Source: Desulfuromusa sp. (GTDB lineage: Bacteria > Desulfobacterota > Desulfuromonadia > Desulfuromonadales > Geopsychrobacteraceae). From it: a stretch of 64,000 bases of DNA. Positions within the stretch are counted from its first letter, which is position 1. Each line of letters opens with the position of its first letter. Made by a program: the position numbers and the translations under genes. The DNA lies in contig JADGDX010000001.1 in assembly GCA_016744675.1 (NCBI GenBank), positions 62,001 through 126,000 on the forward strand, in the 5' to 3' direction. Positions 1 through 64,000 of this stretch are shown in pieces. Under the pieces are notes generated by a model. It was given only the letters and a program-made list of their open reading frames with translations. It ran no database searches and was not told the DNA's origin.

Positions 1-71
1 CGATGGTTGGTACGAGTACGAAGCTTTTTCAGCGTGAGGAGACAATCAATTTTATTTTTGAACTCCAGGGT

Positions 72-557
72 CTAGATATCGTTGCACGCTGCTGAGATTG
101 AGTAATTGTTTAATATCTCTCCCGTTAGATAACTTTTTTGCGGATTGACTTTGACCAAACTCTTAATTGTTTGGGGGGCAAGGTGGAGACGGAAAGTGGA
201 TTCTTCGCGATTCACCAAGGTGAGGTCAATATTTTTTTTCATCGATCCGATTCTCATCTCTGTCTCTATGACATAGCACCATTCGCGGCTACCATCAGCA
301 AAAGAGATCAGTCGTCTGGTTTTAACCGGCATCACTGAGTAGACCTCGACATCGCTGTTGTCCTGTATTGGGTGTATGCCAAAGCTTATCAATAAGTCAT
401 CTGCCTCTTTAAAGGTTGAAAAATCGAAGATATTCAGAATAGATTGTTTTGAATCGGCGACAACCTGAGCTTCAATAGCAGGAATTTTAAGTGCGGGAAA
501 TGATACCCACTCGCACCAGCCAATATCCAGTAATAGTGAGTTCTTATTTTTTTTCAT
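72..557 (-). CDS. Degenerate retropepsin-like / ATP-dependent zinc protease family protein
   Basis: The layout matches the small RimK-linked aspartic-protease-like family (PF05618, often called putative ATP-dependent zinc protease). It has an N-terminal IGWxEWV-type segment (here DIGWCEWVSFPAL), a central FADGSREWCYVIET block resembling the family's GHREERYVI segment, and a C-terminal DLTLVNRE...SYLTGE end. The catalytic D-[ST]-G-A-R loop expected near residue 35 is replaced by VVADSKQS, and the LLGR motif after NRE is FRLHLAP. It is therefore probably not an active protease. I prefer the start at 557 (MKKNKN) because GGAG lies 7 bases upstream and overlaps an in-frame ATG at 572. It has no operon partner in the window. 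Family assignment rests on remembered motifs. Confidence 0.6.
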   Translation of the reverse strand: MKKNKNSLLLDIGWCEWVSFPALKIPAIEAQVVADSKQSILNIFDFSTFKEADDLLISFGIHPIQDNSDVEVYSVMPVKTRRLISFADGSREWCYVIETEMRIGSMKKNIDLTLVNREESTFRLHLAPQTIKSLVKVNPQKSYLTGEILNNYSISAACNDI

Positions 558-572
558 ATGTTGTAACTCCAT

Positions 573-886
573 GAGATGTATTATTGCTAATGTTTGGATG
601 ATACCGACTGTTCTATAGAAAGTAAATTATTCTAATATTAAAATTTAGAAAAAAAATATTGTTTTTTTAGCCTTATAATTCAGTAGGTTATGGGGTTTGT
701 GTTAAGTGGTGAATTGGGGAGAAGCGAATCAATAGTGAGGGTCGACGAGCAGAGAAATAAATCAAATCAAATTCGGTATTGGCGTTTAAAAATAAGATTT
801 ATTCATATAAGTTTATATTATTACAGGCTGTTTTGTTGTATCCTGTGCGCTGTTTTTACTTATATTAAACATGTTTGGGAGATAAT
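573..886. other. AT-rich intergenic region between divergent genes
   Basis: This gap of about 310 bases separates the retropepsin-like gene from the AsmA-family gene and should hold both promoters. It is very AT-rich. A TATATT stands at 861-866, but I see no well-spaced -35 partner, so I do not call a promoter. No RNA gene, repeat or convincing reading frame is visible. Confidence 0.5.
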
Positions 887-3271
887 ATGTCAGCTCCAGC
901 AAAAATTGGGGTATTTGTTGTCAGTTTGCTGGTTGTTCTTGCTGTTGCGCTGACGGTTCTCGTCAAAACACAAGTGACACCTGAAAAGGTCAGAAATAAA
1001 CTTCTCCCATTGATTGAAGAATCATTAGGGCGTGATGTTGATTTTGGAACTGTCTCTATCGGTGTTTTTTCGGGGATTTCTGTTGCTGATTTAAAGGTCA
1101 TGCAAAAGGGTGATGATAGTCATTTTTTCTCCGTTAAGCTGGCTGAATTAAGTTACCAACTTTGGCCGTTATTGACTGGTAAGGTTGTTATTGATCAGGT
1201 TTTACTTGATCAACCTAAAATCCACCTGACGCGTTTGTCTGACGGACAATTTAATATCAGTGATTTGCTTCCTGAAGTGACAGCTAACAAATCGTCTAAT
1301 CCTAGTCATAAAGTTGAGAAGTCTTCTTCCTCAACAGTCTTCAGCCTCCTCGTCAAAGAAGTTAATCTTAAATCTGGTGAGTTACACTATGTTGATAAGT
1401 ATAAGAACGCTAAGACCCCTTTTCGCTACTCTCTGGATGATTTCAACTTTAAGGCAAGGCAAATAACATTTGAAGAACCATTTCCAGTCGATCTTTCAGC
1501 GGTTGTGAATGGTTCTCATATCGATATTTCTGGCGAATATGATCTGTTGCACAAAAGTGGAGACCTGGTTGTTCATCTGGCTCCACTTGATCTTGTTCAG
1601 TTTGCGCCATATTATCGCGATAGTCTTCCGGGCAAGGTTGGTTCCGGTCGTTTAGGTCTTACTTTAGAGGTCAATGCGAGTCCTGAGGGGATTTCATCAA
1701 AAGGGAAGGTTTCTCTTGAAGGAATTGACTTGGTTTTGGATCAATACCCTGATGCTGGCTTAGATAACGCTCAGCTTGGTGTCGATTATGCTGTTACTTA
1801 CTCTGTCGAAAAAGAACTCCTTGAGGTCTCAACACTGCTGCTCAGTTTTAACAAACTGAACTTTGGTGCAGAAGGGGAATTTGACCTGTCTGACCCAGAT
1901 CCATACCTTGTTTTTAAGATTCTGTTAAAAGATCTCGATTTGCGCGATGTGATGCAAAACCTTCCTGAGGGAGTTTCTCGAGATCTTCAAAAATATAGTT
2001 TTGCCGGACTTATAGATGGTCAAGTTGATCTTTCTGGACGTTTGAGTCGTGGGGCAGATTTACTCAAAACCGCTTCATTGAGTTTGACAGATGTTCGGGG
2101 CAGCGCTGAAAACTTGCGGGCTGGTGTGAGTGGTGAGATTAATTACGCAGACAAGATTGTGAAGACCGAGGACTTGCTTTTGCAATATGGCGATCAGCAG
2201 GCACGGTTGACTCTAGACGCTCAACTGTTAGCGGATAATTCTCTTAAAGGGGATTATAACCTTTCTGCTAACACATTAGACTTAAACAAAATTTTACCAG
2301 AGAATAGTCTTAATAGCGAAAGTCTGGATCAGGAGAATGGTCAGTCTGACACAGGCGTGGAGCGGCGCAAAACTTTGGCCGACGATATTGGTCCTTTCTC
2401 AATTCCTGCAGATCTGTCAGGGACACTGTCCATTGATAGAATGATTTATAAAGACCTTAATGTTGACAAGATAAAGGCAGATTTGATCCTACGCGATAAT
2501 CGTTTATCTATTAAAAAATTAACCAGTAACATCGGTGGAGGAGAGTTCAGTGCTTCTGCTGTAGTTAATCTTGGGGTAAAAGGTCTCGCTTACCAGGGGC
2601 AGATGGCGATGTCTCAACCTAATCTTGCGACACTGATTTCAGGTTTGCTCCCCGTGGCAAAGCAGAGTCTGTCAGGTCAATTAGCCTGGCAGAATAACTT
2701 CTCAGGCCGCGGGACGATAATGGATAATATTCTTCAGAGAATGCAACTTAAGGGCGATTTCAACCTTCAGAATGGTGAAGCAAAAGGTGCTTCTTTGGTG
2801 GAGGGAATAGCCGAGTTTATTGGTAGCCCTGAGCTGAAAGTATTAAGTTTTGAAAACTTTTCAGGTCAATATGATCTTCGGGATGGCTTGGCCAGAATTA
2901 ACAGTTCTTTGCATAGCTCAAAAACAAAATTAAAAGCAACTGGGTCAATGACAGTTGGTGGCGGCCTTAATCTATCTCTCGATACCCGTCTTGCTCCAGC
3001 AGTTTTAGAAAAACTCGGCAGGAAAGAGAACATCCGGAAGATGACGACAGATAATGATGGTTGGGACCATCTTCCCTTGCGGATCAAAGGATCGTTGTCA
3101 GAGCCTAAGGTTTCGTATGATTCAGATGCGTTGCAGAATCAAATGGTCGACAAAGCCAAGGGTGAGGCAAGTAGGAAACTGCTAGAAAAAATTGCCCCCG
3201 GAGAAGGCGAAGAAGTAGAGCCCATCAAGCAGATGCTGGATAATACCTTAGATAAATTGTTTGGAAAATAA
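887..3271 (+). CDS. AsmA family protein
   Basis: This is a long inner-membrane-anchored protein of the AsmA family. These proteins have one N-terminal transmembrane helix and a large periplasmic beta-rich domain related to lipid-transfer bridges, and are linked to outer-membrane biogenesis. A hydrophobic helix spans about residues 5-26. It is followed by the family hallmark VRNKLLPLIEESLGRDVDFG-type segment with a strand and GxFSGISVADLKV. The C-terminal third (about 500-760) has the AsmA-like C-terminal pattern of DFNLQNGEAKG and LSGQYDL-like repeats. The start at 887 has GGGAG five bases upstream; a TTG at 875 in the same frame overlaps that ribosome site. It stands alone, facing the tatD gene. 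The substrate is unknown. Confidence 0.8.
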   Translation: MSAPAKIGVFVVSLLVVLAVALTVLVKTQVTPEKVRNKLLPLIEESLGRDVDFGTVSIGVFSGISVADLKVMQKGDDSHFFSVKLAELSYQLWPLLTGKVVIDQVLLDQPKIHLTRLSDGQFNISDLLPEVTANKSSNPSHKVEKSSSSTVFSLLVKEVNLKSGELHYVDKYKNAKTPFRYSLDDFNFKARQITFEEPFPVDLSAVVNGSHIDISGEYDLLHKSGDLVVHLAPLDLVQFAPYYRDSLPGKVGSGRLGLTLEVNASPEGISSKGKVSLEGIDLVLDQYPDAGLDNAQLGVDYAVTYSVEKELLEVSTLLLSFNKLNFGAEGEFDLSDPDPYLVFKILLKDLDLRDVMQNLPEGVSRDLQKYSFAGLIDGQVDLSGRLSRGADLLKTASLSLTDVRGSAENLRAGVSGEINYADKIVKTEDLLLQYGDQQARLTLDAQLLADNSLKGDYNLSANTLDLNKILPENSLNSESLDQENGQSDTGVERRKTLADDIGPFSIPADLSGTLSIDRMIYKDLNVDKIKADLILRDNRLSIKKLTSNIGGGEFSASAVVNLGVKGLAYQGQMAMSQPNLATLISGLLPVAKQSLSGQLAWQNNFSGRGTIMDNILQRMQLKGDFNLQNGEAKGASLVEGIAEFIGSPELKVLSFENFSGQYDLRDGLARINSSLHSSKTKLKATGSMTVGGGLNLSLDTRLAPAVLEKLGRKENIRKMTTDNDGWDHLPLRIKGSLSEPKVSYDSDALQNQMVDKAKGEASRKLLEKIAPGEGEEVEPIKQMLDNTLDKLFGK

Positions 3272-3333
3272 GCAAATTAATTTCGAAGAGATATGTACGG
3301 CACCTTTTTAATGTGCAAGTTTGAATTGTGCCG

Positions 3334-4728
3334 TTATCCTACCTCGTTATATTCCCGTGCTCGAAATGTGACACCAAGTCCTTTTGCCACCTGTTCACAG
3401 GCTCCAATGTCAACTCCAGGGTACGTGACTGCTGTAGCAAGAACTTCAGGAATATAATCCCCTGCTTGGAGCAGAAAATCTTTAACCGCCTGATAGCTCT
3501 TCTGGGCACCAAATGTTGAACGGCAGAGATGATGATAACTCTTTGCATCTGAAGCATTTAAAGATATCGAAATTGAATCAATTAACCCTTTAAGTTCAGG
3601 AAGAATATTGCGGCCATGAACCAGGTTTGCCTGTCCGTCACTATTGATTCTGACTTTAACGCCTTTATCGTGAAGCCAAGTTGACATTTCTTTTATCAGA
3701 TCAAGTCTAAGTAGTGGTTCTCCGTAACCGCAAAAGACAATTTCTGTGTAACGGGTCGGGTCGCCTATGACATGTTTAATCTCATTGACCGAGGGTTCAT
3801 GATCCAATTGTAATTCGTGCCCTTTGACAATAAAATCACTGAATTTTGCACAAAAAATGCAACTGTTTGTGCAGCGGTTGGTAATATTGAGATAGAGTGA
3901 ATCGCGAATCTGGTAGGCGATTTTAGCGCTTTGATCGATTGTTCCGAAACCAAATAAATTGTAACAATTACGGCTCGTCACACGAGCTACATCTTCAACT
4001 GTAAGCTGCTTTATTTCTGCTAGCTTTTCCGCTGTATATCGAACATAAGAAGGTTCATTTCGTTTGCCACGAAACTTTTGTGGTGAAAGATAAGGGCAAT
4101 CCGTTTCTATCAGCATTCTATCGATAGGGATATGTGAAATGATCTCGCGGATAGCTTCGTTTTTAGGGTAGGTAATCGTCCCTGTAAATGAGAGATAAAA
4201 ACCAAGGTCAAGGCATTGCTTGGCCATTTTGGAGTCACCGCTAAAGCAATGCAGAACGCCACCAACTTCTTTGGCATTCTCATCTCTTAGAATTTCAATG
4301 ACGTCATCGTGTGCATCACGATCATGAACGATGATTGGTTTTCCAACTTTTTTTGCCAATTGAATCTGTTGGCGAAAAGCTAATCGCTGTGTTTCGCGAG
4401 GAGACCTGTCGCGATAATAGTCGAGGCCAATCTCTCCAAGGGCTACTACTTTTGGGTGAGAGAGCATTGATTCGAGCTTTTCAAGTGTTGCATTGTTGAT
4501 TTCTCTCGCATCGTGGGGGTGAACACCAACTGCTGCAAAAATATTGTCATAGCTCTCGGCAACATTGATACTTTTTATAGAACTCTCAAGGTCGCATCCA
4601 ATGGTGAGGATGTGACTGATACCATTATTTTTTGCCCGCTCAACAGTTTCGTCAAGGTCTTTAGCGAATTGTCCGCCATCGAGATGCGCGTGACTGTCAA
4701 CCAGCAAAGGGAGTTGATGATTTGTCAA
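3334..4728 (-). CDS. tatD: TatD-family metal-dependent hydrolase fused to a radical SAM domain
   Basis: This is a two-domain protein. Residues 1-260 form a TatD nuclease with the usual metal ligands visible: HAH (13, 15), Glu99 in GEIGLDYY, His135, His160 and Asp210 in ETDCPYLSP. Residues 275-464 form a radical SAM domain with C-x3-C-x2-C at 286/290/293 (CTNSCIFC) and a GYGEPLLR motif after it. This TatD-linked radical SAM fusion is known from Geobacter relatives; the role of the second domain is not established. It starts with TTG at 4728 with GGAG eight bases upstream. It lies downstream of metG on the same strand, about 70 bases away, in a block with yaaT and holB. Confidence 0.88.
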   Translation of the reverse strand: MTNHQLPLLVDSHAHLDGGQFAKDLDETVERAKNNGISHILTIGCDLESSIKSINVAESYDNIFAAVGVHPHDAREINNATLEKLESMLSHPKVVALGEIGLDYYRDRSPRETQRLAFRQQIQLAKKVGKPIIVHDRDAHDDVIEILRDENAKEVGGVLHCFSGDSKMAKQCLDLGFYLSFTGTITYPKNEAIREIISHIPIDRMLIETDCPYLSPQKFRGKRNEPSYVRYTAEKLAEIKQLTVEDVARVTSRNCYNLFGFGTIDQSAKIAYQIRDSLYLNITNRCTNSCIFCAKFSDFIVKGHELQLDHEPSVNEIKHVIGDPTRYTEIVFCGYGEPLLRLDLIKEMSTWLHDKGVKVRINSDGQANLVHGRNILPELKGLIDSISISLNASDAKSYHHLCRSTFGAQKSYQAVKDFLLQAGDYIPEVLATAVTYPGVDIGACEQVAKGLGVTFRAREYNEVG

Positions 4729-4800
4729 AGGGTTTACTCCAAATTAAGCAGGGCGCAATATGCGCCCTGTTGTAAATGAAAAAATGTTGTCTCTTTTATG

Positions 4801-6327
4801 CTACTTTTCTATCCTTGGGAAAAGTGGTGCTGCCTTCTCAACCATTCCTCCAGGTTTTAATCCTCCCCATTGATCTTGTCCATCGAGGGATAGGTTTTTA
4901 CTGTCACAGCCTAGAATATTAAGAATTTTTTCACCGGTATCGGGCATGAAAGGAGCGACGAGCAAAGCGACAATACGAATAGATTCAAGCAGGTTGTACA
5001 TAACTGTTGCCAGACGTTCACGCTGCTCAGAATCTTTTGCTAATGCCCATGGTGCCGTTTCATCAATATACTTGTTACCTGCTGAAATAAGTTCCCAGAT
5101 CGCCATCAGTGTTTTATTAAATGCCATGTTGCTGAGGTGTTGATCGACTTTTTCGATAGTCATCGCAAAGAGATCAATGAAGGCTTGATCAACTTCATTA
5201 TTCTGACTTGGAGCTGGGAGTTCCCCGTCGAAGTATTTTCCTAGCATCGCTGTTGAACGACTAACCAGATTGCCAAGGTCATTTGCAAGGTCAGAATTAA
5301 TTCTATGAACCAACGCAGTATGAGAAAAATCACCATCAAGTCCAAAAGGGACTTCTCTCAGCAAGAAGTAGCGAATTGCGTCAACATTGTATTTGTCGAT
5401 TAACATATTAGGCTCGACAACATTACGCAGACTCTTACTCATCTTTTGCCCTTCGACAGTCCACCAGCCATGGGCGAAAACTTTTTCTGGTAGCGGAAGT
5501 CCTGCAGCCATTAGAAATGTCGGCCAATAGACAGCATGGAAGCGTAAAATGTCTTTCCCGATAACATGAACAGCGGGCCAGTAGGTCGCAAAGTTTCCGT
5601 CTTTATCTTCGGGGTAGCCCAAGGCAGAAATATAGTTAGTCAATGCATCAAACCAGACATATATGACGTGCTTTTCGTTGCCTGGAGCTGGAATTCCCCA
5701 TGAAAAAGAGGTTCTTGATATGGAGAGATCACGTAAACCCTCACGGACAAAACTGAGTATCTCGTTCCGACGCGATTTGGGCTGGATGAAATCAGGGTTC
5801 TCTTCGATGTGTTTGAGGAGTTGATCTTGATATTTACTCATCCGAAAGAAATATGATTCTTCTTTCAATTTTGTTGTTTGGCGCCCGCAATCAGGGCAAT
5901 TTCCATCCAATAACTGGGTTTCCGTCCAAAATGTTTCACATGGGGTGCAATACCAATCTTCATACTCTCCAAGGTAGATATCGCCCTTGGCTTCAATGGC
6001 TTTAAACTGTTCTTGAACAGTATGCTTATGACGTTCTTGAGTGGTTCGGATAAAATCTGTATTGGAAATGTTGAGTTTTGTCCAAAGAGCCTGAAAGCGT
6101 TTCACGACCCGGTCAGCTAACTCTAAAGGAGTCTCCCCATTTGCTTTAGCTGCCGTTTCAACTTTTTGACCATGTTCATCAGTCCCTGTAAGAAAGGCAA
6201 CATCGTAACCGCGGGCGCGTTTGTAACGTGCAATAACATCGCAGGCCAAGGTTGTATATGCATGGCCGATGTGAGGGACATCGTTGACATAATAGATAGG
6301 TGTTGTCACATAAAAAGTTTTGCTCAT
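4801..6327 (-). CDS. metG: Methionyl-tRNA synthetase
   Basis: Class I synthetase charging tRNA-Met. It has HIGH at residues 19-22, KMSKS at 295-299, and two CxxC zinc knuckles (127/130 and 144/147), as in the short-insert bacterial type. At 508 residues it ends after the anticodon-binding helical domain and lacks the C-terminal EMAPII/Trbp111-like dimerisation domain present in many bacterial enzymes. The start is well supported by GGAG upstream of ATG at 6327. It lies between yaaT and tatD on the minus strand; the Geobacter-type holB-yaaT-metG order is kept. Confidence 0.97.
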   Translation of the reverse strand: MSKTFYVTTPIYYVNDVPHIGHAYTTLACDVIARYKRARGYDVAFLTGTDEHGQKVETAAKANGETPLELADRVVKRFQALWTKLNISNTDFIRTTQERHKHTVQEQFKAIEAKGDIYLGEYEDWYCTPCETFWTETQLLDGNCPDCGRQTTKLKEESYFFRMSKYQDQLLKHIEENPDFIQPKSRRNEILSFVREGLRDLSISRTSFSWGIPAPGNEKHVIYVWFDALTNYISALGYPEDKDGNFATYWPAVHVIGKDILRFHAVYWPTFLMAAGLPLPEKVFAHGWWTVEGQKMSKSLRNVVEPNMLIDKYNVDAIRYFLLREVPFGLDGDFSHTALVHRINSDLANDLGNLVSRSTAMLGKYFDGELPAPSQNNEVDQAFIDLFAMTIEKVDQHLSNMAFNKTLMAIWELISAGNKYIDETAPWALAKDSEQRERLATVMYNLLESIRIVALLVAPFMPDTGEKILNILGCDSKNLSLDGQDQWGGLKPGGMVEKAAPLFPRIEK

Positions 6328-6410
6328 TTTTTACTCCTCATAACGGTCTTGTCTATATACGTTTAGCGCAAATTGATAGTGTTGGTACGGTTTTGTCAAA
6401 AAAAACTGAA

Positions 6411-7478
6411 TCAGGTCGATTGCTCAGGTGGTTTCGCTGGCCGGTTTGGTTTCCGTCGTGGCCTCCTCCTGCGACGTTTTGTTTTCTCCTGAGCAGCTTC
6501 TCCTTGAGTGTCAGGTTTAGCAGCGTCAGGTTTAGCTTGGGGTGTGTTGCTCTGTCCCTTTTGTTGATTAGGGCGTTGGCCAGGTTTTGTTGTTTTACTA
6601 GGCCGGGAAGAGTGTTGCTTTTTAGGTGATGATGGCTGTTTTTTTTGTGTTTCTTTGGGTGCTTCTGTTACGCCATCAATTTCTTTTTGCAACTCACTGA
6701 TATGCATTTGACAACGTTCGCCATTTCTGGACAAAGTAACTTTTTGCGCCAGGATATCTCGTGAGATAACTTCAGCAGTCCCCTCTTGTAGTTGCAACTT
6801 TTTACCACACTTTGGGAGAGTTTTTTTCATTTCGTTGTAGGTTTCATATTCATATGCAAGGCAGCAAAGCAAGCGTCCACATTGGCCAGATATTTTAGTT
6901 GGGTTTAAAGCGAGACCCTGAGCTTTGGCCATTTTAACCGATACAGGTGCAAATTCACGTAAATGACTGCTACAACAAAGTTCTCTGCCGCATATTCCTA
7001 GGCCGCCAACTTGTTTTGCCTCATCGCGGACCCCGATCTGGCGCATTTCAATACGAGTGCGAAAGTGTTGCGCGAGATCACGAACAAGTTCGCGAAAATC
7101 AACACGTCCATCTGCTGTAAAATAAAAAATAATTTTTGATCCGTCGAAGAGATATTCTGCACGAACTAGCTTCATCTCCATATTTCGTTTTTTGATACGA
7201 ATTTGGCAAAATTGAAGCGCTTCGGTTTCTCTATGAGAATTATTTTCGGCCATTTGGAGGTCGCTCTCATCGGCCATGCGTAGGATTGATTTTAACTTAG
7301 GAGGAGCTTGGTCAGGCGTAATTTCTCGCGGTTCTCTGACAATCGTGCCCAATGCTCGTCCGCGCTCTGTCTCGACGATAACTTGGTCACCAGGGACCAA
7401 TGGGAAATCTCGAGCATCAAAGTCAAAGATTTTTCCAGCGGTGTGAAAAGAGATGCTGACGATTTTAAGTGTTTCCAT
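6411..7478 (-). CDS. PSP1 domain protein (YaaT/RicT-like)
   Basis: This is a PSP1-domain protein related to Bacillus YaaT (RicT), a subunit of an iron-sulfur complex that affects RNA processing in Firmicutes. In Deltaproteobacteria its role is not well known. The PSP1 core (about residues 55-235) contains the conserved cysteine pattern GLGICGRELCCSSHL and GQCGRLLCCLAYEYETY. After about residue 275 comes a low-complexity tail rich in Lys, Arg, Pro and Gln that ends in a run of arginines (KRRRRRPRRK), which probably binds nucleic acid. It is encoded 58 bases after holB and upstream of metG, as in Firmicutes and Geobacter. The start has only a weak ribosome site. Confidence 0.88.
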   Translation of the reverse strand: METLKIVSISFHTAGKIFDFDARDFPLVPGDQVIVETERGRALGTIVREPREITPDQAPPKLKSILRMADESDLQMAENNSHRETEALQFCQIRIKKRNMEMKLVRAEYLFDGSKIIFYFTADGRVDFRELVRDLAQHFRTRIEMRQIGVRDEAKQVGGLGICGRELCCSSHLREFAPVSVKMAKAQGLALNPTKISGQCGRLLCCLAYEYETYNEMKKTLPKCGKKLQLQEGTAEVISRDILAQKVTLSRNGERCQMHISELQKEIDGVTEAPKETQKKQPSSPKKQHSSRPSKTTKPGQRPNQQKGQSNTPQAKPDAAKPDTQGEAAQEKTKRRRRRPRRKPNRPAKPPEQST

Positions 7479-7536
7479 GTGGGTGACGTTATCCTTATAT
7501 CTGATCTGCCTGGGGACGCACGAGTTGTAACGTTAT

Positions 7537-8505
7537 TCAGGCAGCAGCTATTCGCATCAGCATGACTTCAAGAGCCAAGCGGCGGTTAACATTTCGTTGT
7601 AAATGAAAACGGGCAGTTTCTAGTGCTTTTAACTTCAGAAGTAAACTGGTTGTCGTTGTATTTTTTTGACGTTGTAAGCAGTCGATTAAATCCAGATTAA
7701 CAAGTTCTTCTTCTGGACGATTATGTTTTAACAGGAGTAGATCCCTGAAGAAAGCTTGAAAAATATCCAGAATATCTGGCAGGACTTCTTTGTCTTTTTC
7801 AAGTTCATCGGCCAATGAGAAGGTTGGAATAATACTTCCTGCGGACAATGCTGACAAGGATTGAATCAAGGTACGGCGTTTTTCCAGAAAGAGCTCTCTG
7901 TTTGTTCCTAACGCTTTCTTAAAACTTCCTTCTGATAAGGAAGCTAGGATTTTTGCTTGAGTCTCATCCAATTCCAATTTTGATGACAGGATAACAGCCA
8001 AGTTGTGTTTAGGTAAGCGCGAAAACGAAAGCCTTTGGCAACGTGATAATATGGTTGTGAGAAGTTTGTCTGGCTGATTTGTTAGAAGGATAAGAATCGT
8101 TCCTGGTTGCGGTTCTTCAAGGGTCTTTAGGAGTGCATTTGCTGCTCCGGTGGTTAGGTGCTCGGCTCCATCAATAAGGCAATATTTACCGTTTGCCTCC
8201 ATCGGGCGTAATGAGAGGTCCTGCTGTAGCTTTCTGATCTGATCTATTTTAAGAGCTTGACCCTCAGCAGCGAGAAGATGAATGTCTGGATGGTTATTGC
8301 TTTCAACTTTAAGGCAGGCCGAACAGCAACCACAGCCATTTTTGCTTTGACATAGCTGGGCGCAGACAAAGTCCATAGCCACCATTTTTTTTCCAACACC
8401 ATCTGGTCCTTCAAAAAGATAAGCATGGGCAACATGCTGGCTATTGAGCGCACGAAGCAGAATATTCTTTTGTTGTTTGTGCCCAACTATCGAATCAAAG
8501 GTCAT
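7537..8505 (-). CDS. holB: DNA polymerase III, delta' subunit
   Basis: AAA+ clamp-loader subunit. The P-loop GPDGVGKK is at residues 33-40, a zinc-binding cysteine cluster (CGCCSAC) is near 58-64, and the family motif ANALLKTLEEP and sensor-1 region LILLTNQPDKLLTTILSRCQ follow. The length of 322 residues is typical. It is first in the minus-strand block holB-yaaT-metG-tatD. In many relatives thymidylate kinase (tmk) precedes it; here the upstream side is a 280-base gap and a divergent transporter, so tmk is not adjacent. No strong ribosome site precedes the ATG. Confidence 0.93.
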   Translation of the reverse strand: MTFDSIVGHKQQKNILLRALNSQHVAHAYLFEGPDGVGKKMVAMDFVCAQLCQSKNGCGCCSACLKVESNNHPDIHLLAAEGQALKIDQIRKLQQDLSLRPMEANGKYCLIDGAEHLTTGAANALLKTLEEPQPGTILILLTNQPDKLLTTILSRCQRLSFSRLPKHNLAVILSSKLELDETQAKILASLSEGSFKKALGTNRELFLEKRRTLIQSLSALSAGSIIPTFSLADELEKDKEVLPDILDIFQAFFRDLLLLKHNRPEEELVNLDLIDCLQRQKNTTTTSLLLKLKALETARFHLQRNVNRRLALEVMLMRIAAA

Positions 8506-8785
8506 ATGAATTGCTGAATTGCCTCAATTTGCAGTGTGTGATTTGGTGGACATTATAGAGATACGCTAAGTAATGAATCAAGGTTAAACAGCGAAATCAA
8601 GTGAATGAAGGCTGATAATTTCCTTTTATACATATGAAATGGTAAGGAAGAGGTTTTTTTTAAGTTATTGTGGTGATAGCAGAGTAAGATAATGAATCAA
8701 AAATACTTGATTTATAAGAAGTTTTGTTATATTCCTGCTCGCCTTAATTTTCCTCTCACCATCTTTATTTGGTCAACCATCATAA

Positions 8786-9982
8786 ATGAAAAAAATTGAA
8801 CATAATATCATCAAGATCTATCTGATCAAAACTGCTCGCTGGTTGATGTTGACAACACCCTACTTGCCACTGTTCATGGGTGAGAATGGGATCGACAAGA
8901 GCAGCTATGGTTTGCTAGCAGCGATACACGCTCTTTCAGTTATTTTCTTGGAGATTCCGTCTGGCTATTTGGCAGATGCCATCGGAAGAAAAAAGACTTT
9001 GGTTATTGGTTCTGTGCTGGGTGCCTGTGGTTATGTTGTTTATTCTTTGTCTTTTAGTTTCTCTGGCTTTTTGTTGGCTTTAGTCTGTTTGGGAATTGGG
9101 CAAAGTATGATTTCTGGATCAGATTCGGCCCTGCTTTACGAGACATTGGTTGCAGTTAAAAAAGAAAAGGATTACTCCCGTTATGAGGGGAGGGTGATTG
9201 CTCTTGGCAGTTTTATGGAAACGGCAGGAGCACCTTTGGGAGGATTGTTGGCGGCAGTAAGTCTTCGCTATCCATTTATTGCTCAGGCGTTGATAGCATG
9301 TATTGCGGTGCCAGCCGCTTTGACTCTCATTGATCCGCGGGATGAGACTTATCATAAAGGGCGCTCGATCAATTTATTGCCCGCACTGAAAAAAACATTG
9401 TTGCTCGACCGTAAGCTATTGTTACTGATTTTCTATTCGGCTCTCATCGGGACAGGAACCTATACAATGGCTAAGGCGATCCCTTACTGGCATAGTGAAA
9501 CGCTACAATCGTCAGTGGCCGAATTGGGTTTTTTCTGGAGTGCTCTTAATCTGACTGCTGCGTTGTTTTCAACATTTGCTTATAAGTTTGAAAGGATAAT
9601 TGATCGTTCAAGCTTTATGGTTGTCGTTGGCTTGATTGTCTCTTTGTGTTTCTTCGGACTTGGTTATTCTCCTGCCTCCCTTTCAATCGCCGTACTTTTT
9701 TTGTTCTATGGATGCCGTGGTCTAGCGACACCGATTTTGAAAAATTATATCAATGACCATACCAGCTCGGATGTTCGTGCAACAGTCTTGTCGGTCCGGA
9801 TGTTTTTCGTCTATGTAATGTTTGCTGTACTGTTCCCGGTGATGGGCTGGGTAGGTGATAAGTCAACTTGGAATAATGCTTTGATATTTGCCGGTGGATT
9901 TTTTGTACTTTTCAGCAGTATTGCCCTGGTTGCTATGTATTTTCAGTCCCGCGCTCACATGCGATCCGAAGGGGGAGTTTGA
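8786..9982 (+). CDS. MFS transporter
   Basis: This is a major facilitator superfamily permease of 398 residues with about 12 hydrophobic helices. The first cytoplasmic loop motif GYLADAIGRKKTL (motif A) is around residues 60-73, after helix 2. A GSDSALLYETL segment follows helix 4, a feature of drug/H+ antiporter-like MFS proteins. The substrate cannot be told from sequence. It stands alone between holB (divergent) and rnc. The ATG at 8786 lacks a clear ribosome site, so the true start is slightly uncertain. A TTGATT and TATATT pair at about 8708-8734 may be its promoter, but the 15-base spacing is short. Confidence 0.85.
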   Translation: MKKIEHNIIKIYLIKTARWLMLTTPYLPLFMGENGIDKSSYGLLAAIHALSVIFLEIPSGYLADAIGRKKTLVIGSVLGACGYVVYSLSFSFSGFLLALVCLGIGQSMISGSDSALLYETLVAVKKEKDYSRYEGRVIALGSFMETAGAPLGGLLAAVSLRYPFIAQALIACIAVPAALTLIDPRDETYHKGRSINLLPALKKTLLLDRKLLLLIFYSALIGTGTYTMAKAIPYWHSETLQSSVAELGFFWSALNLTAALFSTFAYKFERIIDRSSFMVVVGLIVSLCFFGLGYSPASLSIAVLFLFYGCRGLATPILKNYINDHTSSDVRATVLSVRMFFVYVMFAVLFPVMGWVGDKSTWNNALIFAGGFFVLFSSIALVAMYFQSRAHMRSEGGV

Positions 9983-10171
9983 TGAGGTAGAGGCGGTGTT
10001 TTATTGTCAGAGGAATTGATATCGATATTAAGATTATAGTGGGTTATGTAGAAAACAAGGCCCGCCTTCAATTTTATGTTTTCTTGTCCGTATGATATGT
10101 CAGCTTCCTTCATTGTACTGCTTCTTGGATTTGGTTATACTCCACGCACATCAGATACTTATGGAGGACAT

Positions 10172-10873
10172 GTGCAGAATAAACTTGGTGAACTGGAGGT
10201 GGCAATTGATTATTTTTTTAGCGATCATCAATTGTTGCTTCAGGCAGTCACCCATAAATCTTACAGTAACGAACAATCTGATTTTGTTTCCCATAATGAG
10301 CGCTTGGAATTTCTTGGTGATGCCGTACTGGAACTGGTGATCAGTGATTGGATATTTTGTCATTACCCCGATATTCCTGAAGGTGGATTGACTCGGATTC
10401 GTGCCGAAGTCGTTAGTGAGAATGGTTTGTCTCAAATTGCGCGTCAATTAGATATTGGGTCTGTTCTCCATTTAGGTAAGGGCGAGAAAAGAAGTGGCGG
10501 TAGTGAAAAATCGAGCTTGCTTGCCGATGCCCTTGAGGCGATACTTGGTGCTATCTATCGTGATGGTGGATTCATCGCTGCTAGTAAGGTGATTGGGGGT
10601 ATTTTTAGCCCTATTATTGAAGAAGCGGCATTGTTGCGCTACGGCAGTGATTATAAAACCTGTTTGCAGGAACGTCTTCAAGCCCAATATGGGGCTCTTC
10701 CCGTATATTCTTTGGCTCAGGTTTCAGGCCCCGATCATGAAAGAACTTTTTCGATGGAAGTTTCTTTCGAGGGGAAACTGTTAGGGAAAGGGACTGGCAG
10801 TAGTAAAAAAAACTCTGAGCAGAAAGCAGCAGCGGCTGCTCTGGATCATCAACTATTAAGAAAGACATCATAA
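10172..10873 (+). CDS. rnc: Ribonuclease III
   Basis: Double-stranded RNA endonuclease acting on rRNA precursors and mRNA. The catalytic signature NERLEFLGDAVLE, the second acidic motif SLLADALEAILGAIYRDGG and a C-terminal dsRNA-binding domain (SDYKTCLQERLQ ... SSKKNSEQKAAAAAL) are all present. A frame open from 10076 would add 32 hydrophobic residues absent from the family. I place the start at the GTG at 10172, which has GGAGG four bases upstream and gives 233 residues, near the E. coli length. The gene leads the rnc-era pair, a conserved arrangement. Confidence 0.95.
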   Translation: MQNKLGELEVAIDYFFSDHQLLLQAVTHKSYSNEQSDFVSHNERLEFLGDAVLELVISDWIFCHYPDIPEGGLTRIRAEVVSENGLSQIARQLDIGSVLHLGKGEKRSGGSEKSSLLADALEAILGAIYRDGGFIAASKVIGGIFSPIIEEAALLRYGSDYKTCLQERLQAQYGALPVYSLAQVSGPDHERTFSMEVSFEGKLLGKGTGSSKKNSEQKAAAAALDHQLLRKTS

Positions 10874-10878
10874 TCATT

Positions 10879-11781
10879 ATGGGAAAAGAAAACTTTTCAT
10901 CTGGATTTATTGCAATAATCGGTCGACCAAATGTGGGCAAGTCGACTTTGCTCAACCGTATTCTTGGGCAAAAAATTGCTATAACCTCGAATAAACCACA
11001 GACAACGAGAAACCGGATTCTTGGGATCCATAATTTTTCATCAGGCCAGGCGTTGTTTGTCGATACTCCTGGAATCCATAAGGCAAAGGGAAAATTGAAT
11101 CGTTTTATGGTCGATCAGGCGATCGGGGCTTGCTCAGATGTCGACTTAATTCTGTTCCTTGTCGAGGCTGATGATTCCCTTGGTGGTGGGGATGAGTATA
11201 TTCTGAAATTGCTTGATAAGATGTCTGTCCCGGTTTTCCTCATCATCAATAAAATTGATTTGATTAAGCCACAGCGCCTGCTTAGTTTGATTCAGCAATA
11301 CAGTGAACGTTTCAAATTTGCCGAGGTGATTCCTCTTTCGGCAAAAGGGGGAGACGGTGTCGAGCAGATGGTGAAGGAAATCGAACCTTACCTTCCTGAA
11401 GGGCCACAGTATTACCCTGAAGATATGCTGACCGATCAGCCAGAAAAATTTATTGTTGCTGAGATGGTGAGAGAAAAAATAATGCGTCGAACGAATAAAG
11501 AAATTCCTTACGGGATTGGTGTTCAGGTTGAAACGTTTGAAGAAAAGCCAGAACAAAATCTTGTGGTTATTCAAGCCATGGTTCATGTTGAACGTGAGAG
11601 TCATAAGAAAATTATCGTCGGCAAGGGCGGACAGATGATTCGAACTGTTGGTCAGGATGCACGGAAGGAAATTGAACGCTTACTTGGGACGAGGGTTTTT
11701 CTCGAATTGTTTGTTCGCGTTGATAAAGATTGGAGTCAGAGTGAACGCATGTTGCGTGAGCTTGGCTACAGTAAAAAATAA
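10879..11781 (+). CDS. era: GTPase Era
   Basis: Ras-like GTPase that binds the 3' end of 16S rRNA during 30S assembly. The G domain shows G1 GRPNVGKS (15-22), the TTR-type G2 segment, G3 DTPG and G4 NKID. A KH domain occupies about residues 200-290, with the RNA-binding IIVGKGGQMIRTVG loop. Length is 300 residues, typical. It begins five bases after the rnc stop codon, so the two are almost certainly co-transcribed. A terminator-like hairpin follows at 11797. Confidence 0.97.
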   Translation: MGKENFSSGFIAIIGRPNVGKSTLLNRILGQKIAITSNKPQTTRNRILGIHNFSSGQALFVDTPGIHKAKGKLNRFMVDQAIGACSDVDLILFLVEADDSLGGGDEYILKLLDKMSVPVFLIINKIDLIKPQRLLSLIQQYSERFKFAEVIPLSAKGGDGVEQMVKEIEPYLPEGPQYYPEDMLTDQPEKFIVAEMVREKIMRRTNKEIPYGIGVQVETFEEKPEQNLVVIQAMVHVERESHKKIIVGKGGQMIRTVGQDARKEIERLLGTRVFLELFVRVDKDWSQSERMLRELGYSKK

Positions 11782-11796
11782 TAGCATTTATATGAC

Positions 11797-11837
11797 AACT
11801 GTCCCGCGATTACACTCATTGAGGGATAGTTTTTTTG
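11797..11837 (+). terminator. Probable intrinsic terminator after era
   Basis: A 9-bp stem (AACTGTCCC with GGGATAGTT, one G-U pair) encloses a 17-base loop and is followed at once by a run of T residues. It separates era from der, 15 bases after the era stop codon. Confidence 0.6.
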
Positions 11838-11902
11838 TTTCACCTTCTTTTTTGTACTTGATTGTAAAGTTATCAAATAATAGTTATGAAAGATTTAAAT
11901 AG

Positions 11903-13225
11903 ATGATGAAGACCGTTGCCATAGTTGGTAGGCCAAATGTTGGAAAATCTACGTTATTCAATAGGTTATTGAGAAAACGTAAAGCGATAGTTGAAGATTT
12001 TCCTGGTGTCACCCGTGACCGTCACTACGCTGAAGTGAATCGTTTCTCCCGGCCTTTTCTTTTGATTGATACGGGTGGTTTTGAACCTGTTAGTGAAGAT
12101 CGTTTGTTAATTCAAATGCGTGAGCAATCACAATTAGCAGTTGAAGAAGCCGATATCATTTTTTTTCTGATGGATGTTAAGGATGGTTTGACACCGGCGG
12201 ACATTGAAATAACTAAAATGTTACGCCAAATAGACAAGCCGGTTTTTTATTTGATCAATAAGGTTGATGGTGAAAAACAGGAAGCCAATACCGTTGACTT
12301 CTATTCGCTTGGGATCGACTATTTTTATGCATTGTCGGCTGAACATGGTCGTGGCATTAACGAACTTGTCAACGATTTAGAAAAGCTTCTTCCACCGGCT
12401 CCTGAGGATACTGGTCCTGAAACTGAAATTCGGATGGCGATTGTGGGTCGTCCAAATGTTGGTAAGTCATCGTTGGTGAACCGGTTACTTGGTTATGAAC
12501 GAGTTGTTGCTAATCCTGTTTCAGGAACTACGCGCGATAGCATTGATACTCCCCTTACCTATAATCAGCAGCGATTCGTCCTCATCGATACAGCAGGAAT
12601 TCGGCGCAAAGGGCGAATTAGTCAGTTGGTTGAAAAATACAGTGCCGTTACTGCGTTGAAAGCGATGGATCGGGCCCATGTTGTCCTGATGGTTATTGAT
12701 GCTGAAGATGGCGTAACCGACCAGGACCTTGCTGTTGCTGGTTATGCTTATGAAAAAGGTCGTGCATTGATTTTGATCGTTAATAAGTGGGACTTGCCTG
12801 AAAAGGATGACCAGACAATGGGGAAGTTTATAGCTGAAGTACAGCGGCGCTTTAAGTATTTGCCTTTTGCCCCAGTCTTGTTTGTTTCTGCATTAACGGG
12901 ACAGCGTGTTAATAAAATAATGGCTAAAGTGGAAGAGATCTCTGCTGAATTTAATCGGCGTATTCCTACCGCTAAATTAAACCAGGGTCTCGAGGAATTT
13001 ATCAGTAAGCATTCGCCACCGATGGCAGGTGATCAGAGGATCAAATTTTACTATGCAGCTCAGGCCGCTGTTCGTCCTCCAACATTTGTTTTGTTTACGA
13101 ATAGGCCAGAAAAAATACACTTTTCTTACCAGCGTTACTTGGTGAATTGTTTCCGTGAAAAGTTTAATTTCAATCAAGTCCCGTTACGTGTTGAGTTTAA
13201 AGGACGAGGAAAAAAAGACAACTGA
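11903..13225 (+). CDS. der: GTPase Der (EngA)
   Basis: Double GTPase required for 50S subunit assembly. It has two complete G domains in tandem, each with GRPNVGKS (first at 9-16, second near 182), DTGG/DTAG G3 motifs and NKVD/NKWD G4 motifs. A C-terminal KH-like domain begins about residue 350 and ends in a basic GRGKKDN tail. Two adjacent ATG codons (11903 and 11906) are possible starts; neither has a strong ribosome site. The 120-base gap from era contains a terminator-like hairpin, so der may have its own promoter. Confidence 0.97.
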
Positions 13226-13276
13226 GTGAGTGGAACGTAATAACAATAACTGATTTTTTTTGGGATATTTTTTAAT

Positions 13277-14344
13277 ATGGCGCTTGAAGGCTATTTAGAG
13301 GATTTAGAGATACGCGATATCCTACAGATTCTCAGTTTAAGTAAGAAAACCGGAACGTTGACTCTTCGTAGCTCACACGGTGAGGGGCTTGTCTGCATTA
13401 TGGAAGGGCAGATTATCCGTGCTACCTCCAGTTTTTTTCCTGAGACTCTGGGACAGTTGTTAAGAAAAGATAAAATTACAACGGAAAGTCAGGTCGACAA
13501 GGCACTGAAAATACAAAAATCTCTGGATCACCACCAACCCCTTGGACAAATTCTCATTGAGAATTTTCAGATTACTTCGGCTTCGATTGAGCAGGTTGTT
13601 GCCAGGCAGATTGAAAAAATTATTTTCAATTTTTTTTCTTGGAATGTAGGGACATTTTCATTTCGTTTAGAAGAAATTGTCAATTTTGGAAGTGCGTTAT
13701 TAAATCCGCTTGATTTTATGCTCGAAAAAGGACTCAGTTCGCAGCGGTTAATTCTTAAAGAGGAGCAATCTGGAGAGAATGAAGTTCCAGATGATGATCA
13801 GATCGATCGTAAGCTCGCTGAATTGGAAGATCAGCAAAGTCGCCAGGGTTTAGGATTGCTTAGGGGAATGCTTGCTGAATTAGAGCATCCTGAGCTTGGT
13901 GGAGGAATCATCCTCCTCATCCTTCGTTATGCCAGTGAAATTATGAATCGGGCGATTGTTTTTGATGTTCGGGGGAATCAACTGGTTGGCGTTGGTCAGT
14001 TTGGTCTGTCAAATTTGAACATTGAAGCAGATAACCTTGTCCGTCAAATGACGTTGCATATTGATGCAGGCTCCATTTTTGCTCAGGTTATGAAAGATAA
14101 AATTGCCGTGCGTTCAGCTTTGAAAAAGACGCTAGCAGAAGAATCGTTGCGGTCCTTTTTAAATGGTACACCCGATGATATTTTTCTTGGTCCACTAGTG
14201 AGCGATGGAAAGGTCGTCGCTCTTTTATACGGGGATAATTATCTTTCAGGTCATCCGATTCGTGAGGCAAATGCTTTCGAAGTTTTTCTTTCGCAAGCGG
14301 GATTAGCGATGGAGCAGGCTTTAGGTAGCTCTGATTTAAGCTAA
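13277..14344 (+). CDS. PATAN domain (DUF4388) protein
   Basis: The N-terminal about 100 residues (ALEGYLEDLEIRDILQILSLSKKTGTLTL) match the PATAN/DUF4388 family, which occurs in bacterial signalling proteins and often accompanies CheY-like receivers and gliding or pilus regulation. After about residue 200 there is a GAF-like region (DIFLGPLVSDGKVVALLYGDNY). No catalytic motif is visible. It is immediately followed by two stand-alone receiver proteins, suggesting a small signalling cluster, but the output is unknown. Confidence 0.75.
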   Translation: MALEGYLEDLEIRDILQILSLSKKTGTLTLRSSHGEGLVCIMEGQIIRATSSFFPETLGQLLRKDKITTESQVDKALKIQKSLDHHQPLGQILIENFQITSASIEQVVARQIEKIIFNFFSWNVGTFSFRLEEIVNFGSALLNPLDFMLEKGLSSQRLILKEEQSGENEVPDDDQIDRKLAELEDQQSRQGLGLLRGMLAELEHPELGGGIILLILRYASEIMNRAIVFDVRGNQLVGVGQFGLSNLNIEADNLVRQMTLHIDAGSIFAQVMKDKIAVRSALKKTLAEESLRSFLNGTPDDIFLGPLVSDGKVVALLYGDNYLSGHPIREANAFEVFLSQAGLAMEQALGSSDLS

Positions 14345-14409
14345 ATGCAACATCTTCGCGTCTATTTTGTTATACTCATAGGTGTGACGGCTTTTATGCG
14401 GAGGTGATT

Positions 14410-14775
14410 ATGCAAAAGAAAATTCTCATAGTTGAAGATGAGGAGAGTTTGCTCAAACTGGAAAGTATTCTCCTCACGACAAAAGGATACTTGGTTCAGG
14501 GCGCTACAACTGGACTAGCGGCCCTAGAGGCCGTTGCTGCAGAAGCTCCCGATCTTATTTTGTTGGATATAATGCTGCCAGAATTGGATGGTTTTGAGGT
14601 TTGTCATAGAATTAAAAACAATCCGGAGACACGCAGAATTCCAATTATACTTTTAACGGCAAAAAAGACCCCAGAAGATATGGCTCGCGGAACTGAGGTC
14701 GGTGCCGATCAATACATTACGAAGCCTTTTAAATCAGCGAAAGTTATGGAAACAATTGAAAAGTTATTGAGTTGA
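14410..14775 (+). CDS. Single-domain response regulator (CheY-like)
   Basis: A receiver domain alone, 121 residues. The acidic pocket E9/D10 with the phospho-acceptor D53 (LLLDIMLP), the T/S position in LLTAKK and the conserved K105 (ITKPF) are all present, so it should be phosphorylated by a histidine kinase. There is no output domain. The start at ATG 14410 has GGAGG five bases upstream; a GTG at 14404 overlaps that site. It lies between the PATAN protein and a second receiver protein. A TATACT at about 14372 could be a -10 element but has no good -35. Confidence 0.88.
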   Translation: MQKKILIVEDEESLLKLESILLTTKGYLVQGATTGLAALEAVAAEAPDLILLDIMLPELDGFEVCHRIKNNPETRRIPIILLTAKKTPEDMARGTEVGADQYITKPFKSAKVMETIEKLLS

Positions 14776-14851
14776 AGGTACGGGCTTTCTTTTATTTTCA
14801 AGTTATCATTTCTTCGTCCTGAATTTATAATTTCCCTGGAGTTTACGAAGT

Positions 14852-15241
14852 ATGCGCCCTGCTAAAGTTCTGGTCGTTGATGATTCGCCAACGATGAGGC
14901 AATTTATTGTTTTTGCCTTGCAACGGCTTCCTGGTTTGCACATTGATCAGGCCGGAGATGGAGTTGCCGCTTTAAAACTCCTTTCTTCTGAACGCTATGA
15001 TCTTCTTCTAACCGATATCAATATGCCGATGATGGATGGGTTGACGCTGGTTGGTTTAATTCGCAATGACACAATCAATTCTGAGTTGCCCATCATTGTT
15101 ATTACGACTGAGGGGGCTGAGGTAACAAGGGAGCGTGCTATTGATCTAGGGGCCAGTGAATATTTGACAAAGCCATTACAGACAGCACGACTTGCTGAGA
15201 TTGTTCGTACTCTCCTTGACCCCGATGCGCGTCGAGGGTAA
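14852..15241 (+). CDS. Single-domain response regulator (CheY-like)
   Basis: A second stand-alone receiver, 129 residues. It starts RPAKVLVVDDSPTMRQ, with acidic pocket D10/D11, phospho-acceptor D55 (LTDINMP) and K107 (LTKPL). The DDSPTMRQ start and the MDGLTLVGLIR segment are closer to chemotaxis CheY than to the preceding receiver. No output domain is present. It follows the other receiver by about 75 bases. The partner kinase is not encoded in this window. Confidence 0.88.
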   Translation: MRPAKVLVVDDSPTMRQFIVFALQRLPGLHIDQAGDGVAALKLLSSERYDLLLTDINMPMMDGLTLVGLIRNDTINSELPIIVITTEGAEVTRERAIDLGASEYLTKPLQTARLAEIVRTLLDPDARRG

Positions 15242-15327
15242 GACCCGGTCTTGACAGTCTTGTGGGAACATGCAATAAATCCCTGTTGGTCATATATTGA
15301 CGGAATTTTTAATATCAGGAGGCACAG

Positions 15328-15546
15328 TTGGCAAAAGAAGAAGCAATAGAAGTTGAAGGGGTTGTTGTAGAGCCGTTACCGAATGCGATGTTTCGGGTTA
15401 AGCTTGATAATGATCATGTTGTTTTGGCCCATATTTCAGGTAAAATGCGTAAGTACTACATCCGTATTTTGCCAGGTGACCGTGTGACAGTTGAGTTGTC
15501 ACCTTATGACCTAACTCGTGGTCGTATCACTTATCGAGCTAAATAG
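15328..15546 (+). CDS. infA: Translation initiation factor IF-1
   Basis: Small OB-fold protein (72 residues) that occupies the ribosomal A site during initiation. The sequence [12 protein letters not shown] ... [21 protein letters not shown] is typical. The start is TTG at 15328 with AGGAGG eight bases upstream; no ATG is available in frame. A TTGACA at 15251-15256 may be a -35 element, but the matching -10 region (AATAAA, 17 bases on) is poor. It is followed by an intrinsic terminator at 15637. Confidence 0.96.
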
Positions 15547-15636
15547 CTTGTCAGTTTTATTTTGATCCGGCTTTGTCGCTGGTTCAGTAACATATAGAGG
15601 AAGCTTCATCTCCTCACTACTTTGCTTATAAACGAT

Positions 15637-15656
15637 ACCGGCCTACGCCGGTTTTC
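15637..15656 (+). terminator. Intrinsic terminator between infA and leuS
   Basis: A perfect 6-bp GC-rich stem (ACCGGC and GCCGGT) with a four-base loop, followed by TTTT. It lies 90 bases after infA and about 55 bases before leuS, so it may end infA transcription or act in the leuS leader. Confidence 0.65.
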
Positions 15657-15679
15657 GTGTATATACTCTATTTTGATAG

Positions 15680-15701
15680 GTGACAGTGATTCTACTGTTA
15701 C
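15680..15701 (+). promoter_or_regulatory. Hairpin abutting the leuS ribosome-binding site
   Basis: An 8-bp stem (GTGACAGT with ACTGTTAC, one G-U pair) with the six-base loop GATTCT ends exactly where the leuS Shine-Dalgarno CGGAGG begins. Such a position could affect ribosome access. No T-box sequence is seen in this leader. Confidence 0.4.
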
Positions 15702-15710
15702 GGAGGACAT

Positions 15711-18266
15711 ATGGAAAATTACTACAATCCAAAAGATGTTGAATTTAAATGGCAGAAGATTTGGCAAGAAGAGCAAGTTTTTTGTGCTTCTATGGATTCA
15801 GATAAGGAAAAATACTATCTGCTGGAAATGTTTCCATATCCCTCTGGCCGTATTCATATGGGACACGTTCGAAACTATGCAATTGGTGATGTTGTTGCAC
15901 GTTTTAAGCGGATGAAAGGGTTCAATGTTCTGCATCCTATGGGGTGGGACGCATTTGGGATGCCGGCTGAAAATGCTGCGATTGAACATAAAATTCATCC
16001 TGCTAAGTGGACCTACGAAAATATAGAAAGTATGCGTCAACAGTTACAGAGAATCGGGCTTTCCTACGATTGGTCGCGAGAATTTGCAACATGTGATGCA
16101 GATTATTATCGCTGGGAGCAGTTGATATTCCTCAAAATGTTTGAAAAGGGGCTGGCATATAAAAAAGGCTCCACAGTGAATTGGTGTCACGATTGCCAGA
16201 CCGTTCTTGCTAATGAGCAGGTTGAAGATGGTTGCTGTTGGCGATGTCACAATTTGGTTCAGCCAAAAGAATTAGAGCAGTGGTTTTATAAGATTACTAA
16301 TTATGCGGATGAGTTGTTGGAGTGGACAGACAAGCTCCCTGGCTGGCCAGAGCGGGTCCTTTCAATGCAGCGCAACTGGATTGGCAAGAGCTATGGCTGT
16401 GAAATCGAATTTTCTGTTGTTGATAGTTCTGAAAAAGTAAAAGTCTTTACCACACGCCCAGATACACTTTTTGGCGCAACGTTTATGAGCCTAGCGCCAG
16501 AGCATCCTCTTGCAAAAACATTAGTCACTGATGAGCATAGGGTGAAAGTTGAGCAGTTTATTGCTGCCGTGGAGCGACAGGATAAGGCTGACCGGACCAG
16601 TGGCGATCTTGAGAAAATCGGCATTTTTACTGGCTCATACTGTATTAATCCTCTCAATGGTGAAAAAATACCTGTATTTCTAGCTAACTTTGTTCTTATG
16701 GATTACGGAACCGGAGCCGTTATGGCGGTTCCAGCTCATGATCAACGTGATTTTGAGTTTGCGCAAAAATATCAGTTGCCCATGAGAGTTGTTATTCAAC
16801 CTCAAGGTGATGAACTTGTTGTAGAGCAGATGAAAGAAGCTTTTACCGAGCCCGGGGTTCTTGTCAATTCTGACCAATTTAATGGTGTTGATAACGAATC
16901 TGCCAGGGAGCAAATTGCAGAGTTTCTTGATGATCGTGGCGAGGGACGTAAGACAGTCAACTACCGTTTAAGGGATTGGGGGGTTTCGAGACAGCGTTAC
17001 TGGGGGACGCCAATCCCAATTATCTATTGTGATGATTGTGGTGCTGTTCCTGTGCCTGAATCGGATTTGCCAGTTGTCTTGCCAACTGATGTTGAGCTGA
17101 CGGGTGAAGGGGGCTCACCTTTGGCACGGCACAAAGCGTTTCTTCAGGTTGCTTGCCCAAAATGTGGTAAAGCGGCTCAGCGTGAATCAGATACCTTTGA
17201 TACTTTTGTTGAAAGTTCCTGGTACTTTGCTCGCTATACGTGTCCAGGATACGATAAAGGACCTCTAGAGAAACAGGCTGCGAATCACTGGCTGCCAGTT
17301 GATCAGTATATTGGGGGAATAGAGCATGCTGTTATGCATTTGCTTTATGCTCGGTTTTTTACCAAAATAATGCGTGATCTTGGTCTGCTTGATGTTGATG
17401 AGCCATTCACGAACTTATTAACGCAGGGGATGGTTTGCAAAGAAACACAGTGTTGCCCTGAGCATGGATGGCTATATCCAGAACAAGTCATTGATGGAAA
17501 ATGTACTCTTTGTGGCCAAGATGTGGAATTGGGTCGTACTGAGAAGATGAGTAAGTCTAAGAAGAATGTCGTTGATCCTAATCAGTTGATTGATCAATAT
17601 GGAGCTGATACAGCGCGTCTGTTCTCTTTGTTTGCTGCTCCTCCTGAAAAAGATCTGGAATGGAATGAGCAAGGAGTGGAGGGTTGTTATCGTTTTCTGA
17701 ATCGCGTTTGGAGGGCAGTGACCGATAATCTTCAATTAATTGAAACTGCCGTAATTCCCGAGAGTACTTCAGGTGAAGCTGCTGTTCTGCGGCGTAAGAC
17801 ACATCAGACTATCAAAAAAGTCAGCGAAGATATTGATGGTCGTTTCCACTTCAACACAGCTATCGCCGCAGTAATGGAACTGGTAAATTCTATCTATGCG
17901 TTTAAGTCTTGCAAGGAGGAAGCGGGAGTTCTTCGTGAAGCATTGGAAACGGTTGTGTGTCTATTAAACCCATTTGTTCCGCATATCTGTGAAGAACTCT
18001 GGCACCTGTTGGGTCATCAACGAGGCGTGGAGGCTTCGGGGTGGCCTATCTGTGATGAATCAGCTCTTGTTGCTGAAGAGATCACTCTTGTTATTCAGGT
18101 GAATGGAAAAGTACGCGGTAAGATTGAAGTTGCTGTTGCTGCAGATAAGGAACTCATAGAAGCGGAAGCTTTGGCCGAACCCAATGTGCAACGTTTTATC
18201 GAAGGAAAGCAAGTTCGTAAGGTGATTGTTGTTCCTGGTCGGTTAATCAATATTGTGGTGGCGTAA
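15711..18266 (+). CDS. leuS: Leucyl-tRNA synthetase
   Basis: Class I synthetase of 851 residues charging tRNA-Leu. The HIGH-type motif reads HMGH in [15 protein letters not shown], and KMSKS is in [13 protein letters not shown]. The CP1 editing domain has [12 protein letters not shown] and [12 protein letters not shown]. Zinc-type cysteine pairs are visible (CHDC/CWRC and CPEHGW...CTLCG). CGGAGG precedes the ATG at 15711. The stop codon overlaps the lptE start, and holA follows, so leuS-lptE-holA form one operon as in many Gram-negative bacteria. Confidence 0.98.
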
Positions 18267-18772
18267 TGAAGTCCATTAGCCTGTTTATCGTTTTGTTTTT
18301 TATAGCAGGATGTGGGTATCATTTCCCCGGACAGGCAGGAGCGTTACCTGAAGGGGTTGAAAAGCTTTACATCCCCCTATTTGTTAATAAAACAGCTGAA
18401 CCACAACTTGAATATCAACTTACCAGTCATGTTAGTGAAGTTTTTGCCCGGAATAGTAAAATTTCACAGGTTGAATCACGTGACCTTGCTGAGGCCACTT
18501 TGTTAGGAACGATCCGTGATTATAATAGCCGAGCTCTTTCATATGACAGCCAGGATGATATTAGTGAATATCGATCAACAATGGTTGTTGATATCGTTCT
18601 GGTTCAAGCAGTGACTGAAATGGTGCTCATGGAAAAAACTGTGAGTTGGAGTGCAGAATACAGTGCTGATGATGATAAGAGTAATCAGGAGGGGCATGAG
18701 CAGGAGGCTGTTGAGGAACTCTCTTTGCGTTTGGCCGAAGAACTCCTATATCAAGCGCTTGATGATTTTTAG
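18266..18772 (+). CDS. lptE: LPS-assembly lipoprotein LptE
   Basis: Outer-membrane lipoprotein that plugs the LptD translocon for lipopolysaccharide export. It has a lipoprotein signal: a hydrophobic stretch ending in the lipobox IAGC at Cys16, followed by GYHFPG, the classic LptE opening. The mature part is about 150 residues. Its ATG overlaps the leuS stop codon by one base (TAATG), and holA begins three bases after its end. The conserved leuS-lptE-holA order supports the name. Sequence similarity in this family is low outside the N terminus. Confidence 0.88.
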   Translation: MKSISLFIVLFFIAGCGYHFPGQAGALPEGVEKLYIPLFVNKTAEPQLEYQLTSHVSEVFARNSKISQVESRDLAEATLLGTIRDYNSRALSYDSQDDISEYRSTMVVDIVLVQAVTEMVLMEKTVSWSAEYSADDDKSNQEGHEQEAVEELSLRLAEELLYQALDDF

Positions 18773-18775
18773 CCG

Positions 18776-19774
18776 ATGACTGCTGACGAACTATACCGTG
18801 GGTTACGATCGAACCATGTCCCTGAGATTATCTTTCTCTATGGACAGGAGCAATATCTTGCTCAGCGGGCAGCTCGGTCTATCAGAAAGGTTATTCTTCC
18901 TGATGATAAAGATGATTTCAATGATAACCAATTCCGTGGGAAAGAAGCGACCGCTGATCTGATTCTAGAAGCAGCAATGACTTATCCTGTATTTGCTGAA
19001 AAACGATTAGTAACAGTCAAAGATGCACATCAGATACCAGCTGCAGAACTAGAAAAAATCATACCCTACTTGCAGAGCCCTGTTCCTGAAACCTGCTTAT
19101 TGTTTCTTGCCGACAAAGTTGACAGCCGTCGGAAATTTTTTCAACAATTCAAGAAGCATGGGGCGCTGATTGAGTTTAAACCCCTCTCTGAACGCGAAGT
19201 CCCTCGTTATGTAAGAAATGCTTTGGATCAGAAAAACGTAAAAATTTCTGCAGATGGTTTGGAATTATTTTCTGCCATGGTTGGCAGTCAGCTTCATGAA
19301 ATTCACGCAGAGTTGGATAAGTTATTAACATATATTGGACCTTCAACACTGATTGATGTGAAAAATGTCCAAGCCGTTGTCTCAAGGGGGCGCGCTGAGA
19401 ATGTTTTTGAGTTGGGGAACGCTGTTGGTCGCGGGGATGTAGCAAAGGCTTTGACATTAACCATGCGACTTGGGGCTGCTGGTGAGGCCCCGCTTAAGAT
19501 CTTATCCCTTCTTGTTAGGCATTTTAGGCAACTTTGGAAAGTCCGAGAATTACAAGTTCAGAAGAGGTCCGCGAAGGAAATAGCTAAGGTGGCAGGGGTT
19601 CCGCCTTTTGTTGTTGATGGTTTAATTCAGCAAGGGAAAAAGTTTTCACGTAAAGATTTTATGATTGCGCACGAGTTGTTTCTTGAGACTGACCTCGCAA
19701 TGAAATCGAGTGGTGCAGATGCCGAAGCATTACTGGAAAATCTGATATTGCTTTTAGTAAAAAAAAAGAATTGA
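18776..19774 (+). CDS. holA: DNA polymerase III, delta subunit
   Basis: Clamp-loader wrench subunit that opens the beta ring. Length of 332 residues and the features IIFLYGQEQYLAQRAARSIRK near the N terminus, a LLFLADKVDSRRKFFQ segment, and a C-terminal helical domain with LGAAGEAPLKILSLLVRHFRQL are typical of HolA. The final gene of the leuS-lptE-holA run. A bidirectional terminator directly follows. Confidence 0.93.
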   Translation: MTADELYRGLRSNHVPEIIFLYGQEQYLAQRAARSIRKVILPDDKDDFNDNQFRGKEATADLILEAAMTYPVFAEKRLVTVKDAHQIPAAELEKIIPYLQSPVPETCLLFLADKVDSRRKFFQQFKKHGALIEFKPLSEREVPRYVRNALDQKNVKISADGLELFSAMVGSQLHEIHAELDKLLTYIGPSTLIDVKNVQAVVSRGRAENVFELGNAVGRGDVAKALTLTMRLGAAGEAPLKILSLLVRHFRQLWKVRELQVQKRSAKEIAKVAGVPPFVVDGLIQQGKKFSRKDFMIAHELFLETDLAMKSSGADAEALLENLILLLVKKKN

Positions 19775-19779
19775 AAATA

Positions 19780-19816
19780 AAAAAGGATCACTTTTGCCTA
19801 AAGTGATCCTTTTTTG
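19780..19816. terminator. Bidirectional terminator between holA and rpsT
   Basis: A stem of about 14 bp (AAAAGGATCACTTT and AAAGTGATCCTTTT) with a short loop is flanked by A-tract and T-tract. It would work for holA on the plus strand and for rpsT on the minus strand. Confidence 0.88.
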
Positions 19817-19835
19817 AGCTTGATAGAAAAAGGGG

Positions 19836-20099
19836 TTAACCTAAAGTATTGACCAGTTTGTTTAAACGGGAAATCTTACGGCTGGCAGTCGCTTTATGGA
19901 TAACACCTTTAGTTGATGTTTTATCAATATAAGGGATTGCTTTTGCAAGAGCTGCTTGTGCTGCATCTTTGTCACCAGCTGTAACGGCTTCACGAACTTG
20001 CTTAACGAGAGTGCGCATACCGGTCCTGATATGAGTATTGCGGGCTTGTCGTACCGCATTTTGTCTATTACGTTTTTCTGCTGATTTGTGATTTGCCAC
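19836..20099 (-). CDS. rpsT: 30S ribosomal protein S20
   Basis: Primary 16S rRNA-binding protein of 87 residues, rich in Lys, Arg and Ala. It begins [21 protein letters not shown] and ends [24 protein letters not shown], both typical of S20. It is a single-gene unit: a strong promoter lies at 20146-20174 and the shared terminator at 19780-19816. GGAG lies upstream of the ATG. Confidence 0.98.
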
Positions 20100-20145
20100 G
20101 AGTTGTTCTCCTTTTTAGGTTTTTTTGCTCTTTAAAAGTGACGAG

Positions 20146-20174
20146 ATATTAGTGCTCTGTTGCTTGTCTGTCAA
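20146..20174 (-). promoter_or_regulatory. Sigma-70 promoter of rpsT
   Basis: On the minus strand a perfect TTGACA (20169-20174), a 17-base spacer and TAATAT (20146-20151) give a near-consensus promoter about 45 bases upstream of the S20 start codon. Confidence 0.8.
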
Positions 20175-20256
20175 GTTAGAAAGTGATAATGTCTTTAAAA
20201 ATATGACGCATCTTCAAAGTGTTAAGGTTTATTGCTAGAGGATTAAAAATATTTAA

Positions 20257-21819
20257 ATGACCGACAAGAAAAAAATAGCATCGGCAACGTTGGTGATGGC
20301 TTCGGCAACATCACTCAGTCGGATTGCCGGGTTGATACGTGATATTATTGTGGCTCGGTTGTTTGGCGCAGGGATGATGACAGATGCTTTTTTTATGGCA
20401 TTTACTATTCCTAATGTGTTGCGGCGTTTTTTTGGCGAAGGGTCACTGACTGCGGCTTTTGTTCCAACATTTTCTGAAGTTTTTCATCAACGTGGAGAAA
20501 AAGAAGCTCAACAATTGGCAAATCGATGTGTCACTTTGTTGTTGCTGATCATGCTCGTCATAGTCATTCTGGGAATTTACTTTTCGCCCTGGATTGTGCA
20601 GGGGATTGGCTTTGGTTTTGGGCAGGTTGCGGGGAAGCTGCAACTAACAGATCAGCTTAATCGAATTATGTTCCCCTATATCGGACTTGTCTCGGTCTTG
20701 GCTCTACTGACTGGTATTTTAAATGTTCGGGGCCATTTCTTTGTTCCTTCTCTTTCACCTCTATTTTTAAACCTATCGATGATCCTTAGTGCTTTAACCT
20801 TAGGTCATGTGTTTGAACAGCCCATTTATGCTCTAGCCGTTGGGGTGCTATTTGGTGGAATAGTCCAGCTGCTCATGCAGTTTCCTGTTTTATGTCGTTA
20901 TAAGATTCATATTAGGCCAGATTTTAACTTTCGCAATGATCCATATCTACATAAAATTATGACCCTCATGCTGCCTGGGATTGCTGGGGTTGCTATTTAT
21001 CAAATAAATATTATTGTGACTCGCCTTCTCGCATCCTTTCTTCCTCAGGGGAGTGTTTCGTATCTTTACTACGGGCAACGGTTATTTGAATTTCCGCAGG
21101 GGATATTTATTGTCGCCTTAGCTCAAGCTGCCTTGCCTATGATGAGTCGTCAGGTGGCAGAGGATGACCTGTGTGCTCTGCGGCGATCGCTTTCTTTTGC
21201 CATGACTCTCATTACGATATTCACTCTTCCTGCTATTATCGGATTAATCCTTTGTGCTCAACCGATTTACTCGTTGTTTTTTTTGGGTGGTGAGTTTGAT
21301 CAGATAGCTCTTGAGCGGACTGCTTTAGCATTGATTTGTTATGCACCTGGTCTTATTTTTGTTGGGTACAGCCGAATTGCTGCTCAGACCTTTTATGCGT
21401 TAAAGGATACACGTACTCCAGTTATTATTTCCTTCTGGACTTTATTGGTCAACCTGATACTGGGGGGGATTTTGATGCAGTTTTATGGTTTTAAGGGGTT
21501 AGCCATTGCCTTGACTGTTTCTTCTGTTTTTAATGCCCTTATGCTTCTTGTATTGCTGCAAAAAAGGGTGGGTACTTTTATCCATAGATCTCTTTATGCC
21601 CCAACTTTAAAAGTTATCCCCGCGTGTTTTATGATGGCAGTTGTTGTCGCATTTTCGCTTAGTTTGACTGATTGGATGCAGCACGGATTGTTTTTCTCTA
21701 AATCCCTTGTTTTAGGTGCCGCTATTAGCATTGGAATCATGGTCTATTTAGGGTGTTGTTATCTTTTTAAAGTTGATGAGGTTCGGCAAGGATGGCATTT
21801 GTTTTCACGTAAGGGATGA
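20257..21819 (+). CDS. murJ: Lipid II flippase MurJ
   Basis: Integral membrane protein of the MOP superfamily that flips lipid II for peptidoglycan synthesis. It is 520 residues with about 14 hydrophobic helices. It opens with the family-typical ATSLSRIAGLIRDIIVARLFGAG and FFMAFTIPNVLRRFFGEGSLTAAFVPTFSE. Conserved arginines of the central cavity are in RDIIVARLFG and PNVLRRF. The upstream ribosome site is weak (GAGG 14 bases away). It converges on fxsA with only five bases between them. Confidence 0.96.
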   Translation: MTDKKKIASATLVMASATSLSRIAGLIRDIIVARLFGAGMMTDAFFMAFTIPNVLRRFFGEGSLTAAFVPTFSEVFHQRGEKEAQQLANRCVTLLLLIMLVIVILGIYFSPWIVQGIGFGFGQVAGKLQLTDQLNRIMFPYIGLVSVLALLTGILNVRGHFFVPSLSPLFLNLSMILSALTLGHVFEQPIYALAVGVLFGGIVQLLMQFPVLCRYKIHIRPDFNFRNDPYLHKIMTLMLPGIAGVAIYQINIIVTRLLASFLPQGSVSYLYYGQRLFEFPQGIFIVALAQAALPMMSRQVAEDDLCALRRSLSFAMTLITIFTLPAIIGLILCAQPIYSLFFLGGEFDQIALERTALALICYAPGLIFVGYSRIAAQTFYALKDTRTPVIISFWTLLVNLILGGILMQFYGFKGLAIALTVSSVFNALMLLVLLQKRVGTFIHRSLYAPTLKVIPACFMMAVVVAFSLSLTDWMQHGLFFSKSLVLGAAISIGIMVYLGCCYLFKVDEVRQGWHLFSRKG

Positions 21820-21824
21820 TATTT

Positions 21825-22217
21825 TCAATATTGACGAAAACGAATTTCTCCACTTTTAATTCTGTTATTGAGCCATTTTTGTAGCCATATTTTGAAAAAC
21901 TGCCGCGTGAATGGAGTCAGAAGGCAGAATCCAAACAGGTCTGTACAAAAACCAGGCGTTAAAAGAAGTAAGCCACCTGCAAGTATCATTGCTCCATCCA
22001 TCATTTCTTCTGCCGGAATTTTACCTTGGTTTAAATCAGCCTGGATTTTATTGATAAGGTGAAAACCTTGACTTCTGGCAAGGTAGGCTCCGGCAATTCC
22101 TGTTAAGAAAATCATTCCTATTGTTGCTCCAAGACCTATCTTCCGACCCGCTTCAATTAATACATATAACTCAATTATTGGCACCAATGTAAAGAGTATT
22201 AAGAGCTTTATAAACAT
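21825..22217 (-). CDS. fxsA: FxsA family membrane protein
   Basis: Small inner-membrane protein of about 130 residues. It matches the FxsA family: an IPIIELYVLIEAGRKIG-like start (here VPIIELYVLIEAG), a second helix with TGIAGAYLARSQG, and LAGGLLLLTPGFCTDLFGFCLL near residue 85-105. FxsA was named for suppressing phage T7 F exclusion in E. coli; its cellular role is otherwise unknown. The start at ATG 22217 is preferred because AAGG lies nine bases upstream; a GTG at 22226 is too close. Confidence 0.88.
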   Translation of the reverse strand: MFIKLLILFTLVPIIELYVLIEAGRKIGLGATIGMIFLTGIAGAYLARSQGFHLINKIQADLNQGKIPAEEMMDGAMILAGGLLLLTPGFCTDLFGFCLLTPFTRQFFKIWLQKWLNNRIKSGEIRFRQY

Positions 22218-22383
22218 CTTGATCACCTTTTGTAAGAAAATGTAAATAATTTCTATGTGATATGTGGTATTTCGGTTTGTCCTGATGCTGTGATCTTTAA
22301 GTATATGAAATTACACAATAAATAAACTGTCTAAAAAATAGGCAAGTTGTTGTCGTTGTTTGATTTCCCTGTGCTGTTGATGT

Positions 22384-22407
22384 TGTTCACAGCTTTGTTC
22401 ACAGCTT
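22384..22407. repeat. 12-bp tandem direct repeat
   Basis: Two perfect back-to-back copies of TGTTCACAGCTT in the 270-base gap between mazG and fxsA. No function is evident. Confidence 0.5.
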
Positions 22408-22486
22408 TTCAACGATCAGTGTGGACGGATGGCAAAAGTCATTGTTTTTCACGACCTTTGCAATTGATGACTCGAATGGAGTAATT

Positions 22487-23173
22487 CTATTTATCCGAAT
22501 CAAGCATCACTTGCATGGTCTTTTGTCGCAATAGATCTTCAGAATCAATGTCCAGAGAATTGGCAAGCTTGACGGTGTCAAAGAATATTTCGCTAAGAGA
22601 TTCTCTTAATCGATCCTGTGCTGTATTTGGATTTTCAACCAACTTAGACATGTTAGTGAGTTCGTGTTGTAATTTCAAGACTTGTGATGAACTGGTTCCT
22701 GAGGATTTAATTTTTTTTGCAACTTTTGATGCTTTCTTTAATGCGGGTAGGTTTTTTGGAATTCGTTCGGTAAGTTTAGTCCCTTGTCCTTTTTCTTCTC
22801 GTTCTTTTTGTTTGATTTCTTCCCAGCGCTTGGCATGCTCGGTGGCATCCGCACCTCCAAATACGTGTGGGTGTCTACGAATCATTTTGTTATTAATTCC
22901 ATTGACGACATCTGTAAAATCAAAGCTGCTTTGCTCTTTAAATATTTGTGCTATGAAGACAATTTGAAGTAGTAGGTCGCCCAGCTCATCCTTTATGTCT
23001 TCTTCGCTTTGCCTATCTATTGCTTCTATGACTTCATAGGCTTCTTCTAGGATGTAGGGCCTTAAGGTTTCAGGTGTCTGTTTGATATCCCACGGACAGC
23101 CCTGCGGTGAGCGTAGTGTCGTCATGATTTTGAGTAATTTATCAATTGATTCTGAGGATATTGCCTTTGCCAA
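22487..23173 (-). CDS. mazG: Nucleoside triphosphate pyrophosphohydrolase MazG
   Basis: All-alpha NTP pyrophosphatase that hydrolyses NTPs to NMP and pyrophosphate. The MazG signature is clear: LRSPQGCPWDIKQTPETLRPYILEEAYEVIEAI with the metal-binding EExxE pattern and DELGDLLLQIVFIAQI. A second, weaker MazG-like half follows from about residue 120, as in the E. coli enzyme. I set the start at TTG 23173 (MAKAISS), with AGGAG six bases upstream; the frame stays open to a TTG at 23227 without a ribosome site. It is divergent from the yceD operon. Confidence 0.93.
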   Translation of the reverse strand: MAKAISSESIDKLLKIMTTLRSPQGCPWDIKQTPETLRPYILEEAYEVIEAIDRQSEEDIKDELGDLLLQIVFIAQIFKEQSSFDFTDVVNGINNKMIRRHPHVFGGADATEHAKRWEEIKQKEREEKGQGTKLTERIPKNLPALKKASKVAKKIKSSGTSSSQVLKLQHELTNMSKLVENPNTAQDRLRESLSEIFFDTVKLANSLDIDSEDLLRQKTMQVMLDSDK

Positions 23174-23351
23174 GACGTGCTCCTGTTGTATTTGTGTTAG
23201 GGGTGGGCATGAATTTACTAAACTCAATGATGAAATCTTCTTTTTGGTATTAAATTACCAATATTGTTGTTCCTTAAAAAAACCTTGCAAAAGGTTGTTG
23301 GATGGGCTAGAAAGTGCGCCATTCTGAACAATTGGTGGCACTCCTTTTGTC

Positions 23352-23379
23352 TTGACATGTTTTTGACTCTCTCTATACT
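23352..23379 (+). promoter_or_regulatory. Sigma-70 promoter of the yceD-rpmF-fab operon
   Basis: TTGACA (23352-23357), a 16-base spacer and TATACT (23374-23379) form a near-consensus promoter 25 bases upstream of the yceD start. Confidence 0.8.
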
Positions 23380-23404
23380 GTATCTTTTGTCTTGGTGGTG
23401 ATTT

Positions 23405-23953
23405 GTGCGTCTTGAGTTAGAAGATATCAAAGGGGGAGAGTTGGAGCAAGGCTACTCCTTTTCCTCGGTCGATTTTCCCGATCTGGTTGCCATCGCTGAT
23501 GGGGGAGGGCCGACATTTGATGATTCAATCTCCTTCCTCTTGAGATTTCAGAGGACAGGTCAGTTTGTTGAAGTTGATGGTTCTTTAACTGCTTCTGTCG
23601 GTTTGGTTTGTGGCCGTTGTTTACGGTCTTTTACCGTTCCTCTGGTTGAAGCATTTACACTGACTTTTGTTCCACTTAAGAGTAAAGACGAGAATGAGAC
23701 TGAGGAAGAAATAGAGTTGGAGTCAGCAGAATTGGGACTTATCTCATATGAAGAGCAGGTTCTAGAGCTGCTTGAGCCATTACAAGAGCAATTGCTTATG
23801 GCTGTCCCAATCAGTCCTGTTTGTCAGTCGGAATGCCTTGGTCTTTGTCCTGAATGTGGACAAGACATGAATTTAGAGAAGTGTGATTGTACTCGAAGGC
23901 CTTTTAACAACAAGTTTACGGCTTTGGCTAATATAGATTTCAAAAAGTCCTGA
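23405..23953 (+). CDS. yceD: YceD family protein (DUF177)
   Basis: DUF177 protein, linked to 23S rRNA accumulation in bacteria and plants. It is typically encoded just before rpmF, as here. Visible features are CGRC near residue 64, an acidic central stretch, and a C-terminal cysteine cluster CQSECLGLCPECGQDMNLEKCDC that suggests metal binding. It starts with GTG at 23405, close behind the promoter at 23352. It is the first gene of the run leading to fatty acid synthesis, an order conserved in many bacteria. Confidence 0.88.
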   Translation: MRLELEDIKGGELEQGYSFSSVDFPDLVAIADGGGPTFDDSISFLLRFQRTGQFVEVDGSLTASVGLVCGRCLRSFTVPLVEAFTLTFVPLKSKDENETEEEIELESAELGLISYEEQVLELLEPLQEQLLMAVPISPVCQSECLGLCPECGQDMNLEKCDCTRRPFNNKFTALANIDFKKS

Positions 23954-24037
23954 TGGGGAAATCGGGCAATTATCCAATATCCAATAAGATAATTATTGAG
24001 AATTAAAACATTTGTTTGATAGTAAGGAGAGATTTAA

Positions 24038-24220
24038 ATGGCAGTACCAAAGAAGAAAACTTCGAAGTCGAAAAAAAATATGCGCCGTGCTCATGATGCG
24101 ATTAGCGCACCTGGGATGTCGGTCTGTTCACAGTGCCAAGAAACGAAATTGCCACATCGTGTTTGCCCACATTGTGGAACGTATAAAGGTAAAGAGATCA
24201 TCAGTAACGACGAAGTCTAA
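24038..24220 (+). CDS. rpmF: 50S ribosomal protein L32
   Basis: Small ribosomal protein of 60 residues. It opens [20 protein letters not shown] and has two CxxC pairs (CSQC and CPHC) that can bind zinc, the C+ form of L32. AAGGAG precedes the ATG. It lies between yceD and plsX, the usual rpmF-plsX-fab arrangement that links ribosome and membrane synthesis. Confidence 0.98.
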
Positions 24221-24228
24221 ACGATTTT

Positions 24229-25215
24229 ATGACTGTAAAAATTGCTATTGATGCTATGGGCGGGGATAACTCGCCCGCTGTCGAAGTCGCTGGCGCTGTT
24301 GCAGCCTGTCGCGACTGGGGCAGTAAAGTGGTTCTTGTTGGTGATACTGAGAAGATCCAGTCTGTGCTTGAGCAGCACCAAATTGATGGTCTTGGCATTG
24401 AAATTCATCATGCCAGTGAAATCGTAGGCATGCATGATGCTCCTTCAGATGCATTACGTAAGAAAAAAGATTCTTCTATCCGTGTCGCTTTCGATTTGGT
24501 TAAAAAAGGAACTGCAGCTGCAGTTGTAAGTGCCGGTAATTCCGGTGCTATTATGGCTTGTGGAATGTTTGTCTTTGGCCGGGTCAAAGGGATTGAAAGA
24601 CCTGCAATCGGAACTTTTTTACCCAATCTCAATGATCAAACTCTGGTTCTTGATATGGGAGCTAATGTTGATTGTAAGGCATCACATCTATATCAATTTG
24701 CGATTATGGGGAGCCTCTATGTTGAGAACTCTCTTGGGAAGTCTCGCCCTCGGGTTGGCTTGCTTTCGAATGGTGAGGAAGAAAAAAAGGGGAATGATTT
24801 AACGCGTGAGACACATCAGCTGTTAAAAAAATCGCAGTTAAATTATCTTGGATATGTTGAAGGCGGTGATGTTTACAACGGATCTGTCGATGTTGTTGTT
24901 TGCGATGGTTTTGTTGGCAACGTCTTATTGAAAGTATCTGAGGGCCTTGCTGTTGCAATTGGCACAATGCTTAAGCAGGAAATAGAAGGGCGTTTCTGGG
25001 CAAAACTTGGTTTTTTGTTTAGTCGCCCAGCATTCTCTGCTTTTAAAAAGCGGACGAATCCAGCTGAATATGGTGGTGCTCCATTATTAGGAATTGCTGG
25101 AGTTGGGATTGTCTGTCATGGGAGCTCCGACCCTATGGCTATCAGTATCGCCATTCGTCAAGCAGCTGAATATGCGCAAATTCGTTTTGAAGAAAAACTG
25201 GCAACTTTACTCTAG
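24229..25215 (+). CDS. plsX: Phosphate acyltransferase PlsX
   Basis: Converts acyl-ACP to acyl-phosphate for phospholipid synthesis. It is a 328-residue cytosolic or peripheral membrane protein. Conserved features are [13 protein letters not shown] at the N terminus, [30 protein letters not shown] and [16 protein letters not shown]. It starts eight bases after rpmF and is followed by fabH. An inverted repeat at 25225-25246 lies between plsX and fabH. Confidence 0.97.
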
Positions 25216-25224
25216 TCGTTGGAC

Positions 25225-25246
25225 TTACTTGAGTTAATTCAAGTAA
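25225..25246. promoter_or_regulatory. Near-perfect palindrome upstream of fabH
   Basis: A 22-base inverted repeat with arms TTACTTGA and TCAAGTAA around GTTAAT, with one mismatch pair in the centre. Its length and symmetry resemble an operator for a dimeric regulator. It sits 15 bases before the fabH start codon. It has no T-tract, so it is not a terminator. Confidence 0.5.
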
Positions 25247-25261
25247 AGGAGACCAAATAGA

Positions 25262-26239
25262 ATGAAAGCTCGAATTGTCGGTACCGGGTCATATCTGCCT
25301 GAAAAAATTAGAACGAATTACGATCTTGAAAAAATGGTTGATACCAGTCACGACTGGATTGTCGCCAGAACAGGTATTGAAGAGAGACGTATTGCCGATG
25401 CTTCTGAGTGTACCTCGGATATGGCAACTGTTGCTGCTCAGCGTGCCATGGATATGGCAGGAGTGAGTGCCGAAGATATTGACCTGATTGTTCTTGGCAC
25501 GATTACTGGTGACTATCCCTGGCCTGCGACGGCATGTATTGTTCAGGCAAACCTTGGTGCAAAAAACGCATTTGCTTATGATTTATCCGCGGCATGTAGT
25601 GGTTTTCTTTATGCTTTGTCCAATGCGAACGATTTTATTATGTCGGGTCGGGGAAAAAGAGCACTGGTCATTGGTGCTGAGACCTTGAGCCGATCTGTCG
25701 ACTGGACGGATCGAAATACTTGTGTCCTGTTTGGCGATGGGGCAGGGGCTGTCTTGTTGGAGGCTCAAGAGGGTGACTCCGGGGTTTTGTCCTGTCATCT
25801 TCATTCTGATGGAAATTATCTTGAGCTTCTCTACCAGCCGGGCTTTGGGGCAAAACATCCCGTTTCTGTTGAAGGTATTGAATCTCGTCTTTCATATCTC
25901 AAAATGCAGGGCAATGAAGTTTTTAAGGTTGCCGTACGTTCTTTGACGCAAGTTTCAAAGGAAGCACTTGCTGCAAATGGCTATACTAGTGCCGATGTTG
26001 GACAATTTATTCCTCATCAGGCAAATCTGAGAATTCTTGAAGCGACAACGAAACGACTTGGGCTGACAAAAGAACAAAGCTTTATCAATGTTCACAAGTA
26101 CGGCAATACGTCAGGAGCTACAATACCAATTGCCATTGATGAAGCTTATCATCAGGGCTTGCTTAAGGAAGGGGATTTAATCCTTTCAGCAGCTTTTGGT
26201 GGCGGTTTTACTTGGGGCTCTGCATTGATCCGGTGGTAA
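25262..26239 (+). CDS. fabH: 3-oxoacyl-ACP synthase III
   Basis: KASIII, which condenses acetyl-CoA with malonyl-ACP to start fatty acid synthesis. The catalytic cysteine is C112 in DLSAACSGFLYAL. The His and Asn of the triad are in IPHQANLRI and NVHKYGNTSGATIP. The N terminus KARIVGTGSYLPEK is typical. Length is 325 residues. The ATG is preceded by AAAGGAG. It is second-stage in the plsX-fabH-fabD-fabG-acpP-fabF operon. Confidence 0.98.
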   Translation: MKARIVGTGSYLPEKIRTNYDLEKMVDTSHDWIVARTGIEERRIADASECTSDMATVAAQRAMDMAGVSAEDIDLIVLGTITGDYPWPATACIVQANLGAKNAFAYDLSAACSGFLYALSNANDFIMSGRGKRALVIGAETLSRSVDWTDRNTCVLFGDGAGAVLLEAQEGDSGVLSCHLHSDGNYLELLYQPGFGAKHPVSVEGIESRLSYLKMQGNEVFKVAVRSLTQVSKEALAANGYTSADVGQFIPHQANLRILEATTKRLGLTKEQSFINVHKYGNTSGATIPIAIDEAYHQGLLKEGDLILSAAFGGGFTWGSALIRW

Positions 26240-26315
26240 TTTTTTGATTCATTTTTTAAGCTTATCTATCTTGTCACATTCAGTACTGGCAGGATTAAGC
26301 TAAGGAACGAGAAAT

Positions 26316-27236
26316 ATGGACGCATTTGTTTTTCCTGGGCAGGGTTCTCAGTATTCGGGGATGGGTAAAGATCTCGCTGATAACTTTAACGTCGCAAAGT
26401 TAACATTCGAAGAAGCAAATGATGCTCTTGGTATCGATCTTTCGGCTTTATGCTTTTCTGGTTCTGAGGAAGATCTCAAACTTACAGCAAATACGCAGCC
26501 AGCTATTCTGGCAACTAGTATTGCTGCCCTTCGTGTTCTTCTTGAAGAGACTGAACTGAGACCAGCATTTACTGCCGGGCATTCTTTAGGTGAATATTCT
26601 GCATTGGTCGCTGCTGGCGCACTTGATTTTGCAGATGCTGTTAAGACGGTTCGACAACGTGGGACATATATGCAAGATGCTGTTCCGGTTGGGTTGGGAG
26701 CTATGGCGGCAATCATGGGTATTGAGGGTGATGCCCTTTTGCAACTTTGTCAAGATGCTGCTAAAGGTGAAGTAGTTGCTCCTGCTAACTATAACAGCCC
26801 TGGACAGATTGTTATTGCTGGACATACGACAGCTGTTGAAAGAGCAATCATTCTGGCAAAGGAACAAGGTGCAAAGAGAGCTTTACTTCTTCCTGTTAGT
26901 GCACCCTTCCACTCATCCCTTATGGCTCCAGCTGCACAACGATTACAACTTGACTTAGAATCTCTCACTATATCACCGCTACTGTGTCCGGTTGTGAGCA
27001 ACGTAGAAGCAATGCCTTGTAATGAAGAGACGAGGATCAAGGCTCTACTTGTTGATCAGGTTTGTGCTCCGGTAAGATGGGAGGAATCAGTCCTTAAAAT
27101 GAAGGAACTTGGTGTTTCAAGATATGTTGAAATTGGTCCTGGTCGAGTCCTCTCAAGTTTAATAAAAAGAATTGACCGATCATCAGAACAAAAAAACATA
27201 GGTGATGTTGCTAGCTTAAAAAAAATTCAAGGATAA
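26316..27236 (+). CDS. fabD: Malonyl-CoA:ACP transacylase
   Basis: Loads malonate onto acyl carrier protein. The catalytic serine is S90 in AGHSLGEYSALVAAG, with the partner histidine in SAPFHSSLM near residue 199. The N-terminal VFPGQGSQYSGMGKDL is diagnostic. Length is 306 residues. Lies 76 bases after fabH and 60 before fabG. TAAGGA precedes the ATG. Confidence 0.97.
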   Translation: MDAFVFPGQGSQYSGMGKDLADNFNVAKLTFEEANDALGIDLSALCFSGSEEDLKLTANTQPAILATSIAALRVLLEETELRPAFTAGHSLGEYSALVAAGALDFADAVKTVRQRGTYMQDAVPVGLGAMAAIMGIEGDALLQLCQDAAKGEVVAPANYNSPGQIVIAGHTTAVERAIILAKEQGAKRALLLPVSAPFHSSLMAPAAQRLQLDLESLTISPLLCPVVSNVEAMPCNEETRIKALLVDQVCAPVRWEESVLKMKELGVSRYVEIGPGRVLSSLIKRIDRSSEQKNIGDVASLKKIQG

Positions 27237-27295
27237 TTTTAAATAAATTGATTATAGATTCAACTATCCAGATCAAAAACTAAGGAGAAATTGAT

Positions 27296-28033
27296 ATGGT
27301 TCAAGATAGAGTTGCATTGGTGACGGGAGCTTCACGTGGTATCGGGCGGAGTATTTCTTTAGCTCTTGCTGCGCAGGGTGCTAAAATTGTTGCCGTTGAT
27401 GTTGATTTGCAAGCTACGGAAGAATTTGTTGCAGAACTTAAAGCTTCTGGAACAGAAGCTGTTGCGGTTCAAGGGAATGTCACTCAACCCGCAGATGTCG
27501 ACCAGATGGTCAAAGTTGCAAAAGAAACCTTTGATCGTATTGACATTCTCATAAACAATGCTGGTATTACCCGGGATGCTTTACTTCTTAGAATGAAAGA
27601 CGAAGATTGGGATGCGGTTCTAGACGTGAACCTTAAGGGTCCGTTTCTCTGTACACGTGCCGTGTCTAAGTTGATGACAAAGCAACGCCATGGTCGGATA
27701 GTGAATATTGTCTCAGTTGTTGGACAAATGGGGAATGCAGGCCAGGCAAACTATTGTGCCAGTAAAGCGGGATTGATGGGGCTGACACGTTCTAACGCTC
27801 GTGAATTGGCAAAGCGTAACATCACTGTAAATGCTGTTGCTCCAGGTTTTATTGCAACGGCTATGACTGATGCACTTCCAGAAGATAAGCGCCAGGAATT
27901 AGCAGCTCAAATTCCATTGGCAAGGCTCGGCTCTGCAGAAGATATTGCTTATACTGTCCTCTTTCTGGCGTCCGATCAAGCTGGGTATATCACTGGGCAG
28001 GTTGTTGGTGTAAATGGTGGAATGTACATGTAA
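27296..28033 (+). CDS. fabG: 3-oxoacyl-ACP reductase
   Basis: NADPH-dependent short-chain dehydrogenase of the fatty acid cycle. It has the nucleotide-binding TGASRGIG near the N terminus, NNAGITRD, the catalytic Ser/Tyr/Lys triad with YCASKAG, and the C-terminal ITGQVVGVNGGMYM typical of FabG. Length is 245 residues. AAGGAG precedes the ATG. It is followed after 49 bases by acpP. Confidence 0.97.
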   Translation: MVQDRVALVTGASRGIGRSISLALAAQGAKIVAVDVDLQATEEFVAELKASGTEAVAVQGNVTQPADVDQMVKVAKETFDRIDILINNAGITRDALLLRMKDEDWDAVLDVNLKGPFLCTRAVSKLMTKQRHGRIVNIVSVVGQMGNAGQANYCASKAGLMGLTRSNARELAKRNITVNAVAPGFIATAMTDALPEDKRQELAAQIPLARLGSAEDIAYTVLFLASDQAGYITGQVVGVNGGMYM

Positions 28034-28082
28034 ATAAACTGGCTTTTTTGGGCCGACTTAACTTAAAAAAGGAGAAACGCAA

Positions 28083-28316
28083 ATGGCTTCTATTGAAGAA
28101 AGAGTAAAACAAATTGTTGCAGAACAGCTGGGCGTTGATGAAGAGCAAGTTACAGATGGCGCTGCATTTATGGACGATTTAGGTGCAGATTCACTCGACA
28201 CTGTTGAGCTGGTCATGGCTCTTGAAGAAGAGTTTGACGTGGAAATCTCTGATGAAGATGCTGAGAAAATCCAGACTGTCAAAAATGCTATTGATTATAT
28301 CAGCAAAGCTGCTTAA
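28083..28316 (+). CDS. acpP: Acyl carrier protein
   Basis: Carrier for growing acyl chains. It is 77 residues, very acidic, with the phosphopantetheine site S37 in [25 protein letters not shown] precedes the ATG. A strong hairpin terminator follows before fabF, which may let acpP be made in excess over fabF. Confidence 0.98.
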
Positions 28317-28324
28317 TTAATAAC

Positions 28325-28365
28325 GGTGGTGTCAGATATATATCTGACACCACCATTTTATTTTC
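28325..28365 (+). terminator. Strong hairpin between acpP and fabF
   Basis: A 30-base perfect palindrome at 28325-28354 (arms beginning GGTGGTGTCAGAT) is followed by ATTTTATTTT. It lies eight bases after the acpP stop codon, inside the fab operon, and probably acts as a partial terminator or 3'-end stabiliser. Confidence 0.8.
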
Positions 28366-28419
28366 TGCCTTTAGTATATATAAACGTTATTTAACTACCA
28401 TTTGTTGAGAGATTACTTT

Positions 28420-29652
28420 ATGCGTAGAGTTGTAGTGACTGGTCTTGGTGTCGTATCTCCCTTGGGTACAGGTGTCGATAAAAACTGGAATGCACTGCTC
28501 AACGGTCAATGTGGGATTGATACGATTACACGTTTTGATGCTTCTGACTTGGCAACGCAGATAGCTGGCGAAGTTAAAGATTTTAATCCGACAGATTTTA
28601 TTGAAAAAAAAGAGGTAAAGAAGATGGACCTCTTTATCCAATATGGTCTGGCTGCAGCCCAAATGGCTTTAGAAGATTCTGGACTAGAAATCAACGATGA
28701 AAATGCTGAACGCGTTGGAGTGTTGGTTGGTTCAGGATTGGGTGGACTGCCTGCGATTGAAAAGTATCACCAAGTTCTTCTTGAGCGTGGCTACAAAAAA
28801 GTAACCCCATTTTTTATTCCTATGTTGATTATCAATCTCGCTCCTGGCCATATTTCGATGAAATTTGGTGCTAAGGGACCGAACCTTTCATCTGTTTCTG
28901 CTTGTGCAACAGGAACGCACTCCATTGGCGATGCTTATCATATGATTGCTCGTGGTGATGCCGATGCGATGTTTGCAGGTGGTACTGAGTCGACGATAAC
29001 TCCCTTGGGAATTGGCGGCTTCAATGTAATGAAGGCCCTTTCGACTCGTAATGATAATCCTCAGGCAGCGAGCCGACCCTTTGAGAAAAACCGGGATGGT
29101 TTTGTCATGGGAGAAGGTGCAGGTATTTTGATTCTCGAAGATTTCGAGAGCGCTAAGAAGCGTGGTGCTGATATCTACTGTGAAATTGTCGGTTATGGAC
29201 TTAGTAGTGATGCTTTCCACTTAACTCAACCTGCCCCTGGCGGTGAAGGTGCCGCACGGTGTATTAAGATGGCTCTGTCTGGAGCAGGATTAAATCCTGA
29301 TCAAGTCGACTATGTTAATGCTCATGGAACTTCGACATACTTTAATGACCTCTATGAGACGATGGCAATAAAGTCAGTTTTTGAAGACCATGCACAAAAA
29401 ATCATGATCAGTTCAACCAAAGGGATGACAGGTCATGGCTTGGGTGCTGCTGGTGGAATGGAAGCTGCTTTTTTAGCTTTGGTTCTTAAACATGGTGTTA
29501 TCCCGCCAACAATTAATTATGATGAGCCTGATCCCGAATGTGATCTCGATTACGTTCCGAATGAAGCGCGTCAAGCTGATTGTCAGGTGGCTATTTCTAA
29601 TTCATTTGGCTTTGGTGGGACGAACGGAACACTTGCATTTCGTAAAATCTGA
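28420..29652 (+). CDS. fabF: 3-oxoacyl-ACP synthase II
   Basis: KASII elongation condensing enzyme. The Cys-His-His triad is visible: C162 in [14 protein letters not shown], His in NAHGTST and His in [12 protein letters not shown]. The family start is [16 protein letters not shown], which sets the start at ATG 28420 rather than the TTG at 28402. Length is 410 residues. It is last in the fab operon and is followed after eight bases by rpiB. Confidence 0.97.
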
Positions 29653-29660
29653 GGGTGAAC

Positions 29661-30095
29661 ATGCTAGTCATTGGTAGTGATCATGGTGGTTATGAATTAA
29701 AATCGGCCATCTTAAAAATGTTAAGTGACAGAGGAATTGATTGTACTGATTTCGGCACGGATGGACCAGCCTCTGTCGATTATCCTGATTTTGCCGCTAA
29801 GGTTGCTGGCTCGGTCTCCTCTGGAGAAGCTAATCGCGGTATATTGATTTGTGGTACCGGAATCGGCATGTCTATTTCAGCTAATAAGTTTGCTGGAGTT
29901 CGGGCCGCTTTAGTTCATGATGAATTCACCGCACAAATGGCCAAAGAACATAATAATGCGAACATCTTGGTTCTTGGGGGAAGAGTTTTATCCATAGAAA
30001 AAGGGATAAGATTTGTTGAGGTCTGGCTAGACACGGAGTTTGAAGGTGGTCGACATCAGAACAGACTGGATAAAATCTCTGCTGTTGAGCAGTAG
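29661..30095 (+). CDS. rpiB: Ribose-5-phosphate isomerase B
   Basis: Interconverts ribose 5-phosphate and ribulose 5-phosphate. It has IGSDHGGYELKSAI at the N terminus, the active-site cysteine in LICGTGIGMSISANK, and AKEHNNANILVLGGR. The start at ATG 29661 has GAGGG five bases upstream; the GTG at 29655 overlaps that site. It follows fabF by eight bases and ends at a terminator before glyA. Confidence 0.95.
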   Translation: MLVIGSDHGGYELKSAILKMLSDRGIDCTDFGTDGPASVDYPDFAAKVAGSVSSGEANRGILICGTGIGMSISANKFAGVRAALVHDEFTAQMAKEHNNANILVLGGRVLSIEKGIRFVEVWLDTEFEGGRHQNRLDKISAVEQ

Positions 30096-30108
30096 TTTTT
30101 AGTGATTA

Positions 30109-30145
30109 ACAAAACGGGGCTGATTCTTTCGCCCCGTTTTGTCAT
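30109..30145 (+). terminator. Intrinsic terminator after rpiB
   Basis: A 12-bp stem (ACAAAACGGGGC and GCCCCGTTTTGT) with a ten-base loop; the T-rich right arm provides the U tract. It ends the fab-rpiB transcript before glyA. Confidence 0.85.
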
Positions 30146-30181
30146 TATAAGTGATGGTTTAAACGGAGGATATCGATAGTT

Positions 30182-31426
30182 ATGCAGAAACTAAAATCAT
30201 TTGACCCTGAGATCGCTCAAGTTGTTGCCAAAGAAACAGAGCGTCAGGAATATAATCTTGAATTTATCGCATCTGAAAATTTTGTCACAGAGGCGGTCCT
30301 TGAAGCTCAGGGTTCTGTCCTAACGAATAAGTATGCAGAGGGTTACCCGGGAAAAAGATATTATGGCGGTTGTGAGTGTGTGGATGTTGCAGAACAATTA
30401 GCCATTGATCGAGCCAAAGAACTGTTCGGCGCAGAACATGCTAATGTTCAACCACATTCCGGTTCACAGGCCAATATGGCTGTTTATATGGCGGTGTGTA
30501 AACCCGGAGATACTGTCCTTGGTATGAATTTAGCTCATGGTGGTCACTTAACACATGGCTCCCCAGTTAATTTCTCCGGCAAATTGTACAATATTGTTCC
30601 TTATGGTCTTGATGCCGAGACAGGGACTATTGATTATGAGGAAGTCGAGCGCCTTGCCGTTGAGCATCAGCCTAAGTTGATTGTTGTCGGAGCGAGTGCT
30701 TATCCCCGTGAAATCGATTTTGTGGCGTTTCGTAAGATCGCTGACAAGGTTGGTGCTGTTGTCATGGTAGATATGGCTCATATCGCTGGTTTGGTCGCAG
30801 CCGGTGTCCATTCTAATCCAGTCCCTCATGCGGAGTTTGTCACAACGACGACCCACAAAACTCTTCGTGGTCCACGCGGTGGGATGATTCTTTGTACTGA
30901 GGAGTGGGGGAAGAAGATTAATAGTAATATTTTCCCAGGTATTCAGGGTGGTCCACTCATGCATGTAATAGCGGCAAAAGCGGTCGCTTTTAAGGAAGCC
31001 TTGCAGCCGGACTTCAAAGACTATGCATCTCAAGTTGTAAAAAATGCCAGTGCGTTGGCAAAGGGGTTGACTGAAAAAGGCTATAAACTTGTATCTGGTG
31101 GAACCGATAATCATCTCATTCTTGTTGATTTTACCGGGACTGAGATTACGGGTAAGGTTGCTGAGAGGGCTCTTGAAGACGCAGGGATTACTGTCAATAA
31201 AAATGCGGTTCCTTTTGACACCAGATCCCCTTTTGTCACGAGCGGTATTCGGATTGGAACTCCTGCAACAACCACGCGTGGTTTAAAAGAGGCAGAAATG
31301 TTGCAAGTCGCTGCTTGGATAGATAGGGCTTTGCAAAATATTGATAATGATGCCGAATTGGCGAACATCAAAACCGAAGTTAAGGAACTCTGCCTGAGGT
31401 TTCCCCTCTACGCACATCGGATTTAA
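30182..31426 (+). CDS. glyA: Serine hydroxymethyltransferase
   Basis: PLP enzyme converting serine and tetrahydrofolate to glycine and methylene-THF. The PLP lysine is in [14 protein letters not shown], and the N-terminal [24 protein letters not shown] and [13 protein letters not shown] motifs are intact. Length is 414 residues. CGGAGGA precedes the ATG. It begins the glyA-dCMP deaminase-nrdR-rib cluster. No glycine riboswitch is visible in the short leader. Confidence 0.98.
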
Positions 31427-31438
31427 TAGGGATTGATT

Positions 31439-31897
31439 ATGGAACGCCCTGAGTGGGACGAGTATTTTATGCAGATTACTCAACTTGTCGCAAGTCGGTC
31501 CACTTGTATGCGGCGTCAGGTTGGAGCTCTGCTCGTAAAAGAAAAGAACATTATGGCAACGGGATATAATGGTGTCCCCAGTGGTATTACTCACTGTGAT
31601 GTGACGGGTTGCTTGCGTGAGCAGTTAAATGTTCCTTCTGGGGAACGCCACGAATTATGTCGTGGCTTGCATGCTGAGCAAAACGCGATCATTCAAGCTG
31701 CTAAACACGGTTCAAGCATTGTCGGCTCAACACTTTATTGCACCGACTCTCCTTGTATAATATGCAGTAAAATGCTTATCAACGCCGGTGTTGTAGAAGT
31801 TATTTTTGGTCGTGGTTACCCAGATTCTTTGTCGTTGGAGATGTTAGCCGAAGCGGGAATCAAGTTTCGTCAACACTCTGGAGAAGATTCAAAATGA
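31439..31897 (+). CDS. dCMP deaminase / ComEB family cytidine deaminase
   Basis: Zinc-dependent deaminase of the ComEB/dCMP deaminase family, which makes dUMP from dCMP. It has the HAE motif in [13 protein letters not shown] and the PCxxC motif in [14 protein letters not shown]. Additional residues [21 protein letters not shown] and GYNGVPSG are typical of the family. The start is ATG 31439 with AGGGA about seven bases upstream. It overlaps the nrdR start by four bases (ATGA), a pairing seen in many Deltaproteobacteria. Confidence 0.92.
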
Positions 31898-32352
31898 ACT
31901 GTCCGTTCTGTCGTCATGATGATACACGCGTTGTTGATTCAAGGCTTGGAAAAGAGGGAAATAACGTCCGTCGACGTCGCGAGTGCCCCTCATGTGAAAG
32001 GCGCTTTACGACCTATGAAAGAGTTGAAGAAATTCTTCCTTGGGTCATCAAAAAAGATGGTCGCCGTGAAGCATTTGATCGCTCAAAGATTATTTCTGGT
32101 ATGCAACGTGCTTGTGAAAAACGTCCGGTGCCGGTTGAACAGATTGAAGCTCTTGTCGATCAAATGGAAAGAAAGTTTCAGGAATGTGGCGATAAAGAGA
32201 TTTCTGCAAGTTTGATCGGGGAAGCTGTTATGGACATGCTTCATGGTGTCGATGAGGTCGCTTATGTCCGTTTTGCTTCAGTCTATCGGCAATTTAAGGA
32301 CATTAACGAATTTATGTCAGAATTGAATGATCTGCTGAAGCACTCGAATTAA
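31894..32352 (+). CDS. nrdR: Transcriptional repressor NrdR
   Basis: Zinc-ribbon plus ATP-cone regulator that senses dATP/ATP and represses ribonucleotide reductase genes. The zinc ribbon shows MNCPFC ... [14 protein letters not shown] with two CxxC pairs. The ATP-cone (residues about 45-135) has [16 protein letters not shown]. Length is 152 residues. Start overlaps the deaminase stop. A GC-rich hairpin at 32380-32407 follows, before ribD. Confidence 0.97.
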
Positions 32353-32379
32353 ATTTTTATACCCTTTTTATTGTTTGCT

Positions 32380-32407
32380 GCCGGGGCCTCTTGTGGGATG
32401 TCCCGGC
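32380..32407 (+). other. GC-rich hairpin between nrdR and ribD
   Basis: Stem GCCGGG with CCCGGC around a 16-base loop. It lacks a T-tract and lacks the conserved FMN-riboswitch sequence blocks, so I name it only as a hairpin in the ribD leader. Confidence 0.4.
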
Positions 32408-32437
32408 GTTTGCGTTTCGCAGGGAGACTTTGTCTCA

Positions 32438-33553
32438 ATGTCCCATTCTAAACATCAACAGTTTATGCAGTTGGCACTTGATCTTGCCCATATGGGTCTT
32501 GGGAGGACTGCACCTAATCCACCTGTTGGTGCCGTTATTGTCAATTCTGGATTGATTGTCGGGGAAGGTTTTCATCCACGGGCAGGCGATCCCCATGCTG
32601 AAATTATTGCTTTAAGGCAGGCTGGCGAGAAAGCCGCTGGCGCCGATATCTATGTGACGCTCGAACCATGTTCACATCATGGGAAAACGCCACCATGCGC
32701 TGACGCTTTGATTGCTGCTGGAATTAAGTCAGTTTATGTCGGGGCCGTTGATCCGAATCCTAAAGTTGCAGGTCGTGGCATTAAAAAACTGCAAGATGCA
32801 GGCATTCACGTTGAGGCTGGAATTCTTGAACCTTCATGTCGTTACTTGATTGCACCTTTTAGTAAACACATCAGAACTGGCTTGCCTTTTACTATTTATA
32901 AAGCAGCGATGACTGTTGATGGGAATACGGCAACCACAACGGGGGACTCCCGTTGGGTTTCAGGTGAAGAAAGCCGATTCGTTGTTCATCAATTGCGCGA
33001 TCGTGTCGAGGCTATTATGGTTGGCATCGGTACGATCGAGAAGGATGACCCCTTGCTTAACACACGTCTTCCTGATGGAATGGGCCGTGACCCTTTGAGG
33101 GTGATTGTTGATAGTCAGCTTAGGATTAATCCACAAACCAGGATTTTGACACAAGATTCTAAGGTTAAAACTCTTGTAGCAACAATTTGCAACGATTTGA
33201 AAAAAATAGCGCTCATTCAAAATTCTGGTGTTGACGTTGTTGTTTTACCTGCAGTCGATGGCAAAGTCTCTTTGCTGGAATTATGGAAGGAACTTGGAAA
33301 GAGGAATGTTCAGACTCTTCTTCTCGAGGGTGGATCCACATTGGCAGAGGCTGCACTTCAGGACGGTTTGGTTGATCGTGTGATGATTTTTCTGTCTCCT
33401 AAATTGCTTGGTGGTCATTCGGGTTATGGAATTTTTACGGGTTCTGGTTGTGTGAAAATGTCTCATGCGATTAAGCTTGAGAATGTTACCTATGAGCAGG
33501 TTGGTGATGATCTGAAAATAACAGGAGATATTGCGACATGTTTACAGGATTAA
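32438..33553 (+). CDS. ribD: Riboflavin biosynthesis deaminase/reductase RibD
   Basis: Bifunctional enzyme for the second and third steps of riboflavin synthesis. The deaminase half has HAE in DPHAEIIALRQAG and the zinc motif CSHHGKTPPCADAL. The reductase half (from about residue 145) has TIYKAAMTVDGN and LLEGGSTLAEAAL. I set the start at ATG 32438 (MSHSKHQQFMQ) with AGGGAG 11 bases upstream. The frame runs further 5' but without family similarity. It overlaps ribE by 16 bases. Confidence 0.95.
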   Translation: MSHSKHQQFMQLALDLAHMGLGRTAPNPPVGAVIVNSGLIVGEGFHPRAGDPHAEIIALRQAGEKAAGADIYVTLEPCSHHGKTPPCADALIAAGIKSVYVGAVDPNPKVAGRGIKKLQDAGIHVEAGILEPSCRYLIAPFSKHIRTGLPFTIYKAAMTVDGNTATTTGDSRWVSGEESRFVVHQLRDRVEAIMVGIGTIEKDDPLLNTRLPDGMGRDPLRVIVDSQLRINPQTRILTQDSKVKTLVATICNDLKKIALIQNSGVDVVVLPAVDGKVSLLELWKELGKRNVQTLLLEGGSTLAEAALQDGLVDRVMIFLSPKLLGGHSGYGIFTGSGCVKMSHAIKLENVTYEQVGDDLKITGDIATCLQD

Positions 33554-34188
33554 TACAATCTATTGGTCAGATTTACAGCCTTAAAAGGGTAGGACATTCT
33601 GCTCAATTAAGGATTGCTAGCCAGTTAGTCCATGATGACTTGCAATTAGGGGAAAGCATAGCTGTGAATGGTGCTTGTTTGACCGTTGTTGCATGGGATA
33701 CTCATAGTTTCACAGTTGATGTCTCACCAGAGACGTTACAAAATACAACGTTAGGTCAGTTGCCGATCAATCATCCTGTCAACTTAGAGAGGGCATTGCG
33801 TCTTTCCGATCGTTTAGGTGGGCATTTAGTCAGTGGTCATATCGATTGTATCGCTAAAGTTCGGCGTCGTTATGAAGACCATAACGCGATTCGATTTGAC
33901 TTTACGGTTCCGCAAGAGGTTATGCGTTACTTGGTGACAAAAGGTTCTGTTGCGATTGACGGGATCAGTTTGACAGTCAATCAAGTTGAACATGAGATGT
34001 TTTCTGTGGCAGTGATTCCCCATTCTTTAAAAATGACGACACTAAAAGATTGTCGTGAGGGGGGACAGGTCAATATAGAAACTGATTTAATCGGTCGTTA
34101 TGTTGAGCGTTTACTACCAGATCAAAATGATTCGTGTGATAAGCAAAATGTTGATCTGGACTTTCTTGCTAAAAATGGTTTTCTGTGA
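33538..34188 (+). CDS. ribE: Riboflavin synthase alpha subunit
   Basis: Dismutates two lumazines to riboflavin. It contains two similar beta-barrel halves: MFTGLIQSIGQIYSL ... IAVNGACLTV and GGHLVSGHIDCIAKV ... SVAIDGISLTVNQV. The length of 216 residues is typical. It overlaps the end of ribD by 16 bases, so the two are translationally coupled. Confidence 0.97.
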   Translation: MFTGLIQSIGQIYSLKRVGHSAQLRIASQLVHDDLQLGESIAVNGACLTVVAWDTHSFTVDVSPETLQNTTLGQLPINHPVNLERALRLSDRLGGHLVSGHIDCIAKVRRRYEDHNAIRFDFTVPQEVMRYLVTKGSVAIDGISLTVNQVEHEMFSVAVIPHSLKMTTLKDCREGGQVNIETDLIGRYVERLLPDQNDSCDKQNVDLDFLAKNGFL

Positions 34189-34321
34189 GATAAGATGGCG
34201 GTCGTGAGAAGTCAGTTTTGCGCTGCTACGGATTCTAAGAATCTGGAAAATTCACCCTTTGAAAGTGACCGATACTTCTTTTAAATTGAAGCATGTCGCT
34301 CAATGAGTAAGGATAAACAGT

Positions 34322-35527
34322 ATGACAATTGCAAAAATAGAAGCGGCCCTTGATGATATTCGCCAAGGGAAAATGGTAATTTTGGTTGATGATGAAGATC
34401 GCGAAAATGAAGGTGATCTTGTTGTCGCTGCTGAAAAAGCGACCCCAGAAATTATCAATTTCATGGCTACACAAGGACGTGGGCTGATTTGTCTCTCTTT
34501 GACCGAAGACCGTGCTGATAAACTTGATTTGCCATTGATGGTGACAGAGAATGATTCCTCATTTGGGACAGCTTTCACCGTTTCAATTGAAGCACGTCAA
34601 GGTGTCACGACGGGGATCTCTGTTGCTGATCGTGCTCATACAATCCAAGTTGCTGTTGCCGATGATACAACGGCACGCGACCTTGCTCGTCCTGGCCACG
34701 TATTTCCGTTGAGGGCGAAGAAGGGCGGCGTCATGGTCCGTACGGGACAGACTGAGGGATCTGTTGATCTTGCTCGCTTAGCTGGCCTTAAGCCTGCTGG
34801 TGTTATTTGTGAGATTATGAATGAAGATGGCACGATGGCCAGGATGCCTCAGTTAGAAGTTTTTGCAAAGCAACATGATCTAAAAATCATTTCTGTCGCC
34901 GAGATTGTCTCTTATCGAATGAGAACAGAGTTGTTGGTTCATAGGGCTGCAGAAACGACATTGCCTACGGCATTTGGAGGTGTATTCTCCGCAGTTGTCT
35001 ATGAGAATGATGTTGATGATTCTCAGCATGTGGCTTTGGTTAAAGGAAAAATCGATCCGAATGAACCCGTTCTCGTTCGTGTCCACTCCGAATGTTTGAC
35101 GGGTGACGTTTTTGGTTCGCAACGCTGTGATTGCGGTGAACAATTGCAGTCAGCAATGGCCCAGATTGAAAAAGAAGGTGTTGGCATTGTTCTTTACATG
35201 CGCCAGGAGGGTCGGGGTATTGGTCTTGTTAACAAAATGAAGGCTTATGCATTGCAGGATCATGGTCATGATACCGTGGAAGCGAATCATGCTCTTGGAT
35301 TTAAGGATGACTTACGAGATTATGGTTTGGGAGCACAGATGCTTTCAGAGCTTGGTGTTCGAAAGTTGCGCTTGATGACGAATAATCCTAAAAAAATTGT
35401 TGGGCTTGAAGGTTATGGCCTTGAAATTGTTGAGCGTGTTTCGATTGAAGTAGCAGCACAACGAAATAATCTCAAATATCTTAAAACGAAACGTGAAAAA
35501 ATGGGACATCTGCTGGAAAATCTCTAG
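34322..35527 (+). CDS. ribBA: Bifunctional DHBP synthase / GTP cyclohydrolase II
   Basis: Fusion of two riboflavin precursor enzymes. Residues 1-200 form 3,4-dihydroxy-2-butanone-4-phosphate synthase with [17 protein letters not shown] and [14 protein letters not shown]. Residues 205-401 form GTP cyclohydrolase II with the zinc-binding [15 protein letters not shown] and the GTP site [11 protein letters not shown], so both halves look active. It follows ribE after a 130-base gap that contains a GATTC-TAA-GAATC inverted repeat at 34231-34243. Confidence 0.97.
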
Positions 35528-35547
35528 CATTATTTCAGGAGGTCATA

Positions 35548-36012
35548 GTGTCAAAAATTATCGAAGGAACATTGGAAGCAAAAAACTACCGTTTTGGTAT
35601 TATTGTTAGTCGTTTCAACAGCTTTATCTCTGATCGGTTGCTCGAGGGCGCTATTGATACTCTGGTCCGTCATGGTGCTGATAAAGAGCAGTTGGCTATT
35701 GTTAAGGCGCCCGGCGCTTTTGAGTTGCCGCTGGTTGCTAAGAAAATGGCCGATTCAAAAAAATATGATGCACTTATTTGTCTTGGTGCTGTTATTCGTG
35801 GTGGGACACCCCACTTTGAATATGTAAGCTCTGAAATGACCAAAGGGATTGCCTCTGTGTCACTCCAGTCTGGGCTGCCAATTGCTTTTGGTGTGTTGAC
35901 GACTGATTCTGTTGAGCAGGCGATTGAGCGAGCAGGAACCAAGGCAGGAAATAAAGGTGTTGAGGCTGCAATGAGTGCTATTGAAATGGTGAATCTGCTG
36001 GGAGCCGTTTAA
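35548..36012 (+). CDS. ribH: Lumazine synthase
   Basis: 6,7-dimethyl-8-ribityllumazine synthase, which builds icosahedral or pentameric shells. Conserved features are [49 protein letters not shown] and [11 protein letters not shown]. It starts with GTG at 35548 with AGGAGG upstream. It ends five bases before nusB, a very common ribH-nusB pairing. Confidence 0.97.
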
Positions 36013-36016
36013 CACT

Positions 36017-36496
36017 ATGTCGAATAATCGCCGTGTTGGTCGAGAGTATGCCTTGAAGATGTTGTTTGCTTTGCAAATCGATCAAGACCAAACAGAATCA
36101 AATCGATTGATTGATTCATTCTGGAATAATTTCCGCTTCGCTGACGATGTTTTAGGTGAACCTCTAGAATCAATTGATGTTCCTTTGGCAACAGCGTCTC
36201 GACTTTTTGCTGAAAAGATTGTCACGGGAGTTGTTGAGTTTCGTTCTGTCATTGATAAGAAGATAGCAGAGAGTGCGAAAAACTGGTCTTTATCTAGAAT
36301 GACTGCTGTCGATCTATCTATACTGCGAATTGGTGCTTACGAATTGCTTTATAATTCAACTGTTCCTGCTGCTGTTGTTATTGATGAAGCGATTGAAATA
36401 GCGAAAAGATATGGAACGAAGGACTCGGCTTCTTTTATCAACGGTCTGCTTGACAAGATCGCGAAAGAGGTGGGAGTTAAACCATCACCTGAATAA
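36017..36496 (+). CDS. nusB: Transcription antitermination protein NusB
   Basis: All-helical RNA-binding protein that works with NusE on rRNA antitermination. It has NRRVGREYALKMLFALQID at the N terminus and ILRIGAYELLYNSTVPAAVVIDEAIEIAKRYGTKDSASFINGLLDKI at the C terminus, typical of NusB. Length is 159 residues. Directly follows ribH. Confidence 0.96.
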   Translation: MSNNRRVGREYALKMLFALQIDQDQTESNRLIDSFWNNFRFADDVLGEPLESIDVPLATASRLFAEKIVTGVVEFRSVIDKKIAESAKNWSLSRMTAVDLSILRIGAYELLYNSTVPAAVVIDEAIEIAKRYGTKDSASFINGLLDKIAKEVGVKPSPE

Positions 36497-36520
36497 TTAG
36501 TTCTTAAGATAGAGGTTTCT

Positions 36521-37831
36521 ATGAGCACGACAAAAGTAGGACTGCTAGGATTTGGTACCATCGGTACAGGCGTTGTTCGTAATTTTCAACGCAATGCGTC
36601 CATTATGCAGCAAAGACTTGGCCATAATATCCAACTCGTTAAGATTGCTGATCTTGATCTTGAGACTGACCGCGGTGTGCAATTGCCTCCGGGTGTTTTA
36701 ACTGCTGATGTTGAAGATGTTATCAGTGACCCTGATATTGATATCGTTATAGAGTTGATTGGCGGTTATGAACCAGCTAAAAAGTTCATTCTAAAAGCTA
36801 TCGAGAATGGCAAGCATATTGTCACTGCTAATAAGGCACTTATGGCCGTCCATGGAGAGGAAATCATCACCGCTGCTAATAAGAATGACGTTTCTGTCAT
36901 GTTTGAGGCGGCTGTCGGTGGAGGAATTCCTATCATCTCTGCGATTAAAGAGAATCTTTGCAGTAACGAGTTTAGTGCGATTCTTGGAATTCTTAACGGA
37001 ACGTGTAATTTTATCTTAACCAAAATGACTGAAGAGGGTAGTGATTTTGCTCCTGTTCTCAAAGAGGCTCAAGAGCTTGGTTATGCTGAAGCAGATCCAA
37101 CTTTTGACATTGAGGGTGTTGATACTGCACATAAAATTGCTTTATTGTCAGCATTATGCTTTGGCACAACCGTTGATTTCGATCATGTTTATACCGAGGG
37201 GATTAGTAATATCACGTCGGTTGATATTCAATTTGCTGAGCAGATGGGCTACAAAATTAAACTGCTGGCGATTGGAAAAAATCATGGCAACCAAATAGAG
37301 GTCAGAGTTCACCCAACGATGATCCCAGGATCTTATCAGCTTGCGGGCATAAACGGTGTGTTTAATGCCGTGAGATTAAATGGAGACTTTGTCGGACCTA
37401 CCTTGCTATATGGTAGTGGAGCCGGTATGGATGCGACTGCAAGTGCAGTCATGGGTGACGTGATGGCAATTAGTCGGGATCAAGCATCCGGGGCAACTTC
37501 ACGTGTTCCAATTATGGGGTATCGCGCTGATCAAATAAAATCATTACCGATTAAGGCGATGAGTGAAATTGTCAGTCATTATTATCTGCGTTTTACCACA
37601 ATAGAGAAACCGGGTGTTCTTGCTAAGATTGCAGGCTGCCTTGGTAAGTATAATATCAGTATCCAGTCAATGATTCAGCCGGAGGGAGATAGCGTCGATT
37701 CGGTTTCTATTGTTCTGATGACACATTCTGCAAAGGAAGGCGATGTTTCTTCTGCGTTAAAGGAGATTGCCTCGCTGGATATTATTTCACAACCAACCTG
37801 TTTGATTCGAGTTGAACACGATCTCGATTGA
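36521..37831 (+). CDS. hom: Homoserine dehydrogenase
   Basis: NAD(P)-dependent enzyme of threonine/methionine synthesis. It has the N-terminal Rossmann motif GLLGFGTIGTGVVR, the catalytic region IVTANKALMAVHGEEI and FEAAVGGGIPII, and LNGTCNFILTKM. A C-terminal ACT domain (about 355-436, KPGVLAKIAGCLGKYNISIQSMIQ) suggests threonine feedback control. Length is 436 residues. It follows nusB by 24 bases and ends at a terminator. Confidence 0.97.
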   Translation: MSTTKVGLLGFGTIGTGVVRNFQRNASIMQQRLGHNIQLVKIADLDLETDRGVQLPPGVLTADVEDVISDPDIDIVIELIGGYEPAKKFILKAIENGKHIVTANKALMAVHGEEIITAANKNDVSVMFEAAVGGGIPIISAIKENLCSNEFSAILGILNGTCNFILTKMTEEGSDFAPVLKEAQELGYAEADPTFDIEGVDTAHKIALLSALCFGTTVDFDHVYTEGISNITSVDIQFAEQMGYKIKLLAIGKNHGNQIEVRVHPTMIPGSYQLAGINGVFNAVRLNGDFVGPTLLYGSGAGMDATASAVMGDVMAISRDQASGATSRVPIMGYRADQIKSLPIKAMSEIVSHYYLRFTTIEKPGVLAKIAGCLGKYNISIQSMIQPEGDSVDSVSIVLMTHSAKEGDVSSALKEIASLDIISQPTCLIRVEHDLD

Positions 37832-37855
37832 TTTTTTACATAAAAGAGTATTTTT

Positions 37856-37887
37856 AAAGCCGCCCTATCGCAGGGCGGCTTTTTTTG
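37856..37887. terminator. Intrinsic terminator between hom and the acyl-CoA synthetase gene
   Basis: An 11-bp GC-rich stem (AAAGCCGCCCT and AGGGCGGCTTT) with a five-base loop, followed by T residues on the plus strand. The minus strand has TTTAAAAAT, so it may also serve the convergent gene. Confidence 0.88.
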
Positions 37888-37888
37888 G

Positions 37889-39751
37889 TTAGTTCATTGA
37901 AATCTCAGGTTCAACGATGTAACGTTTTATCTTACGCGTTGTTGTTTTTGGGAATTCATCTTCCCTTAAAGTAAACTTCTTAATTCTTTTGTAGCCAGCC
38001 AAATCTTTACCATAAGATAAAATTTCTTTGCGGATAAGAAGTTCTATTTCTGTCGCTGACATTGGTTTGTGGTCTTGTTCTTTTGTCAAAGCAAATAATG
38101 CTTCTTCATCAGGAAAAATGACCGCATAGACCTCTTCGGATGTTGCTCCGATCTTGTGTCCATAAACCATAATCTCAGCGATATAGGGACTTTTGAGGAT
38201 TTGATTTTCAATCTCTTCAGGATACACATTTTTACCATTTGCTGTGACAATGAGGTTTTTGACTCGGCCACAGATCGTGAGCATATTTTCTTTATCAATA
38301 CTTCCTAGGTCTCCTGTGTGATACCACTCATCAGTAAGCACTTCAGAAGTTGCTTTGTCGTTTTTATAATAACCAAGCATAACGTTCGGGCCTTTGACGA
38401 GAATTTCACCCTCACCATCAGAATTGGACTTGTCGATTTTTATATCAACCCCATCTAAAACTTCTCCGGATGTCCCAGGTTTGCTTTTGTAGGGACTTTC
38501 AGCAGAAATGATTGGTGATGTTTCTGTGATTCCATATCCTTGTAGTAAGACAAGTCCTAGGCTGTTAAATCCCTCTGCAACCGCCGGATCTAGTGCTGCG
38601 CCACCGCTGACAAAAGTTGTTTTTTCACCAAGCGATTGTTGGACTTTTGAACTGACAATCTTTCTAGTTAAAGAGAAATTATATAGAAGCCGTGATGAAG
38701 ATTTGGAATTAATGTTTTTCATGATTCTGTCTAGCAGCAAACGATAAACAGCAGGAACACCAAGCAGAAAAGTTGGTTTTATCTCATTGAGGTTGTCTCC
38801 GAGTTTTTTGATCGATTCAGCAAAGCTGACTTGTCCTCCAAGAGATAGGGGGAGAAGAACACCACAAACCTGTTCAAAAACGTGATTTATGGGCAAAAAA
38901 GAGAGAGTTTGTATTGAACTGTCTAGTTTGAAGCGGACGCGTGCAGCTTCAATATTGCTCACAATATTTTTATGGCTGAGCATCGCCCCTTTAGATCGAC
39001 CCGTCGTGCCAGAAGTATAGAGGATGACAGCTCGGTCATCTGGGTGAATATCAGTCGGGGGCAGGGGGGTCGTATGAAAAATATCCTTATATGAAAAAAG
39101 GCGTTTTTCTTTTAACAGGCGATGTTTGGAAATTGCTGAGTCGGAAAGAAAATTTATCACCTTCTTCTTTTTTCCCGATTGTTCTTCTTCATCGGTCAGT
39201 CTTGAATATGCTTGTATGGCAGCCTCTTCAATCGGCTTACATCTTTCAGTGGAAATGTCTAGATCCTTGACCAGCTCTTTCCACAGTGATGACAGACTCT
39301 CCATTGCTCCTGCTGTTTTGCTCTGGTCTGTAACTTCTGACAAGGGGGTATCGATGAGAATGATTTTTTTAAGTTCAGGAAGATCATCAATCACCTCCAA
39401 AAGTGTTTCAAGCTGGGCTTGTCCAACAAAAATAGCTTCTGAATCAGAATGGTTCAATATATGGCGTAGTTCAGTTGCTTTTAGTTCTTTGTCGATTGGA
39501 ATAGCAATGCATCCGCCCCTTAATATTGCAAGGTATGCAGCCACCCAACGAGGGGTCGATGGCCCAAAAAGAGCAATGTGGGATGATTTTTTAACTCCTA
39601 ATTGTGAAAGGCCAGCCGCGAGATTTTCAACAATTTCCCAGAGCTTGCTATATGTCAGGGGTTTCCAATTGCCCTTGCTTTTATATTGCATGGCAACGTT
39701 TGTCGGGTGACTCTGACAACTTGATGAGATTAACTGATCAATTGTTTGCAC
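37889..39751 (-). CDS. Long-chain acyl-CoA synthetase (AMP-forming)
   Basis: Adenylate-forming enzyme that activates fatty acids to acyl-CoA. It has the P-loop-like ILYTSGTTGRSKGAMLSHKN, LQGYGITETSPI, the hinge YHTGDLGSIDKE and the C-terminal GRVKNLIVTANGKNVYPEEIE with catalytic lysine near KTTTRKIKR. The match is to the FadD/FAA1-like long-chain group, though chain length is not decidable here. I put the start at GTG 39751 (MQTIDQLI), with GGAG eight bases upstream; the frame is open to an ATG at 39778. It converges on hom. Confidence 0.88.
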   Translation of the reverse strand: MQTIDQLISSSCQSHPTNVAMQYKSKGNWKPLTYSKLWEIVENLAAGLSQLGVKKSSHIALFGPSTPRWVAAYLAILRGGCIAIPIDKELKATELRHILNHSDSEAIFVGQAQLETLLEVIDDLPELKKIILIDTPLSEVTDQSKTAGAMESLSSLWKELVKDLDISTERCKPIEEAAIQAYSRLTDEEEQSGKKKKVINFLSDSAISKHRLLKEKRLFSYKDIFHTTPLPPTDIHPDDRAVILYTSGTTGRSKGAMLSHKNIVSNIEAARVRFKLDSSIQTLSFLPINHVFEQVCGVLLPLSLGGQVSFAESIKKLGDNLNEIKPTFLLGVPAVYRLLLDRIMKNINSKSSSRLLYNFSLTRKIVSSKVQQSLGEKTTFVSGGAALDPAVAEGFNSLGLVLLQGYGITETSPIISAESPYKSKPGTSGEVLDGVDIKIDKSNSDGEGEILVKGPNVMLGYYKNDKATSEVLTDEWYHTGDLGSIDKENMLTICGRVKNLIVTANGKNVYPEEIENQILKSPYIAEIMVYGHKIGATSEEVYAVIFPDEEALFALTKEQDHKPMSATEIELLIRKEILSYGKDLAGYKRIKKFTLREDEFPKTTTRKIKRYIVEPEISMN

Positions 39752-39903
39752 TTTTAATGCTCCATCTTTCAGCAACACATAAAAAAATAACGGGTATTTA
39801 TCGCTTTCAACAATTTACTTTAGCGTTGTCCTATTTTTCAGGCAAGCTTGAAAAGATTTTTGAACAAGGGATTCAGTAAGTTGAATAAAATTAACGAAAT
39901 ATC

Positions 39904-39931
39904 TTGACAATGATAGTAGCATTTTGATAAA
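39904..39931 (+). promoter_or_regulatory. Probable promoter of tRNA-Val
   Basis: TTGACA (39904-39909), a 16-base spacer and GATAAA (39926-39931), about 20 bases upstream of the tRNA 5' end. Confidence 0.6.
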
Positions 39932-39951
39932 AGAACGCCGCGCTTCGATGA

Positions 39952-40026
39952 AGGCACGTAGCTCAGTGGGAGAGCACTTCCCTGACACGGAAGGGGTCGG
40001 CGGTTCAATCCCGCCCGTGCCTACCA
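39952..40026 (+). tRNA. tRNA-Val (GAC anticodon)
   Basis: A complete cloverleaf of 75 bases with the CCA end encoded. Acceptor AGGCACG pairs with CGTGCCT, U8-A9 follow, the D stem is GCTC/GAGC, the anticodon stem is CTTCC/GGAAG with loop CTGACAC (anticodon GAC at 39984-39986), and the T arm is GGCGG/CCGCC with TTCAATC. A promoter precedes it and a terminator follows at 40058. Confidence 0.97.
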
Positions 40027-40057
40027 GATCCGCAACTGAATATTATGTGTATTGATT

Positions 40058-40086
40058 AGAGGCATCTGTGTGATGCCTCTTTTTGT
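40058..40086 (+). terminator. Intrinsic terminator after tRNA-Val
   Basis: A 9-bp stem AGAGGCATC with GATGCCTCT, five-base loop, followed by TTTTGTTTT. It separates the tRNA from thrS. Confidence 0.85.
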
Positions 40087-40131
40087 TTTGAATCCCGAAT
40101 AAAAACTAAATAAAGTGGTTAGGGGTGTCAG

Positions 40132-42048
40132 ATGGATTTAATAAAAATTGAACTTCCTGATGGATCAATAAAAGAGGTTGAGTCTGGTGCAACTCCTTAC
40201 GATGTTGCTCTGACTATCGGTGAAGGTTTAGCTCGACAATCTATTGCTGCCTATTCAGATGGTGAGTTGGTAGATTTAAATACCCCTCTGAAAAGTTCTG
40301 GTACGCTTTCTCTGATCACCCAGAACTCTCCTGAAGCATTGGAGATTGTTCGTCACTCTTCCGCACACCTTATGGCGCAGGCCGTTAAGGATCTTTACGG
40401 TGATGCTGTTCAAGTCACTATAGGACCAGCAATTAAAGATGGTTTCTATTATGATTTCTATAGTGAAACGAAAAAGTTTGTTCCTGAAGATTTCCCCGTT
40501 ATTGAAGCAAAGATGACTGAACTTGCCAAGGCTGATCAAGCTGTTCTGCGTGAAGAGATCTCACGTGGTGACGCAATTGAATTGTTTCGTGGCATGGGGG
40601 AAGATTATAAGGTTGAATTAATTGAAGATCTTGATGCCGAAACAGTTTCACTTTATCGGCAGGGTGATTTTGTCGATTTGTGCCGAGGCCCACATGTTCC
40701 TAGAACCGGTATGCTTAAGGTTTTTAAGTTAACCAGTCTCGCAGGGGCTTATTGGCGTGGGGATGAGAAGAATGCAATGCTGCAGCGCATTTATGCGACA
40801 GCCTTTTTGAACAAGAAAGATTTAAAGGTTCATCTCAATCGATTAGAAGAAGCTCGAAAGCGTGATCATCGCAAGCTTGGTAAGGAACTCGATCTTTTCT
40901 CCTTCAGTGAAGAAGCTGGTGGTGGCTTGGTTCTGTGGCACCCAAAAGGGGCAATGCTCCGATCTATCATTGAGGACTTTGAACGCAAAGAACATTTGAA
41001 GCGTGGTTATGAATTAGTTGTAGGCCCACAAATTCTCAAGACTGACCTGTGGAAGATGTCGGGTCATTATGATAATTACCGGGAAAATATGTATTTCACT
41101 GAAGTCGACGAGCAGGGTTACGGCATTAAGCCGATGAACTGTTTGGCGCATATGTTGATATACAAGTCCAAGCCACGTTCTTACCGGAACTTACCAGTGC
41201 GTTACTTCGAACTTGGGACAGTTTATCGCCATGAAAAATCGGGTGTCCTTCATGGTTTGTTGAGGGTTCGTGGTTTTACTCAGGATGATGCCCATATTAT
41301 TTGTCGGCCCGATCAGATTGATGCTGAAGTTAAAGGGGTGATGAATTTTGTCCAGGATGTTGCTGGGATTTTCGGTTTTGAGTATGTGATGGAGCTGTCA
41401 ACTCGTCCTGAGAAATCCATTGGTAGTGATGCTGATTGGGATCAGGCGACAAATGCTTTGCGCAGCGCTTTGGAGGACAGTGGGCTTCCTTATGAACTCA
41501 ATGAGGGAGATGGCGCATTCTATGGGCCAAAGATTGATGTTAAACTTAAGGACGCGCTTGACAGGGAGTGGCAGTGTGCTACAATCCAGTGCGATTTTAC
41601 CCTGCCAGAGCGGTTTGATCTGACTTATGTTGGGACTGACGGTGAAAAGCATCGCCCAGTTATGTTGCACCGCGTCGTACTCGGTTCAATTGAGCGTTTT
41701 ATCGGGGTTTTGATTGAACACTATGCAGGAAGCTTTCCTCTCTGGCTCTCGCCGGTTCAGGCGGTTGTCTTGAATGTTACTGATAGTCAGGCTGCTTATG
41801 CGCAACAAGTGTTTGAACAGTTGCGTGAAGCTGGTGTCCGAGTTGAATTGGATATCAGAAATGAAAAGTTAGGTTTTAAGATTCGTGAAGCTCAGGTCAG
41901 TAAAATTCCATATATGCTTGTGATTGGTGATCGTGAGATGGAGAATCAGACGATTGCACCACGCTATAGGAATGGAAAGAATATGGACGCTATGACTGTT
42001 TCTGATTTTATTTCGATGGTTCAGACTGAAGCTAGCGCTTACAAGTAA
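40132..42048 (+). CDS. thrS: Threonyl-tRNA synthetase
   Basis: Class II synthetase of 638 residues. It has an N-terminal TGS domain (1-60), the editing domain with [11 protein letters not shown] and the RGPHVP motif, a catalytic core with class II motifs ([28 protein letters not shown] and [25 protein letters not shown]) and a C-terminal anticodon-binding domain. AGGGG lies upstream of ATG. It leads the thrS-infC-rpmI-rplT-pheS-pheT-ihfA cluster, conserved across many bacteria. Confidence 0.98.
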
Positions 42049-42063
42049 TTAATATAGCAATGT

Positions 42064-42086
42064 AAGGCCTGTCGTGGGTCTTTTCG
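42064..42086 (+). other. Small hairpin in the infC leader
   Basis: A 6-bp stem (AAGGCC and GGTCTT, one G-U) with a seven-base loop and following TTCG, between thrS and infC. It could be a weak attenuator but the U-tract is poor. Confidence 0.3.
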
Positions 42087-42130
42087 TTGTTCAGCTTTAT
42101 CCCCTTAGAAGAGAATAGAGGAGTGAGGTC

Positions 42131-42643
42131 ATAGCTAAAGAAGCGAATATCAATGAGGCCATTAGTGCTCGTCAGGTGCGGGTCATTGATGATGAAGGCG
42201 GCCAGTTGGGTATACTGACAACTGAGCAGGCGTTGGCTCTTGCTCAAGAGCAGGGTCTTGATTTGGTAGAGGTGTCACCGCAAGCTGATCCACCTGTTTG
42301 CCGAGTTATGGATTACGGTAAATATAAGTATCAGCAGGCCAAGCGTGCTTCTGAAGCCAGGAAAAAGCAGGTTAAGGTTGAGATTAAAGAGGTCAAGATG
42401 CGTCCGAAAACCGACGATCATGACTTTCAATTTAAGATCAAACATGCCCGTCGTTTTCTTGAAGAAGGGAATAAAGTTAAGCTGACAATTATGTTCCGTG
42501 GTCGTGAGAATGCTCACCCTGACCAAGGAATGAAACAGCTTTCAAAGGCGGTTGATGCGCTCAAGGATATTGGCCAGATAGAGTCACATCCGAGTAAAAT
42601 GGGCCGTTTTATGACCATGATGGTTGGTCCGTTAAAAAAGTGA
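42131..42643 (+). CDS. infC: Translation initiation factor IF-3 (ATA start)
   Basis: Initiation fidelity factor. Reading from 42131 gives IAKEANINEAISARQVRVIDDEGGQLG, the standard IF-3 opening; the first normal start codon (GTG 42176) would remove the conserved N-terminal strand. In-frame upstream codons are AGG, AGT, GAG, GTC after a TAG at 42116, so no ATG, GTG or TTG is available. GAGGAG lies seven bases before the ATA. IF-3 genes commonly use AUU or AUA starts, which makes their translation self-limiting because IF-3 rejects such codons. The protein is 171 residues. It precedes rpmI and rplT. Confidence 0.92.
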   Translation: MAKEANINEAISARQVRVIDDEGGQLGILTTEQALALAQEQGLDLVEVSPQADPPVCRVMDYGKYKYQQAKRASEARKKQVKVEIKEVKMRPKTDDHDFQFKIKHARRFLEEGNKVKLTIMFRGRENAHPDQGMKQLSKAVDALKDIGQIESHPSKMGRFMTMMVGPLKK

Positions 42644-42693
42644 AGTCAATAACTGAAAATCAAGAACGATCGAAAGGGTAACGGGAGAGACAC

Positions 42694-42891
42694 ATGCCTA
42701 AAATTAAAACTAACCGTGGTGCCGCTAAGCGTTTTCGCAAAACTGGCACCGGTAAAATCCGTCGCAATAAGGCTTTCACCAGCCATATTCTGACCAAGAA
42801 ATCAACAAAGCGGAAGCGTGATTTGCGTCAATCTGTCATCGTTGCAAAATCTGATGCAAAGAATATTTCACAATTGGTTCCGTATTTGTAA
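42694..42891 (+). CDS. rpmI: 50S ribosomal protein L35
   Basis: Very basic 65-residue ribosomal protein beginning [27 protein letters not shown] with [14 protein letters not shown]. It sits between infC and rplT in the standard order. GGGAGA precedes the ATG. Confidence 0.97.
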
Positions 42892-42915
42892 GCTAAGTGA
42901 TTGCATTAATGCAGT

Positions 42916-42973
42916 CCGGTTGTGAACTGTGGGGACAATCTCCCCCTGCAGATCCGACCTCGGCAGTTGCCGG
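42916..42973 (+). promoter_or_regulatory. Structured RNA between rpmI and rplT
   Basis: The 115-base gap contains nested pairings: CCGG (42916-42919) with CCGG (42970-42973), AACTG (42925-42929) with CAGTT (42964-42968), and an internal GGGG/CCCC hairpin (42931-42946). No T-tract follows, so it is not a terminator. L20 is known to control its own operon by binding mRNA in several bacteria; this structure is a candidate site. Confidence 0.4.
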
Positions 42974-43006
42974 AAAAAACTAATTAAATAAGAAGGAGCA
43001 AGAGAG

Positions 43007-43363
43007 ATGCCAAGAGTAAAAAGAGGATTTAAAGCCAGACGTCGTCGTAACAAAGTACTTAAACTTGCTAAAGGTTACCGCGGTGCCAGAAGTAAGTTAT
43101 TTCGCTCAGCAACTGAAGCGGTTGATAGGGCGCTCAACTACGCTTATCGTGATCGTCGCGTAAAAAAGCGTGATTTTAGAGCGCTGTGGATCGCAAGAAT
43201 CAATGCTGCTGCCCGTGATAATGGTCTCTCCTATAGTCGCTTGATTCATGGTTTAAAGCAGGCAGATGTTGCTCTTGATCGTAAGATCATGGCTGATCTG
43301 GCTGTTAATGATCCTGCTGGTTTTACGGTTGTTGTTGAAGCGGCCAAGGCTCGATTGCAATAA
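43007..43363 (+). CDS. rplT: 50S ribosomal protein L20
   Basis: Ribosomal protein of 118 residues needed early in 50S assembly. It begins [32 protein letters not shown], typical of L20. AAGGAG precedes the ATG. A hairpin terminator follows at 43381, before pheS. Confidence 0.98.
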
Positions 43364-43380
43364 ACTGTTTTCAACTGTTT

Positions 43381-43417
43381 AAGGGAGATGGAGTGTTAGC
43401 TTCATCTCCTTTTTTTA
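43381..43417 (+). terminator. Intrinsic terminator after rplT
   Basis: A stem of about 8 bp (GGGAGATG and CATCTCCT) with a loop of about 12 bases, followed by seven T residues. It should separate the infC-rplT message from pheST at least in part. Confidence 0.8.
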
Positions 43418-43452
43418 TTTGGGTTTGTAGACTTTCAAATATTAAGGTCACA

Positions 43453-43482
43453 ATGTTTCTCGTTTCTACGGGAACATTCTGA
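43453..43482 (+). CDS. Possible 9-codon leader peptide before pheS
   Basis: A tiny frame ATG...TGA encoding MFLVSTGTF, with AAGGT five bases upstream and ending 15 bases before the pheS ATG. Two of nine codons are phenylalanine. Its 5' and 3' ends pair in an 8-bp stem (43452-43459 with 43471-43478). The E. coli pheST operon is attenuated through a Phe-rich leader; here no terminator follows the peptide, so a coupling role is more likely than classic attenuation. Speculative. Confidence 0.25.
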   Translation: MFLVSTGTF

Positions 43483-44514
<1,032 letters not shown>

Positions 44515-44536
44515 GATTGGGTAAGGATTTCAGTAA

Positions 44537-46945
44537 ATGATAGTAACCTATAACTGGTTGAAAGAATTTGTAGATTTTCAATACTCCCCACAAGAACTTT
44601 GTGATCGATTAACTATGGTTGGTCTGGAAGTTGACGCCCTTGAAGAAATTGGTGGAGAGCTTGATTCGGTTATCGTTGCAAAACTTGAGTCTGTTGAGCC
44701 TCATCCCGATGCTGATCGGTTGACTGTTTGTCAGGTCAATAATGGAAATGAGGTTGTCCAAGTTGTTTGTGGCGCAAGAAATCATAAGGCTGGTGATCTT
44801 ATTGCTTTGGCACAGCCTGGTTCTGTCTTGCCTGGAAACTTCAAAATCAAAAAGTCGAAGATACGTGGTCAGGTTTCTCTCGGGATGCTCTGCTCTGAAA
44901 AAGAGTTAGGACTTTCTGACGAGGCCGATGGGATTTTGATTCTTCCTCAAGGATTAACGATCGGTGAGCCTGCCTTTGCTGCTCTTGACCTTAAAGATTT
45001 TCAAATAGAAATTGGATTGACTCCAAATCGGCCCGATTGCCTTAGTATTGTCGGTGTTGCAAGAGAGGTCGCTGCTCTTTCTGGTAAAGAATTGAAGTTA
45101 CCGGTCCCAAAGATCAGTGAGGCAGATATTTCGATAGATAATCGTGCTGCTGTTTCTATTGAAAATAGTGAAGGGTGCCCACGTTACGCTGCTCGGATGA
45201 TTGAAAATATCAAAATTGGACCATCTCCTGATTGGATGGTTCGTCGCCTTGAAGCAGTAGGAATGCGTTCTATCAACAATGTTGTCGACGTCACTAATTA
45301 TGTGATGATGGAACTTGGTCATCCGTTGCATGCCTTTGATTATACTTTTTTGCACAATCATCAAATTGTTGTTAAATCGGCACAGCAAGGTGAAAAATTC
45401 ACAACCTTGGATAATCAAGGTCACTCTTTAACCTCAGAAGACCTGATGATTTGTGACGGTGAAAAAGCGGTTGCAATAGCTGGCGTCATGGGTGGCCTTG
45501 CTTCAGAAGTTAAAGAAACGACGCAAACTGTTCTTCTAGAGGCTGCCTATTTTAAGCCAACATCAATAAGACGGACAAGTAAGCGTTATGGATTACACAC
45601 TGAATCGTCGCACCGTTTTGAGCGCGGCGCTGATATTGATATGATTCCAACCGCTCTAGATCGTGCAGCTAGCCTTATTGCAAAATTGTCAGGGGGGCAA
45701 GTTCTTGCAGGAAGCATAGATTGTTATCCGCGTAAGCTTGATAATGTTTCTATCGAGTTCAGTGTTAATAAAGCGAAAGCTCTTCTTGATATTCCCCTTG
45801 AGCGAGATGAAATGAAAGTTCTTCTCGAGTCGATTGGTTTGGGTGTCCTTGCTGGTCAAGATTTAGATACTCTTCAGGTTAAGGTGCCAAGCTTTAGACC
45901 TGATATTGAGCGTGAAGTTGACCTCATTGAAGAAATTGCAAGACTCTATGGTTACGATAAGATTCCTGTCACGATGCCAACAGGAACTGTTGATGCTAAG
46001 TTGCCACCATTACGCCAATTGATGCAGAAAACTCTTCGTCAAGCTATTGTTGCCAGTGGATTTTCGGAGGCAATGAATTATTCTTTTGTTGCTTCAGACA
46101 GCTTGGATAAAATAAAAATTAAGTCTGACGATAGTCGTTTGTTCCAGGTTAAAATATTAAACCCATTGTCAGAAGACCAGTCAGTTATGAGGACGAGTCT
46201 TGTTCCCAGTTTACTCGAAACTGTGTCGCGAAATTTAAATTATCGCAGTACAGATCTCAGTTTGTTTGAATTGAGGCCCACATTTTTATCACAAGTAGAT
46301 AGCACTCAATGCATTGAGGAATTGTCTTTAACTGCTGTCATGTCAGGGCAGCGTGAGCCAGAAGGCTGGTCTCAGTCTCCTGTGGCTGTTGATTTTTATG
46401 ATTTGAAGGGTGTTGTTGAGGAGATTCTCGCTAAAGTCAATATTTTAAATATATCTTTCCAGCCAGATGCTTCACAACCTTATATGCATCCCGGTAAGTC
46501 CTGCCAGCTGATCTATGATAAGCAGTTACTCGGTTGTCTCGGTGAAGTCCATCCAGAAGTATTATCCAACTTTGATATTGATCAGACAGTGTATTTATTT
46601 GAATTGAATGTTGAGAACATTATTAAGCTGTCTGGGAATCATGCACAATTTGAAGCATTATCTCGTTTCCCTGATGTTAAGCGTGATACGGCTTTGCTTT
46701 TAGATGAATCAATTTCTGCAGCCCAGGTCATGCATATCGTCAATAAAAGTAAGGTGAAATTTTTTGAGAGTGCTACTTTTTTTGATTTATATACCGGCAA
46801 GGGGGTCCCTTCTGGAAAGAAGAGTCTTGCTATTAGGGTGTGTTATCGTGATCTTGATAAAACACTGACTGAAGCAGAAGTCAGTAAGTCGCACGATAAG
46901 CTGATTCGTTCCCTTTGTCATCAGCTTGAGGCAGAAATTCGCTAA
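44537..46945 (+). CDS. pheT: Phenylalanyl-tRNA synthetase beta subunit
   Basis: Large subunit of 802 residues carrying editing and tRNA-binding modules. Visible order: N-terminal MIVTYNWLKEFVDF, an EMAPII-like tRNA-binding domain (about 40-150, PHPDADRLTVCQV ... VVCGARNH), B3/B4 editing domain, B5 domain, catalytic-like core and a C-terminal ferredoxin-like anticodon-binding domain (LSRFPDVKRDTALLLDESI). AAGGA precedes the ATG. It is coupled to pheS and precedes ihfA. Confidence 0.97.
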   Translation: MIVTYNWLKEFVDFQYSPQELCDRLTMVGLEVDALEEIGGELDSVIVAKLESVEPHPDADRLTVCQVNNGNEVVQVVCGARNHKAGDLIALAQPGSVLPGNFKIKKSKIRGQVSLGMLCSEKELGLSDEADGILILPQGLTIGEPAFAALDLKDFQIEIGLTPNRPDCLSIVGVAREVAALSGKELKLPVPKISEADISIDNRAAVSIENSEGCPRYAARMIENIKIGPSPDWMVRRLEAVGMRSINNVVDVTNYVMMELGHPLHAFDYTFLHNHQIVVKSAQQGEKFTTLDNQGHSLTSEDLMICDGEKAVAIAGVMGGLASEVKETTQTVLLEAAYFKPTSIRRTSKRYGLHTESSHRFERGADIDMIPTALDRAASLIAKLSGGQVLAGSIDCYPRKLDNVSIEFSVNKAKALLDIPLERDEMKVLLESIGLGVLAGQDLDTLQVKVPSFRPDIEREVDLIEEIARLYGYDKIPVTMPTGTVDAKLPPLRQLMQKTLRQAIVASGFSEAMNYSFVASDSLDKIKIKSDDSRLFQVKILNPLSEDQSVMRTSLVPSLLETVSRNLNYRSTDLSLFELRPTFLSQVDSTQCIEELSLTAVMSGQREPEGWSQSPVAVDFYDLKGVVEEILAKVNILNISFQPDASQPYMHPGKSCQLIYDKQLLGCLGEVHPEVLSNFDIDQTVYLFELNVENIIKLSGNHAQFEALSRFPDVKRDTALLLDESISAAQVMHIVNKSKVKFFESATFFDLYTGKGVPSGKKSLAIRVCYRDLDKTLTEAEVSKSHDKLIRSLCHQLEAEIR

Positions 46946-46951
46946 ATGAGC

Positions 46952-46980
46952 TTGCAGACTCATAATCTGTATGGTATAAA
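46952..46980 (+). promoter_or_regulatory. Probable sigma-70 promoter of ihfA
   Basis: TTGCAG (46952-46957), a 17-base spacer and TATAAA (46975-46980), just after the pheT stop codon and about 55 bases before ihfA. It may add transcription of ihfA and the downstream genes. Confidence 0.65.
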
Positions 46981-47035
46981 TCCATAAAAATCAGATAGAT
47001 AGTAGACTCCATATCAGTATTAAGCAGGAGGGATC

Positions 47036-47317
47036 ATGACCAAAGCAGACCTTATTGAAAGCGTTTACCTGACAACCGGTTTTTCCAAGAAAGAATCAGC
47101 TGCTATCGTTGAGATGGTTTTTGACTTGATGAAGTCAACCTTGGAACATGGGGAAAAGATCAAGATTGCCGGTTTTGGTAATTTTGTTGTCAAAGAAAAA
47201 GCTTCTCGGAGGGGCAGAAACCCGCAAACTGGAAGTGAAATTGAAATTTCGGCACGTAAAATTTTGACATTTAAGCCCAGCCAGGTGCTTAAGGTTGCTA
47301 TTAACGAAACTACATAA
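47036..47317 (+). CDS. ihfA: Integration host factor alpha subunit
   Basis: DNA-bending HU/IHF family protein of 93 residues. The position after pheT and the sequence TKADLIESVYLTTGFSKKESA with the arm GRNPQTGSEIEISARKILTFKPSQ favour IHF-alpha over HU. GCAGGAGG precedes the ATG. Followed after 17 bases by a MerR-type regulator, the standard pheT-ihfA-merR arrangement. Confidence 0.92.
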   Translation: MTKADLIESVYLTTGFSKKESAAIVEMVFDLMKSTLEHGEKIKIAGFGNFVVKEKASRRGRNPQTGSEIEISARKILTFKPSQVLKVAINETT

Positions 47318-47334
47318 TGTGTTGAGCTAAACTG

Positions 47335-47688
47335 GTGCCTCAGATACCTGACAAGCTCTATTTTAAGATCGGCGAAGTTGCAGCATTACTGCAACTAAAA
47401 ACTCACGTCCTGCGCTATTGGGAAACAGAGTTTACCATTCTTCAACCGGTCAAAAGTCGTACAAATCAGCGTCTCTACCGACGTAAAGATGTAGAAACTG
47501 CCCTGTTGATAAAGGATCTACTTTACCAACAGGGCTTTACTATTGCTGGTGCGCGTAAGAAATTACAAGTAGATAAACAGCTCGACTTCCCTCTCGATAA
47601 TCCTGATTCACCCGAGATCGTTCTCTCTAAAGTTAAAACTGACTTGATTCGGCTACGTCAATATTTGTTTGATGCCACCCCTGAGTAA
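47335..47688 (+). CDS. MerR family transcriptional regulator
   Basis: Short MerR-type regulator of 117 residues. The winged helix-turn-helix is [44 protein letters not shown]. There is a short C-terminal part without metal-binding cysteines, so it is the small MerR type found after ihfA in many proteobacteria and has no known ligand. It starts with GTG at 47335 and lies nine bases before surE. Confidence 0.88.
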
Positions 47689-47697
47689 TGAGTCATT

Positions 47698-48456
47698 GTG
47701 TTGATTTTAGTCACTAATGATGATGGTGTTCGTTCGCATGGGCTTCGTGCTCTTGCTTCTGTTTTGAGCGAACTTGGGGATGTTTATGTTGTTGCCCCTG
47801 ATCGTAATCGAAGTGCTGTTGGACACGCGCTGACTTTAGATCATCCATTACGTGCTGAAGAGATTAAACCTCAAGTTTTTGCTGTTTCGGGAACACCAAC
47901 TGATTGCGTCAATCTTGGCATTCATGGCTTGCTTCCACGGAAACCCGATTTAGTTGTGTCAGGAATTAATTGTGGCACTAATTTGGGTGATGATATCTCT
48001 TATTCTGGGACTGTCTGTGCCGCTTTAGAAGCTACACTGATGGGTTTGCCGTCTTTTGCGGTTTCTTTAGATACGACCCGTTTTACTTCTGAGAATTTAG
48101 CTCCTGCGACGACCTTTTCTAAGAAACTCGTTACAATGGTTTTGAAGAATGGTTTGCCCGAAGGCACGTTTCTAAATGTTAATGTTCCTTGCGGCCCTTG
48201 CTCTCAAGTTCTCTTAACAAAGCAAGGGAAACGCCACTATGGTGAATCAGTGGTCACTAAGGAAGATCCCCGTGGGCGCAAATACTATTGGATTGGTGGT
48301 TCTGAAGTTGGCTTTGAAGATATCCCCGGAAGTGATTGTAATGCTTTGCAGCAGGATGCAATTTCAGTTACTCCATTGAGGACAAATATGACAAATGAAT
48401 TAACCTATAATGATTTTAAAAGCTGGTCTCTCGACACTATGTTGGATCTAGATTGA
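47698..48456 (+). CDS. surE: 5'/3'-nucleotidase SurE
   Basis: Metal-dependent nucleotidase of 252 residues. The N-terminal [16 protein letters not shown] carries the metal-binding Asp pair, followed by [59 protein letters not shown]. It starts with GTG at 47698. It overlaps pcm by one base (TGATG). It opens the surE-pcm-yqaA-nlpD-rpoS run, tied to stationary-phase survival in E. coli. Confidence 0.97.
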
Positions 48457-49112
48457 TGGACTATTCAGTAGCGCGTCGGAGAATGGTTGAGCAACAAATT
48501 GTTGAGCGGGGTGTTACCGATAAGCGCGTCATTGATGTAATGAATACAATCCCTCGGCACTTGTTTGTTGAAGCAGGTCTTCAAGGGCACGCATATGGTG
48601 ATGCTTCACTTCCTATTGGTGAGAAGCAGACAATCTCCCAGCCTTATATGGTCGCTTCAATGACAGCTGCTCTTGAATTGCAGGGAGATGAAAGAATTCT
48701 TGAGATTGGGACAGGGTCTGGATATCAAACAGCTGTTCTTTCGAAGTTGGTCAGACGAGTTTATTCGATTGAGCGTATTGCGTCACTAGCTGCACGCGCA
48801 AGAAAAGTTCTTGATAAATTACAAGTGAGTAATGTCAATATTAAGATCGGTGACGGAACCATCGGATGGTGCGATCAGTCACCTTTTGCTGGAATTCTTG
48901 TCGCAGCTGGTTCACCTGATGTGCCTACGAAATATTTAGATCAGCTCGATGTTGGTGGTAAATTGGTGATGCCAGTTGGTGGTCAAGATAAGCAAACCTT
49001 AATCCGTGTTACGTGTCTGGGTGACGGTCGTTTTGAACGTGAACAATTAATGGGATGCCGCTTTGTTCCCTTGATAGGTGAGCAAGGCTGGAAGTCTGAT
49101 TCTTTTGCCTGA
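48456..49112 (+). CDS. pcm: Protein-L-isoaspartate O-methyltransferase
   Basis: Repairs isoaspartyl damage using S-adenosylmethionine. It has the SAM-binding motif [40 protein letters not shown], and [21 protein letters not shown]. Length is 218 residues. Start is ATG 48456, overlapping the surE stop codon by one base. Follows surE exactly as in gammaproteobacteria. Confidence 0.96.
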
Positions 49113-49135
49113 AATTGTTAAGTTGGTTTGTTCGA

Positions 49136-49729
49136 ATGAAGATATTGCGAAACACTTATGATTGGGTTCTTTCCTGGGCTAAAACTCCATATGGTGTTCC
49201 AGCTTTAGGTATTCTTGCTTTTATGGAGGCAAGTTTTTTTCCTATCCCACCAGATGTTTTGCTTATGGCGCTCGCCTTGTCTCTCCCTTTGAAATCTTAT
49301 CGTTTTGCTTTGGTTGCATCACTAGGTTCTGTTGCGGGAGGTGCCCTTGGTTATATTATTGGCTGGGGGATGTGGGATATCGTTGGGCCTTATTTCTATC
49401 AATACGTTCCGGGTGTTACCCCCTCAGGGTTTGAAAAGGTTAGAGTTCTTTTTGATCAATATGACTTCTGGGTTATTTTTGCCGCAGGATTTACTCCTAT
49501 TCCCTATAAAATTTTCACAATAGCGGCAGGTGTTTTTAATACCAACTTTTTTGTTTTTATGTTGGCTTCACTGGTTGGCCGTAGCCTGCGTTTTTATCTT
49601 GTTGCGGCAATGTTTTATTATTTTGGTGAGCAGGCGAAAGGCTTGATTGAAAAATATTTCAACCTTTTATCTCTCTTGTTGCTCATACTTTTAATTGGTG
49701 TCATGGTTCTTTTTAAGTATTTATCCTGA
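49136..49729 (+). CDS. yqaA: YqaA family membrane protein (VTT/DedA-like)
   Basis: Integral membrane protein of the SNARE-associated/VTT (DedA-like) superfamily. It has FMEASFFPIPPDVLLMALALS, GGALGYIIGWGMWD and FAAGFTPIPYKIFTIAAGVF, with the conserved FxPIP and GFTPIPYK motifs and about five hydrophobic helices. DedA-like proteins move lipids across the membrane; the substrate of YqaA is unknown. Start at ATG 49136 is likely, the frame being open to a TTG at 49115. It lies between pcm and nlpD. Confidence 0.85.
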   Translation: MKILRNTYDWVLSWAKTPYGVPALGILAFMEASFFPIPPDVLLMALALSLPLKSYRFALVASLGSVAGGALGYIIGWGMWDIVGPYFYQYVPGVTPSGFEKVRVLFDQYDFWVIFAAGFTPIPYKIFTIAAGVFNTNFFVFMLASLVGRSLRFYLVAAMFYYFGEQAKGLIEKYFNLLSLLLLILLIGVMVLFKYLS

Positions 49730-49749
49730 TAATGTTTTGGTGCTGAAGA

Positions 49750-50556
49750 GTGGACAAACAGTTTTCATTAGATTTAGTGCGGAAGGTACGTTCTGCGATA
49801 AAAAGACCAACAATGTCTTTCTTATGTCTATTTGGAGGCTTAATTCTGCTTCTTTGCGCATGTGACCCGGGCATTTATCATACGGTCAAATCTGGTCAGA
49901 CTTTATATCGGATCAGTCGAACTTACAAAATCGATGAAGCTTATTTGGCAAGGCTAAATGGAATCCATGATCCCTCCGCAATACCAATTGGTACTCGGTT
50001 ATTTATTCCTGGAGCTGAAAGGGTTTTAAACGTTCATGTTGTTAAATCACAAGATAACAACTCATCTGTTCAGCCTTCGGCAATCAAAAAAAAGCCGACA
50101 GTCTCTCAAAGCAAATCTCAGGTTAAACCTTCCCAAAAAGCACCTACAACTTCTTCCCTATTGAAATCGAAAGCAACGCAAGTCAAAAAACTTAAGTGGC
50201 CATTACGTGGGAAGATCGTTCGGTCTTTTAGTAACCAAGTTAAGACAGGTGGTGGGAAAGGGATTGAAATTTCAATACGTGAAGGGAGCCATGTCAAAGC
50301 AGCTGAAGCTGGCAAGGTCATATACAGTGGGGACGGTGTAAGTGGATATGGATTTCTTATCATTTTACAGCATGAAAATGATTTTTTTACTGTTTATGGA
50401 TTTAATCGTAAAAACATAGTGCAGCAAGGTGACTTTGTGAGCCAGGGAGAGAATATCGCGATGTCTGGTACTCCTCCTTCAGGGGGAAGTCCTCGACTTC
50501 ATTTTGAGGTACGAAAAGGAAAGCTTGCGGTCAATCCTATTTTATACTTGCCTTAA
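49750..50556 (+). CDS. nlpD: NlpD-like lipoprotein (LysM and degenerate LytM)
   Basis: Predicted outer-membrane lipoprotein. A hydrophobic stretch ends in lipobox LLCAC (Cys38 as written from the GTG start). A LysM domain (TVKSGQTLYRISRTYKIDEAYLARLNGI) follows at about 44-90, then a Lys/Ser/Gln-rich linker, then a peptidase M23 (LytM) domain (about 150-268) ending RLHFEVRKGKLAVNPILYLP. In the LytM domain the zinc ligands are missing (KGIEISIREG in place of HxGxD, YGFN in place of YAHL), as in E. coli NlpD, which activates cell-wall amidases rather than cutting. It starts with GTG at 49750. It precedes rpoS, as in E. coli. Confidence 0.9.
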   Translation: MDKQFSLDLVRKVRSAIKRPTMSFLCLFGGLILLLCACDPGIYHTVKSGQTLYRISRTYKIDEAYLARLNGIHDPSAIPIGTRLFIPGAERVLNVHVVKSQDNNSSVQPSAIKKKPTVSQSKSQVKPSQKAPTTSSLLKSKATQVKKLKWPLRGKIVRSFSNQVKTGGGKGIEISIREGSHVKAAEAGKVIYSGDGVSGYGFLIILQHENDFFTVYGFNRKNIVQQGDFVSQGENIAMSGTPPSGGSPRLHFEVRKGKLAVNPILYLP

Positions 50557-50612
50557 GGAGCCCCCACCTTTAGGTTTACATCGTTGCGTATGGCTTATTT
50601 ATGGAGGTTGGG

Positions 50613-51548
50613 ATGGATGACTTCAACTTTAAAAAAAGTTGTATTGATGGTGACTGCGAAGACCACGTTGAGGGTGGTAAGGGGAAAGTTAAAGAAAGCC
50701 CTTATGCTGCTTCGGAACAACAGGCAACGGCCGATGCGATCAAAATTTATCTCAAAGATATAAAAAAGAGCCAACTTCTTACAGCTGAAGACGAACGAAA
50801 CCTAGCGGGTTTGATTGCTCAGGGTGATGCCTCCGCCAGAGATCGAATGATTGAGTCGAACCTTCGATTAGTGGTGAAGATAGCGAAACGCTATATGAAT
50901 CGTGGTTTGCCCTTTCTTGATTTAATCGAAGAAGGCAATATGGGGTTAATCAAGGCTGTAGAAAAATTTAAAGTGAGTAAAGGGTGCCGTTTTTCAACTT
51001 ATGCCACTTGGTGGATCAGGCAATCCATAGAGCGATCCATTGTAAATCAAAGTCGAACGATTCGTCTTCCCGTCCATGTTGCTGATGACATTAGCAAGCT
51101 TGTCAAGATTAGCCGTGAATTGGTCCAAAGACTAAAGCGCGATCCAGAAGTTGATGAAATTGCTGAAGCGATGGGTGCTGATGCGAATTATGTACGTCGG
51201 ATGATGGTCCTGGTTAAAAAAACATATTCGATAGAACATCCGATGGGTGAGGGTGATGATTACAGTCTCATCGATACGATCGAAGACACGAAAGTTGTTG
51301 ATCCACGCAATATTATCGAGGATTTAGATCGATTCTCTCATGTGCAGGAGTGGATGGAAGATCTTAATGACAATGAACGTGAGATTCTCGCGTTGCGTTT
51401 TGGTCTTGAAGACCACGAGCCGCAGACACTTGATACAATTGGAAAAAAATTTGGGGTAACACGCGAAAGAATTCGACAAATAGAAGCTAAGAGCTTACTT
51501 AAATTACGTAAAACAATGGAAAATAACCTCAGTGATGATGACCATTGA
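50613..51548 (+). CDS. rpoS: RNA polymerase sigma factor RpoS
   Basis: Sigma-70 family group 2 factor of 311 residues. Region 2 has SNLRLVVKIAKRYMNRGLPFLDLIEEGNMGLIKAVEKF and TYATWWIRQSIERS; region 4.2 has GVTRERIRQIEAKSLLKLR. A short acidic N-terminal extension lacks region 1.1 of the housekeeping factor. Context after nlpD points to RpoS. Start at ATG 50613 has GGAGG five bases upstream; an ATG at 50601 overlaps it. Followed by apt. Confidence 0.92.
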   Translation: MDDFNFKKSCIDGDCEDHVEGGKGKVKESPYAASEQQATADAIKIYLKDIKKSQLLTAEDERNLAGLIAQGDASARDRMIESNLRLVVKIAKRYMNRGLPFLDLIEEGNMGLIKAVEKFKVSKGCRFSTYATWWIRQSIERSIVNQSRTIRLPVHVADDISKLVKISRELVQRLKRDPEVDEIAEAMGADANYVRRMMVLVKKTYSIEHPMGEGDDYSLIDTIEDTKVVDPRNIIEDLDRFSHVQEWMEDLNDNEREILALRFGLEDHEPQTLDTIGKKFGVTRERIRQIEAKSLLKLRKTMENNLSDDDH

Positions 51549-51571
51549 TACTTTTATTCTGGAGATTGTAG

Positions 51572-52087
51572 ATGGATGAATTAAAGCGGATTATTCGGGA
51601 TATTCCCGATTTTCCCAAAAAAGGAATTATTTTTAAAGATATTACAACTTTGCTTTCAGATGCAAAAAGCTTTCACCGCATGGTTGATCTCTTGGCACAC
51701 CGCTACCTAGGAGAAAAGATTGATCAGATTGTAGGGATTGAAGCTCGTGGGTTTATTCTCGGTGCAGCTCTGGCATATAAGTTAGGAACAGGAATCACTC
51801 TCGTTCGTAAACCAGGGAAACTTCCATATCAGACGTGCAGCATTAATTATGATCTCGAGTATGGAAGTGATTCGCTCGAAATTCATGAAGATGCCTTCAA
51901 AAAAGGTGACCGGGTGATTATCGCTGATGACTTGTTAGCCACAGGCGGGACTATGGCCGCTGTTTTTGAGCTGGTTGAAAATATAGGAGCCGAGGTTCAC
52001 GAATGTGCATTTATGGCTGAGCTTGAATTCCTCAATGGTCGCAGTAGACTCCCCGACGGTAAGGTTTATAGTCTGTTGAAGCTTTGA
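51572..52087 (+). CDS. apt: Adenine phosphoribosyltransferase
   Basis: Purine salvage enzyme converting adenine and PRPP to AMP. It has [39 protein letters not shown] and the PRPP-binding [14 protein letters not shown]. Length is 171 residues. GGAG precedes the ATG. It follows rpoS by 24 bases and converges on the sugar kinase gene. Confidence 0.97.
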
Positions 52088-52179
52088 TTGCGAATCTAGA
52101 CTGTCTTAGCATAGAAGGAATTGTCGAGCTTGGCCAAGAGCTTCTTACTTAGAACTGTTTCTGAAATCAGTTGGTAAAT

Positions 52180-53610
52180 CTACTCTTTAATAGGATGCCA
52201 CTTTTCTGCTCTAATTACGGCATTTTTAAATTTTTTAAGAAAATGTTGACGATCTTTTTTTGGCAGGTAACGCTTAAGGGAACTGTTCATGGAGTATTGC
52301 ACATTCTGGTTGGACGCGGCCAATCGTGCTGTTCCAAGGGCTGTTAATTCTGGAGATGATTGCACTGTGATTTGCCGATTTAGGACATCAGCTAAGAATT
52401 GACATAAGTATGGATTAGCTGACAACCCTCCATCTATGGAAATTTCGTTTTTAACAGATGTGAATTTGTTCATCGCAGTGATCACTTCAGTTGCTCGAAA
52501 CACAATCCCTTCTAAGATCGATTGCATTAAGTCAATGGGTTGTGTGTCTAGTGTTAAGCCAATCCATAGCCCTCCTGCCGTTTTATCCCAGTATGGACAA
52601 CCTAGGCCGGTTAGGGCTGGGACAAAAACTAAGCCTCTTTCTATTGCGCTTTTTTTTCCAAAATGTTGGATTTGATCAAAAGATTTGAATAAACCCAAAG
52701 ATTTTGCCCAATTAATTGCTGATCCAGCAGAAAAAACGCCACCATCCAGAGCGTATACAGGTTTTTGTTCCTTTAATTGCCATGCTACTGTTGGCAGTAG
52801 CTCTTGTCGTGATGGTTGTTGTGGGGCGGTCCCTGTGACCACTAACGCGAATGCGCCCGTACCAAAAGTAACCTTGATGTCACCGGCGTTTATACATCCA
52901 TGTCCATATAGCGCAGCCTGTTGATCAACGACACTTGCTGTGACAGGGATACGCCGATTGTTTGACAGAATTGAACCAAGGTCACCTGTTGTTGATACAA
53001 TTTCTGGTAATGTGCTTATCGGAACTTCAAAAAGATTGCAAAGCTCCTCATCCCATTGACCAGTCTGTAGATTCATTAATGATGTTCTTGATGCAGTACT
53101 GATATCTGTCACAAATCGGCCAGTCAGTCGATCTAGAAAAAAAGCATCAGTTGTGCCCATTCTTAACTTTCCGTTCAAGAGGAGATCTTTTGCTTTAGGG
53201 GTGTTTTTTAGAATCCATGATAGCTTTGAAGCCGAAAAATATGAATCTAATGGCAACCCAGCTTTTTGTAGTACTAGATCTTGTTTGTTATCGGATTTGA
53301 GATTTTCTATATAGGAATGGGTTCGGTTGTCCTGCCAGACAATAATAGGCGATATTGCTTGTTTTGAATCTGCGTCCCAAGCCAGGCAGCTTTCTCCTTG
53401 ATTATCTATGCCAATGGTTGAAACATCATTGCAGCAATCAATACACAGTTGGATATTTCGAATTATTTCTTCTGCATCATGTTCGACCCACCCTGGTGAG
53501 GGATAAAATTGTTGGTGCTCAATGGTTTTAATTATTGTTCCCGCGCCAGAGGCATCAAGCCTCAGGGCACGTGTGCTGGTAGTACTTTGATCAATAGCGA
53601 GTATTGTCAT
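52180..53610 (-). CDS. FGGY-family kinase, glycerol-kinase-like
   Basis: Carbohydrate kinase of the FGGY family (476 residues). The ATP-site opening ILAIDQSTTSTRALRLD and the phosphate loop VTFGTGAFALV are intact. The closest remembered pattern is glycerol kinase: PGWVEHDAEEI, NQGESCLAWD, IVWQDNRTHSYIE, GTTDAFFLDRLTGRFVTDISTASRTSLMNL and GLGCPYWDKTAGGLWIGLTLDTQ. However GlpK motifs are altered (NQRET is NQGES), so the substrate may differ. Divergent from the TRAP transporter with a 485-base gap. Its immediate upstream shows a CTGG/CCAG hairpin next to the ATG but no ANTAR-type element. Confidence 0.8.
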   Translation of the reverse strand: MTILAIDQSTTSTRALRLDASGAGTIIKTIEHQQFYPSPGWVEHDAEEIIRNIQLCIDCCNDVSTIGIDNQGESCLAWDADSKQAISPIIVWQDNRTHSYIENLKSDNKQDLVLQKAGLPLDSYFSASKLSWILKNTPKAKDLLLNGKLRMGTTDAFFLDRLTGRFVTDISTASRTSLMNLQTGQWDEELCNLFEVPISTLPEIVSTTGDLGSILSNNRRIPVTASVVDQQAALYGHGCINAGDIKVTFGTGAFALVVTGTAPQQPSRQELLPTVAWQLKEQKPVYALDGGVFSAGSAINWAKSLGLFKSFDQIQHFGKKSAIERGLVFVPALTGLGCPYWDKTAGGLWIGLTLDTQPIDLMQSILEGIVFRATEVITAMNKFTSVKNEISIDGGLSANPYLCQFLADVLNRQITVQSSPELTALGTARLAASNQNVQYSMNSSLKRYLPKKDRQHFLKKFKNAVIRAEKWHPIKE

Positions 53611-53908
53611 CTGGGGTTCCAGTTTCTAGGAGTAAGAGTTTGTCGTAGTGAGAGTTTAAATAAAGCAATTGAAAATAAAGGTTTGTTTTATGCCTACATT
53701 AATGAAATAAATAGTGCAACGCTATTCGGTATTTCATGAGAATAATTGATGTGTAGCGATAAGTTTAAAAACTAGATGATTTCATAAAATGACCATTCGG
53801 GCAAATTGATTCCTTGTTCGGTCTAACACTGCTGTGCTAATTTGAATGAAAGGGAACGTTTTGTGTTCTTTTATGCTATGGCAAGTGAGTGTTTTATGAA
53901 TATCAATC

Positions 53909-53938
53909 TTGCAATACAAAAACAAACTATGTTATATA
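53909..53938 (+). promoter_or_regulatory. Probable promoter of the TRAP operon
   Basis: TTGCAA (53909-53914) followed after 17-18 bases by TTATAT/TATATA (53932-53938). Transcription would begin near 53945, just upstream of the leader hairpin. Confidence 0.45.
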
Positions 53939-53961
53939 GTTTTTTAAATGTAGATATATTT

Positions 53962-54032
53962 TCACCCAATGGCGGGTGATGCAGCGATGATGCTTGTACG
54001 GAGAATTCACAGATCTCTTGCAAGCATTTTTT
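53962..54032 (+). promoter_or_regulatory. ANTAR-target leader upstream of the TRAP transporter
   Basis: Hairpin P1 is a perfect 6-bp stem TCACCC (53962-53967) and GGGTGA (53974-53979) around hexaloop AATGGC, with A at loop position 1 and G at position 4. A second hairpin (53980-53998, TGCAGC/GCT-T-GTA, loop GATGAT) overlaps the left arm of an intrinsic terminator: ATGCTTG (53990-53996) with CAAGCAT (54021-54027) and six T. P2 and the terminator cannot form together. This is the layout of EutV antitermination leaders. P2 is weaker, as its loop starts with G rather than A. Confidence 0.7.
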
Positions 54033-54095
54033 GTTTGCGCTGGGCAATTAAGCCAGTGCTTGTTATTTAGTTTGTGCTAGGAGGAATATTTTTAA

Positions 54096-54608
54096 ATGCC
54101 CAAATTTATAATTCTTTATGTCAAGTATGTTGACGCCATTTCGATAAAAATTGGTCGGGCGGTCATGTACCTAATATTTGTCATGATTGCTGTATTGCTT
54201 CTCGGCGCGCTGACTCGGAATGTCTTGCATATGCCCCTATCTTGGACTGTTGAGATGGCTCAATTTATTATTACGGCCTATTATATTGCTGGTGGTGCCT
54301 ATTCAATGATTTTAAGAGAGCATGTGCGAATGGATTTGCTCTATGAACGTTTCTCTGAAAAAACTAGAGCACGAGTCGATGTTGTTACCACCTTTTTTCT
54401 GATTTTCTATCTTGTTACCCTCCTGATTGGGTCGATTTCCAGCACCATGTACGCGATTGAGTATGGCCAGCGAAATTTTTCTCAATGGAATCCCTCAATG
54501 ATACCGATCAAAATCATTATGGTTGCAGGTATTGTTTTAATGATTCTTGAATCTGTCTCTGTTTTCTTCAAGGATCTGGCAACAGCTAAAGGAATCAAAA
54601 TCACATGA
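54096..54608 (+). CDS. dctQ: TRAP transporter small permease (DctQ)
   Basis: Small membrane subunit of a tripartite ATP-independent periplasmic transporter, 170 residues with four hydrophobic helices. It carries WTVEMAQFIITAYYIAGGAYSMILREHVRMDLLYERFS, typical of DctQ (the E-x-Q/A-x-F and HVRxD patterns). AGGAGG precedes the ATG. It overlaps dctM by four bases (ATGA). The leader indicates regulation with the eut genes. Confidence 0.93.
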   Translation: MPKFIILYVKYVDAISIKIGRAVMYLIFVMIAVLLLGALTRNVLHMPLSWTVEMAQFIITAYYIAGGAYSMILREHVRMDLLYERFSEKTRARVDVVTTFFLIFYLVTLLIGSISSTMYAIEYGQRNFSQWNPSMIPIKIIMVAGIVLMILESVSVFFKDLATAKGIKIT

Positions 54609-55927
54609 GTTATGAATTAATCGCCCTGACGATGTTTGGGGGAATGCTGCTTTTGATGCTGACAGGGCAGCGTGTCTTTGCTGCAATTGGTTTTGTCTCC
54701 GCTGCTGCCTCATTGTTGCTCTATGGTAATGGCGCTATTGAGATGCCATTTAATGCAGCATTTAAGCTGTTTAATTGGTACCCCATGTTGACCTTGCCGT
54801 TATTTGTTTATATGGGATATGTCCTTTCCGAATCAGGTATAGCCGATGATCTCTACACGATGTTTCATGTTTGGTTTGGCAGAATAAACGGTGGGTTAGC
54901 TGTTGGCACAATTGGTTTGATGGTCGTCATCTCAGCCATGAACGGGCTCAGCGTTGCCGGAATGGCTATTGGGGCAACAATTGCGCTTCCAGAAATGCTA
55001 CGGCGTAATTATGACAAAGTGATGATTACAGGGGTTGTTCAAGCTGGTAGTTCTTTGGGTATTCTGGTGCCTCCCAGCGTAGTTCTGGTTCTTTACGGAA
55101 TGATTGCTCGTCAGCCAGTAGGTCGGCTTTGGTTGGCTGGAGTCATTCCAGGGTTAATGATGGCCGCCTTATTTGCCATCTATATCGTCGTTAGATGTAA
55201 ACTCCAACCTCACCTTGCTCCTACGGTGAGTGAAGAAGAGCTTGATATTCCTTTAAAGGAGAAACTGAAATTATTAAAGGCCGGCATCATTCCATTCTTG
55301 ATTTTCTTTTTCATGACTGGTTTGTTTTTGATGGGAATTACTAGCTTGGTGGAAAGCTCGGCAGTTGGTGCAACTGCAGCTACGATTGCGGCTATTGCTA
55401 AGGGCGCTTTTACCCGTAAAGTCATTGAAGAGTCGGTCAGGAAAACCCTTGGTATCTCTTGCATGTTTATGTGGGTTATTCTAGCAGCCCTTTCTTTTGG
55501 GGCCGTTTTCGACGGGATTGGAGCTGTTAAAGCTATTGAGGCATTGTTTATTACTAAATGGGATTTGAGCCCCTGGCAAGTGTTGGTAATGATGCAGTTG
55601 TCGTACATTGTGATGGGAATGTTTTTAGACGATACCGCGATGCTGGTAATTGTTGCACCGCTTTATGTCCCGCTTGTTATTGCTTTAGGGTTCAACCCAA
55701 TTTGGTATGGGGTTTTGTATACAATCACTTGCCAGATTGCTTATATGACCCCTCCCTTTGGTTACAATCTTTTTTTAATGCGTGCCATGGCTCCACCAGA
55801 GATCACTTTACCTGATATATATCGTTCTATTATCCCGTTTGTGTTGATTATGGTCTTTGCCTTGGTATTAATCATGGTTTTCCCACAGATAACTTTGTGG
55901 CTCCCTGATTACATTTATTCAAAATAA
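54605..55927 (+). CDS. dctM: TRAP transporter large permease (DctM)
   Basis: Large membrane subunit, 440 residues with about 12 hydrophobic segments, driving uptake with the sodium or proton gradient. It has LTGQRVFAAIGFVSA, LPLFVYMGYVLSESGIADDLY, GLSVAGMAIGATIALPEMLRRNYDK, QAGSSLGILVPPSVVLVLYGMI and FLDDTAMLVIVAPLYVPLV, characteristic of DctM. Overlaps dctQ by four bases and precedes dctP. Confidence 0.95.
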   Translation: MSYELIALTMFGGMLLLMLTGQRVFAAIGFVSAAASLLLYGNGAIEMPFNAAFKLFNWYPMLTLPLFVYMGYVLSESGIADDLYTMFHVWFGRINGGLAVGTIGLMVVISAMNGLSVAGMAIGATIALPEMLRRNYDKVMITGVVQAGSSLGILVPPSVVLVLYGMIARQPVGRLWLAGVIPGLMMAALFAIYIVVRCKLQPHLAPTVSEEELDIPLKEKLKLLKAGIIPFLIFFFMTGLFLMGITSLVESSAVGATAATIAAIAKGAFTRKVIEESVRKTLGISCMFMWVILAALSFGAVFDGIGAVKAIEALFITKWDLSPWQVLVMMQLSYIVMGMFLDDTAMLVIVAPLYVPLVIALGFNPIWYGVLYTITCQIAYMTPPFGYNLFLMRAMAPPEITLPDIYRSIIPFVLIMVFALVLIMVFPQITLWLPDYIYSK

Positions 55928-55996
55928 CCATAGAACTTTGTAGTGAATTGTTTGTGTCCGGCACTTATCTCTAACCTTAAGCAGAGGAGTCAATCG

Positions 55997-57100
55997 ATGA
56001 AGGATGAAAAAATCGTAACTAAGCCCCAGCCTCAGGAACAGAAAAATGGCCGCCGAGATTTCATTAAGAAGGCAGGTATTGCAACCACAGGAGCTGTCGC
56101 CGCCTCGACAGTTTTTAGTGCTCCCTATGTATATTCAGCTTCAAATCCAATTAAATGGCGGCTGCAGACTTATTCTGGAGCAGCATTAGGGGCTCATGTT
56201 ATTCAACCGCAAATTGAAGCATTTAACCGTGCTGCACATGGGCAGATGGAGATTGAACTTTATTTTGCTGATCAACTTGTTGCTACGAGTGAGCTTTTCC
56301 GTGCAATGCAGAATGGGATGATTGATGCCGTGCAGAGTGATGATGCAACCATGGCCTCCCCAGTAGACATCAATGTTTTTGGCGGGTACTTCCCGTTCGC
56401 AACGCGTTACAGTCTTGATGTGCCTGTTTTATTCAAATACTACGGCTTAAACGAGATCTGGCAGGAGGCTTATGACGAAGTCAGAAACGTTGAGTGGCTT
56501 GGCGCTGGTGCTTGGGATCCTTTGCATATTTTCAGTAAGAAACCAATTAACAGCCTTGCTGATATGAAAGGCAAGCGGGTCTTTGGCGTACCGACTGCTG
56601 GTAAATTTCTGTCTCGCTATGGTCTGGTTCCTGTTACCTTGCCTTGGGATGATATTGAAGTTGCTATCCAAACTGGTGAGCTTGATGGTGTCGCCTGGTG
56701 TGGATTTACCGAAGCCTATGAGGTTGGTTGGGCTGACGTTTGTAATTATGCTCTGTTGAACAACGTGACCGGCGCGTGGTTCGGTTCCTATTTTGCCAAC
56801 AGTAAGAGCTGGAAAAAAGTTCCACCTCATCTACAAGAATTGTTCAAGATATCAATGGATAGCTCGCACTACTACCGTCAGGTCTGGTACTGGGGCGGTG
56901 AAGCTAAACTACGGGTTGGCGGAAAGAAGATGGAATTAACCACGATTCCACCGAATGAATGGGATCAGGTTGTAAAAGATTCAGAAAGTTTCTGGGATGA
57001 TATGTCTTCTATTAGCCCTCGTGCTGCAAAGGTTGTGAAAATCTTTAAAGAGTATTCAAAGGTTATGCACAAAGCTGGTGTTCCGTATCGTTATAGTTAA
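55997..57100 (+). CDS. dctP: TRAP transporter substrate-binding protein (DctP), Tat-exported
   Basis: Periplasmic solute receptor of about 367 residues. It has a twin-arginine signal RRDFIKKAG at residues 19-27 followed by a hydrophobic stretch and APYVYSA, so it should leave by the Tat route. The mature DctP fold shows WRLQTYSGAALGAHVIQPQIEAFNRAA, a conserved-arginine-type segment MKGKRVFGVPTAG and LDGVAWCGFTEAYEVGW. The binding region is rich in Trp/Tyr, but the ligand cannot be read from sequence. Start at ATG 55997 follows GAGGAG. Operon and leader suggest a ligand linked to ethanolamine use. Confidence 0.92.
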   Translation: MKDEKIVTKPQPQEQKNGRRDFIKKAGIATTGAVAASTVFSAPYVYSASNPIKWRLQTYSGAALGAHVIQPQIEAFNRAAHGQMEIELYFADQLVATSELFRAMQNGMIDAVQSDDATMASPVDINVFGGYFPFATRYSLDVPVLFKYYGLNEIWQEAYDEVRNVEWLGAGAWDPLHIFSKKPINSLADMKGKRVFGVPTAGKFLSRYGLVPVTLPWDDIEVAIQTGELDGVAWCGFTEAYEVGWADVCNYALLNNVTGAWFGSYFANSKSWKKVPPHLQELFKISMDSSHYYRQVWYWGGEAKLRVGGKKMELTTIPPNEWDQVVKDSESFWDDMSSISPRAAKVVKIFKEYSKVMHKAGVPYRYS

Positions 57101-57108
57101 TGCTACAT

Positions 57109-57147
57109 ATTCTTGCCCCTGTCTTTTATGCAGGGGCGAGAATTTTT
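57109..57147 (+). terminator. Intrinsic terminator after dctP
   Basis: A stem of about 13 bp (ATTCTTGCCCCTG with CAGGGGCGAGAAT, one mismatch) with a nine-base loop and TTTTT. It ends the TRAP message before the eut leader. Confidence 0.88.
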
Positions 57148-57200
57148 AATGATATAAACTTTTTTTCGGAAAGTCATTTAGATCGCTTTTGTTTAAAAAC

Positions 57201-57210
57201 ATGCTATATT
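57201..57210 (+). promoter_or_regulatory. Possible extended -10 promoter for eutS
   Basis: TGC followed by TATATT (57205-57210) resembles an extended -10 element; no good -35 is seen. Transcription would begin about 57217, upstream of the leader hairpin. Confidence 0.35.
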
Positions 57211-57236
57211 AATAAAATGAAGTTATAGAGAATTAT

Positions 57237-57311
57237 TGGTTGCACAACGGCGTGTGATCCAAAGCGGAGAATGCTTGCAGAGAAGAAATAAATTCTTGCA
57301 GGCATTTTTTT
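57237..57311 (+). promoter_or_regulatory. ANTAR-target leader upstream of eutS
   Basis: P1 pairs TGGTTGCAC (57237-57245) with GTGTGATCCA (57252-57261, one bulge) around hexaloop AACGGC (A1, G4). A second small hairpin AAGC/GCTT (57262-57276) overlaps the left arm of a strong terminator (about 57270-57306), which has stem AATGCTTGCAG...GCAGGCATT followed by seven T. EutV binding to P1/P2 would free the transcript. P2 has a seven-base loop here, so it is imperfect. Confidence 0.78.
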
Positions 57312-57329
57312 GTGGAGCTAAGAAAAACT

Positions 57330-57677
57330 GTGTCCGAAGATAAGCAACGAATGATTCAAGAGTATGTGCCCGGCAAACAGCTGACATTGGCACATTTAAT
57401 TGCGAATCCACAAAAATCTATTTGTCAGAGCCTTGGCCTTGATGAAGAGGTTGCGGGTGCAATTGGTATATTAACAATTACACCTGGTGAGGCAGCAATT
57501 ATTGCCGCTGATGTTGCGACTAAAGCTGCGGATGTTGAGATTGGTTTTTTGGATAGATTCGGTGGAGCAGTTGTCATTGTTGGCGACGTTGCCAGTGTTG
57601 AATCTTCGATTCTTAGTGTTCTTGATGTTTTTGAGACTGTTTTACATTTTGCTATAACGGAAATTACTCGTTCATAA
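57330..57677 (+). CDS. eutS: Ethanolamine utilisation microcompartment shell protein EutS
   Basis: BMC-domain shell protein (circularly permuted hexamer type). From GTG 57330 it reads [27 protein letters not shown], aligning with the EutS start, and continues [48 protein letters not shown]. It is 115 residues, close to 111 in E. coli. A GTG at 57312 in the same frame directly follows the terminator T-tract and is unlikely. First gene of the eut operon, preceded by its regulated leader, followed after ten bases by eutP. Confidence 0.96.
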
Positions 57678-57687
57678 CGAGGTCCTT

Positions 57688-58110
57688 ATGAAAAAAATTC
57701 TCCTTGTCGGAAAAACAGGAAGTGGTAAAACATCTCTAATTCAGAGTCTTCAAGATCATAAGCTTATCTATAAAAAAACTCAGACCATTACTTTTAGCGG
57801 GATGTTTATCGATTCCCCTGGTGAGTTTTTAGAGAATCGACGTCTTTATCCTGCCCTGATGACCTCATCAGTTGGATGTCACACTGTTGTTTTGGTTCAA
57901 GATGCGTCGGTGATAAACAGTGTTTTTCCTCCTAATTTCTCAACTATGTTTAAAAAGAAGATTATTGGCATAGTCACCAAAGTGGATAAAAAATCAAGCA
58001 ATCCTGAAAGAGCTGAAAAGTTTCTTAGACGAGCTGGGGCTGAGGAGATCATCAGGACGAGTGCTTTAGACAAAACTGGACTCGAATTGCTGAGATTGAG
58101 CCTTACTTAG
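57688..58110 (+). CDS. eutP: EutP/PduV family GTPase-like protein
   Basis: Small P-loop protein of 140 residues associated with microcompartments; in E. coli EutP has been linked to acetate kinase activity. The P-loop GKTGSGKTSL is at 8-17, an IDSPGEFLENRRLYPAL segment is the switch/G3-like motif, and TKVDK is G4-like. No transmembrane segment is seen. It lies between eutS and eutV as in Firmicute eut operons. Confidence 0.93.
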   Translation: MKKILLVGKTGSGKTSLIQSLQDHKLIYKKTQTITFSGMFIDSPGEFLENRRLYPALMTSSVGCHTVVLVQDASVINSVFPPNFSTMFKKKIIGIVTKVDKKSSNPERAEKFLRRAGAEEIIRTSALDKTGLELLRLSLT

Positions 58111-58119
58111 GATATATTG

Positions 58120-58692
58120 ATGTCATATAAGATTGTTATAGCTGATGATGAACCCATTACTCGCCTTAATATGTATGAGATTTTGGTTGGTGCTGGTTAC
58201 GACGTTGTTGGTGAGGCTGGAGATGGATTTGATGCACTGGATCTCTGTAGGGAGCACCATCCCGATCTAGCTTTACTGGACATCAAGATGCCTCTTATCG
58301 ATGGATTGAAAGCTGCTCAACTTATTAAAGAAGAAAAGCTGGCAGGAAGCATTTTGTTGCTAACTGCATATAGTGGCAAAGAGTTCGTTGACCAGGCTAA
58401 GGATGCCGGCGTTGAGGGATATTTGGTCAAGCCGGTATCAGAGGATTCTCTCCTTCCGATGGTAGAAGTTGCAATTGCTAAAGGGATGGAAATGGATCGA
58501 ATGAGAGAGGATATTCGCAGAGCTCAGGATGATTTAGAAGGCAGAAAACTGATTGAAAGAGCCAAAGGTATTCTGATGGCTCAGGAAAAACTCTCTGAAG
58601 ATGATGCCTATAAAAAAATTCGCAGAATAAGTATGGATAAGGGTCGACCTATGAAAGATATTGCTAAAGCTATTCTGTTGAATAGTGTTTGA
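58120..58692 (+). CDS. eutV: EutV response regulator with ANTAR output
   Basis: Two-component regulator that binds RNA, not DNA. The receiver domain has E11/D9/D10 pocket, phospho-acceptor D54 (LALLDIKMP) and K104 (YLVKP). The ANTAR domain (about 130-187) is LIERAKGILMAQEKLSEDDAYKKIRRISMDKGRPMKDIAKAIL, with the alanine/aromatic pattern typical of ANTAR. It acts as an antiterminator at dual hairpins such as those at 57237 and 60187. Start is ATG 58120, the preceding TTG at 58117 being unlikely. Overlap and spacing tie it to eutW. Confidence 0.97.
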   Translation: MSYKIVIADDEPITRLNMYEILVGAGYDVVGEAGDGFDALDLCREHHPDLALLDIKMPLIDGLKAAQLIKEEKLAGSILLLTAYSGKEFVDQAKDAGVEGYLVKPVSEDSLLPMVEVAIAKGMEMDRMREDIRRAQDDLEGRKLIERAKGILMAQEKLSEDDAYKKIRRISMDKGRPMKDIAKAILLNSV

Positions 58693-58699
58693 GGAACCT

Positions 58700-60133
58700 A
58701 TGCTTGTCGCCCTTTGCCAGCAGCATTCTGATCTTACTGAGACCGATATACAGCAAATAAAAAAAAATGCTGAATGTCTGGAGAGTGTCGCTGAATTGGT
58801 GGGGGCTGACATTTTTATAGATTGTTGCACTAGGGATCCGGATATAGCAGTAGTGGTATCTCAGGCACGGCCATCTTCGGTAAAGTCTCTTTATTCTGGC
58901 TCAGTTGTTGGAAAATTTGCTCATCGAAGTAAAGAGCCAGCAGTTCTTAGGACTTTAGAAGTCGGTATGCCAACAATGGACATGAGTGGTGTGACGCAGG
59001 AAGATAAAAATGTAAGGCAAAGCGTGTCGCCGATCAAGAATTCTTCTGGAGTTGTTATTGGTGCACTGATTGCCGAAAAAGATGTCACTGAAAGGGTTAG
59101 AGCAGAAAAAAAATTGTCGGTACTGACCCAAACCACTGAACAACTAATCGAAAGAAGGGCGATTTCTGGTACGGGAGACAATAGCCTTCCTTATCATGTG
59201 ACCGATGGGATTCTGATATTTAGCCGCTCAGGTATTTGTACTTACGCCAACCCGGTGGCTGAAAAAGTTTATCGTGATCTGGGATACCTTGAACGACTTG
59301 AAGGCCTTAGCTTTTCCAACATAACCTTTCATGGGGTTGAATTTGAAGATATTCTCTCTAAAAAACAAGTTACTCTCAATGATCTCGAAGTAGGTAACTA
59401 CATTTTTCATATCAAGTATACATATGTGAAAAATAAAAATGAGAATTTTGCTGGGGTTGTCATGTTGATCAATGATGTGACTGATGTGAAAAATAAAGAA
59501 AAAGAGCTGGTTCTTAAAACAGTTGCAATTAGTGAAATCCATCACCGGGTCAAAAACAACTTACAGACGATAGCAAGTCTTTTAAAGCTTCAATGTCGCA
59601 GAGTTGACGATGTGGCAGCGAAAGTCGCTTTTAATGAAAGTATCAGTCAGGTTCTGAGTATCGCTGCAACCCATGAAATATTGGCAGAAGATTGTAAAGA
59701 TGATGTCGATATTATGACGATGCTGCAGAAGATCAAGGCTAACACAGCTCAACATGGACTTCTGAAAAGCAAAGGAATCACCATTAATCTTAAAGGCGAT
59801 ACCTTTTTGTGTGATTCGGATACGGCAACGTCAATCGCGCTTGTTGTTAATGAAGTAACGCAGAACAGTTTGAAATATGCTTTTATTGGCAGGGAGTCAG
59901 GGGTAATTGATATAGAAATTTGTAAAGGGGCTATGTATTCAAATATTTCTATCATCGATGATGGGATTGGTTTTGACTTTGATAAAGACTCTTCAGAAAA
60001 ACTCGGCTTGCTTATTGTACGACGGATTGTTACGGAAAAGCTTAAAGGCAATTTGTCGACTGAATCGAATCAGAGTGGAACCAAAGTTTTATTTGATTTT
60101 CCGTTGAGTCAACTGAATCCTGAACCGATGTAA
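58700..60133 (+). CDS. eutW: EutW sensor histidine kinase (HisKA_2)
   Basis: Histidine kinase expected to phosphorylate EutV in response to ethanolamine. An N-terminal histidine-kinase-N region (about 1-135) is followed by a PAS-like segment (DGILIFSRSGICTYANPVAE), then HisKA_2 with the phospho-histidine in AISEIHHRVKNNLQTIASLLKLQ, then an HATPase domain with VVNEVTQNSLKYAF and IIDDGIGFDFD. No transmembrane segment is evident, so it senses in the cytosol. The start is ATG 58700 with GAGGAA; the frame is open from GTG 58685. It starts eight bases after eutV. Confidence 0.93.
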   Translation: MLVALCQQHSDLTETDIQQIKKNAECLESVAELVGADIFIDCCTRDPDIAVVVSQARPSSVKSLYSGSVVGKFAHRSKEPAVLRTLEVGMPTMDMSGVTQEDKNVRQSVSPIKNSSGVVIGALIAEKDVTERVRAEKKLSVLTQTTEQLIERRAISGTGDNSLPYHVTDGILIFSRSGICTYANPVAEKVYRDLGYLERLEGLSFSNITFHGVEFEDILSKKQVTLNDLEVGNYIFHIKYTYVKNKNENFAGVVMLINDVTDVKNKEKELVLKTVAISEIHHRVKNNLQTIASLLKLQCRRVDDVAAKVAFNESISQVLSIAATHEILAEDCKDDVDIMTMLQKIKANTAQHGLLKSKGITINLKGDTFLCDSDTATSIALVVNEVTQNSLKYAFIGRESGVIDIEICKGAMYSNISIIDDGIGFDFDKDSSEKLGLLIVRRIVTEKLKGNLSTESNQSGTKVLFDFPLSQLNPEPM

Positions 60134-60186
60134 TGATTTAAATCCTCCTGAAGTGTGGGAGGTTGTTAATGATGATTATGAGTATT

Positions 60187-60264
60187 TCGTACGCAACGGC
60201 GTGTACGAGTAAGGCATTGTGGCCTGAATTTGCAATCATGTAGTTTGCGGTTTCAGGCTTTTTT
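60187..60264 (+). promoter_or_regulatory. ANTAR-target leader upstream of eutA
   Basis: This is the clearest of the three leaders. P1 is an 8-bp stem TCGTACGC (60187-60194) and GTGTACGA (60201-60208) with hexaloop AACGGC (A1, G4). P2 is AGGC/GCCT (60212-60225) with hexaloop ATTGTG, again A1 and G4. The right arm of P2 is also the left arm of a terminator, GCCTGAA (60222-60228) with TTCAGGC (60252-60258), then six T. The two structures exclude each other, the known EutV antitermination design. Confidence 0.88.
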
Positions 60265-60279
60265 CATGATAGGGCTGTG

Positions 60280-61713
60280 GTGAAAGAACAAATTCTTAGC
60301 GTTGGAATAGACATTGGAACAACGACAACCCAGTTAGTGTTCAGTCAACTAACATTGGAGAATACTGCGTCCTTGATTTCTGTCCCACGCATAGAAATTA
60401 TTGACAAAGAGGTGATTTTTCGCAGCGACATTCATTTTACTCCTTTGCGATCAAAGCACGAAATCGATGATAACGAAATAAGGGATCTTATTCTAAAAGA
60501 TTACAGTTACGCTGGGATTACGCCAGATCAAGTGCAGACTGGAGCAGCTATTATCACTGGTGAGGCAGCTAAGAAAAAGAATGCTGAATCAGTATTGGTA
60601 GCTTTGAGTGGCTTGGCTGGAGAGTTTGTCGTTGCGACTGCAGGACCAACTTTAGAAGGGATTATTGCTGGCAAGGGAGCAGGAGCCTGTCAGGAATCAA
60701 AAAAACGTGGAGCGACAATTGTTAATCTGGATATTGGAGGGGGTACCACTAACATTGCTGTTTTTAGGAATGGTGAATTGATTGATACTGCTTGCTTAGA
60801 TATCGGCGGGCGCTTGATTCGTTTTAACAATAATCAGGGTGGAGTCAGTTATATTGCAGACAAGCTTCGTAATTTGACTCGATCCATGAACTTGACAGTC
60901 ACAGAGAATCAAACTTTGGGACAAGGTTTGATTGAGAAAGTCGCTAACCGAATGGCAAGTATTCTTGAAGAAGTTCTTGGGCTTTCAGAGGTCTCTTCGG
61001 AATTGGATATGATGCTTACAGATCATGACCTAAAACGTGATTACCATATTGATTATGTTTCGTTTTCTGGAGGTGTGGCTGACTGTATAGAAAATACTAA
61101 AAATGGTGAAGACTTTCGTTTTGGAGATATTGGAGTCGCTCTTGGACGGGCAATAGCCCTTTCAAAAATCCCTCAGCAGCTAAAGGTTCTTCAGGCTGTT
61201 GAGACAATACGAGCAACAGTAGTCGGGGCAGGGTCGCATACAACGGGCATTAGCGGTAGCACTATTTCGGTTTCTCCCGGAGTTTTGCCGATGAAGAATA
61301 TTCCCGTTCTGAAACTATCAATGGAGGATGAATCTTTGCCATTAGTGCAATGGGGTGAAGCTATCCTTCGCAAAGTTCAATGGTTTAATCTCGACGGGGA
61401 AAAGCAGAACCTAGCACTTGCATTTTGTGGGCAAGCTAATCTTGGGTTTAACGAAGTAAAGATTCTGGCGCAGGAAATCATTAAAGGGATGCAGGGAGTT
61501 CTATGTAAAACCTGTCCGCTGGTTGTGGTGATTGAAATAGATTTGGCAAAGGTGATGGGACAAACCCTACGGAGTCAGTTAGGGGATAAAAAGGATGTTA
61601 TCTGTATAGATACAATTAAAGTTGAAAACGGAGACTATATCGATATTGGTCGAGAACTGGTTGATGGAAATGTTGTTCCTATCATTGTTAAAACGCTGGT
61701 ACTCAACTATTAA
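60280..61713 (+). CDS. eutA: Ethanolamine ammonia-lyase reactivating factor EutA
   Basis: ATP-dependent chaperone that removes damaged cobalamin from EutBC. It is an actin/Hsp70-like ATPase of 478 residues with GIDIGTTTTQLVFSQL at the N terminus and IVNLDIGGGTTNIAVF and VSFSGGVADCIEN later. Two adjacent GTG codons (60277, 60280) could start it; AGGG at 60271 favours 60280. Controlled by its own regulated leader. It precedes eutB by 26 bases. Confidence 0.95.
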   Translation: MKEQILSVGIDIGTTTTQLVFSQLTLENTASLISVPRIEIIDKEVIFRSDIHFTPLRSKHEIDDNEIRDLILKDYSYAGITPDQVQTGAAIITGEAAKKKNAESVLVALSGLAGEFVVATAGPTLEGIIAGKGAGACQESKKRGATIVNLDIGGGTTNIAVFRNGELIDTACLDIGGRLIRFNNNQGGVSYIADKLRNLTRSMNLTVTENQTLGQGLIEKVANRMASILEEVLGLSEVSSELDMMLTDHDLKRDYHIDYVSFSGGVADCIENTKNGEDFRFGDIGVALGRAIALSKIPQQLKVLQAVETIRATVVGAGSHTTGISGSTISVSPGVLPMKNIPVLKLSMEDESLPLVQWGEAILRKVQWFNLDGEKQNLALAFCGQANLGFNEVKILAQEIIKGMQGVLCKTCPLVVVIEIDLAKVMGQTLRSQLGDKKDVICIDTIKVENGDYIDIGRELVDGNVVPIIVKTLVLNY

Positions 61714-61739
61714 AGTTACAGAATAGGTAAGGGATCGTT

Positions 61740-63107
61740 ATGAAACTGAAAACGGTACTGTCTGGGGTCGTGTACGAATTTAAAGATCTCAAAGAAGTTT
61801 TGGCAAAGGCCAATGAAGAAAAGTCTGGTGATCGTCTGGCCGGTCTTGCTGCCGCGACGATTGCTGAGATGGTGGCAGCGAAAGAGGTTCTTGCTGATTT
61901 GACTTTGGCTGATTTGAGAAATAATCCAACGGTCCCTTACGAAGATGACGAGGTGACTCGTTTGGATCAGGACGCAGTCAATGAAAGAATCTATGCCGAG
62001 ATTAAATCATTTACCGTTGCCGGTTTTCGGGAGTGGTTACTTAGCCACCAAACCTGTGGTGATGACATTATTAGGATTTCGCGCGGATTGACTTCAGAGA
62101 TGGTTGCGTCAGTTACTAAACTGATGACTAATCTTGATCTGATTTATGCCGCGAGTAAAATTAATATTCTTGCTCATTGTAATACGACTATTGGTGATCC
62201 AGGAGTCCTTGCATTTCGTTTGCAGCCCAATCATACCACCGATGATCTTGATGGTATTCGGATATCAACTTTTGAAGGATTAAGTTATGGGTCGGGTGAT
62301 GCTTTAATTGGACTAAATCCGGTCAATGATACCGTGGAATCTCTTTCTAATATTTTGCATATGTTTCAAGAAATTAAGGAAACTTACGAGATACCTACGC
62401 AAAACTGTGTGTTGGGTCATGTTACAACTCAGATGGAGGCAGTTAAAAAAGGGGCTCCTGCCGATATGATATTCCAGAGTATCGCTGGAAGTGAGAAAGG
62501 CAATACGGCCTTTGGTCTTAATGCCGCGATGCTCGCTGAAGCGAGAGACCTGATGCTTAAAGAAGGGACAGCGACCGGTCCGAATGTGATGTACTTTGAA
62601 ACCGGTCAGGGGGCCGAACTCTCATCAGATGCTCACCATGGTGTTGATCAAGTGACTATGGAAGCGCGCTGCTACGGATTTGCCAAACATTTTGATCCTT
62701 TTCTTGTCAATACTGTGGTTGGATTTATTGGACCCGAGTATTTGTATGATAGTAAACAGGTAATCCGTGCTGGACTGGAAGATTTGTTTATGGGGAAATT
62801 GACCGGAATTTCAATGGGAGTCGATGCCTGCTACACCAATCATATGAAGGCTGATCAGAATGATATCGAAAACTTAGCGGTTCTACTTGGTACAGCTGGG
62901 TGCAACTACCTGATAACTGTGCCTCAGGGAGACGATATCATGTTGAATTATCAGTCTCTTGGCTATCATGAAGCGGCGGCTTTAAGATCACTTCTCAAAC
63001 AAAGACCGATTCCGGCATTTGAGTGTTGGCTTGAAAAGATGGGGATCTACGACAATGGGCAACTCAGTCAAATAGCGGGTGATGCATCTCGGTTTTTTAA
63101 AGGTTAA
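61740..63107 (+). CDS. eutB: Ethanolamine ammonia-lyase large subunit
   Basis: Catalytic subunit of the adenosylcobalamin-dependent lyase that splits ethanolamine into acetaldehyde and ammonia inside the microcompartment. Length is 455 residues (about 453 in E. coli). Family features are MKLKTVLSGVVYEFKDLKEVLAKANEEKSGDRLAGLAA, LNPVNDTVESLSNILHMF, and MYFETGQGAELSSDAHHGVDQ with the active-site glutamate. AGGTAAGG precedes the ATG. eutC follows immediately. Confidence 0.98.
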   Translation: MKLKTVLSGVVYEFKDLKEVLAKANEEKSGDRLAGLAAATIAEMVAAKEVLADLTLADLRNNPTVPYEDDEVTRLDQDAVNERIYAEIKSFTVAGFREWLLSHQTCGDDIIRISRGLTSEMVASVTKLMTNLDLIYAASKINILAHCNTTIGDPGVLAFRLQPNHTTDDLDGIRISTFEGLSYGSGDALIGLNPVNDTVESLSNILHMFQEIKETYEIPTQNCVLGHVTTQMEAVKKGAPADMIFQSIAGSEKGNTAFGLNAAMLAEARDLMLKEGTATGPNVMYFETGQGAELSSDAHHGVDQVTMEARCYGFAKHFDPFLVNTVVGFIGPEYLYDSKQVIRAGLEDLFMGKLTGISMGVDACYTNHMKADQNDIENLAVLLGTAGCNYLITVPQGDDIMLNYQSLGYHEAAALRSLLKQRPIPAFECWLEKMGIYDNGQLSQIAGDASRFFKG

Positions 63108-63122
63108 TTGGTGGGAAAGGTC

Positions 63123-63995
63123 ATGGTTGATATGGAAAATAAAATAAAGCAACTCATTGAGGATGTTTTGAGGGAAATGGGTCAGCAAAAGAACAATTCT
63201 CTGGAGAGGGTATCTCCATCTTTATCTTCTGAGGAGCCTCTGACCGATCTCACAGCTGAAAACCTGAGGGAACAACTGTTAGTTCCTTCTCCAGCCAATC
63301 GGGACGCTTATCTCAAGTTTAAGGGATCAACTGCATCACGCATCGGAATTTGGCATGCGGGTTCCAGATATCTTACAAAATCTCTACTTCGGTTTAGAGC
63401 TGATCATGCGATTGCACAAGATGCGGTCTTTAATAACGTGTCTGAGAAATTCATCAAGGAATGGGGGATTCTGGAGGTTAAGACAAAGTGCACAGATAAA
63501 GATCAGTTTTTGACCCGTCCTGACTTAGGCAGGCAGTTGGATGTTGAAAATGCTGATCTGCTGAAAAAAAATTGTTTAAGGAACGCCAGAGTACAGATTT
63601 ATGTTGCTGATGGGCTGAGCTCTACCGCAGTAGAAAAGAATGCCAAGGACACCTACTTGGCGCTGGCGCAAGGTCTCGAAGGTCATGGTATTAAAGTAGG
63701 GACACCATTTTTTCTCCGGTATGCTCGAGTTCCAGCGATGGATGCTGTCTCTGAAATATTGCAGCCTGAAGTCATAGTCGTTTTGATTGGTGAACGACCC
63801 GGGCTAGCAACAGCTGAGAGTATGAGTTGCTATATGGTATATAATGCATCAGTCGGTATGCCAGAAGCGAGGAGGACTGTTGTTTCTAATATTCATCAGG
63901 GTGGAGTTCCTGGAGTAGAGGCCGGAGCTCATATCGCTGATGTTGTGAAGCAAATGCTTGATCAGAAAGCTAGTGGATTGGAACTGAAGAAATGA
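63123..63995 (+). CDS. eutC: Ethanolamine ammonia-lyase small subunit
   Basis: Light chain of ethanolamine ammonia-lyase that helps bind adenosylcobalamin. The N-terminal amphipathic segment ENKIKQLIEDVLREMG resembles the microcompartment-targeting tail of EutC. The core has RIGIWHAGSRYLTKSLLRFRADHAIAQDAVF, VYVADGLSST-like VQIYVADGLSSTAVE, and LIGERPGLATAESMSCYM. The start is at ATG 63123 or ATG 63132; GGGA and AAAGG precede both, so either is possible. Its stop codon overlaps the start of the next gene (ATGATGGCG). Confidence 0.95.
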   Translation: MVDMENKIKQLIEDVLREMGQQKNNSLERVSPSLSSEEPLTDLTAENLREQLLVPSPANRDAYLKFKGSTASRIGIWHAGSRYLTKSLLRFRADHAIAQDAVFNNVSEKFIKEWGILEVKTKCTDKDQFLTRPDLGRQLDVENADLLKKNCLRNARVQIYVADGLSSTAVEKNAKDTYLALAQGLEGHGIKVGTPFFLRYARVPAMDAVSEILQPEVIVVLIGERPGLATAESMSCYMVYNASVGMPEARRTVVSNIHQGGVPGVEAGAHIADVVKQMLDQKASGLELKK

Positions 63996-64000
63996 TGGCG
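63992..64000 (+). CDS. Start of next eut gene, cut by window end (probably eutL)
   Basis: ATGATGGCG begins at 63992, overlapping the eutC stop in the ATGA style used elsewhere in these operons. Only three codons are visible. The usual gene order after eutC is eutL, but the sequence cannot prove it. Confidence 0.35.

Follow-up and report, generated by a model that had tools for sequence, protein, structure and literature searches.

We found that a single gene in the window (i.e., the whole 64,000-nucleotide stretch of Desulfuromusa sp. DNA that was analysed) encodes a TatD-type nuclease and a radical SAM domain in one continuous chain, and that this fusion is a real, well conserved member of an already catalogued protein family. 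Residue conservation suggests that the radical SAM enzyme and the TatD are both functional and joined through what we infer to be a conserved contact between the two. The function that we consider most likely is one in which radical and hydrolytic steps are coupled to process a nucleic-acid end or a nucleotide, a tentative reading to which we assign a probability of roughly 40%.

One gene, two intact domains

The gene lies on the minus strand at positions 3334 to 4728 and encodes 464 amino acids between a TTG start codon (4728; preceded by GGAG at a distance of 8 nt) and a stop at 3334–3336. The coordinates given in the original prediction hold, with the strand to be stated as minus: the plus-strand frame over the same interval is riddled with stops. 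Residues 9–260 (3949–4704, minus strand) form a TatD domain of group II (HxH) and of the YcfH/YabD type, which matched TIGR00010 with an E-value of 1.7e-90 (302.9 bits, above the family cut-off of 206) and PF01026 with an E-value of 1e-92. Residues 269–461 (3346–3924, minus strand) form a radical SAM domain, which matched TIGR04038 with an E-value of 2.3e-82 (275.5 bits, above the family cut-off of 129.7) and PF04055 with an E-value of 3.6e-15. At the level of sequence profiles, chance is ruled out as the source of either match.

Conservation was assessed in a full-length alignment of 79 rows, in which D11, H13, H15, H70, H72, E99, H135, H160, E208 and D210 of the TatD half and C286, C290 and C293 of the radical SAM half were all invariant (79/79); this bears out the earlier claim that the TatD metal ligands and the C-x3-C-x2-C motif are intact. 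In 49 further fused loci, positions 11, 13, 15, 99, 135, 160 and 210 and the three cysteines never varied (48 or 49 readable rows). The group II ligand set (D11, H13, H15, E99, H135, H160 and D210) was present in 79/79 rows, the assignments outside the HxH motif being ones that we take to apply to the fusion protein. Group II itself is defined by that HxH motif in the available text of PMC10085689.

The AlphaFold2 model of the whole chain reached a mean pLDDT of 94.0 and a pTM of 0.78, values that in our judgement exceed what would be expected for models of freely hinged domains. Foldseek matches of the whole chain included TYW1 and PFL activase. The whole-chain fold search was dominated by TatD matches and the radical SAM half was therefore folded alone (pLDDT 91.4, pTM 0.87).

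Distribution and origin of the fusion

Our locus set comprised the best 80 of 580 confirmed loci (from at least 592 candidate stretches) and thus represents the nearest relatives. TatD and radical SAM sequences lay in a single open reading frame in all 80 of these best 80 loci; two of them (L047 and L059) are cut at the contig start, with TatD sequence still present. By record title, the best 80 of the 580 belonged mostly to Desulfuromonadales, Geobacteraceae, other ‘Deltaproteobacteria’ and Nitrospirae, with many MAGs, and many Geobacter records carry the fused gene, as the earlier statement about Geobacter relatives had it. Across the window’s phylum, TIGR04038 scored above its cut-off in 57 of 297 genomes, the open frame being 442 codons or longer in each. 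The corresponding number for Nitrospirota (the phylum of G297, the genome of locus L092, a ‘Nitrospirae’ record) was 49 of 118 genomes, where rows at contig ends are among those with the shortest frames (184 to 438). In all of the 49 further loci (29 and 20, from two phyla, the window’s own locus left out), TatD and radical SAM sequences were adjacent, on the same strand and in the same frame. Among 14 control genomes, that of Methanosarcina acetivorans alone matched TIGR04038 at E≤1e-25, with a score above the cut-off. Given that the family bears the name ‘TatD family nuclease-associated radical SAM protein’ (TIGR04038), the architecture is already catalogued. Single-query searches of viral contigs found no relative of the fusion, and profile scans of viral contigs returned only remote matches (27–31% over part of the domain).

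A tree of 25 unfused TatD rows and 83 fused rows (roughly half of alignment A2 and further rows, near-duplicates included) needed one change, with support of 42/65. The fused TatD domains grouped on this tree with weak support, and a single fusion origin was recovered in 38% of 200 bootstrap trees. It is possible, judging from these sequences, that the fusion arose in one to three events.

The fused TatD and its unfused counterparts

To compare the two forms of TatD we aligned 81 fused with 23 unfused rows, leaving out rows that duplicated others and the two divergent TatDs of the window’s own genome (L118 and L119). Fifteen of 16 catalytic or phosphate-site positions were identical across all 81 fused and 23 unfused rows, and the sixteenth (position 163) was Ser in 81/81 fused and 21/23 unfused rows. 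As these residues are the same as in unfused TatD, the substrate class of the fused hydrolase is probably unchanged. The predicted TatD half superposed on S. aureus 6l25 with a Z score of 42.4 and an rmsd of 0.8 over 253 residues. Activities given for the TatD family in the available text of PMC4176340 and PMC10085689 are 3′ exonuclease action on ssDNA and RNA and cutting at AP sites, and the accessible part of PMC10085689 describes the cellular role of these widespread nucleases as still unsettled.

Five TatD positions (213, 242, 246, 249 and 250) were specific to the fusion, i.e., they carried a residue found in at least 85% of fused and at most 35% of unfused rows. Two of them, D246 and R249, lie in the final TatD helix, which precedes the linker (D246 to R249; 3982–3993, minus strand), and were invariant in the fused form (81/81 rows and 49/49 loci, the two sets partly overlapping) and variable in the unfused form, with D at 246 in 1 and R at 249 in 5 of the 23 rows. 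The combination of unchanged TatD catalytic residues with this putative fusion-specific surface patch (D246, R249) is new here.

Three TatD genes were found in the window’s genome, and the fused one has by far the highest score. We inventoried TatD genes in 69 sampled genomes of the window’s phylum, 14 of which carry the fusion (matched by position). The fused TatD was the sole TatD at E≤1e-20 in 8 of these 14, and 12 of the 14 had no second TatD above the family cut-off, the genomes with one being G025 and G063. With no other TatD found in 8 of the 14, the fusion stands in for the ordinary YcfH/YabD-type enzyme, which is a further new result. It also follows that knowledge of the job of the radical SAM half would point to the substrate of TatD itself.

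The radical SAM domain and its stand-alone relatives

The sequence and fold marks of the radical SAM superfamily (C-x3-C-x2-C, GxGE and the core fold) are present in the second half of the chain. The cluster-binding motif C286-x3-C290-x2-C293 (3850–3873, minus strand) was found in 79/79 rows and 49/49 further loci. A GxGEP motif that by analogy would bind SAM (C333-G-Y-G-E-P338; 3715–3732, minus strand) follows the invariant C333 (79/79 rows, 49/49 further fused loci and 3/3 stand-alone relatives); E337 and R360 were also invariant (79/79 and 49/49). The VKGH loop (V301–H304; 3817–3828, minus strand) is kept in the fused form, with K302 and H304 each found in 78/79 rows and in 49/49 further loci, and R275 was replaced by Gly in 1 of the 49. 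The chain ends in a conserved V463-G464 (3337–3342, minus strand). Of the 78 complete fused chains, 76 have V/L/I-Gly at this end; the exceptions, L062 and L091, lack that Gly, and L112 is truncated by its contig. Overall, conservation was higher in the radical SAM half (mean identity 65%) than in the TatD half (56%), and this held in 2935 of 3081 pairs.

We compared the predicted core with known structures. The best matches were PFL activase (3c8f; Z 16.4, rmsd 2.5, 174 aligned) and NifB (6y1x; Z 16.4, rmsd 3.2, 180 aligned), followed by viperin (Z 15.4, rmsd 2.5 over 174), TYW1 (best Z 14.2), RlmN (13.6), MoaA (13.2) and QueE (12.6). Judged from sequence and predicted model together, the radical SAM half is a minimal core with intact cluster and SAM motifs; with the top fold rows tied, its substrate cannot be read from its fold. 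Sequence-profile matches in the PDB at E≤0.1 were limited to RlmN (6.3e-5), which acts on RNA, and MoaA (7.9e-4), which acts on GTP.

Three stand-alone TIGR04100 relatives were 31.5, 37.5 and 47.5% identical to the window’s radical SAM domain. The cluster cysteines, C333, G336, E337 and R360 were common to fused and stand-alone forms, and eight positions kept in at least 95% of the 79 fused rows were specific to the fused form (I274, R275, K302, H304, L339, L342, L376 and G464). As far as these alignments indicate, the fused-only residues of the radical SAM half (R275, K302, H304 and the C-terminal Gly) are new here as well. Given that K302, H304 and R275 are absent from the stand-alone proteins, the substrates of the two forms may differ.

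Two of the three relatives were encoded next to vitamin B6 or NAD genes. Specifically, the relative in L116 (MT835993.1; region 4402–6597) lies beside PdxR and pyridoxamine kinase with a TIGR04002 gene directly upstream, and that in L140 (MT836245.1; region 3299–5591) beside nadC and a Sir2-type deacylase; the third, on a Monoglobus plasmid (L115), is of the stand-alone type and had no vitamin or NAD genes in the stretch fetched. Homologues of those vitamin and NAD genes were not found among 932 ORFs of the best 80 fused loci. A vitamin or pyridine-cofactor role is possible for the TIGR04100 cousin, going by these two loci. Both L116 and L140 are human-fecal records filed as ‘Bacteriophage sp.’ that look bacterial, and by reading L116 also has sporulation-type sigma/anti-sigma and FeoB genes.

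Genomic context

The upstream neighbour of the fusion gene is metG (4801–6327), on the same minus strand, and the metG cluster continues on that strand with ricT (RicT/YaaT family; 6411–7478; NF041131, 5.7e-91) and holB (DNA polymerase III delta prime; 7537–8505; TIGR00678, 4.8e-59). The family model of ricT (6411–7478) is described as iron-sulphur containing; metG separates this gene from the fusion gene. Between metG and the fusion gene, at 4749–4769, we also read by eye a perfect inverted repeat with 9-bp arms and a 3-base loop, 20 bases upstream of the start codon. It lacks a clear U-run and may serve as an attenuator or terminator.

MetG was upstream of the fusion in 29 of the best 80 loci, some of the other contigs ending before the MetG position, and an unfused TatD likewise follows MetG in one locus (L181). 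When neighbours were clustered in 79 of the best 80 loci (L104 left out), genes of the metG cluster were the commonest, followed by a gene for a TPR protein in 10 loci and phosphoglycerate mutase in 4. Ten of 65 same-strand neighbours were annotated (cysteine desulfurase, two ABC components, enolase, acrylyl-CoA reductase, TPR, phosphoglycerate mutase and three unnamed). The look for neighbours shared across genomes that had been proposed as a check thus turned up recurring ones, namely the metG-type cluster and the TPR gene, and no generally shared partner gene among the clustered fusion loci.

Relation to DNA repair genes

We asked whether the fusion tracks with known repair enzymes. In the window’s phylum, nfo was found in 21/26 fused vs. 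61/122 other genomes (p = 0.005) and xth in 5/26 vs. 65/122 (p = 0.002), and one or the other in 21/26 vs. 103/122 (p = 0.77). The single-gene differences, whose p values ignore kinship, may reflect descent. The fusion as a replacement for AP endonucleases was rejected, as nfo or xth is equally frequent in fused genomes. In total, 70 of these 148 genomes had xth and 82 had nfo; the window’s genome has nfo and no xth (E≤1e-20).

Spore photoproduct lyase (SPL) is a radical SAM enzyme of DNA repair, and SPL-like proteins (PF20903) were found in 46 of 99 genomes of the window’s phylum and in only 4 of 118 in Nitrospirota. At E≤1e-20, PF20903 was present in 0/18 fused vs. 46/81 other genomes of the window’s phylum (hand count), and three of the four Nitrospirota genomes with PF20903 carry the fusion. 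The latter observation means that there is no general exclusion and that the first pattern is probably one of descent; on the same ground we rejected the idea that the fusion replaces SPL-like proteins. One genome (G079), in which a contig end truncates the radical SAM match and leaves it just under the cut-off, was counted with the others in both the AP-endonuclease and the SPL tests. C333 was also considered as an equivalent of the hydrogen-donating cysteine of SPL, an idea that we dropped since the profile alignment sets it opposite a non-cysteine before GTGE of SPL-like proteins; the hydrogen-donating cysteine of SPL lies elsewhere. The distributions of AP endonucleases and SPL-like proteins, as read from gene content, fail to explain the fusion. 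Of the original prediction’s guess at a DNA-damage role, what stands is that TatD enzymes have known activities of this kind (available text of PMC10085689 and PMC4176340), the two distributions being neutral.

Proposed function and alternatives

We propose that a single bifunctional enzyme would take the place of an ordinary YcfH/YabD-type TatD. Sequence and predicted model show a TatD barrel whose metal-dependent phosphodiesterase site is unchanged, a short linker and a minimal radical SAM core. D246 and R249 of the last TatD helix would pack against the N-terminal end of the radical SAM domain, with R275 and the C-terminal tail perhaps forming part of the same contact. The radical SAM half would reductively cleave SAM, and the resulting 5′-deoxyadenosyl radical would react with the type of nucleic-acid end or nucleotide that TatD hydrolyses (e.g., a blocked or modified 3′ terminus), after which the TatD half would trim the acted-on terminus from the strand. 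If the two halves do share a nucleic-acid substrate, radical chemistry and nuclease trimming would be joined in one enzyme. The fold itself gives no pointer to nucleic acid, as the matches to RlmN and MoaA are weak and the ranking is led by PFL activase, NifB and viperin, all within about 1 Z. A narrower version, in which the enzyme is dedicated to nucleic-acid end repair, the radical step converting or cleaving a 3′-terminal lesion or modification and the contact-held TatD barrel removing the remnant, seems to us unlikely as it stands; were it true, a radical SAM enzyme would be coupled to a nuclease within one chain. In this version, the conserved Gly tail at the C-terminus may control access to one of the active sites.

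The alternative that survives best is a two-step small-molecule enzyme, in which the radical step produces or rearranges a cofactor, vitamin or nucleotide-like metabolite, and the amidohydrolase-type barrel of the TatD half hydrolyses the product or a precursor. The vitamin-gene neighbours of the stand-alone relatives (PdxR, pyridoxamine kinase and TIGR04002 in L116; nadC and the Sir2-type deacylase in L140) favour this explanation and count against the nucleic-acid reading. TatD also belongs to a wide hydrolase fold, with phosphotriesterase-like proteins and amidohydrolases next at Z of about 19–21, and the minimal core resembles viperin and QueE too. However, the TatD catalytic residues are unchanged from unfused TatD, K302, H304 and R275 are missing from the three stand-alone relatives, and homologues of the vitamin genes occur neither in the best 80 fused loci nor near the Monoglobus relative. 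On balance we regard a small-molecule substrate as possible, if somewhat doubtful.

Fusion of two independent enzymes for co-expression only, with no shared substrate, would fit the widely differing gene neighbourhoods; we nevertheless think it improbable, given that the fusion is kept in 80/80 of the best 80 loci and 49/49 further loci of two phyla and has its own conserved residues in both halves. It is also very unlikely that the radical SAM half is a protein modifier in the style of glycyl-radical activating enzymes, aimed at a partner protein or at the C-terminal glycine of another chain and with TatD merely attached: its top structural match is indeed PFL activase 3c8f and most complete chains do end in Gly, but that match is tied with NifB, other families follow within about 1 Z, and no generally conserved neighbour fit to be the substrate protein was found in the loci examined. 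A sensor role (redox or SAM), in which the iron-sulphur domain switches the nuclease without radical chemistry, would suit an apparently retained TatD function and carriers from groups that we take to be mostly anaerobes, but the invariant GxGE and core positions and a conservation above that of TatD are more than a pure sensor needs, which makes this reading just as improbable as an activase.

We thus return to coupled processing of a nucleic-acid end or nucleotide as the preferred reading. In the open-access literature (titles and abstract openings) we found no paper on the fusion, TIGR04038, TIGR04100 or TIGR04002, and no account there of a combined substrate, in line with its having been called undescribed.

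Comparison with known systems

In domain content, the window protein does not differ from TIGR04038, whose model description names no reaction; the link to a TatD protein that the family name expresses is realised in the window within the same chain. PFL activase, NifB and viperin have the same radical SAM core fold (best Z 15.4–16.4) at 14–17% identity. The alignment with SPL-like proteins covers the cluster and GxGE region (56 columns, probability 43, E-value 0.00025), and the window protein has no PF20903 match at E≤0.001. In RlmN and Cfr, a methyl-carrying cysteine stands seven residues before the first cluster cysteine (C118 of RlmN is named in PDB titles); in the fused proteins the corresponding position, 279, is Tyr in 79/79 rows.

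A TatD nuclease (QatD) is also encoded together with other enzymes, including a QueC-like protein modifier, in the Qat anti-phage system, according to the available text of PMC13329287. Against the QatD model (NF041926) the window protein scored 110.8 bits, below the cut-off of 230. The TIGR04100 family (rSAM_pair_X) is homologous to the fused radical SAM domain, of the same size, and shares its cluster cysteines, C333 and GxGE. It differs in that the window’s domain reaches 180.6 bits against its model, below the cut-off of 262, and in that its three examples have no K302, H304, R275 or terminal Gly and no TatD match in the surrounding stretches fetched. Finally, TatD proteins of the YcfH/YabD type (S. 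aureus 6l25/2gzx, T. maritima 1j6o and E. coli YcfH 1yix) are 40–43% identical to the TatD half of the window protein and share its fold (Z 38.6–42.4); unlike them, the window protein adds a radical SAM domain, and the fused TatDs have D246 and R249 in common.

Follow-up and report, generated by a model that had tools for sequence, protein, structure and literature searches.

The question raised by this locus is whether a three-gene TRAP transporter, encoded upstream of a set of ethanolamine utilization (eut) genes, is controlled by the same type of RNA switch as these genes and, if so, whether ethanolamine is what it carries. The window (i.e., the whole 64,000-nucleotide stretch of Desulfuromusa sp. 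DNA analyzed) derives from a 2.9 Mb genome, the closest relative of which is Desulfuromusa kysingii, and its genes of interest form three groups, dctQ-dctM-dctP, eutS-eutP-eutV-eutW and eutA-eutB-eutC (Table 1), each headed by a leader built to one plan, in which hairpin P1 is followed by a smaller hairpin, P2, and by an intrinsic terminator sharing the 3' arm of P2. Because a terminator also follows dctP, the dctQMP genes seem to constitute a transcription unit of their own, which would therefore need its own control element. The reading favored here, with a probability of roughly 0.86 and on the strength of sequence comparisons, is that the element ahead of dctQ is an ANTAR-type antitermination leader that belongs to the EutVW regulon and controls a TRAP transporter importing ethanolamine.

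Table 1. Features of the TRAP-eut locus (window coordinates)
Feature	Position	Strand	Basis or remark
Putative dctQMP promoter (TTGCAA, 17 nt, TTATAT)	53909..53937	+	Weak
TRAP leader P1 hairpin, loop AAUGGC (A1, G4)	53962..53979	+	Folding, held-out covariance match, eight-genome conservation
TRAP leader P2 hairpin, loop GAUGAU (G1, G4)	53983..53994	+	Aligned leaders (seven distinct)
Intrinsic terminator, mutually exclusive with P2	53989..54032	+	RNAfold
dctQ, TRAP small permease subunit	54096..54608	+	PF04290
dctM, TRAP large permease subunit	54605..55927	+	PF06808
dctP, solute-binding protein, ethanolamine-type (EtoX/Csal_0678 group)	55943..57100	+	PF03480; 4uab E 1.8e-139; 63%/319 aa
Terminator 3' of dctP, between dctQMP and eutS	57109..57147	+	14-bp stem, then T run
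eutS leader: P1 loop AACGGC, P2 with 7-nt loop GGAGAAU, terminator	57238..57311	+	Scan, covariance match, folding
eutS	57312..57677	+	NF012012 over cut-off
eutP	57688..58110	+	TIGR02528 over cut-off
eutV, response regulator with ANTAR domain	58117..58692	+	PF00072, PF03861
eutW, sensor histidine kinase, PdtaS-type GAF	58685..60133	+	PF12282, PF07568, PF02518
eutA leader: P1 loop AACGGC, P2 AGGC-AUUGUG-GCCU, terminator	60187..60264	+	Scan, covariance match, folding
eutA	60277..61713	+	NF007992 over cut-off
eutB	61740..63107	+	NF011649, PF06751
eutC, putative	63108..63995	+	ORF directly 3' of eutB; relatives keep same order; name from position

The preliminary description of this region had proposed a perfect 6-bp hairpin with the loop AAUGGC (A1, G4) ahead of dctQ, followed by a second hairpin overlapping an intrinsic terminator, and both were confirmed. 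The P1 arms UCACCC (53962-53967) and GGGUGA (53974-53979) enclose their loop at 53968-53973, and P2 consists of a 3-bp stem, AGC (53983-53985) with GCU (53992-53994), closing the loop at 53986-53991. The terminator stem (53989-54028, with the subsequent U tract ending at 54032) contains the 3' arm of P2. In 21 of 22 leaders, the window TRAP leader among them, the minimum free energy fold (RNAfold) has this P2 arm paired to the 3' arm of the terminator. The folding z-score of the 91-nt TRAP leader is -3.75, and chance is excluded as an explanation of this fold. The TRAP terminator went undetected in a simple terminator scan, the rules of which its loop and stem probably violate, and a consensus promoter scan made no call at the putative dctQMP promoter; a TTGYAN-N15..17-TTATNN block is found 24-33 nt 5' of the P1 loop in other TRAP leaders and 30 nt 5' of it in the window.

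The eutS and eutA leaders share this design, as had also been proposed, and the P1 loops of both read AACGGC in the window. The P2 loops differ, and of the three leaders only that of eutA shows A1/G4 in both hexaloops. Position 1 of the P2 loop in the window TRAP leader is G, not A, as it also is in genome G057, and the P2 loop of the eutS leaders is seven bases long, unlike the canonical hexaloop, reading NNNGAAU in six genomes (in the window, in the region 57262-57276) and AAUGAGU in G005. The distance from loop 1 to loop 2 is 12 nt in all aligned dctQ leaders and 13-15 nt in the eutS/eutA leaders. In the window TRAP leader, 3 nt separate the minimal P1 and P2 stems, compared with 5-12 in Enterococcus faecalis, where the stem limits are counted differently and where a 3-base linker failed (PMC3369931).

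A relaxed dual-hairpin-plus-terminator scan of both window strands returned the three leaders and, at 10021, one unrelated site; applied to ten Markov copies, it gave 0-3 matches per copy, five in total. When A1/G4 in both loops plus a terminator were demanded, only the eutA leader and the site at 10021 were left: the TRAP leader fails this strict scan because of its G-first P2 loop, and the eutS leader because its P2 loop is both G-first and seven bases long. With Rfam, no match was obtained at the TRAP, eutS or eutA leader at either gathering or permissive thresholds. A covariance model built solely from the eutA leaders of seven genomes (R1) found only eutA well and missed the TRAP leader at 53962. 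Another model (R3), trained on the eutS and eutA leaders of the relatives and the window but on no TRAP leader, and with P1 as its only structure, placed the window TRAP leader (53960-53999) third after eutS and eutA at 20.7 bits (E 4.9e-4, all covariance E-values being rough, as the models were shortly calibrated), the next non-leader site reaching 13.2 bits. Matches had been anticipated at 53962, 57237 and 60187, and they were obtained at 53960, 57238 and 60187. In other genomes, R3 scored the TRAP leaders of five at 14.6-27.3 bits, that of the permuted operon of G005 at 19.9 and that of G058 at only 11.8. A model including the TRAP leaders (R2) was searched in 16 genomes for further sites; its credible matches in the window genome were the three leaders only, and the five genus members without eut genes yielded no credible leader (best E 0.016, likewise rough). 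Two other R2 matches in the window genome, C166:61118 and C74:987, were set aside as chance, as they lie inside coding sequence.

The sequence upstream of dctQ is readable in eight genomes spanning two families (the window genome, G049, G053, G054, G057, G058, G059 and G014), and the leader is present in all of them, contributing seven distinct alignment rows (that of G053 is identical to that of G058). The P1 loops (AAUGGC, AACGGC, AACGGU, AACGGA and AACGAC) retain A1 and G4 in 8/8 genomes, and the P2 loop is GAUGAU in the window and G057 and AAUGAU, AAUGGU, AAUGGC or AAAGGU elsewhere, position 1 being A in G014, G049, G053, G054, G058 and G059. Across the seven rows, 98.4% of the pair cells are kept, with one compensatory change from U-A to C-G; this covariation is suggestive only, the shuffle test having little power with seven sequences (the score is reached in 51 of 500 shuffles). 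In G005, which represents another family, the TRAP genes are arranged as dctP-dctQ-dctM, lie 3' of the eut operon and are only 52-73% identical, and dctP is preceded by a leader of like design (P1 GUCGCUC-AACGGC-GGGUGAC, P2 AAGC-GUUGAUA-GCUU, terminator) that was absent from the R2 training set and scored 34.9 bits with R2.

When the 600 nt upstream of dctQ were inspected in 66 TRAP loci, the motif was found only in the three that adjoin eutV and was absent from all 63 without an adjacent eutV; the leader of locus L005 lies ~340 nt upstream, beyond the 200-nt upstream cut. This dctQ occurs in nine of the 277 genomes of the class, and eut genes of this type are present in every one of the nine (as judged, for G054, from the eutSPVW run on contig L004); no such dctQ was found in the five genus members lacking EutB. 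When EutV was searched for in eight distant genomes that have the TRAP transporter, with no positive control included, none was found. The proposed EutV-regulon membership is thereby supported, as far as sequence comparisons go, by the held-out R3 match, the conservation in eight genomes, the recurrence on a permuted TRAP operon and the 63 negative loci.

Several side observations concern gene content. Genome G060, besides its usual dctP-eutS-eutP-eutV contig, has a second dctP copy (L121 1-3152, L188), after which come a divergent eutA (26% identity) and the beginning of a eutB that is likewise divergent (31%). In class members such as G112-G122, G191-G199 and G258-G259, the EutB matches lie in open frames of ~680-808 aa, which, by analogy with the fused EutB-EutC described in Pelobacter carbinolicus (PMC3543383), are probably fused EutB-EutC. 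In the window itself, translation of dctP may really begin at 55997, with an in-frame ATG.

The distribution of the leader also bears on the idea, judged very improbable, that it answers to the other ANTAR regulator of the genome, so that nitrogen status would control uptake. Ethanolamine is a nitrogen source, and a second ANTAR protein is indeed encoded at C74:7918 beside PII, AmtB and NifH genes, but the TRAP leader falls into the same class as the eutS and eutA leaders by R3, is missing from the 63 TRAP loci without eutV, and belongs to a transporter operon gained and lost together with the eut operon in the class, and the contig carrying the second ANTAR gene has a single model match, which lies inside coding sequence. 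The neighborhood of this second response regulator (L114 653-7591, G000:C74; glnK, amtB, draG-like and nifH genes) resembles the nitrogenase ANTAR regulon of Pelobacter carbinolicus (PMC3369931).

Assignment to EutV brings up the question of recognition. The EutV/EutW leaders of E. faecalis, found at eutP, eutG, eutS, eutA and ef0120 (Ramesh et al. 2012, PMC3369931), resemble those of the window in having two small hairpins, a P1 hexaloop with A1/G4, a P2 overlapping the terminator and EutV-EutW encoded in the locus; they differ in that the window leader has a G-first P2 loop and controls a TRAP transporter, that the eutS P2 loops have seven bases, that no cobalamin riboswitch was found at the window eut operon (there are three elsewhere in the genome) and that the host is a member of Desulfuromonadia, not of Firmicutes. 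An EutX-like arrangement, i.e., a cobalamin riboswitch with ANTAR hairpins, was also considered and rejected, as no R2 match lies near any of the three genomic cobalamin riboswitches. In E. faecalis, induction and binding both fall when position 1 of either loop is mutated (PMC3369931), which makes the G1 of the window P2 the chief doubt about the proposed mechanism. As G1 is also seen in P2 of one eutA leader (G049) and of the eutS leaders of the window, G049, G057, G058 and G014, EutV of this lineage may accept either purine at this position, and, given the G1 of the window P2 loop and the seven-base eutS P2 loops, leader recognition may differ from that of E. faecalis EutV.

In the dctQ and eutS leaders, the arms of the terminator are the same (GCUUG...GCAGGCAUUUUUUU), which suggests, as a matter of sequence likeness, that the former arose by copying the latter. 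Such a copy could by now be mainly a constitutive attenuator, bound poorly by EutV owing to the G1 of P2, and the shared arms, the presence of that G1 in the window and G057, and the importance of A1 in E. faecalis would all fit. This is, however, quite improbable, as the P1 A1/G4, the P2 G4 and the overlap of P2 with the terminator are kept in 8/8 genomes, G005 retains the leader on a permuted TRAP operon, and the G1 shared with eutS (five genomes) and eutA (G049) leaders makes the regulon seem tolerant. A more tentative proposal, to which somewhat less than even odds are given, is that within Desulfuromonadia the EutV code has loosened (G-first P2, seven-base loops) and the same transporter family has been recruited by separate events in two gene orders.

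As to what the transporter carries, the best solved relative of DctP is 4uab (Csal_0678), one of the ethanolamine-binding proteins to which DctP is orthologous, which aligns at 468 bits, the next solved structure reaching 62 bits. The crystal structure of Csal_0678 contains ethanolamine, and the usual carboxylate-binding arginine is absent from that protein (PMC4646407); the corresponding column in the DctP alignment is not fixed by sequence alignment alone. The ligand is held by Glu220 in Csal_0678 (PMC12410723), the probable equivalent of which is Glu257 of the window dctP ORF (the residue numbering offset being inferred), and TE, with this likely ligand glutamate, is present in 52/52 relatives whose segment was matched. 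The related EtoX binds ethanolamine with a Kd of 7.9 uM, the phospho- and glycerol-type analogues tested not being bound (PMC10132767). The five other DctP proteins of the window genome are all distant. EutH gave no match in any of 11 genomes carrying this operon, nor did any Eat permease match in such genomes, several of which are incomplete, exceed the model cut-off; the suggestion that the TRAP transporter stands in place of EutH fits the EutH result. EutH and Eat, which share with it the role of ethanolamine uptake for EutBC, belong to families unrelated to TRAP.

It is rather improbable that the substrate is instead some other amino alcohol, or a linked compound: the crystal structure comes from a relative only, and adjoining glpK-like genes point to glycerol compounds, but the 63% identity of DctP to an ethanolamine-bound protein, the retention of the likely ligand glutamate and the selectivity of EtoX argue for ethanolamine, which, judging by these sequence relationships, the window TRAP transporter very probably imports. 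The glpK-like FGGY kinase in question (52180-53610, minus strand) is divergent from the TRAP genes. In D. kysingii (L003 2646-7537), such a kinase is accompanied by glpA-like, glpB-like and DeoR/GlpR-like genes that are absent beside the window kinase, and a similar kinase is found in 14/40 long TRAP loci without eut. The kinase-TRAP neighborhood suggests that glycerol and ethanolamine are used together, both being derived from glycerophospho- or phosphatidylethanolamine.

The control envisaged would work as follows. When ethanolamine is lacking, transcription from the dctQ promoter would stop at the terminator (53989-54032), whereas in its presence EutW would phosphorylate EutV, the ANTAR dimer of which, by analogy with E. 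faecalis (PMC3369931), would hold and stabilize P1 and P2, use up part of the terminator 5' arm and prevent termination, so that dctQMP would be transcribed along with the eutS- and eutA-led operons; DctP would then capture ethanolamine, and DctQM would import it for EutBC. Because the TRAP and eut genes carry the same two-hairpin RNA switch, ethanolamine uptake and use are probably switched on by a single RNA-binding regulator, EutV.

Taken separately, ANTAR leaders and an ethanolamine TRAP transporter (EtoX) are already known. ANTAR leaders precede many nitrogen genes, including those for ammonium, urea and nitrate transporters (Ramesh et al., PMC3369931), and EutV regulons, treated as a Firmicutes matter in the preliminary description, are distributed more widely, Fusobacterium also having EutVW (PMC11796344). 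Its statement that no TRAP transporter is known to be under ANTAR control stands for the open-licence papers searched (the supplementary tables of Ramesh et al. aside), none of which was found to place a TRAP transporter under such control, although the ethanolamine TRAP transporter itself is not new. Csal_0678/EtoVWX (Chromohalobacter, Phaeobacter; PDB 4uab; PMC10132767) is likewise a three-gene TRAP transporter, with a dctP 63% identical and ethanolamine as the ligand predicted here, but it feeds the gamma-glutamyl-ethanolamide pathway, whereas the window transporter, headed by an ANTAR leader, lies with EutBC and microcompartment genes. What is new is the combination of ANTAR antitermination with an ethanolamine TRAP transporter, i.e., a new target and a new lineage, which joins two known parts left unlinked in the literature searched. 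It makes a precise prediction of how anaerobic Desulfuromonadia would, lacking EutH, take up ethanolamine for a microcompartment pathway, the transporter answering to the same RNA switch that controls the enzymes, and the variant P2 loops would offer a natural test of the bases that ANTAR proteins need.
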